A DNA stretch of 64,000 bases from Henckelia pumila (Eukaryota; Streptophyta; Magnoliopsida; Lamiales; Gesneriaceae), in contig NC_133120.1 in NCBI RefSeq assembly GCF_033568475.1, positions 91,530,151 through 91,594,150 on the forward strand. Direction: 5' to 3'. Both the position numbers and the translations under genes were made by a program. The notes beneath the pieces are model-generated. The model searched no databases. It saw only the letters and a program-made list of their open reading frames with translations, and had not been told where the DNA came from. Position 1 is the first letter of the stretch; the number at the start of each line of letters is the position of its first letter. Shown piece by piece: positions 1 through 64,000 of this stretch.

Positions 1-397
1 TAGTGGAAGCTAAATCATTATATGGATTGAAACAATCAAAGTCAGACATCCAATCTACCGCAAAAAATTACCCGATTAGCTAAACACCAGAAAATCAGTA
101 GAAATATGTTTAAGTAATATTAGGTGCATTTTACAACGTGAGAAAGAATGGTACAATGACGGCTTTCCCTCATCAAGATTAATTCACTTCTAAAAGCTCA
201 TTCCATCTGAATGTACCTAAACACCAACACCCCAGCCGCAATTTTTAAATTTTAGCAGCCCAATTTCAATAAATATGAGTAGAAACACACAAGATTCACA
301 AAGATCGGCTCCCTCATTACCTAAGCAGGACAAATAAAAGATTCAATCTCTAAGCTGAATAAGAACAGTCAGACCGAAAACAGTTGAAAGAACTCAC

Positions 398-548
398 GTG
401 AAGATGAAGATTGTGCAAAATTTCTGCTGGCCAATGAAGAAGCAAAGGGTAGTTTATTAATGAAAGCAAATATGGGACGGAGCTCGTTCTTGCTCACATT
501 TCTTGATGCTACTAAAACCTGGGGTACCTGAAACGCCAAGAGTTGCAT
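398..548 (-). CDS. First coding exon of an unidentified gene, likely mitochondrial leader (gene runs off the left edge)
   Basis: An ATG at 548 opens a 50-codon frame that ends at a strong donor (C|GTGAGT, donor at 397-396), leaving phase 1. The peptide is rich in Ser, Ala, Leu and Arg, has no acidic residue except one Glu, and ends in SRNFAQSSSS; the R-x-F|A pattern is typical of mitochondrial presequence cleavage sites. A 6-codon upstream ORF (577-597) precedes it in the leader. The rest of the gene would lie at 1-397 (intron) and beyond the window. The product cannot be named from this exon. The exon could instead be a spurious open stretch ahead of a real donor. Confidence 0.4.
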
Positions 549-2095
549 TTTTTTTTCCCTATTTTTTAATGTTAAATTAAATAAACTTGAATGCCATAAA
601 TTCTTGTCCTGATAACTTGTCTGAATTGTCTACAAATGGAAGAAAAAAGAGCAAAGGATTTGGAAATTGGAATTGTTGAGAAGATGATGAGGTTTGAGAG
701 AAGCCTCGTGTGCGTGTGGTGCCTTCTGTCTTGTATTTCAAATATATATAATTAATGCGATTTTCCTTTTTTTTTTTAAAAAAAAAAAAAACAAAAACTT
801 GACAAATAAACAGAGGGTAATATTTACTTCGTGAATTATATTTTTATTTTCCATAAATTATAATTTTATGAGCTAATAAATTATTATCTTCGAAAATATT
901 TTAGCTAAATCCAGGACAATTATAAAATATTTATTAACATTTTTTATGTATTTGAGAATCACATTATTTTAAAGAAAATCGCATTATTAATATTAGATAA
1001 GAACTAATCTTTCGAGAAAAATATAATTGTATCTTTTGTATAATAATATTAAGATTTATTTTCTAGCATGTGTATGTTATGTTGATCTTTGGGTCTCTAT
1101 AGTGACAACTGACATATGTTCACTCAGGAAAAAAAATAATAGCGATTATATAATTCATTTTTATGATTAATAAAATATATATGATTGCAAAATTCTCCTA
1201 ACAAATTCGTTTTAAAAAATTTTACGCCATCAACACACTGATACTAAATTTAAAAATGAATTTCCAGTAATTTCATTAGTGAAAACACAAAAATAATTAA
1301 CTCAAAAAATTTATTCGTCTCAATTATCTGAAAGATGTATTTAATACGATTTTCATTTTCGGAAAGCATCGTTAAAAAAAACTTTTATTTTTCTTAGAAA
1401 TTAAATTGAGGTTAAAAATTTTAAAAGACAAATTTAACGACTTCAAAATTTTAAAATTTTAATCTTTATTCCGCATATAACTTCTTTTTTAAAAACAAAA
1501 TTAATAAGTGTATTTTCAAATAATCCCGTGATCAGAAAGAATAAAATGAGCGGAGTAACCTAAAATAAGGAATAATTATACACATTTAATGTTAAATAAA
1601 TATATAAATTTTTACTTATTTAACCATATACTTTCAACAAAATTTTTCCTAAATAACAAATTGATTACCCCTCGAGGCTCGATCGAAATTGTATTCGAGT
1701 TTTCAATCAGGGAAAAAAAATGTAAAACCTTTCATTTAACATATTTTTCCGTTTAATCGTAAATCTAATACTAACACAAACTCCTATTTAAAATTGTTGT
1801 GATGAAAATATCGAAAAGTAAATTGATGTTGAATGACAAATAATATTGGATAGAGTTTTATTATAAATTTATAACTGATACAAAAATCGACCAACACCAG
1901 AACAGATTTTGCAAATCCTTTTAAAAATAAGGTTCTCTTAATTGGGTATTATATGAAAAGCAATCAATTCATCTGATACAGAGTATTAAGAAAAATCAAA
2001 AATAGGAAACCTGTATTCCCTCTATATTGACTTCAAGTTTCACATAAAACTTAACATGAAATATGAAGTTTTCAAAATTCACTAGTATTGCTCTT
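549..2095. other. AT-rich spacer, no gene seen
   Basis: The right part of this stretch is the leader/promoter side of the left-edge gene and the 3' flank of the DnaJ gene. It is strongly AT-rich with homopolymer runs (for example around 768-792). No coding exon, RNA gene or bounded repeat could be recognised. Confidence 0.5.
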
Positions 2096-5000
2096 TCACC
2101 TTTTCTGAGAGAGATGAGAATGAGAATTGTGTTTCATCTCCTTCATCTGTTTCCGTAGCGTGGACATGATTGCTGAAACCAAAATGGTAGAAATAGCGAT
2201 CATGCAAGGAAAATCTATTGCAGGGCTTCTATTGTATCTCCAAATTGGAGATGTCCGGATACAAACTGATGCAAATCTTTCCTCGGATTGCTTTCTCCTG
2301 TGACGTTAAAATGGTTAGAAGCTGAGGAATCTGATGCTGAGTAAAGTTACATGAGAGAATTGACACAATAAAATGAGTCTAATAGCATGCGCTAAAACCA
2401 AAAATAGGAGAAACCACAATGGAAGTAGAAATGCCAGATATCTTTGCCGAACTATGTCAAGAGACTCCTAAGCAAGAAATAACTTAAAATGCAGCGACAA
2501 ACAAATGATACCATATTCAAGTGACATGCATTAGCTAATAAAAGAGTATAAACTCTGGAGAACAACAAATTAGTGATCCACAGCAGCCACATAATAATAA
2601 ATTATAGTCAAAATGATGTTTCAACATTGCCGGTCTCTCCACCAGTCCACCCCATACGTAATTATGTTCTCATGCAGCCAACAGTTACTTTTTTCTCGTA
2701 ATATTCTTTTAACACTCTTAGACTATTGCCCTTAAAAAAGGATTCTTTTAGTCTAAATCTCAAATTAACCTGCTCGGTGAAGGGAGTTCTTCTGTCCATT
2801 GTTTGCCAGAGAAAATCAGTTGCTTCTACCTATTCTAGTTCTGGAGCTAATACCATCTTTGTCAAGAATTGCTACAATTCCAAGCAGAGTGCATAGAGAA
2901 TCCATGTATACATCCCAATACTCAGAGTACGGTCTACCTTTGGGGTGGAATTTTCATGAGCTAGAGTGACTAGGTTGTAGTATCAAAATACACACAACAT
3001 ATAAAACTTCAAGATCGAAAAGGAACTTGCATCTTAAAGAAATAACACAAAAAATTGTGGATTTTTTTGGAGCAACCCTAATCTCCTCCCATCGTGTGTA
3101 TAATGCATTTACACAACAAAATCCACCAACTAAAACAATACAAAGTTCATTAACCTTACTATGACGAGCTTTTCCATTTGGCAATCAGTTATTCCTCATT
3201 ACTTTGTAAGAAGCGGGCATTACAACCGCACAACTTCTGCAATAAACAAGCTCTAACCTATAAGCCCCAGGTTGGACCGGACCCATCCAACATACTATGC
3301 AGTGAGGGTCTCAGACTAAGGTACACAATACAAAAAGAAATGGGATGCATTATAACAAATGAGAACGAACAGAAAGAGGGAAACTTATGAATAAAAAGAG
3401 TCGGGGCCTAAATATATAAAACATAATATCATCTCATGCCAACTACTATGACTAAAAAGAATGCACTGGTTTGTAACAAATGAGCACTAACAAAAGTGGG
3501 GATATCCAACCAGATATAGTAAGTAAGAAAGAGGCTCGGCGATGTAGAAAACCTACCACAAGAAGTCTTTGACTCGGTTCCACCAGTACGCGTCACTTTT
3601 GCTTCTATTGCTTGAGCTGTGATCTACATTATCTTCATCATGCTTGCCTTGCATTGCTGCAATATAACAAACTAAGGCAACAAAAAGAGGAAGAAATAGA
3701 ATAGGAAAGATTTTCATTGAGCAAAAAAGTAACCTCCTTTTTTCACTGGGATCGAGCCGCCCTCGGTTTCCTTGAAAGAAGCCAACTTTTCAACTAGGGC
3801 GCGCTCAGCATCACTATCATTATGGTGGCATAACATCAATTGACAGATTATTTAAGTGTTATATAATGACATGTTATATAATGGCATACGTTAAACAAGA
3901 CACCAATAATTAAGGAAATTATGGTGCACCTTTTCCCATTATAAATAAGTATCCATCATCACGAGACAAAAAAGAATGAGATGTTTGCCCTAACATAATA
4001 TTTCTGGTGAACTTATCAAAACTTATAAACTGGATTTTCTGGAACATGTAAAGCAGCAAATCACACAAAAATAAATAAAATAAACAAAAAAACACAAAAG
4101 GAGATGGCATGCATCACTTGCCTCTATATCCTTACTTTTTGTTCTTTCCCTTTTTAAGTTATTACTACCTTTAAAAACTATTTCATAACTTCACTGAAGT
4201 AGCAAGGAGTGGGCTGCTTAATCTGGGCATGGGGCCTTCTCTCGACCTTATCTAATATATTACAAACTGCCATCAATTATAACTAGAGAAGATACCAGAA
4301 GAGCACAAGCAACCATGAAAAAATGAACCATAGGAAAGCAGGAAGCAGAAAATGCTTACAGACAATCGATTGAACATCTAAATACAAGGAAACAAGATCC
4401 CATTAATTTGAAAGAGAACACAGTGAAGCAATAAGTTTTCGGAGACAAACACATTCTGTAAAAGTAGATATAGACCTAATTTTCTTTGGGATCTGTACGT
4501 CCACCGTAAAGTAATGATCACCTCTTGCAGAAGCTCTGTTAATGTCGGGAACACCCAAGCGTGGCAACTTAATTTTATCTCCTGGCTGAGTTCCTGGGGG
4601 AATTCGTAGATCCCGAGTGCCTCCTACAGTATCCACCTGTGATTTGCTCAAAAATTACGTCAGTGACCTTTTGAAAGAAAACTTCATGGGTTGAAGCCTG
4701 ATTCATTTTATCTTGACTTGCAGCAAATCACAGGATTATCAGATTATTCCTTGAAAATGATGGAAAAAGGATCTATTGAGTTTTATGATAGTAAAAAGCC
4801 TACTCTCTCTCTCTCACACACACACAAAAATGGTGAAGTACAGAATGCTCATTACCATTGACGGGTGACGATACAAAAGATCAGAAAAAGTTTATAAACT
4901 AGAATCCTGACATCAGTATTAGTCCTAGTACTAGAGTAGATATTGACACTCGTAAATTTTAGATGCTGAAATATTTCAGCATGAAAGGTAATGGTCGGAC

Positions 5001-8000
5001 TCGGACTATATTCTCATTAACATATAATGCACCATTGAATTAAAAAATAGAATTGTTAATACCTTTCTGATGGTCCCCAGAATAGCTTCTGTGTAATTAA
5101 CATTTACTTTTGAGAACAAATCCAAGCCATCCCTCCGAATTCCTCGTTTTTCCTCAATATGGATGACCAGATACAGGTCACCAGTTATACCCCTGCATTG
5201 AGACAACAGCAAGACAAGCTTTATGTGAAATATATTCAATCTTTCAAATGGTGCACAGAACACCAGAGGCACAGCTAGAAGTAAAAGTGCAAAAACGAAG
5301 AAAAGGCACATTTTCACGTAACCTAAAGGGAAAAGGAACTTCAGAATATGCGACTCTTCTTGGTCCTTGGAAATTATAGGATCGATGTTGCTCGGAAAAA
5401 AAATATTTGAACCATGTCTCCCAAAATAGATTAGTTAGCTGGACAATAAATTATCACCTACACGGACAAAATAAAATTAGACTAACACCTACCACAAAAA
5501 ACTATGTTGGGTTGCTACTTAATGGTGCTGGAGATACCTTTGTAGTTGTATACCACAGCCCTCAGACAAAATAAAACAAAAAAAATTGAGTCACATTGTT
5601 TTCAACTTAAAAGCCAAAGTTTTATATTGACTGCTACAGGGTCATTGATATAATAATTCCTAGATCATTAAAATTTTTGTTCACCAAATTAATTGATGTC
5701 ATAACATCCTAGAGACAATTTCATCATTCTAGCGACATAAGAAAAAAAAACTGCTGTTTAAAATTATTACCCAACAGAGTAAGCAAGAATAGGTATTATT
5801 ATGATAGTAAAAAGAAAGCTAGAATAGCCAATGATTTAGCACTTGAATAAAAGTGATACAACAGCGTAATAATAACATAGGAAGACAATTCAGATAAAAG
5901 TGATACAACAGTGTAATAATAACATAGGAAGACAATTCAGAGTCAGTTGTAAATTTATTTCATGAAGTGACAATTGCAGGTCAAAGGCACCTCTTTTTAT
6001 CGAAATTTCCCTCTCCACGAACTTGCATTGTGGATCCATCATCAATGCCAGGTGGAACCACCACGTCAATTCTATGTTTTGCTAGAACATGTCCACGGCC
6101 ATTGCATTTTCGACAACTATCAGTAATTATCTTCCCATCACCTCCACATTTTGAGCAAGTGGTCACCTACAGTTCAGAGACAATCATCTAGACAGGATGT
6201 CAAACAAAGACAAAATCAAATACCACGAGAAAACCACTCAGATTTACTACTGCTTAAGCCTTTTTGTAAAACTTTTCAGCTTCCTTTTGCAATTTCACTA
6301 AATGCTAAAAAGTCCAAATAACAAAACAGTCGACTATAATTGTTAATTTTCTTCAATTGTTTGGTCCTCCGCTGCTTGGAATCGAGTAGCTGTAAGTACC
6401 ATTATTTGGAGTTATTTATTGAACCATTACTGAATTGGAGCACCTGAGACATAATGCCAAAAGGAGTTTTCTGTGTTTCAACCACTCCTCCTCTACCTCC
6501 ACAAACCGTACATGACTTCAGACAACTGCTGGACTTTGCTCCCGTTCCACCACAATCATCACATGTCACAGTGCGTTGTAACTCAATGTCACGTTGACCA
6601 CCAAATATTGATTCTTCGAAACTCAAATATAAATCATATCTACAATGTAGATGAATGAAAAAACAATTATATAACAACATTATTGATCACCATATTCAAG
6701 AGAAAGATCATAAAAATTGCCTAGATCAATCGTACTGGAAAGTTATAAAATCACATACAACATTGTAAATTAAGATACAAATTGATTAGGGGTGGGCAAA
6801 AAATACAGAAATACTCGATATACCGAGTTTACCGTACCGAAAAATACCAAATTTAGAAAAATTTTGGTATACCGGAAAGATTCAGGTATGGTATGGCAAC
6901 AATAACAAACTTTTCGTTAAGGTAACGGTATGAAATTTGGAAATTTCTATATATAACGAAATATCGAAACAATATATATAAATTTAAAAATATATTATAT
7001 TTTTAATTAATAAAGTCATAAGTTAAAAAATATATAAGGTTTTTTCGATATAAAACAATATATACCGATACCGTACCGAAATTTAGGTAATTTCGGTATC
7101 ATCGGTACGCTAGTTATACGTACCGAATCTTTTGGTATACCAATCGGTATGATAGTTATACGTACCACCCATGAATTGAATCCTCTCATGGCATAGACAA
7201 ATTGCAAAAGATAATCTGAATCCTCTAATGATATAGACAAATTGCAAAAGATAACCCATACAAGCATTCATCGCATACAAACGTGGTTTTGGATATAAAG
7301 ATCTAGGAATTGAAATTTCAACCTCTTTTAATTGGTGGGTGAATTTTTTTTAAAAAATTTAAATTCCTTATGAAGCAGATTGACAGTAAATTTGCATTGA
7401 TAAAGGAGATATATTTGATAAAATTACAATACACTATTACCGGATGTCAAGATTACGACTTCCTTTCTCTTTGAAACTAAAATTAAAGCCATTTGGTTCA
7501 CCGCGTCCTCCGAAAAATCCATTGGATTCACCAAAAATATCAGCAAAAACATCAAATGGATCCACCTACAAAATATACAGTGAGAATTTGAGTGGTGATG
7601 CACTGACAAAGGAATTAGGAGAAAAAAAGGGCTATACTCTAATGCATAGAGAGGGAAAAAGTACATTTCCAACACAGAACATGAAAAATGTGGCGTTAAC
7701 AGCCAGATTTTTGCAATCTTACCCCTTGAGGCCCAACATTTGAAGCATCGAATTCTCCACGTAAACCTTCCTCACCAAACCGATCATATGCAGACCTTTT
7801 CTCATCGTCTGATAACACCTATATAGATACCTTGTTACAACAGCACACAAAGGAGGAGAGTATTAAATGAATCAAATTAATACATTGAATGTACAAACGA
7901 AGATATGTATGCATATATACATTAGTGAGAGATTGATAGAGAGAAGCTATGTAGCAAGTCAATGGTACCTCATATGCAGCACTTATTTCTTTAAACTTTT

Positions 8001-8736
8001 CTTCAGCACCAGGTTCCTTGTTCATATCTGGATGATACTGTTTTCAAATGAGAATTTTGAATCAGTGGTCAGTAGTGATCCACATTACAAAATGCAGTTT
8101 TTTAAACATAATAGGGATTCCCAAGGAATCACATGGCCACAAGCATGCATACAAGCCAAGAAAAATACACATTCGGAACAAGCCGTGATCGGTACCTCTT
8201 CATGATGAAGGTGTTTGCATTCGGTACGTAAGACTAAAATCATCACACGGCAAGAAAATGTACGTAGCACATTAAATGTAGTCGAAAATCTATTTCAACA
8301 TTTGCAGAATAACGTCATTGAACAATTCCTTGGGGTAGGAAACATTTTCCCTCTTTATATTAATACATTTGCGATCAACTAAAGTATTAAGACAAACAGT
8401 ATATGAAGACAAATAAGAGAAAATTACCTTACGAGCAAGTTTACGATAAGAAGATTTAATTTCTTGCAGAGTAGCACTTCTTCCGACATTGAGAACAGAG
8501 TAGTAATCGGAACTTGAGGTTGTTTTAGCAGCAACAAAGGAAGCAAAGCGGCCGCGGCGCTGGTGTCTACGGTAACCGAAATTTGTAGAGATGCCTTTAA
8601 CGGATGGAAATACCGTGCTCGAAAATCCCAAGTTCCTGAACTTTGGAGACGGGTTCCTAGAATTGCAGAAGACAATGTTTGGCTTTGCTGGATTTGAATG
8701 GATAGAGCTGAAGTAGTAATTTTGGGATAATTGCAT
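2096..8736 (-). CDS. Chloroplast DnaJ type-A co-chaperone (DJA family) with C-terminal membrane segment
   Basis: Eleven exons: 8736-8428, 8037-7969, 7818-7723, 7565-7441, 6639-6444, 6166-5991, 5192-5063, 4636-4476, 3813-3734, 3656-3557, 2297-2096; the joined frame encodes 547 aa. Order: Ser/Arg-rich plastid leader (about 1-75); J domain (about 77-140) with HPD at 105-107; short Gly/Phe-rich part; four CxxCxGxG zinc motifs starting near Cys226, 243, 269 and 283; then the two beta-barrel substrate-binding domains with PPGIDDG and IPPGTQPGD signatures. This is the full type-A (DnaJ-like) architecture, so it should deliver substrates to stromal Hsp70 and stimulate its ATPase. The last exon was found by frame and splice logic: a TG|G junction gives W481 followed by [10 protein letters not shown], then a hydrophobic stretch (about 508-528) and a basic His/Ser tail, suggesting membrane anchoring. 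If the last intron were retained, translation would stop right after Trp481 (TAG at 3555-3553). Confidence 0.9.
4804..4828. repeat. Compound CT/CA microsatellite in a DnaJ intron
   Basis: A run of CT dinucleotides passes directly into a run of CA dinucleotides, inside the intron between exons 7 and 8 of the DnaJ gene. Confidence 0.7.
5847..5940. repeat. Tandem 47-bp duplication in a DnaJ intron
   Basis: Two adjacent 47-bp units (5847-5893 and 5894-5940) differ at one base (C/T in the middle of the unit). The second unit ends 51 bases before the donor-side end of exon 6, so it lies inside the intron between exons 6 and 7. The near-identity suggests a recent local duplication. Confidence 0.85.
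6787..7172. mobile_element. hAT-like MITE with GGTATACC-type internal repeats, in a DnaJ intron
   Basis: The element starts TAGGGGTGGGCA and ends CCACCCAT, and is filled with diverged copies of the words ACCGTACCG, GGTATACC and ATCGGTAC in both orientations. Flanking 8-mers (AAATTGAT at 6779-6786 and GAATTGAA at 7173-7180) agree at 6 of 8 positions, as expected for an old hAT 8-bp target duplication. It sits in the intron between exons 4 and 5 of the DnaJ gene. The ends are less certain than for the element at 11840-12423. Confidence 0.55.
7177..7256. repeat. Tandem 40-bp duplication next to the MITE
   Basis: Units 7177-7216 and 7217-7256 both run TGAATCCTCT...ATAGACAAATTGCAAAAGATAA with a few substitutions. 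The array abuts the right end of the hAT-like MITE, so the duplication may be linked to insertion or repair at that site. Confidence 0.75.
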
Positions 8737-9506
8737 TGCTTAGAGACGAGGGTAGATTTTGAAATCACAAAACCCTAATTGCTCAAATCAATTTGGGTAT
8801 CCGGTGCTGAGTTCGGATTCTGCAGTATTGATTCGTTGCTTTGTCTTCCATGGCCTAATAGGCTAATGACTTGGATTTCGCCTATTTACGCCTATATCTT
8901 CAAAAATATACATATATTTAATTATGGCAAATAAACAATAGAATATTGAGTTGATAGAAATAATTAAAATAACATTATGAAAAATTAGTAGATGTCAATG
9001 TCATGGAAAAGTGGAGTAAGATTATGGGAGGTCAAATTTTAAAAAGATAGAAAATTACAATATAATTTTATTTTTTAATCTTAAATATTGATTTTGAAAG
9101 TTTATTTAAATATATCGAAATTTATAAATTATTTATACCTCTCTATTTTATTAAATAAATTAAATAGTAATAAATATTTATCAAGATTTATGTTATTAAT
9201 TTGTGTGTTATATGTATTATGGCTCTAACTTATTACGTAAATGCTTTTAGCTATATCAAATTGTTATTAGTTATTAGCAAGACTATATGTGTGTGTGTCG
9301 CTTTTATTTTTTATTATAAAAGATTTAATATATAGTGACTAATATATAATCGATTTATGTATATGGTTTCGTTTATGATACAAAAAATGAAGAAATCGGA
9401 GTAGTAATTTGGTCTATTACCGACCTCATTTTATGTCTACAAATCACACTTAATACAGATACCACAAAGGCACAAACATTAGCATAAAACGAAAATGGGA
9501 AAAGCT
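8737..9506. other. DnaJ 5' leader/promoter side and CDCA7-like 3' flank
   Basis: This 770-bp spacer lies between two genes on the same strand. The first ~90 bases next to the DnaJ ATG look like a leader; the rest is AT-rich and shows no exon or bounded repeat. Confidence 0.5.
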
Positions 9507-11451
9507 TCATTGTCTACTTTTATCAGCTCGTGCAAGCTTGTCCATCAATAGATGCGCCACAGATTTGAATCCCATTTCTCTAGCTGTCCAAAGAATCGAT
9601 GCATCAACCAAAATCCAAATAAAATACATGAGAATAGATGTCCACTGTACAAGAACATCAAACCAACCTCTGAATATGGCTATCCCAGTTGGAACCATCT
9701 TTCGCTTCTTCAGGCAGAATGAACTATTTTCATCCACATCTCAAGAAATGTCAGAGGAAAAAAGTATTGCAATATTCAATTACATATCTTATTTAAAAAT
9801 GTAGTTAGTGGCACCACAAATTACACCAAGTCAATGTTTGGAGAACGTTTTTTAATAATCACTTCTCAGCTTTTACTTCGTAAAACTTTAAAATGTTGTG
9901 AAAGAAAAAGCGGAGCCAAACACTGTAAATTATTCCCTGGCCAGCCCCAAAAATTGTTCTGCTGATGACTTCAAAGTTTTCACGACATGAAACAAGTAGA
10001 ATGTATATGTATTTCAAGCTCATGTTGATTTGAGATAAATGTACTAGATGGCAAACTTACCTATTACATATCCAGAAAGGGTTGATTCCTTTGTCTTCCA
10101 CGCAGTGAGGGCAAATCCATTCTTTGTTAGCCCTAACTTCCTCCATTTCTAGCAGATGCATGAAAAGCACGATTTAGCACCCACAATGAATTTTTGCTAC
10201 GCTAGAACTCAGGATTCAGCTTACCTTCACCATACCTGACCTTGAGACAAGCTCGGCAAAGAATGCCATTACTAGAATGACAGTTTGAGCAGTCTGTTTT
10301 GCCTGCATGAAAGATTGTGGGATATACATTATCAAAATCCCGCATAGAAGGAAGAGAATTGAAGGAATGATAAGATGGTTTTTTGAAGTAAACTGACCTG
10401 TACATGGTTCGTCCATGTCAAGATAACCACAATGTTTGCAGTCTTCTTCACCACACATTTTCTTTTGCCTGAATTTTTTCAAGAAAAAGTCATGACAACC
10501 AAAATCTACTCATTAATGGTAATATCAAACTGCGGGCAAAAGGTACTCTCAAAAATTTCAGAAGAATTTGCCATCATTAAAAACCTTAGCTTATGAAAAG
10601 CAAAACAAGAAGCAAATGAGGATAACAAGTAAAAGAAAAAGTAAATATGAACTGTGCCATCAGAGTAGAGAACCACCTGCAGAAATGGCAGCAAATGCCA
10701 TAAACAGGATTATACAAACTCCCCCTGCCTTTACTTTCACAACGTCGAGCCAAAACCTCCGGTGCAATCATGAGCAATCTCCTTCCCCTTTTGGGCCTCC
10801 CCCTTGATACATTTCCAGAACTTCTTTCCTTGCTGTTTTCGGTACTATCCCTACCTTCCAAAAGATCCAATTCCCCTGTTCACAAACAAACAAAAGAGAA
10901 TGAAACTCAACTCGATTTCATGTACAAACAAGGAGTGACAACAGAAGTAATGTCAATCATATTATATCCTCGTCTATTCAAGCGGCGGTGTGCCGAACAA
11001 TGCAGTTGAGGGGGACCTTGCTTGTTTTAAAAACAAATTAACATAAAGTTTGTATCTTTTCGTCGAGAGCAGTTCGACTCAGCACATGCATATGCCGAAT
11101 CAAGTATCAACCTGGTGATGTGGGTAAATTTCCACTCAATCGGGCGGAACGGCGTAAAGGGGTGGCTGAGTGATCAACTTTGCAGTGTTTTCTGACTATG
11201 GTTCTTTCGGATTTGGCCGATGATGAAAGGGAACGCAGTTCTGAGATGGTCTTTTGCAGGCCCAGAGAAGCCAATCGAGCCTGTTATTGATACCAATAAA
11301 TGCAAGCAAGGTTACGCATAGGAGAATATGGAAATAAGAGCCACAATACGTGATCTTGCCGATGGCTCGACCAAGAAATTGAAACCTGGTTTTGAGAAAT
11401 ACGGGCTTTTCTGATTTCTTCGTAATCAGATTTTGCTCGCAGTCTCCCCAT
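9507..11451 (-). CDS. CDCA7-type zf-4CXXC_R1 zinc-finger protein
   Basis: Eight exons: 11451-11386, 11280-11112, 10875-10677, 10468-10398, 10302-10225, 10148-10061, 9723-9668, 9583-9507; joined frame 267 aa, all junctions GT-AG and in phase. The start gives MGRLRAKSDYEEIRKARIS, a conserved-looking basic N-terminus. A basic, Arg-rich linker (about 100-130) leads into the cysteine domain from about Tyr133: GICCHFCRQKKMCGEEDC, then KTDCSNCHSSNG, LCRACLKVRYGE, WICPHC, and the closing KKRKMVPTGIAIFR motif. This is the domain first named in monoamine-oxidase A repressor R1 and shared by CDCA7 proteins. Animal CDCA7 partners HELLS and helps maintain DNA methylation by binding hemimethylated DNA; plant members are thought to act with DDM1. 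That role here is inference from family. The sequence TTGGCGAAA just upstream of the ATG (11456-11464) loosely resembles an E2F site, which would fit S-phase expression. Confidence 0.9.
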
Positions 11452-11700
11452 TGCGTTGGCGAAATGAAGAGGCTTACGCTGCGAGTTCGGGATTTACGAG
11501 TCTTCTGGATTTGAATTTCAACGGGCAAATTGTCAGAATAATAAACATAAATTATTTTTTTTCCCTTCTTTTTCTTTCCAAAAAACTATCTACATTTTTT
11601 TTTTGAAAGGCAAAACTATCTACATATATTCTTTAATAAACTATTTTTATTTTATTTCAAAAAGATTATTTTATTTTAATTTTAGTGTGTCAATATCTAA

Positions 11701-12610
11701 TTGGAAAAACTGCAACTTTAGTTATGTATGTTTGTCATTTTGCGATTTTGATCATTTATGTTTTCATATTTCAATTTTAGTCAGGTATGTTTTGATTTTT
11801 GACAATTTCGATTTTTTTTTCTTCGAAAATGCTTACGTGTAGGGGTGAGCAAAATATAGGTTAAACCGAGAAAACGACCGAACCGAAAAAAATCAAAAAT
11901 TATGTTCGGTTTATTCGGTTGGTCGGTTATTTTTTAAAAAAATATCGGTTATATCGGTTTAATCTGTTCGGTTTCGGTTTTTTTAAAAAAATATCGGTTT
12001 AACCGATTAAATTGATATTTATTTATATATTTTAAAAAATACATATTGGGCCTTAACTTTGATATCCAAGTTTTTTATATGTGTTGGGCTTTAGTATAAT
12101 ATACCCAATTTTATTTAATCCAACTCAACTAAAAAAGATATCTAGGACTTTTTGGCTCATTTCAATTTTTAACTTTTTTCAAATTTATTTATATAATTTC
12201 GTTTCTATTTTTAAAATGGATTTTAAAAGGTTTATTTTAAAAATAATAATAAAAATCGATTATTTTGGTCGAAAACCGAAATAATCGATTTTTAATCGGT
12301 TCGGTTTTAGTCGGTTTTGTTATAAAATTTGGTCGGTTCGATTTGTTAAAAAACTTGATCGGTCGGTTTGGTTTTCATAATTTCGGTTCGGTCGGTTCGG
12401 TTATAACCGATTGCACACCCCTACTTACGTGACATTATACACGTCAGCTCTACATCAATACTGCATTGGTGTCACATCAGCGTCATATCGAAAACAAAAG
12501 ACTAAAATTGCCAAGAAAACAAATATAACATACTAAAACTGAAATCTGAAAATATAGATGACCGAAATCGCAAAATAAGAAATATATAGGACCAAAAAAA
12601 TAATTATCTA
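11701..12610. mobile_element. Long-inverted-repeat DNA element (Mutator-like MITE style), interrupted by a hAT MITE
   Basis: The left arm starts GGAAAAACTGCAACTTTAG and the right arm, read in reverse complement, starts ATTATTTTTTTGGTCCTATA; both arms then run on through matching words (ATTTTGCGATTTYGRTCAT, TCAATTTTAG/TCAGTTTTAG). The centre contains CACGTCAGCTCTACATCA. A second copy without the insert lies at 41244-41537. Arms of roughly 80 bp and no coding capacity fit a Mutator-like MITE, but I could not fix a clean 9-bp target duplication, so the superfamily is tentative. Confidence 0.6.
11840..12423. mobile_element. hAT-type MITE with perfect 8-bp target duplication
   Basis: Terminal inverted repeats TAGGGGTGAGCAA and TTGCACACCCCTA pair with one mismatch. 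The 8-bp flank CTTACGTG is repeated exactly at 11832-11839 and 12424-12431. The interior is made of AACCGAACCGAAAA / TCGGTTCGGTT words in both orientations. The 8-bp duplication and TAGGGGTG ends are hAT hallmarks. The related element at 41244-41537 holds one CTTACGTG at the equivalent place (41373-41380), an unoccupied paralogous site. No transposase remains. Confidence 0.92.
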
Positions 12611-13001
12611 TGTCTAATATCAAACAAAAAAAAAATAGTCTGTTTTTCTTTCAGAAAAATACTAACTGCGTTTCAAGTTTTCTTTGATTATATTAATAAT
12701 TATTTTGAAACGCAGTTATTTTGTTGATCTTATCAAAACCTTTGTGTTGTTAAATTCTGTCGGTAAGCAAATCTTCAAAATGTGGTGTTGAGACTTATGT
12801 TAGAGCAGTTAAATTTTTTAGACAATCCAAACGACAACATAGTTTCATATTCTTGAAGCTAAAGAATTATTTATACAGCAGCACACATCAAATCAAGAAA
12901 GTTTGGCTTGAGAAGTTGCACCAAATCCCAATCAAGAAAACATTCCAACTAAACAAGACATCATTGAATCATAGGGGGAGTCATCTTCGTATCCGATTCT
13001 T
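12611..13001. other. 3' flank of glutamine synthetase
   Basis: Likely contains the GS1 3' untranslated region next to 13001. Nothing else could be recognised apart from a short AT-rich palindromic stretch around 12660-12720 (AACTGCGTTTCAA ... TTGAAACGCAGTT). Confidence 0.4.
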
Positions 13002-15990
<2,989 letters not shown>

Positions 15991-16061
15991 GGTTTAATTT
16001 CTTCTTCACAAATGTATTAGACTACCCTTTACACTGGCTTGTTATTTATGATGGATGTGAT

Positions 16062-16069
16062 CTTTTATA
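16062..16069 (-). promoter_or_regulatory. Probable TATA box of the GS1 gene
   Basis: On the minus strand CCAATATAAAAGATC lies about 75 bases upstream of the GS1 ATG, a normal distance for a plant gene with a short leader. A transcript start was not observed. Confidence 0.45.
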
Positions 16070-16848
16070 TTGGAAAAGTTTGCGTCTATAACATTTGTTT
16101 CCTTCATTATTATTTTTCTTTATTACTCCAATTTTCTAGGATCTAGTCAAACCTCAAATGCGGGTAATTTTTTTCCATAAAATAATATTTATTTCCTTTA
16201 CTTTTCCTCCTTACTTTGTATATAAAATTAAATCATTTACGAAGAGAGATGTGAGTGTGATGGAAAAGAAAATTCGTATTCGATCTGCTTGATTCCTTTA
16301 TTATAGTAGAAGGTGATATCAAAATTATATTTGCTAAACTTGTTTAAAATGTCCAATTGAAAAGGTTAAAACTACATAAGTTAATTAAAATCCTCAATCA
16401 TAGCTTCATATATTGATGTATATTATTACATCATCACTTGGTTATATATAATTAAAAATATTAACAAAACCGGTTGTATAGAGCTCGATTGACATCAAAA
16501 TCTCAAATTCGAACAAAATCTCAAATTCGAAATTCAATTTCATAAATTCCTCGATTATAAATAAATAAATAAATCATCCTATGCATGGCATGTGGTAGGT
16601 GTAACTTGAAGACTGAAGTTTGGTGCAAGTGCAACCACGAGGTCAACAAGCCAATTGTTTGGGTTTCTTTATTTCTTTCATAGGATGATCGTGATAAATG
16701 ACAATAAAGCGTCGGTAGTTGGGAAATTTTTTTATTATTATTTTGAAACAATTTAATTAATTGATTTTTTTTATTATACGTCAATTGAAAATTAATATTA
16801 ATTATTGTTATGAGAGGCAGGGAATCAAGCGATATCGTTAATATGTAG

Positions 16849-16932
16849 AGGAATCCGGAATTAGATTCTGCAGAATCCTTGGCAAACGAAGATTCAACTT
16901 TCAAGTCACTTATTCCCAAACAACCTACGTGA
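16849..16932 (+). other. Orphan exon-like stretch (terminal exon or gene relic)
   Basis: After an acceptor-like ATATGTAG, 27 codons with balanced, hydrophilic composition (RNPELDSAESLANEDS... ending KQPT) run to a TGA. Unlike the surrounding AT-rich DNA this reads like genuine coding sequence, but I see no convincing partner exon upstream. It may be a decayed gene fragment or chance. Confidence 0.2.
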
Positions 16933-18044
16933 GATTTATATCTTCCCACTAACAAACAAATCTAAATAGTACAAATACTATTGCCAATTCTCCCATCTAG
17001 TATTGTCCTGTTATTCTTCTAGAATTTTTTTTTTTATTGCATTATCTCCCTTGATAATTATTTTTTTAATCTAATTATGTCTCTCGGGGTTTGACTTGAC
17101 TATACTTTAGTTTAATGTGTTGTATTTTAAAACACTCACATTCAATTAGGGATGATTTTTCAGTATACCGTAACAAAAATATCGATATGAAAAAAATTCA
17201 TACCGATATCAATATCGAAATTTTGGTATGAAAAAATACATATTAATATCGTATATATATCGAAAATATGTCTGTATATTGAAAAAATTTCGATACGACA
17301 TGATACTATAATCTAATTTTTTTATAGCACATGATATCCATACTAAACTAGTTTACAAAGTAAAATGTGTAATATATAATATTCATTATTAGTGAAGACT
17401 AAAGAGATTGATTAATTTAATTTGGTTTTGATAGAAACGATTATCATTGGCCATCATCGCCCACCAATCAAACCGTATTTGCTTTATATTAGCTCTTGTG
17501 GATTTGGGATCGAGATTTCTGTGGATCTCGAGGTTTCACATCTTATCTAATGTAGATTATCCGCATGATAATAGTGATACTATTCATGGGGCATGTATAG
17601 AAATATAATTAATTATTATAGATGAATATATTGTTTAACGATTTGGTTTTTTTTTTTCGAAAGGGAAATTTTACGATATGGTATATAAAATCTTGTTTTT
17701 AGCTGATTGTATTGTAAAAATATTAGGGACTTGTATTTAATTAAGATATCTCCCAAAAAAAAAAATATTGTGCAATGAACATTGCTTTGGCTCGTCTTGT
17801 ATTACGATCGAAGATTAGAAAATAAATTTTCACGTTGAATTTATCCAAGTTAACAAAACTGGAGTTCGAGTTATAATTTATACCGATGGAAAAGAAAAAT
17901 AACTGCGTGTAATTACGCGGGGTGTTGTACTTTATTAAGATAAATCCTTTATTAGTTTAAAAGCAGGAGAGATTTGTTGGCAAATTAAGAATTTAGAACA
18001 TTGCTTTCAAACATGTAACACCTTATTTTATTTCAAATTTCAAA

Positions 18045-18150
18045 GTCAACAAGCGTAAGCTAGCGTGATAGTCTAAAGTTGAGGCGAGACCCTTTGATTT
18101 AGGTTCGATTTCTGCTGATTGTGAGTATTTTTTTTAAAACTTATTTAGGT
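18045..18150 (+). repeat. Possible tRNA-derived SINE remnant
   Basis: The word GGTTCGATTTC matches 9 of 11 positions of the pol III B box, follows a weak A-box-like TAGCGTGATAG by about 45 bases, and is followed by a T run. No target duplication was found, so this is a weak call. Confidence 0.3.
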
Positions 18151-19266
18151 AAATTTAGCTCTTTTTTTTTGTAATTGTTTTTTTAATTTATTTAGGTAGA
18201 TTTAAAAGGTTTGTAATAATTTGGATCAAGTTTGTATTGTACTCTCAATATATATATATATATTAAATAAAAATAGCATAATAAATTTTGAGATTTATCA
18301 TATTAAACTCTAGAAAACACAAAAGTCAAGAATATCGATTATGAATAGCATTGATCCTATAATCATATGATTCATATCCCGTGCCACAATAATTTTCTTA
18401 CCCCTTTTCGGATTATCTCATATATCTTTATCACTTAACTCATATAATTAATATCTTATTTTATAAATAAATAATCTATTAAATTCTTGCTGCCTTATAA
18501 TATTTCAACACCATTAATTAATTGAGTTCTTACTAAATATACATACTACAATCACTTCAAAATCGGTTAATGAGATGTTATAATCTCAATGCAAAACACA
18601 AGTACGAAAACTTCTGAGCTACTAAGGGGTAAACTAAAATGGCCCCAATAAAATCAAATTTCCAATTTGTTGCGCTTGAGAATTTAAACAAGAGGAATCG
18701 GATAGGATCTGCAGTCGATAGAGTGAATGCTCACCACTCGTATGGCCTCCGATCCTTTTTGTGTAAAACTTTGTTTTGTAGCTTAGCTAATGCGCGTCCA
18801 AGAAAACTTTAATAATTCCAATTCACCCCGGCCCTCAAACTATTTCGGTTTTCAAATTCTCTATTAAATTTCATTGTCATCTATAATCACAACAGTTAAA
18901 TGAACAATACATGGTGTAAATTGTAATGAATGATTACGCCACATGTTTTTTTCTCAAATTGCTGTTATATTGCGAGTAATTTAATTATATATATGGCACT
19001 TTATATAGTCCCTCTCTACTAAGTTTTCGAAAAAAACATATAGGTGCAAAATTATCCGATTAACAAAAAAAAAGAAAAAGAGAAGGGTTTGTGATGAGAA
19101 TTTAGGGTAGTTAGGATGTCAAAATGCAATTAACCCTTCACGCCCCCTCTGGCCCTCTTATCTTTTTGGTGGTCAGACATGAAACCCTGAAGAAATCTCC
19201 TCTATTTACAATATTTTGTCTTAGAAAATAAAACCACGAACAACACTTGCTTAATTATTACCTCCA

Positions 19267-20276
19267 ATGGCCTCTGTTTCAGCTGCTTGTAGTAGATTTG
19301 GGGCACCAATGCAATTGTCTCTGAAGACTAGTTCCAGACAGGTAACAAATTTAACAAACACAGTTAATTTGGTTAAATTCAACTTATTTATCCTCATTTT
19401 ATGCTTAAGTAATTCGAAATTATTACCACCTGCATGCTTGGAGATATGATTTTTGCATGTTGAACACAAGGAAAATTGAGTGAGAACAGAACAAATGTAC
19501 AATACAGTAGTTTAAATCGCATTCTTTGTTTTAAATCTTAGAAGTGAAGCTAACATGTCTGAATCACATGTAAATCCACATTAAAATATCCAACAACTTG
19601 GGTTTTTTTTTTTTTGGTTCCATGTTTTCTATATTTATGTGCTCTTTATATTTATTTTTCACATGCATATATATTGTAGATAAGTATCCAAAATCCTAGG
19701 ATGGTGTCCATGGTTTGGGCAACAAGCGGTGCCAAGTTTGCTCGCAATAGCAGAGCTTCAAGATTCCAGATGTGTGCTGTAAGACATGCATATTGAGTAG
19801 TACTAATTAATTTCATACACATTTTTATTATATTCCATAAAATGCAAAACCCATAATTATCTTGTTTTAGAGAAAAAGAATAAATGTACTTAAACTGTAT
19901 ATATGAAACAGGCAAAGCCGGAGACGGTGGATAGAGTTTGTAGCATAGTGAAAGAGCAGCTGGCTTTAACTCCGGATGCTGCAATCACCCCTGATAGCAA
20001 ATTCTCCGATCTCGGCGCCGACTCTCTCGATACTGTACGTGCTATATATAATTGGTGTACATGAATATCATGTTGCATGCATGTGTTGTTGAATTTGTCA
20101 TTATAAATCAAGATGCATATTGGTGTGTTTGTGTTTCGGCTCAGGTCGAAATCGTGATGAAGTTGGAGGAGGAGTTTGACATAATCGTGCCGGAAGATAA
20201 TTCAGGCAACATAGCAACCATACAAGAGGCGGCGGACTTGATCCATAAACTTGTCGAGCAGAAGGTTGCTACTTAA
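19267..20276 (+). CDS. ACP: Plastid acyl carrier protein
   Basis: Four exons: 19267-19341, 19680-19778, 19912-20034, 20145-20276; frame 142 aa, all junctions in phase 0. Residues 1 to about 57 form a Ser/Arg-rich chloroplast transit peptide ([12 protein letters not shown]...). The mature part begins near [19 protein letters not shown] and carries the [20 protein letters not shown] motif; Ser96 in DSL is the expected 4'-phosphopantetheine attachment site. The protein holds growing acyl chains for type II fatty-acid synthase in the stroma. The end [19 protein letters not shown] is standard for plant ACPs. Length and exon plan fit the family. Which isoform it is (constitutive or organ-specific) cannot be judged. 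Confidence 0.96.
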
Positions 20277-20826
20277 TTTTAGACCCCGATTCATAAAAGT
20301 ATGCGGATTTATTATTTATTATTCACGGATTATTTGAGATTAGGTTAATCTTATTTTTTTGGGAGAAAGGAAGTTAACGTTACCCTTTTAATATTGCGTA
20401 TTGTTTTGGAATTTCTTCGCGTATTTGAAGCATCGAATGAAGATTGAGTTTATTTCATTTTTCGTGTTTCGGATATATACAACGGTGGAATTCAAAGGAA
20501 AAGGGATTGTTTGATCGAGGTGTTTATCCAATTAAAGCATCAATATTTTATCGAAATTATTAGGTTTTCAGCATCTCGATAGAATTAGTGGTAATAATTG
20601 TTGGATGCACGGCGTTGTATGTCTTCTATTGTCTATTTTTTAACTGAAAATAAAAAACAATAATAATAAATAGTGATATTAAAAAAATCACATTTTTTGT
20701 AAATAAATATTTATGAAATGACAAAAAAAATATAATAAAAATGACATTTTCGTAATTACATAATCATTTAATGACAAAAATCAAGAGAATGTTCATACCA
20801 AGAGACCACTTGCTCTTACATAATAT

Positions 20827-20994
20827 ATATGGGACAAAAACTCATATGAGACGATCTCAATTATCATTTTTTGAGACGAGTCTTTTATATGAGTTATCCA
20901 TTAAAATATATTACATTTTATGCCAAAAATATTACTTATTATTATAAATATAAGTAGAATTAACCCGTCTCACATGAATGTTATTCTATATAGT
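20827..20994. repeat. Degenerate GAGACG-type MITE
   Basis: The left end carries TGAGACGATCTCA and GAGACGAGTCTTTTATATGAG, the right end AACCCGTCTCACATGA. Words such as GAGTTATCCATTAAAATA and TTATGCCAAAAATATTACTTATTATTATAAATAT sit between them. I recognise this arrangement from a widespread plant non-autonomous repeat with GTGAGACGG termini that is abundant in asterids; family assignment is from memory. Confidence 0.5.
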
Positions 20995-21351
20995 AATAGA
21001 TTCTTATAAGAAATAATCTATAATGAACTATCATTAATATACTTGGATACATACAATGTAATATAAAATTATTGTTATATATAGAAATAAATTTAAAAGA
21101 TAATAAATATTTAAAATATAGTTTAACAAATAAATATGTATCTGAATTCCTTAATAATAAGATTGAAATATTTATTTTTTGAATATATAAGATTGAAATA
21201 TTTATTGCAAATGTGTGTATTTTAGAAAAATACAACAATAGAATGTTAATGAGGATTATATGTAAATACGGTTTAATATAATATCATAGATTTTTATAAA
21301 AGGTTTTGAATCTCAAGGTTTCCCCAATTTTTTTAAAAGAAAATAAAAAAA

Positions 21352-21423
21352 CGCCGTTGCCGGGGATCGAACCCGGGTCACCCGCGTGACAGGCGGGAAT
21401 ACTCACCACTATACTACAACGAC
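21352..21423 (-). tRNA. trnD-GUC: tRNA-Asp (GUC)
   Basis: Read on the minus strand the 72-base sequence begins GTCGTTGTAGTATAGTGG and ends GTTCGATCCCCGGCAACGGC+G. It has a perfect 7-bp acceptor stem (GTCGTTG/CAACGGC with one G:U-type pair), a TTCGATCC T loop, and the anticodon GTC in CCTGTCAC. A T-rich run follows its 3' end, as needed for pol III termination. No intron. It is a nuclear cytosolic tRNA gene; CCA is not encoded. Confidence 0.95.
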
Positions 21424-22078
21424 TTTTGTTCATAACTCAAAGTATTATTATTATTTATTCATTCATTAATTTTTTTAAAGTTAAAAATGGTTCGACACCT
21501 GTATTATTATTTAATTTTATAAAAAAAAAGATTTGGAATTAGATTTGAAATTGAATTTGAATTTGGAATTCGTGCAATTGAATTTCATTTTGGTTTTCAG
21601 TAAGAATTTAAAATATGACAATGTGAATTGATAATATAACTTTTTAGATAAATTATATTTTGTAAAATTTGAAATCTACGATTAAGTTATATAAATATAA
21701 TTTTTTAAAAATTTTATTAGATAATATTTGCAACTTTTAAATTATTTATAATCATTTATTTTTAAAAGTTATAAACACGTCAATTATTTTTTAAATTCAA
21801 ATCCTGTCAAGTCCTCCAAGCAATTTAAAACTCAAATCCAATTTTATCAAACGTTAAAATGTTATTTCCCCGTCAAATCCCATCAAATCTGTTTTCCAAA
21901 CTCATATAAATTACCATAATTCGTCAATCTTCTTCCTTCCCCTCCAATTATCTAGCGGTTTCTTAGAGTTCCAAGTCCCACGGTTCTTGATCGCTCGTGC
22001 CTCCACTCCTATACTTTCAAATACCGGAAAGATCGTATCTTTTACTAACCTACAAGTCCAGGGAAGCAAAGAAGAGAA
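21424..22078. other. PHS1 upstream region
   Basis: AT-rich to about 21900, then less AT-rich sequence likely holding the PHS1 leader. No other gene or bounded repeat was seen. Confidence 0.4.
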
Positions 22079-25000
22079 ATGACTACGGATCACAAAGGAG
22101 ATTCAGACACCTTCCAAGTACATTTTCTATCTCCCTTTTCTTCTCGAATCAGTACTCCCCTAAGCACATGAAAATGAAATATAGCTTAATGCAGTAAATT
22201 TAACCATGTTAAGAATGGTTTAGATATGGAATTTCAGCTGAATTTTACTTTAAGCGGATTACAAGTTTAATAAATGTGCATTTTTCACGTATATGCAGAA
22301 GGAGGAGGAGGAAAAGGAGTTGGATTTGGTGAACGAAGTGCAGGAGGCCCCGTTGCCGCTCACCGTCACTTCAAGGGTTTGTGTTTCACGACTATTTTAA
22401 CTGAATTTGCCGCTCAAAGTGTTGTCTTTGCATTGGAAAATTGTGAGATTGGATTGAAGAAGTTGGGGCAATGCAGGTGTTGTACATGTTGGGGGATATA
22501 ACTGCTGGACCCGCGCATCGATTTGCGCAATGGTTGGAGTTGGTCCGTCAACGGAGCAGCAAGTATCCAGCATCGGGGTTCCCACATGGGCTTCAACGTG
22601 TAGAGAGTATACACATGAGGTACTTCTTTTCCCGGTGTATGATGTTTTGGTACTGTCTTTTTGTGCTTTTATATCCTTTTCATTTCTATGAGAAACATTT
22701 GTTTTCCCTTGGCATAAGTTCATGTTTGTGTTTTAGTCTAGGTGAAAATAATCTCGATTCAAAAACTGCCTCGACTTCTGAACGAGCTCCAGAAATCAGT
22801 TTGTGGGAAAGACTTGGTAAAGCTGGCATTCTGGACATCAAATCAGACTCCTTCTCTTGGGACACCCTTTCTTCTCTTCACCACACAGAGCATAGTAGCA
22901 ACACTGAGCAATCCGAAGATGAGATGAATAAAGCACTAGAGGTTTACTAGAAAAATTGTAGTTTGTGAATCACTCTTTTTCTCCCAGGATTTTTTAATTC
23001 AATTGATTTACAAGGATATCTTAATGCAGCCAGTAATATTGTTGACGTATGCGTGTGTGTATAACTATTTAGGTGAATATAACTTTATTCCACATAAAGT
23101 AAACATGCTCATATGTGATATTAATCGTACAATATGTAACCTTTTATCCTCAATCATTTGGCATATGGTAGATGCCATAAAATTCTCTCCTTTTCTACAA
23201 GCTTAACATTATGTGTTTGTTTGTCCCCTTTTCATTCCAACATTTTGAGATTTAGATTTTCTTTGTATATAAAATTTTTTACCCCTCCCACTATATGTAT
23301 GCTAATAAAATATATGGCAAGCCAATAATCAACTGCAAAATTATGCTTTTTGAGTAGCTGTTAAGCTTACATAGAGCACGCCGCACGGGAGCTTGTCTTA
23401 TGATTTTACTTTTCAACCTATGTACTGTTGTCATTCTTAATCATTGCTTTGTTGTTGTTATGCCGCGCAGGTCACTGTTAATTCTGGTGGTGTGGTTTTT
23501 TTCGCTCTATTCAACCAACCAGGAAACAGCGAACCTTCTTCTACAGAAACTGCAGCTGTTATAAAGTTCTCCTCGTCAAGGATGGCCACCCAGTCTGAAC
23601 GACTTGGGTATGAATTTGCTAAGTGGCTTGGTGTCCAAACTCCACAAGTTGTTCCTTCACCCTTAAGCATTTATTTCCTTCGATACGTGAAACAAAAACT
23701 TCAATATGCTAAAATTTGTACGCCAACATTCAGGCTAGGGTCATTCACAATTCGAGTTCTGAATGGCTGCAAATTAAGGAGGCTGCAGAAAAAGCAAAAG
23801 ATGCAGCTATGAGAGAAGGGGATGAGATTGGTGAGATGACATGTTCAGAACTCCTGGAAGCTCTGGAGCTTAGTCGCTGCCTTTTACTTATGAAGTGCGT
23901 ATATAATCCACTGTCAGATGCTATAGTGCATCTTAGAATAGTACTTGAACTAATAATTCCTTTTACATTTCCATTAAATAGAGTAACAGATAGCAAGGTA
24001 CCAAATAGCGGAGTTTATATTCAATTGTGATTGAATGTTCACAGCCTGATTGAGTTGACTCGTTTTTTGTGTACCCACCCACTTCTGTAAGTCAACCGAA
24101 TTTCTGGCATGTATGATTATCCTTGTGTCAAATTTCAGCACACCATAAGATAGAACCTAGGGTCCATCTAGAAATTAGAAACAATCTATCAAGCAAATAG
24201 TTAGCTATGCTCTTGTAATTAATCTAGGATACTGCAAGATTCTTCACGCTATTATCAAAAGCATGCATACTTAATGTTTTACGTAAACTTGACATTTTGC
24301 AGTTACGTGCATGGATCTCCTCTGTTGGAAAGTTCAAATGCATTTGAGTCACTTGAAGCATCAGAAAAGACTTCCGCAGCCCTGGGAAGAATTTTGATGT
24401 TAGACCTTGTTATAAGAAATGAGGATCGTCTGCCTTGTCGCCATCTCAGGTGGCGTGGGAATTTTGCCAATTTACTCTTGGCTGAAAAAGTAGTTAGAGT
24501 AAACAACGATTCTCTGGAGGTGGCTTTTGATTCTGCAATCAAGAAATATAGACCCAAAGTGATTCGGGCACTTCAAAAGAAAAGAAGAGCAACTTCTGTT
24601 GACAGTAGATTTAGCCCTCCTCATCCAGGATTGGTACCGCAGTCTTCTGATGTTTCCAGCATAGTAGAATCTCCAAAATCTGGTACCACGAGTGTAGCGA
24701 GTCTCGCGTTGAATGAGCCAACTGGTTCTGATTTGCATATTGTGGCAATCGACTCCGGAGTTCCTCGGAGGCCACCAGCAGGGAAACGTGCTAATGACCA
24801 AGAAAATTACCCAAAGCTTGTTGAGCTACTCCTAAACAACCCCGAGTATGCGTCAGACTTGTTGCATGAAATAACTGGGGAAAAACTCGAATCTTTTCGA
24901 CTTGATACCGAGGCTGATTTACACGGAAATGAAATAAATTTAGTTGTGCTTGAATTCAGAAATGGGTTCCGAGCAGCACTCAGAGACTTGCAAGGATTTC

Positions 25001-26993
25001 ATATGTTTCTCCTCACACTTCACCAAAAACTAGATAGTTTGTTACGGGCTTTTCTCAATATTGTCGACAAATCTTCTGGAGACCTTGACAAAGAGGAGTC
25101 AGTGGTTCCTGAATCCCCATCACTTGCTAAAGAGATGGAGGTCCATTGTCCTTCCCCTGGCACGGATAGTGTCCTTACTGATGACACTTCGAATTTGAAT
25201 GATTTAGAATCACAGCGAACACCTCCCAGGCCACCATCTTCTGGATTTAAAGAAAGTTCAGAATCTTCTCCAATACCACGCGATAGTTCACATGGGAAAT
25301 TTAGCAAGGGAAGTGGTGATCCCTTAAGTAGCTTGAGATTGACGTCAAAGATTCGCGAGTTTTACCGATTTGCAAAGGTTTGTGACACATATTTTAAGAG
25401 TTGTATGCTCGTCAGAAAGAAACATTATCTATTCTGCCTTTTGGTCATATAATGAGATAAGTAATTTTTAAGCTCGGCAAAAGTTGGGTAAATATTTGAA
25501 AGGATTTTTTTAAAATTATTATTATTATTATTATTATTATTCGTCTTCTTCTTCTTCTTTTGAGTGTGATTGACCATGACTAAAAGTGCATATAATTTTA
25601 GGAATGATCCAATGTCCTAGACATATTCCGTGGATAATATTTGAAGGAATTCTGTTATATAAGTTGTCCTCATGTTGTTCCTTTTTCAGGTTGATGCAGA
25701 GTTAAATAAAGAATTGGAAAAGTGGAACGACATGCTTAAAAATGATGCGATTAAACTCTGTCACGAAAACAATTTCATTACTGGATTTTTTGAAGGTATT
25801 GATAGCCACGGTGTGGTGGATGCTTATGAGTTGAAGGTAACACTTGCAATGTGCAATTTTGACGCGAAATTGGTAGTTTTTTATATCTTGGGAATGATAA
25901 GCTTCTTTTTATTTCTCAAAATTCAGGTGAGGCTTGAACACATTCTCGAGAGAATAGGGTTGATATCTGATGCAGCAAATACTGAAAAACCATCAGAAAT
26001 CTCCGCTGGTCTGTTCATTGGTGGCGCACTTGCTGCTCGATCCGTGTACACTCTGCAGCATTTAGGGATTACCCACATTGTGTGCCTGTGCTCGAATGAA
26101 ATTGGACAGTCAGATTCTCAGTTCCCTGAGTTATTTGAATACCAAAATTTTACGGTATGTGATGTAGACCGTTTTGTTTCTCTTCATCTTCAAAGTTGCC
26201 TCCATGCCATGCTTCTTAATTTTTGTAGACCTGTTAATTACGATGTCATCTCTTGAACAGATATATGATGAAGAAGACGCAAATATCAGTAATATCTTTC
26301 AAGAAGCTCATGATTTCATTGACAGTGTGGAACAAATTGGTGGGAAGGTTCTGGTTCACTGCTTTGAAGGAAAGAGTAGAAGTGCAACTCTAGTTCTGGC
26401 TTATTTAATGCTCCGGAAGTAAGTGATGGATGATTTCTTGACGTATTTTCACATCTAATATATGGTATTGACATGGAACAGAAACTGATCATGTTTGATA
26501 AAATGCAACTCTATGCCATTAATTAACATTTCTGGAGATGTTGAGTATTGCATGGGAAGATATGTGAAAAAACATTCAGTTGTCCTTCAAGAAAAAGATT
26601 TAGACCATCAAGGGGTTTTTTTCCCAATGCAGAACCTTTACCCTATTGGAAGCATGGACTGCACTGAAAAGAGTTCATCGTAGAGCCCAACCTAATGATG
26701 GCTTTGCAAGGACTCTTTTAGACCTAGATCGAAAGTTGAACGGCAGAGTTTCTATGGAATGGCAACAACGCAGACCAACAATGAAGGTTTGCCCCATCTG
26801 TGGAAAGAATGCTGGCTTAAGCAGCAGTTCTTTGAAGCTTCATTTACAGAAAGCTCACAAGAAGCTATCATCCGGCAGTGTGGACAGTGCTATGACTATG
26901 GAGATACGGAAGGCTTTGGATGCTCTCAAAATAAGTCGAGGAGGAAGTGTCAGCCCGACTCCGAGACAATCTCATTCCATGATCGTCGAATGA
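22079..26993 (+). CDS. PHS1: PHS1: tubulin kinase with dual-specificity phosphatase domain
   Basis: Eleven exons: 22079-22117, 22299-22376, 22477-22619, 22737-22941, 23471-23647, 23734-23894, 24303-25377, 25690-25836, 25927-26154, 26261-26418, 26633-26993; frame 923 aa, close to Arabidopsis PHS1 (929). The N-terminal half is an actin-fragmin-kinase-like domain; the segment LDLVIRNEDRLP (301-312) followed by GNFANLLLA (320-328) looks like its catalytic and metal-binding loops. The C-terminal half is a dual-specificity phosphatase with HCFEGKSRS: Cys785 nucleophile and Arg791. A C2H2-like finger follows (Cys857, Cys860, His874, His879), overlapping a Leu-rich stretch that may export the protein from the nucleus. 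In Arabidopsis PHS1 phosphorylates alpha-tubulin under osmotic stress and the phosphatase part restrains this, controlling cortical microtubules. All landmark residues are intact here. Confidence 0.95.
25515..25560. repeat. Compound ATT/CTT microsatellite in PHS1 intron 7
   Basis: About nine ATT units are followed directly by five CTT units, in the intron between exons 7 and 8. Confidence 0.85.
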
Positions 26994-27093
26994 ATAGATT
27001 GTTGAAAATGTGGCCCTAAAACTGATATTTGTTATTAATTGCCAATTTTAAATAAAAGAATTTTTTTATTTTATGTTTGATTGTTTTATGATA

Positions 27094-27505
27094 TTTTGCT
27101 TAAAAATGAATATCTATATAAAACCCATAATATATTATAGTTGCTGTGATTTTAGGCACCGTTTGGTTTGAGTGATAAGATAATTAATACATAGATAAGT
27201 AATATAATATAATTAAAAAAAATAGTTAATATATTATTTGATTTGATGGATAGATTATAGTTTATTTGATTTAATTGATATAAAATTAATAATTAATAAA
27301 TAGATAAATAATATGACGAAAATAATGCGAAATTAAATGAGATAAGTTATACATAGATTAATAATACACCAAACCAAACAATGTCTTAGTATATAAAATT
27401 GTTATATGCATGAAGATTATGTTGTTTTGCTTAAAAATGAATATCTATATAAAATTCATAATATATTATAGTTGTTGTGATTTTAGTATATAAAGTCGTT
27501 ATATA
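27094..27505. repeat. Direct duplication of a ~75-bp segment, one copy carrying the MITE
   Basis: TTTTGCTTAAAAATGAATAT... is present at 27094 and again at 27425, with continued similarity up to and past the MITE insertion point. Differences are few, so the duplication is fairly young. The MITE inserted into only one copy, or only one copy kept it. Confidence 0.75.
27155..27385. mobile_element. Tourist-like (PIF/Harbinger) MITE with TTA target duplication
   Basis: Ends GGCACCGTTTGG and CCAAACAATGTC pair as imperfect inverted repeats and are flanked by TTA on both sides (27152-27154, 27386-27388). The flank is itself duplicated nearby: sequence 27094-27154 plus what follows 27388 recurs at 27425-27505 without the element, with a single TTA at 27483-27485. 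That copy is a paralogous empty site and confirms ends and target size. AT-rich interior, no coding capacity. Confidence 0.85.
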
Positions 27506-27960
27506 TAAGAGGAAGATCAGAGTTGTGGACTTTGTAAGGATTGTGATGAATCTATTGAACACTTGTTCTTCCAGTGTTTTTGTGTCATGCAGTGTTTGGG
27601 ATCGCATCTGAGATTGGATTCAGATGAAGAAGTGTATGAGCTCACCTACTACGATTTTGAAAGCATTTCGAGGAGTCTATTGAGGTGCGGGTGTCATGAC
27701 CCGCTTGAGAGTGATGGGTTTGGCGGCTTGCATATACTAAGTATGAAGTGCACGTAATAGAGCATGCATTAAAGATAAAACTCCTGATGTTGAATACATA
27801 GTTCAGCGCATTAAGACTTTGGTTTTACGTTGTATGTATTCGAACTTTGATGTTTTGCCTTCGTGACTTTGTTAGTTTGTATTTCGATTTATTGTAATCA
27901 ACTGAAAATGTCCGATGTAGTTGTACCTTTATCTATTTACCTTTAATGAATTTTTCATTC
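27505..27960 (+). mobile_element. 5'-truncated LINE 3' fragment (zf-RVT region)
   Basis: The translation CGLCKDCDESIEHLFFQC fits the zinc-knuckle-like motif (CxxC...HLFxxC) found at the C-terminus of plant L1-type reverse transcriptases, and further on a frame reads KIRTPDVEYIVQRIKT, resembling the short segment that usually ends such proteins. Frame is broken at least once between them. Only the last few hundred bases are present, as is usual for LINEs truncated at the 5' end. A tail of TTAATGAATTTTTC...AAAAG follows; no clear target duplication was seen. Confidence 0.5.
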
Positions 27961-28076
27961 ATTAAAAGAATAATAATACACTCATATTATAGTGTTCAAA
28001 TCATATTCATTATAAAGCACAGTTCTATAACATCACCTAACGTCCGACACCAATAAGCCATTTATTACATTTGATC

Positions 28077-28235
28077 TAGAGGTGACAATTGGGGAATGTA
28101 GATAGCATCCACATACGTGCTTCAATATGCTTAAAATCTCCTAGCTCAAACTTATAGCCGAAAAAACTCCTCCATATCCGTCTGTTTCGGGTTTTTTCCA
28201 CAGTCTCAAACCCGTTAAGAAAATTGTTATCCCTA
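28077..28235. mobile_element. hAT-type MITE whose right target duplication is split by a Helitron
   Basis: Ends TAGAGGTGACAATTGGG and (reverse complement of right end) TAGGGATAACAATTTTC form imperfect inverted repeats. The left 8-bp target is ATTTGATC (28069-28076). On the right only its first base A (28236) follows the element; the remaining TTTGATC appears at 32280-32286, directly after the Helitron. Removing the Helitron restores a perfect 8-bp duplication, showing that the MITE was there first. Confidence 0.9.
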
Positions 28236-28484
28236 ATCTATATATATATATAAAAGTCTCACATATCATTGTGAATTTACATATTCATCAATTTATATTA
28301 ATAATTTGCATACATTCTTTCTTAGTTTTCGAGGTTATATACGTAATTGCCTCATGTCCCTTAGCTGCCTTACTAATGTCGGCCGCCTATTTCCTATGTC
28401 TGCATTGTTGGAATTCCAATAACTCTAATGCCTTAATAAAGCTTCGGTCAATTCATTTCCAAGATTTTTTTTGAATTTTTTTGT

Positions 28485-30690
28485 GTCATTTTATAGTTTT
28501 ATTCAAGGGCATTTAATTTGTGATTATTTACATATTTTAGGTAAAATTAATTGTTAATATTTCATTAATGTCCTAAAATTAAATTTTTATTTTTATCCAT
28601 AATTTATTTCATTTAATGGTTAATTTTGTGTCATTTCCAACATTTTTTTGAGGTTTTTCTATGTCATTTTGTAGTTTTATTCGATGAGTATTTAATTTAT
28701 GACTATTTATATATTTTAAGTAAAATAAATTTATAATATTTAATTCATGTCCTAAAATTAATTTTTATTTATATCCTCAATTTATTTAATTTAATGGTTT
28801 TTTTTTTTTGAAATTTTCAAGGTTTTTTTATGTTTTTTTGTCATTTTGTAGCTTTATTCCGTGAGTATTTAATTTGTGTCTATTTATTTATTTTAGGTAA
28901 AAATAAATTCCTAATTATTTATCTATGTCCTAAAATTAAAGTTTTTTTAATTGAAAACTATATTAAAATTTGTGCTCTACATCAAATAACTTTATTAATT
29001 ATTTTTTCTCTACATCAAAGAAATTTATTAATTTTGTGAAATTACTTTCAACATTTATTTTCAACGTTATTTTTAGTCTCCATTCTTATAAATTTTTTAA
29101 CATAATATTTTATTATTAAACTTTTAAAAAACAAATTAAATCGAGTCGTTAATTTTAATCATCTGATTCAAGACAAGTAGAATCATATCATAATCATAAA
29201 TCGATATTTTATTCCATTTATATAGGAAAGCTATCTCCTCTTTTATTCAACTAATTCGTTTATTTTTTGGAATTTAGTAATTTAACTAAAATTTTTTGTA
29301 TTTCAGTTTTTAGGAAGGATATTTTATCTAAATTAAAATTTTTTATTAATTTTGTGAAATTACTTTCAACATTTATCTTCAATGCTATGTTTTTAGTCTT
29401 CATTCTTCTAAATTTGTTAACATAATATTTTGATTATTAAACTTTTAAAAAAACAATAAATTAAAACGAATCATTAATTTTAATTATCTGATTCAAGACA
29501 AGTAGAATAATATCATAATCATAAATCGATATTGTATTCAACTTATATAGCAAAGGTATTCTCCTCTTTTATTCAATCAATTCGTTTATTTTTTTGGAAT
29601 TATGTAATTTAACTAATATTTCTTGAATTCCAGTTTTTATGAAAGATAACTTTAAAACTAATAGTGATGCCTAACTAATATTTTCAAACATTTTAGGGAC
29701 CAAAAATATTTTAGTGATGAACTAAAAGTGTATTAATCAACAACACTTATATTTTTTTTTTATCAAAGGTAAACAAATATATGATTATAAGTAGGTTTCG
29801 TGTTGATATTTGAACTATAGTTTTGTCATTTTTAAGGTTTTTTGAGGTTTTTTTATTCATTGTATAGTTTTGTTCAATGAATATTTAATTTGTGTCCATA
29901 TATTTATTATAGGTAAAATTAATTGCTAATATTTAATTCATGTTCTAAACGAAAGTTTTATTAATTGAAAGCTATCTTTTTTCTTTTTCTATAAATCTAA
30001 AAAATTTATTAATTTTTTAACTTACTTTCAAGTTTTATCTTCATCGCTATGTTTTTAGTCTTTTAAAATTTTTAACATAATTTAGTATTAAACTTTTAAA
30101 AAACAAAAAATTCAATCGAGTTATTAAATTTTACCGTCTTATTCAAAATAAATAAAATATATCATAAATCGAAATTTTATTTCATTTATATAAGAAATGT
30201 ATTCCCCTCTTTTATTCCATAAATTCGTTTTTTTTTAAATTTGGTAATCTAACAAAAAAATTTGGTATTCCGATCCATTTTTTAAGAAAAAGGACTATAA
30301 AACTAATGGTGATGATTAACAATGTAATCTTTTCAAAAAATTTAGGGATTAAAAATATTATAGTGTTGAACTAAAAGTGTAATCACATTGATATTTTTTT
30401 TGTCCAAGTTAAAAAAAAATTAATTATAACTAACTTTCATGTTGATGTTTGAACTACATTATAATATAATCTTTATCTATATAAAAGTGGTCATTTAGCT
30501 ATGAATTTACAGTTTTGTCCTTATTTTATTTCATTTACTGATTATTTTTTTGTCATTTTCAAGGTTATTTTTATGTCATTTTGTAGCTTTTTTTCAATGA
30601 GTATTAAAATTTTGCCTATTTATTTATTTTATATGAATTAATTGTTAATATTTAATTCATTTTCTAAATTTAAAGTTTTATTAATTGAAA
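28485..30690. repeat. Helitron module 1, about five diverged copies
   Basis: The word series GTCATTTTGTAG-TTTATTCAATGAGTATTTAATTTGTG-CTATTTA-TTTTAGGTAAA-TTAATTGTTAATATTTAATTCATG-CCTAAA recurs near 28485, 28660, 28835, 29835 and 30565. Similarity between copies is high enough to align by eye, with small insertions and deletions. Confidence 0.75.
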
Positions 30691-31000
30691 GCTATTTAAT
30701 CTAAAAAATATATTAATTTGTGAACTTACTTTCAACATTTATCTGCATCGCTATGTTTTGGTCTTCTAAACTTTTTAACATAATATTTTGGTTATTATAC
30801 TTTCATGAAAAAATATAAACTGAATCATTAACTTAGTCATCTGGTTCGAAACAAGTACAATCACATTATAAATAATCGAGACTACATTTCACATATCTAT
30901 GAAATATATGCTCCTATTTTATTCAATCAATTCATTTCAGTTCGTTTATTTTTTGAATTTAGTAATTTAACTAAAATTTTTGGTATTCCAGATTTTAGGA
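29020..31000. repeat. Helitron module 2, four copies of about 300 bp
   Basis: Copies start near 29025, 29345, 29990 and 30700. Each runs through TTACTTTCAACATTTAT, TTTTAGTCTTCATTCTTC, TTTTTAACATAATATTTTGATTATTAAAC, ATCTGATTCAAGACAAGTAGAAT, ATAAATCGATATTTTATTC and CTCCTCTTTTATTCAA. Modules 1 and 2 alternate, so the Helitron seems to have grown by repeated internal duplication. Confidence 0.75.
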
Positions 31001-31224
31001 ATAATGATTATAAAACTAATGATGATAACTATGTAATCTAACTATGATAGTTTACTGAAAAAAATATATTACAAGATATTAACAAATAAAATTATAAAGA
31101 AAAAGTTTACCTTGATTGTTGAGAATCAAATTAAGTCATATGGACAAAATGTTTTATTAGACACAAAAAAAAAAAATGTTTTAGATACACTTTATCTATA
31201 GAATATCAAATTTTCACTAACATG

Positions 31225-31540
31225 CTCAATTTTAGGTTTTTGTCACTAAGTTTTTAAAGTTTGGTTTTTGTACGTTAAATTTTATTTTCAGCTATTTAGA
31301 ATTAATTGTTGTGGTGACACTGAAAAATTCTTATTTTGCATCGAAAAATGCTGACATTTGCATGGTAATGATGATGCGACATCAAAATTGCTGACTTGTC
31401 AGATGTCATGTCAGCAATTGGACTAAAAATAGTCAAAATTAAAATTTACTATGTCAAAACTAAAATCTGACAAATCAATTGAATAAAAATCAAAATTTGA
31501 TGAGTTAATGGACTAAAAAAAATATTGTTTTAACTTACAA
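31225..31540. mobile_element. Possible long-inverted-repeat element inside the Helitron
   Basis: The left side (CAATTTTAGGTTTTTGTCACT) and the reverse complement of the right side (CAATATTTTTTTTAGTCCAT) are weakly alike, and the centre has the CTGACATGACATC / ATGTCATGTCAGC style palindrome. The plan resembles the elements at 11701-12610 and 41244-41537, but similarity is low and ends are not fixed. Confidence 0.35.
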
Positions 31541-32286
31541 ATCAATAGAAGTAAAATTATTATTTAACAAATATTATTTTTTCTGAAGTGCAATAATTAT
31601 TCATACCGAGTAAAACAACCGAAACATGATGTTTGAGATAAAACATAGTTTAAGATATTGGATTAGTATTGTTACCAATGACTATAATTTTTGAAAAAAA
31701 GCAATAAGCATTCGGCCATACAATATGTATCAATGTGAAGGTCATGACTTCGATTGACATTGTTTGCAAGCATAATTATCGGGAAAAAGATTGTTCGGTA
31801 CAATAATTATATCTTTGCTATGTAGAACAATCCAAATGTAGTGTTTGAACTGTTGCACAGATTAAAATATTTGAATTACATAATTATATATCATCATCTA
31901 TAGCTTTTAATAAAATGCAAAACGTCCAGTCCTATGGTTTATAACAAAAATCAATGTATTTTTTTATGTTTCTCGACAAATATATAAAATATGTTATTGG
32001 TTTAAAGTCATTAGTTAAAAAAATAAATTAAATCCAATTATAAAACATAAAAGTATCGATTAGATGCAACAAATTGATCGCAAAAGAGAAAAGTTAAAGA
32101 CGTAATGTTCTCACTTCAATTACTAATTAGATATCAAATCATTATAACCGAAGTTTGAAATTGATAGTAAAATATATAACACTTAATTAAAAAATATAAA
32201 CAATTTAAGATATTATACGATAAATTCAGTCTCAACTAATAAAATTATTGTCGCGTGCAAAGCACGTGCAATTTTCTAGTTTGATC

Positions 32287-32837
32287 AAAAGCATTTCTTT
32301 AAAATAAATTACTTTTGATTTTAAGGAGAAAAAAAAACTCTTTTTTCACTAGAAAACATCGTTAATAGCCATAGGAGAAGGGTATCAAGTATCAAATTAT
32401 TCTGGACTAATTTATTTTTTTTTTACGTTGCACGACCTTTGTCTTCATTAAAGAGATCGAAAGCCATCAGAATCCTGAAGTCCTGATACTTGGACTGAAG
32501 CTTAAAAGTTACAAGGATTTGAAATTTTGTTAGTCAACTGTCAAAGTTCTTCCAACCCGAATACAATCTGGTACAATCCACCAGGGACAAGGCATCAGTA
32601 ACCCCATTTGAATTACAAATCCATATCATTTTCAACCTATAATTATCAAAAAGTACAATAATGACCCACTCCTAATACACTGCATCAACAAAGATCAAAA
32701 GCACACTAGATCCTATTCAGATCCTGTCTTCTACACGAATATGGGGAGAGAACAGCAAAAACGTTTTATGTGCATAGGTTGAATTCTCCTGATTTCTAAA
32801 ATAAGGTCGGAAATGCCGTGCAAACAAGGTCTAACTT
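32287..32837. other. ARF2 3' flank
   Basis: Probably holds the ARF2 3' untranslated region (complexity rises from about 32420 towards the stop codon). No other feature recognised. Confidence 0.45.
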
Positions 32838-35800
32838 CTATGTAGCACGAGCCATGTTTGATGATGAAGTAGTCTGTAAATTTTTCGTTTCTTTCGAATC
32901 TAAACCCTCTGCAATTGAGGAGGTTTCTTCTCCTTTAGAGCCAAAATTTCTTGGATTCATACGAAGCACCTCCTCTTTTGTAAGGATTAATATCTTCCGA
33001 GCCATACCACAAAATTCTCTGTTACAACAAGGAACCACTACTGATGAGCATGAAGAAAAATATTAAATGCACTAAATATGAAAGCAGCGTAAGAAGATAA
33101 TCTGAAACTTATGGATGAAAGCGTTCATAAAAGAGGGATATATAAACTTACTCCCAAGGATCATCTCCAACAAGCATCATATCATCCTCGTCATCTGTAT
33201 ATACAACAAGCCAATCCTTGCCAAGAGCCCTGAGTTCACCATTAAATACGAAGATATTATCCAATTCAGCAATCAATTCATCGTAATTGTTGAACTTCGC
33301 AAGTTCTATAGACCTTCCAAGGGCCATGCCTTGCTTATGAACCTGAAATCGAAACATTTAAAATATATTTATATTTATTTATTTAAATATAAAAAAATTG
33401 AATGACTATTGTCTGTAGAGGGAAAATGTCAATATCCCAGAAAGAACCTTGGTGCAACTTCTTGTTGAAACAGAACTAACTCTGCCTTCCCTCTCTCTAG
33501 CTACAGGATGGAAGGTTTGAAATTGTTTCTCTGATTCGCAGACAGCAGCAGAAAAGTTTGGTTTTGAGCCCTTAGACTTATCACATCTTTGATCAGATTC
33601 AGTAGTAGAGGAATAATAAGAGTTTATGCCTTGCTCTGTATGGCCTGAAGGCTCCATCCCTGTATTCAGAAATGCTGGCTTCGATGGTAAAGAGTTGCTA
33701 ATAAGTGGAAAACCAAAGAGCTTGCAATTCCCTTCCTTAGATTTCAGAGACTCGGCCGTTTGTTTGTATATGGGCTTTGGCATTAGGTTTCGTGATTGAT
33801 CAGGCAAGATTTCGATATAAGGTGAGGTTGGTGGAGGCATCAACCAATTTGTTTCCTGATTATCACTCATGAGACAAGGTGTCGTGGATAATTCTCTTAA
33901 AGTGTCGTACCTGACTTCCGAATGTGGCTGATAAGATGTATGGCAACTCTGAACAAGAGTTTTTGAACCAGAATCCATCACATCAAGTGGCACGTCAGAA
34001 GGAACCATAGACCATGAGTTCCCAACTAAACCAAACTTTACCTCTAGCTCTCGTGTTTGTCGCTTCAAATTTGCTTCATCAGAAGACATACAGATATCGC
34101 GGGATGAATCAATCTGTGATCCCAACCCTGACAAGAGATCTGTGAATGATGTCTCCGTCCTTCCCGAAGATAACCAGTTATCCGATGCATATCTTCTGGC
34201 AGCAGACACATCGCCATTTTTCTCATCATCTAATGGTGAAGCCCATAGCAGTCGCTTCTCAGACGTGTTTGAATCATTTCTCTCCAAGAAAGTGCCTCTC
34301 AAGGTCAGGAGTTCTTGACCTTGCAAGACCTTTGGAATCCCACTGGCAGATGCAGGGTCTAGTGCCATCTTGGGCGTACCTGTATTACATTATAGGTGGT
34401 GAGTCAAGATTTGGGCTCTAAATAGATATATAAAACCACGAATATAGAAAAAACTTTGGTTAGATTAAATTGAGAAACACACCTTCCCTAGTAAGAACAG
34501 AAGAGTTTGGGGATGAAGGCAAGGCACTTGGTCGAGGCCTTTTTGATCTGGGGACTGGAAGTGGGTTCATTGCATGAGGAGGTAGAGCAGGTTCTATGTT
34601 CCAAGGTGAAACCCTGTTTGGTCGAGGAATTGCAGAAGTTTCATCCCACCGCACCTTTATGCAAAATTAAAAGAAGAATTCTCAGAACAAAATGATGAGA
34701 AACAATTAACCAAGGGATGTTATGAGCCAAAAAAATTAACAAGACAACGAGGAGAAGGAGCCTCGTTGAACAAAAATAGAAACCTTTAGGGATCTCCATT
34801 TTGAATTTGACCATCGTTTTGTATCAGAGTCTTCAATACCAACTATAGTTCCAGTAAACCTAAAAGAAAACAATTTACATGATAAAACTGCTCTATGAAA
34901 TCAAAACAAAAGTAGCACATCATTCAAAAAAATACTGCCTACCTCTGTTCTGGTGCTTCTTCACCTTCAAATCTCATTTTAAATCTCATTCCTACGGAAT
35001 AATTGTTCTTAACAGAGTTTACATATTGATCATAAGGGACGATAAACTCAGCCGGGCTCGTCCTGTGATCAAAATGTGACGTGTTGAGGGGATGATTAAA
35101 ATCCGGAACAGCAATAATGCTTGCCAATGAGAGATATATCATATATGTGCAAGTGAAAAACCTGGGTTTGTAATACACGGTGAACATGGTTTTTGTTTGA
35201 GTAGCATGCCAAGCTGTTGCCAGAACACCGAGATGCATGTTGTGGCTGGATATGACCGATGACGGAGCATTACCCAGTTGTTTCATAGCACGCCTAACTC
35301 CAACACGCAACTCTCCATTCTCCCCCCTGAAATTGTGAGGCATTTGAATCAGATAGATAGAAATATAACTATAGGTAAAGGCAGAAGAGTAAGACTGGTG
35401 TCTAGCCTCAAAAATATGAAGGCATCACCAGCAACAAGTCTCTTTGAACTAACAAACACGCTCCACCCACTCTGAAGGAGGTGCCTCCTGGGTTGACCTG
35501 GAATTAATGGAGCAAACGAAATCACAAGTCAAACTCTCCGTTCAGAAGAAATCAAGAGTTGGTTCATACATAAAGCAATCTACTAAATAACATAGATTCC
35601 ATATCATATAAGAATGTGATTATTTCTTCTTCTTTCCTTTAATAATTTCCCTCTGATTTTTTTTGCTTTTTGGTCAATCAAAATTGCATTACAGAGTAAC
35701 TGGGTTTGGTTTAAAAGAACTACTTTTCTTGGTAAATTATTTCTTGATATTTAGACTCTTAGCTCTTCCTAAGCAACCTTTTAACCAATTTCTACATCAG

Positions 35801-37378
35801 AGTTGATACTCTTCTACTGCCATTGAAACCCAATTTCATTTCTTTACGCCAATAATTACTTGTAATCTCATCAACATGGAATAGAGCCATTCTATAACTA
35901 AACAAAGACACATGTACTATCCCAAGGAAATATATATGTGACTGGTTAATAGAATCGACAACAATTAACATGATCTCAATTTTCTAAAGGTTGAGCATGA
36001 TTTAAGTCAATCCAGAATATAGTGAATATGCTCTAATCATGAACTGCGAATCATCAGAATGTTACCGCGAAAAATATGCCTGAATCGCCACTCAATTCCG
36101 TGTAAATCTTTGGCCACTAATTCCTGAGTGGGAGGTTGCTTCGTCATGTCCTGCCATATTATGTAATCACTCTATTACTAACACAAAAAATCTTACAACC
36201 TTAATCAAATGAATCTCGTGACTTCGGGTGGACTCGTCCTAACCAATGGGGGCAGACATTCATCAGCATGTCGTCTTAGCACTGAGAACCCACCGTGGGT
36301 GCTTGTATCTGATGCAGTAAGAATCTTACAAAAAGAATGGACATGAAAAGGCAGAGGTGGAGGAGGTAAAGTTTCCTTCTTCACGGCAATCTCATCTTGC
36401 TGCAAAAGAAATCTCATCAGAAAGTTAAAAAAAATATCAAGAAATCTCTCACCATGTAAGAAAAAAGTTCAATCTAAATTACATAAATAGGACAAAGCAT
36501 TAGCTCATATAAATGGCACAAAATTTTAGCTCACGTTTGGTTCGGGTATCAAAATAATCTGTGCAAACACTTCATCCGTATCTGGTTCAGCCTGTTCATG
36601 GAAACATAAAGATAAAAAACATAGGAACTCTCTGCAAATGACAAACCAATACAAATTTCACAAAATGCTGTAGACGATTTTGTAGGTTTATTTATGTTTC
36701 CCCGGAACAAATTTACCTTCAAATTCACATTAACAACTCGACAAAGGATCTTTGGAGGAAGGTTATACACTGGCATCTGCAGGTCTGCACTTTGTTTGGT
36801 CGAAGCCTCCACCTATTCAATAAACCCCACAAACTCCAATAAAAGATCTAATCAAACAAAAACCCCATTCATCCGTGAATCTCACAGGATCAGTGAGCTC
36901 CAATTTCTAGTCAACAAACCTAAACGTACAGCATTAAAATGCAACAGTTGGACTCAAAATGCCAAAACTAGAACAGATTGAACACAACTATTACAAAATC
37001 CAAGACCTTGCAAAACTTCAGAGTTACTAAAAAAAAATAATTCATTGTTAAAACAAAAAAGTACACCTGTTCTATGTGACCCTGCGGAAAATAGAAAACA
37101 AGCTCGTTTTCACGAGGCACGGGAACTAAAGGGCCGGCGCATGCTTTCCATAACTCCGTGTACAACGCTGTCTCAGCGTCCACTATATTGAATAGAAAAA
37201 TAAAACTTGCCATCAATTTCACCAGAAAAACAAATTAAATCAGATGAAGATATTTTAGAGGGAACAAATTTTCACCTGAATTATCTTTCCAGCTGGACCC
37301 TGAGGTCCCTTTCTCCGGTCTGGAAACACAACCATCCGTCTCGTTAAAACCCTTGATCAGACCCTCCGAAGCAGCCAT
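32838..37378 (-). CDS. ARF2: Auxin response factor 2 (repressor-type ARF)
   Basis: Fourteen exons: 37378-37276, 37182-37067, 36812-36717, 36591-36535, 36399-36244, 36150-36066, 35497-35407, 35326-35162, 35062-34943, 34859-34784, 34654-34483, 34379-33448, 33342-33152, 33018-32838; 846 aa (Arabidopsis ARF2: 859). Dimerisation and B3 DNA-binding domains span about 45-390; B3 starts near Phe147 ([20 protein letters not shown]) with [24 protein letters not shown] following. The middle region is Ser/Pro-rich, typical of repressor ARFs that bind TGTC auxin elements. The C-terminal PB1 domain has its basic face around Lys726 and the acidic OPCA stretch DDEDD (773-777), so it can pair with Aux/IAA proteins. 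Family role: growth restraint, ageing, organ shedding and ABA/brassinosteroid cross-talk. All splice sites are GT-AG except the intron after exon 7, which starts GC. Confidence 0.96.
34312..34332 (-). promoter_or_regulatory. tasiR-ARF target site in ARF2 mRNA
   Basis: The mRNA here (codons for KVLQGQE) is complementary to TAS3-derived tasiR-ARF over 21 bases with one G:U pair and two mismatches at the small RNA's 3' end; its 5' 12 bases pair perfectly. TAS3 siRNAs are known to guide cutting of ARF2, ARF3 and ARF4 messages, so the site is expected and its preservation supports the ARF2 assignment. Confidence 0.88.
35327..35406 (-). other. GC-AG intron in ARF2
   Basis: Exon 7 ends TTTTTGAG and the intron opens GCTAGA rather than GT. 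The only GT nearby (11 bases on) would shift the frame, while GC usage gives the conserved [18 protein letters not shown] exactly. The intron is 80 bases and ends TTTCAG. The donor matches the usual GC-donor consensus AG|GCAAGT only partly. Confidence 0.75.
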
Positions 37379-37394
37379 TCTCAACACACAACTT

Positions 37395-37415
37395 TCAACT
37401 CAGATCTCTCATCAT
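37395..37415 (-). promoter_or_regulatory. Short upstream ORF in the ARF2 leader
   Basis: Two consecutive ATGs start a 6-codon frame (MMRDLS, stop) that ends 16 bases before the ARF2 ATG. Upstream ORFs affect translation of several ARF messages. Whether it is transcribed depends on the start site, which is not visible. Confidence 0.5.
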
Positions 37416-38647
37416 CTCACAGACCACAAAAAAAAACCAGGGAAAATTCAGCTCTGGAAACACTTGGAAAAAGCAACGAATCACACGCGTGTTCTTGACT
37501 ATGAAACCGAATTTTAAATCCCCGGGAGAAATCTGAGGATGCTCCGCGGAATCAATAATATAATAATCTACTAATAAAAGATATTCTGTAAGATTTTTGT
37601 GTGGATTATGTATGTCTTGAAGCATGGGTGAGACGAGAAATGGTGTATGTGTGTGTGTATTGGGAGAGAAGGAAAATATACCGTCCAATAAGCAGAAAGC
37701 AGTGGCATTTTAGTAATTATCATTTTCACGTTCGATTTCCATTTACCCGGTAAATAAAATAAAATAAAATAAAATAAAATAAACTTCGATCTTGTCGCTA
37801 ATTTCAACACTTTGTCTTTTTTAAAAAAATAAATAAATATTCCAAATAAATTGTACAGTGGGGTCAATTCTACGTCATAAGTAGCCAATGACAGACTATT
37901 GACGGCGTTAGAAGTTGTCGGGATGTCATAGGGTCGTCAACGAACGCCGTTAAATTCTCATGGGAAATTGGGGTTGTCTTGCCAATTACAGGATGGGTTT
38001 AGTGCGCACACCCTACCTCGTGCGCCGCATTGATGCCAAAACCGGGAATATTTACCTAATTTATGTTTTTTCCCCCAATAATAGAATATGAAATAGTAGT
38101 AATAACTAATAATAATTAGATGAAAATCGAAAATTATATAATAATAATAGTAAACCGATCGACCTAGAGTTTGTAATAAATATTAATTCACTCATGCATG
38201 AATCAGGCAAAGTTGTCGTTATGGGTAATTTAATAAATAATATTGTCTAATTTTGAAATGTAAACATCCTAGCTAGCTAGGTAGCGTGTGTATGTGTTAT
38301 TGGCATGGGGAATTTAATTATTAAATTCTGTTTGACTATTTTTTTATTAAAAAAAAATTGACTTTATGAATCAATTCATCCGCCTCCCATTCATTTAATT
38401 TCCGGGTCTTATTTTTTTTTTTTCCAGTTTATCAAGTTCAATATATAAACCTAATGCTATCAATGACAACAAGTGTCCATCTAATCTAATATAAAACATA
38501 ATTTTTTTTGCCCATAAACTCGTGTTATTCAACACGGAGATTTAATTATTAAATTCTGTTTGTTTTTTGTTTTTTTTGTCTAGACATGCCGCTGTCATTG
38601 CAATATATAAACAAATTACATCATATTTAGGTAAAGTTTGTAAATAT
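37416..38647. other. ARF2 upstream region
   Basis: Leader and promoter side of ARF2, with an imperfect (AAAAT)n/(ATAAA)n pentanucleotide run at 37752-37783. From about 37990 the sequence is AT-rich spacer without recognisable genes. Confidence 0.45.
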
Positions 38648-38648
38648 A

Positions 38649-38688
<40 letters not shown>
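38648..38688. repeat. TA microsatellite
   Basis: About 18 TA units in an uninterrupted run after a short imperfect start. Confidence 0.9.
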
Positions 38689-38690
<2 letters not shown>

Positions 38691-38947
38691 TTATTATAAT
38701 CGAGTGTTTAGTTCATAAATTTGTACAATTTTGTAATTGAAAATTTCATAATCACTTTTTTCAATATTCAAACACTAAATTATTATTTATTCATTAGGAT
38801 ACAGTGTACGTGTGCCTATGTCGTCCACGGTCCACGGATTTAATGAGAATTTTAGGATGAAATGTGCCAAGTGAAATGGCGTTTCCATTCCTTAATTCAG
38901 TTTTAAAATCCATAATATATAATTCCTTCAAAAAAAATATCTATATA

Positions 38948-39284
38948 TCTATACTATTTTTATTTATTATGAAAGAAGACCATATCATGGTCTCTTGGTA
39001 TAGTCAATAATAAAAATAATAATAATTAAAAAACTCAAACTTAAAACATGGGAAAAGCACTAACATTAAAACTATCCACTCACATTAGCATAACAGCCAC
39101 ATAATACTCTCCTACATAAAATACTTTCTTTTACATTGTAGTTGGCAATTTACATCAATATTGAAAATAACTGGTTCATTTTTCAGTTTGCTTACTATTA
39201 TGTTTTTTATATGGCGATCACACATTACGAGATAATACATTTAATCTATGTTTTTCACACGCATCGCGTGTATTTCAGCGCTAG
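38948..39284 (+). mobile_element. Small non-autonomous Helitron, 337 bp
   Basis: The 5' end TCTATACTATTTTTATTTAT is preceded by A. The 3' end has a perfect 6-bp hairpin (ACACGC-ATC-GCGTGT, 39257-39271), a 9-base spacer and CTAG, followed by T. Ends, hairpin spacing and A/T target match the proven Helitron at 28237-32279. Confidence 0.8.
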
Positions 39285-39549
39285 TAATATATAATATAAC
39301 GAGAGTGTTTATTCCACGTGTGTTGTAGAATAGACCCATGATAATTAGGACCATACCTTATACCTATGCTCGTTAGTTAGTTACGCTTGAATAATTGAAT
39401 CACTTAATATACGAGAAAAAAAAATGCGAAATACACCAAATTTCACGTACACTTGTGCATCGGTGCATGTATGTTCCTTGTAACTATTTGATAATAATTT
39501 TATTACTTTAATTTATTAGAAAATGGTCTTTATATATAATATATATATA

Positions 39550-39571
39550 CTAGTAATTCATTGCATGAAAA
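39550..39571 (-). mobile_element. Possible Helitron 3' end, reverse orientation
   Basis: On the minus strand a hairpin (TTCAT-GCA-ATGAA) is followed by CTAG and T. The spacer is only 3 bases rather than 9, and no 5' end was found to the right, so this may be chance. Confidence 0.25.
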
Positions 39572-40120
39572 TTCACGTGCATAAATATTTTATATTAGAT
39601 CTAAAAATAAACGATTTTTTTATGTTTTTAAATTGAAAAAATAAAATTGAATGATGATAATTATAAATAATAAGAGATATTTTTGCAAGATGATTATTCT
39701 AAACTACTCATGCATTATTATATTTTACAATATATACATGTGTATATTTTCACGAGTACGATCGATCCAATTTAATTATTTAGTAACAAACTATGACATA
39801 ATTTATAACAAAAATACTTTAAAATATAATTCATCATACACATTTCGCATGTGTTTTAATTGTTCATCCACGTCCACACAAAATATAATATATATCCCAA
39901 ATAGATGGCAACACGCTATATATGTTGAAAACCCCAATTCTTCTCAAATTCTTCTTTGAGAACCGAATCCCTACAAGGTATAAATTAAGAAATTCCGTTT
40001 ATACGAAATATTGATTAAGCCTTATCATTTCTATATCTACATATATCACTTTTTTTATTATTATTATTACAACAATAATCAAGCACGAAAACATTTTTAG
40101 ACTTAAACGTAAATTCGAAC

Positions 40121-40411
40121 TCACGTCACTGCCTCGAAAAACAAAACAACAAAACAAATATTCCTGTCACTGGACACAGAGTACTCAAAGCTGGTTGCAT
40201 ATTCGATATTACTGCAAATATATAATAATAATAAAAAAAAATAGAAAAATACGTACATAGATGAGCAGGTCAAAAAAGAGAGAGTGCCTACATAAATCGA
40301 GAAAGAGCCGCGGGAATTGTGCGAAGGAGGCGAAGCATCAACGTCAGTGGTTGGAGGGATCCCGACAGGCCAGGGTCCCAGCACGTGCGCCCATTTGTTT
40401 CCTAATGACAT
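40121..40411 (-). CDS. Unrecognised small ORF
   Basis: A 96-codon frame begins MSLGNKWAHVLGPWPVGIPP and continues with a Pro/Ser/Asn-rich stretch (TTDVDASPPSHNSRGS), after which it becomes hydrophobic and AT-driven; a GT donor-like site (TAT|GTAGGC) lies where composition changes. The first ~42 codons look unlike the surrounding AT-rich DNA and could be a real short exon, for instance of a small secreted-peptide-like or non-coding transcript, but there is no signal peptide and I recognise no family. Confidence 0.2.
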   Translation of the reverse strand: MSLGNKWAHVLGPWPVGIPPTTDVDASPPSHNSRGSFSIYVGTLSFLTCSSMYVFFYFFLLLLYICSNIEYATSFEYSVSSDRNICFVVLFFEAVT

Positions 40412-41243
40412 GACATTAATCCAGATTTCAATTGTTTTTGTTTTATTTTTTTGAAAAAACTTGTAATTATATAATAATCTACTTGAGTTTTATCTCGTTC
40501 ACATGGATTTTAAAACTAAAAATTTAGTTCTAATTTATTATAGTGATCGAGATAGAACAGAACTTGAAATTTCAAATGTAATAAGAAAAATTCAACTATT
40601 TTACAGTTGATTATGCCCAAAACTCCTGCAGTATATACATATATATAATTCAAAATTAATTAGATGTGGAATCGATTAAACTTGCGTTGCAGGAACACCC
40701 TCATTAGCTTTGTTCCGGATTTCGGAAGGCAATTTCTTTAAATTAGAAAATTCCCATGGCTTCAACTTTGAGTAAAATATCTCAAGAATAGGGCCAATTT
40801 TACACGTGTTACAGTTGCACGTATTTGACTAATTCATGTGTCTATTTTTATTAATTAAACTGGTCCCACGTCACATCACTTAACCCTAATGAAAAGATAA
40901 TATTAAATAATACTATATATGTATATTAATTATTATGCTATAAATAAGCTCGTTTGAAACGCATTAATAGTATTGACAATTGCATTCTTGAATACCTTGC
41001 TCATACGTGTCTAGTAATTTGTGGGTTCATCGGTCTCATGATATCCATCCCTTCATCCCTTGGCTTCTTTCGCATTGTGGGCACCCAATAACTTTCAATT
41101 GACCATATATATATTTTTCAAGAAAAAAAAAAAAAGCACCGTAGTATATTAATTTTAGCAGTCCTTATCTAGGATTGATGCGGGAGATCGAGACTATATA
41201 TACATACACAGAGGACGAGTTTCATCATCGTTAAATTTTTTTT

Positions 41244-41537
41244 AGGGAAAACTGCAAATTTGGTCATGTATATTTGTTATTTTGTAATTTTGGTTCTTTA
41301 TGTTTTCATATTTCAGTTTTAGTCTTTCATGTTTTGATTTTTGGCAATTTCGGTCATTTTTATTCGAAAATACTTACGTGGCATTGTACACGTCAGCTCC
41401 ACATCAGCACTAAATTGGTGTCACGTCAGCGACACGTCGGAAAAAGGACTAAATTCGGACTAAAACTGAAATATAAAAATATAAAGGACTGAAATCGCAA
41501 AGGAACAAACATACAGGACCAAAAAAATAATTTTCTC
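41244..41537. mobile_element. Long-inverted-repeat MITE, intact relative of 11701-12610
   Basis: Left arm GGGAAAACTGCAAATTTGG and right arm (reverse complement GAGAAAATTATTTTTTTGG) run on for about 75 bp of matching words, around a centre with TTACGTGGCATTGTACACG and CACGTCAGCTCCACATCAGC. Flanks AAATTTTTT (left) and AAATTTTTA (right) could be a 9-bp Mutator-type target duplication, though both are low-complexity. It carries a single CTTACGTG at 41373-41380, where its relative has a hAT MITE. Confidence 0.65.
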
Positions 41538-42496
41538 AAATTTTTATATAGTGACGTCCTAAGATACATCCCGGATATTATTCGATGGTATACCCAGATG
41601 CATCCCTTTTTCACATAAACTCATACCGATATTTAAGAGCATTAAGCAGGTTGTACGTGATGGTTCTATTAGATAATCGATCATTATATAAACTTGGGTT
41701 TGGACTTGTCAAAATTGTCACGGTACAAGTAATGTCTTATGTAAGCATGAGTCATGTCTAATCGGGCCGGGTATGCAAGACTTCCTAAATTTCAAGGTTC
41801 TATATTTTTATTTTTTAACGATGGGAACTTCCATTCTTTCTAGTTTCTCCCATATTTTATTTACTTGACTCAGACATGATCACATCAGGATTGTCATCTC
41901 CTAACCTATTTATTTATGATTTTAAGGCAACGACAAATGAAAGAAACACAAATACTCGACAAATCAATATCATGAAAATCATAATAGTGTTCTGGTTACA
42001 TTAACACAAATTAGAACGTAAACAGTATTTGCAATTGAACATGTTAAATTAAATACGGCACAGTGATAAATATTTTGTTAAAGCGATGAACTTTGAATTT
42101 CCATATTGTCTCCCAGCAATTCCGAAAGGAAGCATAGGTTTTAACTTTTGAGACAGATGGGACATTATAATAATGAATATTGTAAAAGCGTGGGGTAATG
42201 TCTTTTCTTTTCTAGTCTGGCAATCCAACGTGCTGTATTCAAAAATTGTCGTGTACGTCTTTCCTTATGCTGTCATTAATTTCATCTTCAGAAGTGTTAT
42301 ACTTTGTTCATGTGTGAAAAGATCAACCATGATCAATATCCTCAGTTTCGCTGGTTCGATTGACTCAATCAAACTAGATAATTTTGACAACAAACTTTTA
42401 CTCGAACTTTAAAAACACATTTAATTTTAGATTGCACCATGACACGTACGTGTCTTCTCTTTTAAGCTATCAGTGTCATTTGGTTTTTTTTTTTTT

Positions 42497-42752
42497 AAAA
42501 AAAAAGGATTGATCCCTAAGGGGACTCATTTTCCACATGAATCAGAGGTTTATTAACTCATGTGGGGTTAAATCGAGGTATGTGCACAAGCAGCAGTGAC
42601 CTGAAGGAGGGAGCAACATGATCAACTCCCAGAAAATACCCCACAATATTTCAGTAAGAAATATGCTCTACACGAGGATCGAACCCGCAACGTTGGAAAA
42701 TTTCTCCTCACGTCACCTCAGGCCTTACCAACTCGCCTATGCTTCTGTAGGC
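42497..42752 (-). mobile_element. tRNA-derived SINE, reverse orientation
   Basis: On the minus strand the body opens GCATAGGCGAGTTGGTAAGG (A-box region) and has a B box GGGTTCGATCCTCG about 50 bases on, and ends in an A/T run. Both flanks start TCATTTGG followed by a T run (42476-42496 and 42753-42772), a target duplication of about 20 bases. It is the same family as the SINE at 46495-46753 (about 260 bp, same internal words). Confidence 0.85.
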
Positions 42753-43384
42753 TCATTTGGTTTTTTTTTTTTAATTTTCATTTACGTAAACGTAGCTCAT
42801 TGTTGTAAAATTGTTTTTTTTTTCGTTCAACAACGTCCATTCAAATTAAAATCTGCCATATTTAAAAATATATATATATATATTTTCAGGAAATTATCAA
42901 GAATTGTAGACATTTAATTGGAGCCTTTACCTACCAAATTCGCGGGTACGACCCGGCCCCTCAATAGGTGTCCAATTGCGAAAAGTAATTTGGATTTGGT
43001 GAATGGTGATCCAATGGATAAGTAAGAGAAAGTAAAATAAAATTAAATTAAATTGTTGGTAACGTGGCATGTACTTGTTATTATTGTGGGAATATTCGCT
43101 GAAAAATAAGATTCCAGTCGGGGCACATTGAAAACATGTTTGTAACGTGACAAATTAAACGCACTTTGAATTTTACTTTTAGCTGCCAAAGCATATTAAT
43201 TATACTAGGGGACAATATATATATATATACATAAATATGTATGCATGTACTTGCAGAAGAAAATAAATTCAATGGTGTTGGCTGTGAGCTTGTTAGCTTT
43301 CGTTCCAATGGTGGGTGCACTTAAAGTACGTACTCAAACATGTTGATCTTAATTAAGAATATTTATTCATTTTGTTTCGACATT

Positions 43385-43728
43385 AACCGTTTGGTACATG
43401 AGATAAAGGTGGGACGACACACAAATTTTTACTCATCTCATGTTTTTCTCATTTTTTTGTTAACCCAATGATATCTCATGGCCCGATATAACATTAGATG
43501 TAGGCTTGATGACAAATACCTCTTAACCAATGATATTAGTGGAGGATGAATGTCACAAGTGAAATTGTGTGAAATTGACAATAGTAATTAAGAGAACAAA
43601 CACAATAATCTTACAAAATAAAAAAACATACAAAACATCATATTATTCATATATTTGTCTTGCTTATCCACATCTCATCATGTTTTTATTCATTTATCGT
43701 ACATCTCATCCATAATACCAAACGGTAT
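43385..43728. mobile_element. Tourist-like MITE (PIF/Harbinger style)
   Basis: Ends ACCGTTTGGTACATGAGAT and ATCCATAATACCAAACGGT form an inverted repeat with CATGAGAT / ATCTCATC words inside each arm. Interior is AT-rich with several ATCTCATG words. The flanking target duplication is unclear. Confidence 0.55.
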
Positions 43729-44405
43729 CTATAGAAAAATAATGGCATATATAGCTTGCGAGAGTGATCACTATCCAACTAATTAAACCAGCTAGCAGTA
43801 CTATATGTTAAAGTTTAATTTTATATTAGAAAGAAATAAACAGAGATTTAAATTATTTACATAAATAACATAGTTTTAACTTTAAAGTATATAAATAAAG
43901 TTGTTTGTTTACATGTGTGTATATATAAAATTATTGGATTGATGGATCATGATTGTGATTTGGATGAGTGAGATGATTTCAAATGAAAGATGTACATAAC
44001 TAGCAAGGTTGAAGATTGGATTTGAAATTGAAGCATATTGATCTCAAAACATTCATTCTAATTTTAAACCAAACGGATACAATATATTATTTGAGGTGTA
44101 GATATGAAATCAAATTCACACGAATCCTTCTATCATAACGCAACCTCATGATTTTAATATGATAGTTAGTTTGAGATAATTTGCCTCATAAAAATGAAGG
44201 TAAGAATCAAGATAAAAGAGTTCGCGCTACAAAGAAAACTTTATATTGACATATATGTTGAATTATTATGAGCGAAAGATTTTGTCGTCTTTTTTTTTCT
44301 TTCCTTTTTAAAAAATAAAAAAAACATTCGACAGTAAGCTAACAATATTGGCAACCATTCTTTCCAAAATTTGTTTTACAATCACACGAGATTACATTGA
44401 ATTGC

Positions 44406-45115
44406 TTGGCATAGTTTGGTACACAGTATATGATAAATATATAATATATAATATAAGAATAAATTAATGATAAGTAAAATGGTAGTATACTATATTAAAT
44501 GTTTGGTATGATTTTAATAAGAGTGATTAAATTTATATATTAGATTGTAACGACGAAATTAATCTTACCATAATAAATTTTATTTTTCATTATTATTCAA
44601 GATCTTGCACTTGCATGAATGTAATAATTAAATTTGAATTTTTGTAGTGTTTTTTTGTTTGTATTAAATTTATCACACCAAATTAAAGGGATACATAGTC
44701 CACTTGTAGAAGCACTTTACACATGATATGATAAATATATGATATATAATATAAGGATAAGTAAAATGGTAGGATACTATATTAAAAGTTTGATATGATT
44801 TTAATAAGAGTGATTAAATTTATATATTGAATTGTAATGACGAAATTAACCTTACCATTATAAATTTTATTTTTCATTATTATTCAAGATCTTGAACTTG
44901 TATGAATGTAATAATTAAATTTGGATTTTTGTAGTGTTTTTTTGTTTGTATTAAATTTATCACACCAAACTAAAGGGATACATAGTTCAATTGTAGAAGC
45001 ATTTATCACGGGCTCATTAAATTATCATGAGCTTTTAAAAAATGTACCAAGCATGAAATGAAATATGATAATTTATTAATCACTTATTTATCAAGTGTAC
45101 CAAACTATACAACCT
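44406..45115. mobile_element. Tourist-like MITE enlarged by an internal tandem duplication
   Basis: Terminal repeats GGCATAGTTTGGTACAC and GTGTACCAAACTATACAA match over 13 bases. Inside, a ~285-bp unit occurs twice in tandem (44430-44718 and 44728-45007) with roughly one change per 15-20 bases; the first copy has 14 extra bases near its start. CTT flanks both ends, which may be the 3-bp target. Confidence 0.6.
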
Positions 45116-45387
45116 TAACTCATTTGAATCAAACCTCAACCAGAATTTTTAAAAAAGTCTCAATTTGGGACAAGATTGGAGTTCGAAATCACCCAAATAA
45201 GGTAGAATGGAATACGAGGCTCATTACCTCGCACCTCTATGGGCCTCTGTTTAATGTCATGATGACAACATATGGGCCACGATCTGTTTCCTCAATCTCT
45301 TATAGCAGGTTTATTTTTTATTTTTGTTTTGTTTTGTTTTGTTTTTCCTTTGCAGTTTGCAACACTTTGTTTTTGGACCAGTCCTAA

Positions 45388-46138
45388 GAGCATGTACAAG
45401 GATGTGAGTAAGTTGGTGTGGTCAAGTTGGTAACTTCATCGCATGATGATATCAGCGTTGATAACTTCATTGTGTGTTCCTACAATGGTGTGATGATGTT
45501 ATAGCGGTGATGTTGAAATAATATTTTTTTTAATCAATTAAATAATTTTTTTAAAACATAATAAAAATACAAATAAATATAAAAAATTAAAAATAAATAT
45601 TATTAAAATTAAAAAAACTACATTAAAAAATGCACATAAATATAAAAAATAATATTTTTGTAAAACATAATTTTTTTTTAAAAGCATACATAATATTCCA
45701 AAATAAAAAACAAACATGAAAAAAAAAACACATGAATTAAACTTGATACAAGTAAAAAAAAAAATTAATTGAGTTTGTAAAATATAGTCGTTGACCTTTT
45801 TAAATATTTTTATTAATTATTCTTAAATTTTTTGATTTTTTTTTACAAGTTATTTAATTTATTTTTAATTAAAATCATTTTTATAAATTAAAATAATAGA
45901 TCAACTAAGATCATCTCACGTCCATGTTTTAAAAAAATTTAAAAAAAAGAAAAAACAAAAAATTGGTGGGGCCCGCGCATAAAAAAAATTCAAAAAAAAA
46001 AGAAAAACAAGATTTGTGGGCCTCACCACGCAGGGCCCACAATCTTGACTGCACGCGAAAATTTTCGCGTGCAGTTTCATTGCCCCTTGTAAGGGGCAAT
46101 GATTAAATGCCCAACTTGATCGTCCCTTGGGTTTGCTC
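45388..46138. mobile_element. PIF/Harbinger-like element with TAA target duplication
   Basis: Ends GAGCATGTACAAGGATG and, in reverse complement, GAGCAAACCCAAGGGACG are alike, and TAA flanks both sides (45385-45387, 46139-46141). Further in, AAGTTGG/CCAACTT continue the inverted repeat. The right part contains GGGCCCGCGCAT and a 10-bp hairpin (TTGCCCCTTGTAAGGGGCAA, 46080-46099). No coding capacity. Confidence 0.7.
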
Positions 46139-46437
46139 TAATGTACATGTCAAAATATCAAACCAATTACATAAACTAGTTCTTAGGTTTTTTGAATGAC
46201 AAATTATGAACGGTGATTGATTTTTCGGTGAATGTCACGTTTATTATCGTTTCTGTTTTATAAAATTTGAGCCACTTTTAAAAATTATTTTGCCGCGTTT
46301 TGATGACATCAAATCATATTTACTATTTAAGCCTTGGTCGTTGTTTAAAATGTTATATGTTTACATTGAAAAAAAAAAGATAAAAATAGTTGAAAAATAA
46401 AAACGAAAAAAACTACCTTGTATTTTGAGAAATGCAT

Positions 46438-46819
46438 TCTATTATATTATTAATAACTGTATCCACTTCCCCTATGTTGAAAGAAACTACAATCGCCCAC
46501 AGGGGCATAGGCGAGTTGGTAAGGCCCGAGGTGACGTGGGAAACAGCGTTGCGGGTTCGATCCTCGTGTGGAGCATATTCCTCATTGAAATATTTGGGGG
46601 TATGCTCTGGGGGTTGGACCATGTTGTTCCCTCACTCAGGTCCCTGCCTACTCGTGCACATCTCTCGATTTAACCCCCGCATGAGCCAATGGGCCTCTGA
46701 CTCATGTGGGATGGGGTCCCCTTCGAGATCAACCTTTTTTTTTTAAAAAAAAAAAACTGCAATCAATTTGGTTTATGTCATATTGACCACACACGTTATG
46801 CGTGTGCATGTTTTGCTAG
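46438..46819 (+). mobile_element. Helitron-type element interrupted by a SINE
   Basis: The 3' end has a 6-bp hairpin (CACACG-TTATG-CGTGTG, 46790-46806), a 9-base spacer and CTAG followed by T, like the other two Helitrons here. A 5' end candidate TCTATTATATTATTAATAAC begins at 46438 but is preceded by T, not A, so the left border is uncertain. Without the SINE the element would be only about 120 bp. Confidence 0.5.
46495..46753 (+). mobile_element. tRNA-derived SINE, same family as 42497-42752
   Basis: A-box region GGCGAGTTGGTAAGGC and B box GGGTTCGATCCTCG lie 53 bases apart; the 3' part reads CTCACTCAGGTCCCTGCCTA and ends in a T/A run. Flanks AAACTACAATC (46484-46494) and AAACTGCAATC (46754-46764) are an 11-bp target duplication with one mismatch. 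Confidence 0.88.
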
Positions 46820-47325
46820 TTAACAATAAAATTTGATTTTCAGATGTAATTTAGGAAACTTGAAATGTCTCCGGTGAAACATATTTGACAAACATTTAAG
46901 TGTTCTTAAATCACAGATTGAACATCCTCGACTTGTATGTGAAGAATAAATGGAAATGGAACTAACCTAGCTCGTGCGATGCTTGCATACATAACATATT
47001 TTCAATCGGTTTCTCTCTACATTACTCGAATTAAAATCTAGGAAATAATCATTCAAGAAATCAAATTGTAATCGAAAACAACGATAATTCTTGTAATTAA
47101 GACATTTTTTTTTACAAATCTGTTTTGATAAAACTAAAAGCATTTAGCACAAAATTTCATCCCGGAAAAATAAAGAAAGAAAAAGAGAGCGATAAATTTC
47201 ATACAAGAAGCCGAATCGTGAACTCTGCGTTCTCCCCCGGACCATTACATGATCGTAGGGAAGACAAAAAGCCTCCTTTCTCACACACAGCACGGAGAAT
47301 CAGTGATCGTACTTGAAGGGAGAAA
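46820..47325. other. Upstream region of the WD40 gene
   Basis: Includes the likely leader of the WD40 gene next to 47326. No distinct element recognised. Confidence 0.4.
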
Positions 47326-50300
47326 ATGAATGCGCCACCGTTGGTGAAGAAGCCGAAAATGGAGCTTGAAGCGGAGGAGGAGGAGGAGGAGGAGGAGGAG
47401 GAGGAGCAAGTGGAAGAGAGGGAAGGACCAGAGGAGGAACAGAATAGGAAAGAACAAGAAGAAGCGCTATTGGCCCTTGTCCAGCATCGCACCAAAGAAG
47501 TTGAGCATCTTCGTCAGCGCATTACTTATTACAAATCCCAGGTGGATCTTTTGTCTTTCTTGATCTTATGCTTTTCTAAAAACATTACTTTCTCGCACCT
47601 TTTAATTTCTTTACTTTTTTCGTATGTTTTTTGTTTTTGTTTGGAGACTGTTCTTGATTACCTCCGCACGTGGTGTGTATCGGGGAGCCAGTGTTTTTGT
47701 TTTGCCTTGTGATAGGTATCGGTAGTTTGATTAAACTCTGTGGAATCAGCTACTCGTGAATTGTTTTATGGAATTAATCAGTTCAGATATCCTTATGTGC
47801 CAGATGCCCTTTGTTTTCTTGGTAGTTGGTGATGGGTTGCATTTGGTTTGATGTGTATTTAATGCATGAATGATGACAGTGTAATACGGTCTTTATCGTA
47901 AAATGTTCCTTTTGCTCGTTGTTTTGTGACTCAATCATTACCACAGACAAATATCTAAGATTCCTGGGTAATGAATTGGCAAGATCAAGTTAGATAAACT
48001 TATTCTCGTTATAAGCTGAGCTTCGTAGGAAATTTCTGGAGGAATATGTTCAACTCAATTGTTTGGGTGGTTGATATTATTCAGTTTCCTGGCTTCAGTT
48101 GTCTGTGTAGATAAGCTCTACTAGATTCGGGCTCTAGTTATTTGCGCCTGGAGAAATGAAATATTAATACTCAGAATTGTGCAGTAAAATGCTAATGTAG
48201 TTTAGAGAAATCAGCAATGTGAATAGAGAAGTGTAAAATGATCTCTTTGATGGATCCATAGCTATGGAAGGTGCACCGAGGAACACATGGGTATACGACC
48301 AAGCATAAAGGTGTGCAGCCTATCAAATAGGCATGCTAAGGTATCATATTTTAAAATATAGATGCGTGAAAAAAAAAACACGTTGTATACCATCTGAGAG
48401 GTGCTTGGCAAACTATTGAACAAGAAAGTAAATATGATTCATGTGAAAATGAACGTGGATGAGTAGCATATTATAGTCTCCAGGATTCAAAATCTTTTCA
48501 TGTAAGCTGTGCTTAACTCATCCCTTAAACCTATACAGTGCGCCAAGGCACATGGCAAAGGTGCATGCTTTACTAAAGGGCTTTGCCTTGGACTTTTAAC
48601 ATGACTACGTGAGAAGCCCCTACTTTGTAAGAATAACAGAGAGAGAAAATGCAGGTTTATCCCATAATCTTGTTATTTCCCCCCTCTATTGTGTGCCCTC
48701 TTATCCTAATTTCTATTAAATATTTACGCTTATGGAGCAGCCTAAAGCATATACGGTGTCTTTGAGGCAAGGGGTGAGTTTACAGTTCTTTGCCACCTAT
48801 TCTCACGAAGAGGATGCACACTATGGAATCCTAGAAGTATTGTAGCATCATTACCTTTAATGGTATTTTATGCTTTATAACCTAGTTTTGCTTACAACAT
48901 AATTTGACATGGGGATAGCATGCAATCGCATGGTCTCAATATTCACCAGATGTAATTTGACCGGGCAACTTCTGTAAACTGCTGTGGGTTTATATCATCC
49001 CATTGAAACTGTGGATAGAGTTGACTTTTGAAGTGATAATCAATGTATTTACTATAAGTTCATAACTATATGAATAAATTGTGCATTTTTTTATACAAAT
49101 GTGACAGAGTTTGCATCCAGTTTCCTCTGAATCGACATGATCTGTACTCTTTTTATCAGTGGGTTGATATAGACTGATGTACCTTGTGTTTCATGTGCAG
49201 CTTGATGAAGCGGAAAAGAAGTTGGAGGATACACAAACTAAATTGGCTCGTCATCAAGGACAAGACATTTCAGTGGCTTCTGAAACATCTGGTAACATTA
49301 CCAAAGAGGTAAGTGTTGAAAGATCAACAAGCCTTGCTCTCTCTCCGCGTGTTTTAATTTGTCAAGAAATGTCATGCTTTTTGTTAATGAAGGTTCTTCT
49401 TAAAAGCAGTCTCAATGTAAGCCACAGACGTCAGGTCTGGATACCATTAAGTCTTCCAGAGATAATCTTAATGTTTCACAAAAATCAGTTAGTCCTTTCC
49501 ATCAAAATGGAGAATCTTCTCGAAGCCATATCCAGTCCAAATCACAACTTTTGATTCGTTCTGTGACCCCAAAGATTGAAGAATCTGGAAAAGCTACCAA
49601 TGGTTCCGGATTGTTGCCTGGTATATCGGTATCAACTCAAACTAATAGCACTGCCAAGCAAAAAGGAGACAAAGCTCGTAAATTGTCTTCAGTCCAAGAA
49701 ACCATGCAATCTGAACCTAAGGGGAAAAAGGCGAAGCCTGGTATGATTCTGAAGATTTTTTTAGCTGGAAGCTGAATTGCCACGTTTCCTTTTGTGAATC
49801 TACAAATTTGTTTCAGCCCTAAATTTGTAATTTTTTTAATTAAAAATTAATTTTCTTAAAGTTCATAACCACTACTTTTGGGTGCAAAGAAAGTTTGTGG
49901 ATTCAAATGGATAATTTGATAATGTACTGAGAAAGTGGTATTTTTATTAATTATTTTGTGTACTAATATAGTGGAAATCTGTAATTATAGTGCAACTTTT
50001 TAGTCATGGAAGGCTTCACGTTTGTTCACATTATATAATTTGTCAATAATTATTCCTGATTGTTCCTTTCTTTTAAATGCAGAGGAGAGAGAATCTAAAG
50101 ATTTGATTCCATTAATAAGCAGCTGCTCTTCATCAACCACCATTCACTGCCAGACTGGTTGTCTTTTGTCGAGTCAACACAAAAGAAAACTGAGAAGTCT
50201 TGTGCTGTGTCCGACAAATGATCAATTATTTGTGACCAGGTGATTGGATCTTTGACAGTCTCTCATTGGAATAATCAGAAATAGAAGGGATAATTTGGTT

Positions 50301-53300
50301 GGTTGCTTAGAGTGGTCTATACGACAATATTGTCTATTGCTATGTGAGAAAGGAAAGAGCAAACAAATAATTTCATATAGTTGGTTCCCTTGTTGTGTAT
50401 AATAATGACATTATCCTCTACCAGTTGCATAGCACAGGCGAATTAATGTAGATTATTTTATTTAATTTATTGCTGCTATAATCTTAGAGTAAATCTTCTT
50501 TCAAACTGTTGCTACTTGATTCTTCTTAGTGAACTGTTTTATTTTATTTTTTCTTGGTGTAGTAATTGTGGAGCTCGAGTCTTCATCATTGTAACAGGGT
50601 CCACAACTGTTGCTCCTTGTCCCCTTTTGACCCCTCGTAATGAAACTAGTACAAACTAAAAGAAAGATATAACTATATTGGCAGCACAGTGTTGACTTGT
50701 ATCTCAACAAGGCTTTGTATATACTGGCATATTTACTTAGCATCCTTTTGACATGTTGAGAGATCATATATATTTAGGTTACCTAGTAATATATTGCCTT
50801 GTTTTATTGGTCTCACTGAAGGAACGGTTTTCTTTGTTTTTCTTAATCTTGAATGCACTTGGTTTTAAAATTTTAGAATGGAAAATCGTTTCATGAAATT
50901 CTGATCATGTGCTCATATCATGAATGGTCATCACAATATGCAATTAAGATTGTCCCTTGAGTCTTACTTTGCCTACCAAAATTTGTTGTAATCGCATTTT
51001 ATTTCAACTCCTTGACTTCAACTCCTCTTCAGATCAAGAATTATCGTAGAACTAGAACCTACAATTTATTGATCAATGACAATGTTATGAAATTTGACAT
51101 GATCATCTTCTTCAACCCCGTAGTTATATTGATTATTCTGTCCTTGGTGAGTTGAATAAGTGGCATTCATATGCCTTAATCCTTTTTCTTTTCATGCTGT
51201 GTGATTTATTAAGTATAACTCCCTTGTGATAAATATCCTTGAATGCTATGCAGTGCATTGGATGGATTGGTCAACCTTTGGCAAATACAGGGGAGGGGGT
51301 ATGTATTACATTTGTGTCAATATCATTTTGACTTTATCTATTTGTTCCAGTATTTTAGGAGAGTTACTTGACTTTATAGTATCTTAGAATGCCATTTAGC
51401 GATGGCCTTGGTTGTTTACTTCCACTACATAAAATTGCAGCTCCAGTGCCAATCTTTTAAGTTCTACTGAATGTCAATCTAACAAGCAGAGGAGATGGCC
51501 TGAAGATATAGCTTGGCATCCACAGGGAAACAGACTTTTTTCGGTTTATGCTGCAGATGGTGGAGATTCCCAGATATCAATTTTGAACCTGAATAAAGGA
51601 AGAGACGTAATATTCCTTGTATCAGTATGCCGTATCATTCTTCACATGAATTGCTTGCTGTTGGTGTGTTTTAGAACAGAAATCGGTTGCTTATCTGAGC
51701 AATTGATCCTGGATCAAAATAGTTCAAGTGATAAAATACCATGCAAATTATGTAAACAAGGGATAAATGCAATTTGACAGGGGAATGGAGGTATTCTCCC
51801 AAAATCTTTGAAGCTTTTTAGCAAACATAGTCATTGGCCCAAAACCTGTCAAATCAGAGCGGGGTATTACTGTACAGAATATTTTAGGAACAAAATTACA
51901 TCAGACCCTTTGTAAATTTGCCCACTCATCCGTTACTTAGGAATGATTTTCTATTTCTAACATCATAGTGTTAAGATTAGTAGAATATTTGGGGAAAGTG
52001 GGGTGAAAAATGAGATAATGTACTTTCTCTACTGACATGATCTTTATGATAAATTGGAAAAATGGTTGACAGCATTATGCCTGTTGGAACTTAGGTTTGA
52101 GTGAGGATATCTTTTGTAAAATTTGATCTCGATTTTGAAATTTCTGTTGGCATTGTCTGTATTCATTATGATAAACAGAAACCAAAGCATGAATTTGTGG
52201 AAGGAAGCTCGGTTTGAATTGTTATGTTTCATTAGGCCTCGCGGGAATGGGAAAAAAATACATTTGTATCACTACAGTGGTGCTTTACATGCATTCCTTT
52301 ATTATCATCACTTTCTTAATTGTCACATAAGTACCTCTTTTGCTTTCATATGAAGATCCATGTTGAATTTAATTAAAAATGATGGCAAAGAACAATTTGC
52401 AGAGTGCTTTTTTTTTTTTCAAAAAAATAATAAATCTCTGTCAGTCGACTCATCTAGTAACACCTAGTCTTCTTTGGTACTTTCACAGGGAACACGCGTC
52501 TGCTTTCTTGAAGACAAGCCTCACATTAAAGGCATTCTCAACAGCATAATCTTCATGCCATGGGATGAAACACGGTTTGTTACGGGTGGTAGTGACCATG
52601 CCGTGGTCCTTTGGACTGAGCAAGATACGGGAGGAGGCTCATGGAAACCTAAATCATTACATAGAAACTTTCATTCCTCTGCTGTAATGGGGGTTGCGGG
52701 AATGCGGCATAAGAAAATGGTGATGTCTGTTGGTGCTGATAAACGGATAATTGGATTTGATATGATGAGTGGAAGAGCAGAGTACAAACATCAAATTGAA
52801 AGCAAATGCATGAGTATTGTAACTAATCCTTCTGACTACAATCTCTTTATGGTTCAGACTGGGTAAGTTTTTCAAAGCAATTTTTATTTTAGCCATTATT
52901 TATTTGCCTTACCTTTCCGGTTGTTTATATCAATGACTTCCTAACATATAGTTTCTTATTTTCTCCCCCACTTGCATTTCTTTGGTTAAATTCTGCCAAT
53001 CTGTGATCTGTCATCCTATTAATCAGATCTCTTGTGGTAGCGTATGCTGCAAAGATTTGTCTTATCTTCAGTTAGCCCCCATGGTCCCCAAAACCTTTGA
53101 AAATAGTGGTTATATTTTTTACAAAATTCATATTCCGGTTCATTTTTTGGCATGTTTTGGAGCGAAAATGGTCTATTAGATTTGTTGTGTTGGGGAAAGA
53201 TTCTAAGGTATACTGCGGTGTAGAGAACCTGTTGATATATATAAAAAACCTATACCTGATGACAATAATGAAATTAAAATTTAAGAGTTCATTAGATAAA

Positions 53301-53838
53301 GCATTACTACTACTAGAACAGTTGTCGACGCAAAACTATGCCCGTACGTCTATAGACTATATGTGCAATTTTATTCAACAAATTCTACATCAATCTACAA
53401 TCTTATGCAGTGTAATTATTCATTTATTCTGTGCGATGCTGCATTTGTTTGGAATAAGTTTTGGATTCTATTTATACATCGTGAATTTGTGCTGAACTGA
53501 AAATGTGTTTTCTTTGCAGGACCCCAGAGAAGCAGCTCAAACTGTTTGATCTCAGGATAAGGCAGATGGAGATTCACGCTTTTGGGTGGAAACAAGAGAG
53601 TAGCGACTCACAATCGGCCCTTATAAACCAGGCGTGGTCTCCAGATGGTTTGTATATAACATCAGGATCTGCAGATCCCGCCATTCACATCTTTGACATA
53701 AGATATAACAGCCACAGACCTTCTCAATCAATACGAGCTCATCAGAAACGAGTATTTAAAGCTGTGTGGCATCACGCTCTCCCGCTTCTCATCTCGATTT
53801 CTTCCGACTTGAACATCGGATTACACAAAATCTTGTAA
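47326..53838 (+). CDS. Plant WD40-repeat protein with acidic coiled-coil N-terminus
   Basis: Eight exons: 47326-47541, 49201-49308, 49410-49740, 50083-50239, 51254-51298, 51441-51606, 52489-52862, 53520-53838; frame 571 aa, all in phase. After MNAPPLVKKPKMELEA comes a run of about 15 glutamates, then a coiled coil (LRQRITYYKSQLDEAEKKLEDTQTKLA, about 60-90), a Ser/Lys-rich basic linker ending PKGKKAKPG, and a WD40 domain from about residue 230 with repeats ending FVTSALDGLVNLW, SVYAADGGDSQISIL, FVTGGSDHAVVLW, SVGADKRIIGF and ITSGSADPAIHIF. It looks like a member of a conserved plant 'transducin/WD40 family' of unknown function; the basic linker and acidic tract suggest a nuclear scaffold. Introns 1 and 6 are long (1.66 and 0.88 kb). 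I cannot name a partner or substrate. Confidence 0.88.
47375..47409 (+). repeat. GAG trinucleotide run coding poly-Glu
   Basis: An in-frame GAG/GGA run in exon 1 of the WD40 gene encodes the acidic tract; such tracts vary in length between related plants. The long antisense poly-Ser frame over it is a shadow. Confidence 0.85.
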
Positions 53839-55631
53839 GATTTGAAGGAAAGGGCAGTCATCAAAACTCGATTTCTTTTGCTAATTATTACATCTCCAGA
53901 ACCGGGGGAAGTTTGGTCTTGAAGAAAAACATGCTTGGCCAATCCTTGACGACGAGATGGTCATGACACGAACCGGATACTTTTTCTGCAGCTATCTTTG
54001 AGGCATTGGATACTTGTTACTAATGCTGCATCCCAGTCAGAAAATTCATTAGCACAAGGGACGGGAGTTCATCCCCTCAAATAAAACATTTTCAAATTTT
54101 ATGTGTCTATTGATATCATACGAAAATCTGGGTTTTGCTTCATAGTCAAACGAGTTTTGCTTTCACTATTGTAGCGTACGATTTTCTACGTGTAATGCAC
54201 TATAATTGAATGTTTTGTGGCTCTTTCAAGGTACCATTAGCTTACTATCTTAAAAGTATCTTAAAAGATGCATGGTTCGGGATTTAACTAGTGCGCATCG
54301 AAAAATAGTGATTGTGATTTTTCACGTCATAAAAAAATGCATCTATCAAATTAATGTTGTACTCAAATAAAACAATTATAAACAGGAAACTAATCTGAGA
54401 ATTAAATTTTATTCAAATACATGTTTATATATGCATTGGCAATTATATAACAGTTTTGCTTTTAAAAAGGTCATATGTTTTATGTACGCAACAAATCATG
54501 TGCTAAAGTTATAATAAATATCGTGTATAACGATATTTACAACAATTATATCGTGAGATTTATTATTATATTGCGAGATTATATATCCAATGTATAATTA
54601 AATTTTGATAAATGAAATTTTATTGAATTTTTTATATTATACAAAATGATATATAAATTTTGTTGTACGTGTAACATTGCTCACGTAACAAATGCTTCAA
54701 AGTCTCATGCACGTCATTATTGGCCAGATTTATTTTAGAACTAAATTTAGTGGTTGACCCCTTGACCAGTTGTGGTCGACCACAATTTTACTGATACAAT
54801 ACAACATCACTTTTCTGACGAGCCAATCAAATTTTTGAATGAAACTTTCCGAATTTGGCATTTAAAGGCTTGTTTATTTTTTTTTATTTTTATTTTAACA
54901 AGAAGGGCTGTTTATTTTAAAAGGTTTTTTCCCCCTCGCTATGTTTATCATATTATTATTTTTTGACCGTAATTTTATTGATGATCGTTAATTAAAAACT
55001 CAACCAAAATGAAATTCTTATTTCATCCAAACAAAAGATCGGAAAGAAGATCTTCATGCTATTTCTGATTTTTGCACGCATCCCATCTTATCCTAGATTC
55101 TCTTAAAAAATACTCACAAATTTAATTATCTAATTTGATAGCATAGTTTTTTTCTTTTTACTACTATATCATTAGTAACCTAACATTGAAAAATATAAAA
55201 TCATTTTTTAAATAAATTAAATAAAAAACAATAAGTTCGCCTTTCTCCGTACTACTAATATCACTTTCTCAATCTGTGTAATATAAAATAAATTTGATAT
55301 AACTGTTAAAATTATGTGTATATATATAATGAACATATTTCCCATATAATGATAAAATATATTAAAAATTTTAATCAATATCATAATAATTATATATATA
55401 AATAATATAATTTTTAGGTGGAAAATATTTAAAGTGTAGTGCTTATGACAGATGGAACAGAGACTGGGGCGGTCAAAGTGGGACCCATGGCTCGATCAAC
55501 TCTCTCTTCTTTGGTACACAAATCACAATGTCTGTCTGTATGCATAAAATATATCAATTTATTGGCTCGTCAAATCTCTTTGCTTATATCTCAATTTCGT
55601 TCGTATATTCTTTGAGAGAGGAGGCTTGGCG
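53839..55631. other. Spacer between the WD40 and BONZAI genes
   Basis: Begins with the WD40 3' untranslated region and ends with the BONZAI leader. The middle is AT-rich. Three W-box-type words are noted separately. No gene or bounded transposon seen. Confidence 0.45.
54754..54767 (+). promoter_or_regulatory. W-box pair upstream of the BONZAI gene
   Basis: Two TTGACC words stand 2 bases apart, followed by a GGTCGACC palindrome; a third, inverted W-box (GGTCAA) is at 55471-55476, 156 bases before the ATG. WRKY factors bind TTGAC[C/T], and BONZAI genes act in immunity, so control by WRKY proteins is plausible but unproven. Confidence 0.35.

Positions 55632-64000
<8,369 letters not shown>

Follow-up and report, generated by a model that had tools for sequence, protein, structure and literature searches.

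Canonical Helitrons and Helraiser have a TC 5' end joined to A and a CTAG 3' end joined to T, carry a 3' hairpin and enter AT sites with no target duplication, and the experiments with Helraiser gave TC-to-A and CTAG-to-T junctions with a targeting of AT that was strong, not absolute (PMC4778049). Helitron ends are by convention written TC...CTAG (PMC8969392). The non-autonomous rice element Mothra (DHH_Mothra) has a TC 5' end, a CTAG 3' end and a hairpin 13 bp from its end, and its description in PMC4683698 gives a consensus of 1,993 bp with no transposase, a very low GC content in bloc A (∼20%; ∼40% in bloc B) and direct-repeat blocs that vary between copies. FoHelis are fungal elements in which the 5'-end sequence is repeated within one element and a single 3' end is kept, the duplicated 5' stretch being typically short, <200 bp, in the account of PMC5148889. 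In genome annotation, nested insertions are handled as a matter of course (PMC6913007), and reading a chronology from nested or interrupted repeats is apparently a published approach (PMC5657132, PMC2672092).

The window, a 64-kb stretch of Henckelia pumila DNA, holds two elements of known kinds, a hAT-type element and a Helitron, separated by a single base. Read from the letters, the locus begins with the left copy of an 8-bp target site duplication (TSD), ATTTGATC (28069-28076, no strand assigned), followed on the plus strand by a 159-bp hAT-type deletion derivative (28077-28235). The next base, A (28236), is the first of the right TSD copy and is separated from the other seven, TTTGATC (32280-32286), by a non-autonomous Helitron of 4,043 bp on the plus strand (28237-32279). 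The Helitron starts with TC (28237-28238) and ends with CTAG (32276-32279), preceded by a plus-strand hairpin (32247-32272) that lies 7 nt from the element end. Taking out 28237-32279 yields an exact 8/8 duplication that fails to extend to 9 bp on either side; with the segment left in place, the sequence right of the hAT element agrees with the left 8-mer at 3/8 positions. Free of the segment, the sequence across the right hAT border would read CCCTA/ATTTGATC, i.e., ...TTATCCCTA-ATTTGATC-AAAAGC. The hAT element most probably came first and the non-autonomous Helitron later entered its right-hand duplication, a reading to which we give a probability of about 96%; the order follows because the Helitron lies inside the hAT element's duplication and splits it. 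The sequence-only reading had proposed this order from the split duplication, with letters and coordinates for 28069-32286 that are correct to the base, and its perfect duplication after removal of the segment was recovered here.

Its statement that all ends are fixed exactly holds once the TC...CTAG convention is applied. Excision of 28238-32280 restores the 8-bp duplication just as well, because T is both the first base of the Helitron and the next base of the target, and the locus alone therefore leaves the Helitron ends uncertain by 1 bp. The choice of 28237-32279 rests on the convention. With TC...CTAG settling this slide, insertion between A and T, as had been suggested, agrees with the A and T junctions of other copies described below.

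The Helitron shows the canonical features (TC/CTRR ends, a 3' hairpin and insertion between A and T with no target duplication). Folded as single-stranded DNA, the hairpin had an energy of -8 kcal/mol (z -2.64), and 5 of 200 shuffles folded at least as well. The GC content is ∼22%, and a block of diverged direct repeats, ∼70–87% alike, occupies 28453-31039 on the plus strand. Pfam gave no match above cut-off in the four scanned of the five stop-to-stop frames of ≥60 aa that overlap the element, the best hit being DUF1186 (E 0.0087), below its own cut-off. Unlike Helraiser and canonical Helitrons, the window copy showed no Rep-helicase domain in the four frames scanned. It has in common with Mothra the TC and CTAG ends, the hairpin near the 3' end, the lack of a recognized transposase, the very low GC content and the direct repeats; it differs in size and hairpin position, the window element and its closest full-length copy being 4.0–4.1 kb long with the hairpin 7 nt from the end, and the likeness is one of anatomy.

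The closest full-length copy (copy 2, C3:32475099-32479200) is continuous over 4,102 bp and has the same outer ends in a different setting, its left flank ending in TTATA and its right flank beginning with TTAAATT, so that A and T again stand at the borders. The two elements are 97.1% identical over 3,929 aligned positions (K2P 0.030; computed from two bases right of the 5' end of copy 2), with 285 gap columns that include one gap of 152 and one of 90. Substitutions in grasses accumulate at 1.3e-8 per site per year, a rate at which the two copies would have diverged ∼1.1 million years ago, only an order of magnitude. The suggested check against other copies of the segment, made here inside one genome, left the reading unrefuted.

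Copy 2 also bears on which unit moved. An internal stretch at 30475-30520 (plus strand), found by pattern match and reading A, then TCTATATAAAAGTGG...GAATTTACA, is like a Helitron 5' end, and it could be proposed that the mobile unit was a shorter Helitron starting at 30475 which landed in older sequence. This is very unlikely, since the 97% copy extends over all 4.1 kb and shares both outer ends while its flanks differ, and the duplication is restored by removing the outer segment. To the eye, the motif at 30475 resembles the 5' end of a further copy (L090), and much of the Helitron upstream of 30475 is made up of diverged repeats of the sequence downstream.

The full-length element starting at 28237 was also examined at its left end, with a 364-bp 5' query. 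Relatives of 97, 94 and 94% identity over nearly the full query were found together with many shorter matches, at least 108 matches in all (best 40 of 259 candidates scored). In 20 of 23 5' ends inspected, i.e., the window and 22 others, three of which (L004, L083, and L092) were judged by eye, the TA-rich tract at the terminus had a TC immediately preceded by A. The exceptions were L081 and L091, which had no TC, and L004, in which TC was preceded by T. The 20 include L087, in which T precedes the outermost TC and A is found only before a TC further in; 5' ends frequently offer more than one candidate TC, the end being a TA/TC tract. These ends are not all independent, as upstream sequence is common to L005 and L008.

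Tandem 5' ends were seen at two places, 483 bp apart at L006/L005 (C4:142680469 and 142680952) and 482 bp apart at L008 (C4:29248406 and 29248888, minus strand), and the 80 bp upstream of the inner 5' end look alike at the two places. As in FoHelis, from which the present element differs in not being fungal and in the typically short duplicated stretch of the latter, 5'-end sequence is repeated within an element that has just one 3' end. It is conceivable, if doubtful, that the family grows by stacking new 5' ends ahead of old ones while a single 3' end is kept, with several usable 5' termini competing to define the mobile unit; the examples for such a reading are 30475 besides 28237 and the pair of 5' ends at C4:142.68 Mb, which are separated by 483 bp.

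A search with the 3' 239 bp gave at least 50 matches (best 40 of 141 candidates scored), and in 29 of 30 fetched 3' ends, the window included, the element was followed by T. A pattern caught 27 of the 30 (26 followed by T, one by A), with CTAG as terminal motif in 22, TTAG in four and ATAG in one; the other three were scored by eye as TTAG then T (L034 and L041) and CTAG then T (L053). The exact 18-mer GCACGTGCAATTTTCTAG occurred 30 times genome-wide, counting the window, against none for a control pattern, and T came directly after it in 29. The lone exception among the 3' ends, L046, is followed by A. The fetched and genome-wide sets overlap, with the end in the window belonging to both, and a flank is common to L036 and L038, so that not all 3' ends are independent.

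Sites related to the insertion sites were sought by joining the flanks of individual copies. For copy 3 (C4:149880204-149890890), five matches crossed the junction, and the two best were fetched. One, L100, is a related unfilled site that reads GATATA/TTATAG (slash at the junction), with 51/60 positions identical around it; the other, L101, is less clean, with an expanded TA tract, a gap and 36/60 identical columns. Joined flanks of the copy at C4:15435949 matched two relatives essentially right of the junction, starting 4–6 bases to its left, which gives weak empty-site support. The only match across the joined flanks of copy 2 was copy 2 itself, and no paralogous empty site was found for the window locus, whose right flank matched itself alone in a search that skipped very common words. 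In two relatives the matching 5' and 3' ends are far apart, 10.7 kb at C4:149880204-149890890 and 50.8 kb at C3:51582921-51633729; nested insertions and unrelated pairs are both possible explanations.

The 159-bp element has imperfect terminal inverted repeats (TIRs), TAGAGGTGACAATT and TAGGGATAACAATT, that agree at 11/14 positions by eye. It had 19 matches in the genome including itself, a count from a search whose first look was limited, and the other 18 were 67–79% identical. The right border, or the next base, was reached by 15 of these 18; all 18 align from query base 21 or later and so miss the left TIR, which occupies query 9-22. No TSD lay near the part shared with the relatives because their left ends are 0.8–1.3 kb upstream, where a wider search found them. 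In 7 of 17 relatives (L026, which has no right end, being left out of the 18), a TSD of at least 7/8, three of them 8/8, was accompanied by a left TIR of at least 9/12, and the remaining ten had no matching TSD by this criterion. Swapped flanks gave none in each of 300 trials, with a TIR string picked after a first view of the relatives' ends.

The seven TSD-bearing relatives are 836–1273 bp long, with short inverted ends close to TAGGGATGNCAAT, and, like other hAT non-autonomous elements and MITEs, they combine these with 8-bp TSDs. They have in common with the window element its right 143–148 bp and right border, which align with their last 153–162 bp. As this alignment leaves only a short left end, the 159-bp element appears to be a short internal-deletion derivative of 0.84–1.27-kb non-autonomous hATs. 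The borders of both elements thus agree with those of further copies elsewhere in the genome, at the left and right ends for the Helitron and at the right border for the hAT element.

The earlier label of hAT MITE stands in its first half, on the TSD, the TIRs and the relatives, the window copy having an 8-bp TSD (after removal of the Helitron) and short TIRs; its second half is loose. Unlike hAT MITEs, of which many near-identical short copies are expected, the 159-bp derivative was found once among the 19 matches, none of the others being of the short form. MITE as the name of a uniform family with a high copy number is therefore not supported.

These other copies also weigh against an accidental 8-mer match, in which the right duplication of a hAT fragment would have been lost and the segment beyond it would be unrelated. 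The region is A+T-rich and ATTTGATC occurs four times on the plus strand of the 64 kb, which makes coincidence easier; yet a random 8-mer equalled the 8-mer at a random AT site of this window in only 30 of 400,000 draws (7.5e-5), the other copies of both elements fix the positions independently, and no search over positions was made beyond the 1-bp slide, so that chance is extremely improbable. That the Helitron was the earlier arrival and the hAT element then inserted beside its 5' end, as the single base between the abutting elements might suggest, can be dismissed with similar assurance, since a later hAT element would have both duplications at its own borders, whereas here the right copy is split and matches at 3/8 with the segment unremoved.

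On the left, the neighbouring sequence (27561-27976) belongs to the 3' portion of a repeat. Among 39 relatives listed for it, 34 have matches ending at query 399-420, i.e., at 27959-27980. One relative, L059, encodes a zf-RVT domain, and the window's own frames of this repeat gave no Pfam match; the repeat (27561-27980) is probably the 3' end of a LINE. On the right, an AUX_IAA domain (33148-33357, E 1.2e-7) and an ARF_AD domain (34939-35424, E 2e-10), both on the minus strand, mark what is, by its predicted domains, an auxin response factor (ARF) gene beside the nested insertions. A putative ARF C-terminal frame, recognized by eye and with no Pfam match, stops at 32838, ∼0.56 kb from the Helitron. 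Further ARF-like frames, likewise seen by eye only, reach ∼37234.

In the favored order, hAT first and Helitron second, a short internally deleted hAT element would have inserted near the 3' side of the auxin response factor gene, moved by a hAT transposase supplied elsewhere, and its cut-and-paste insertion would have made the 8-bp duplication ATTTGATC. The Dimer_Tnp_hAT domain is common in this genome (at least 150 matches, with 150 of 955 candidates scored). The Helitron would later have entered the right duplication by rolling-circle transfer, directly behind its A and ahead of its first T, adding no duplication of its own, and a Rep-helicase from another locus may have mobilized it. Helitron_like_N had at least 156 matches in the genome (150 of 338 candidates scored). 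Among the 141 of these 156 that were listed, none lay within 50 kb of the 30 exact 3' ends as an autonomous partner with the same 3' end, the closest being 50.9 kb away, in a comparison by distance that covered the contigs bearing an exact 3' end.

A limited literature search did not find the window locus in print. Both elements are of known kinds, and what is new is at most the Helitron family and the locus. The arrangement is ordinary transposon layering and leaves views of how either element works unchanged. Its value is that of a clean worked example, in which a split duplication puts two insertions in order and serves as a check on both elements' borders with no outgroup. As Helitrons leave no duplication behind, it is hard to define their ends, and such loci would be useful to benchmark annotation tools.
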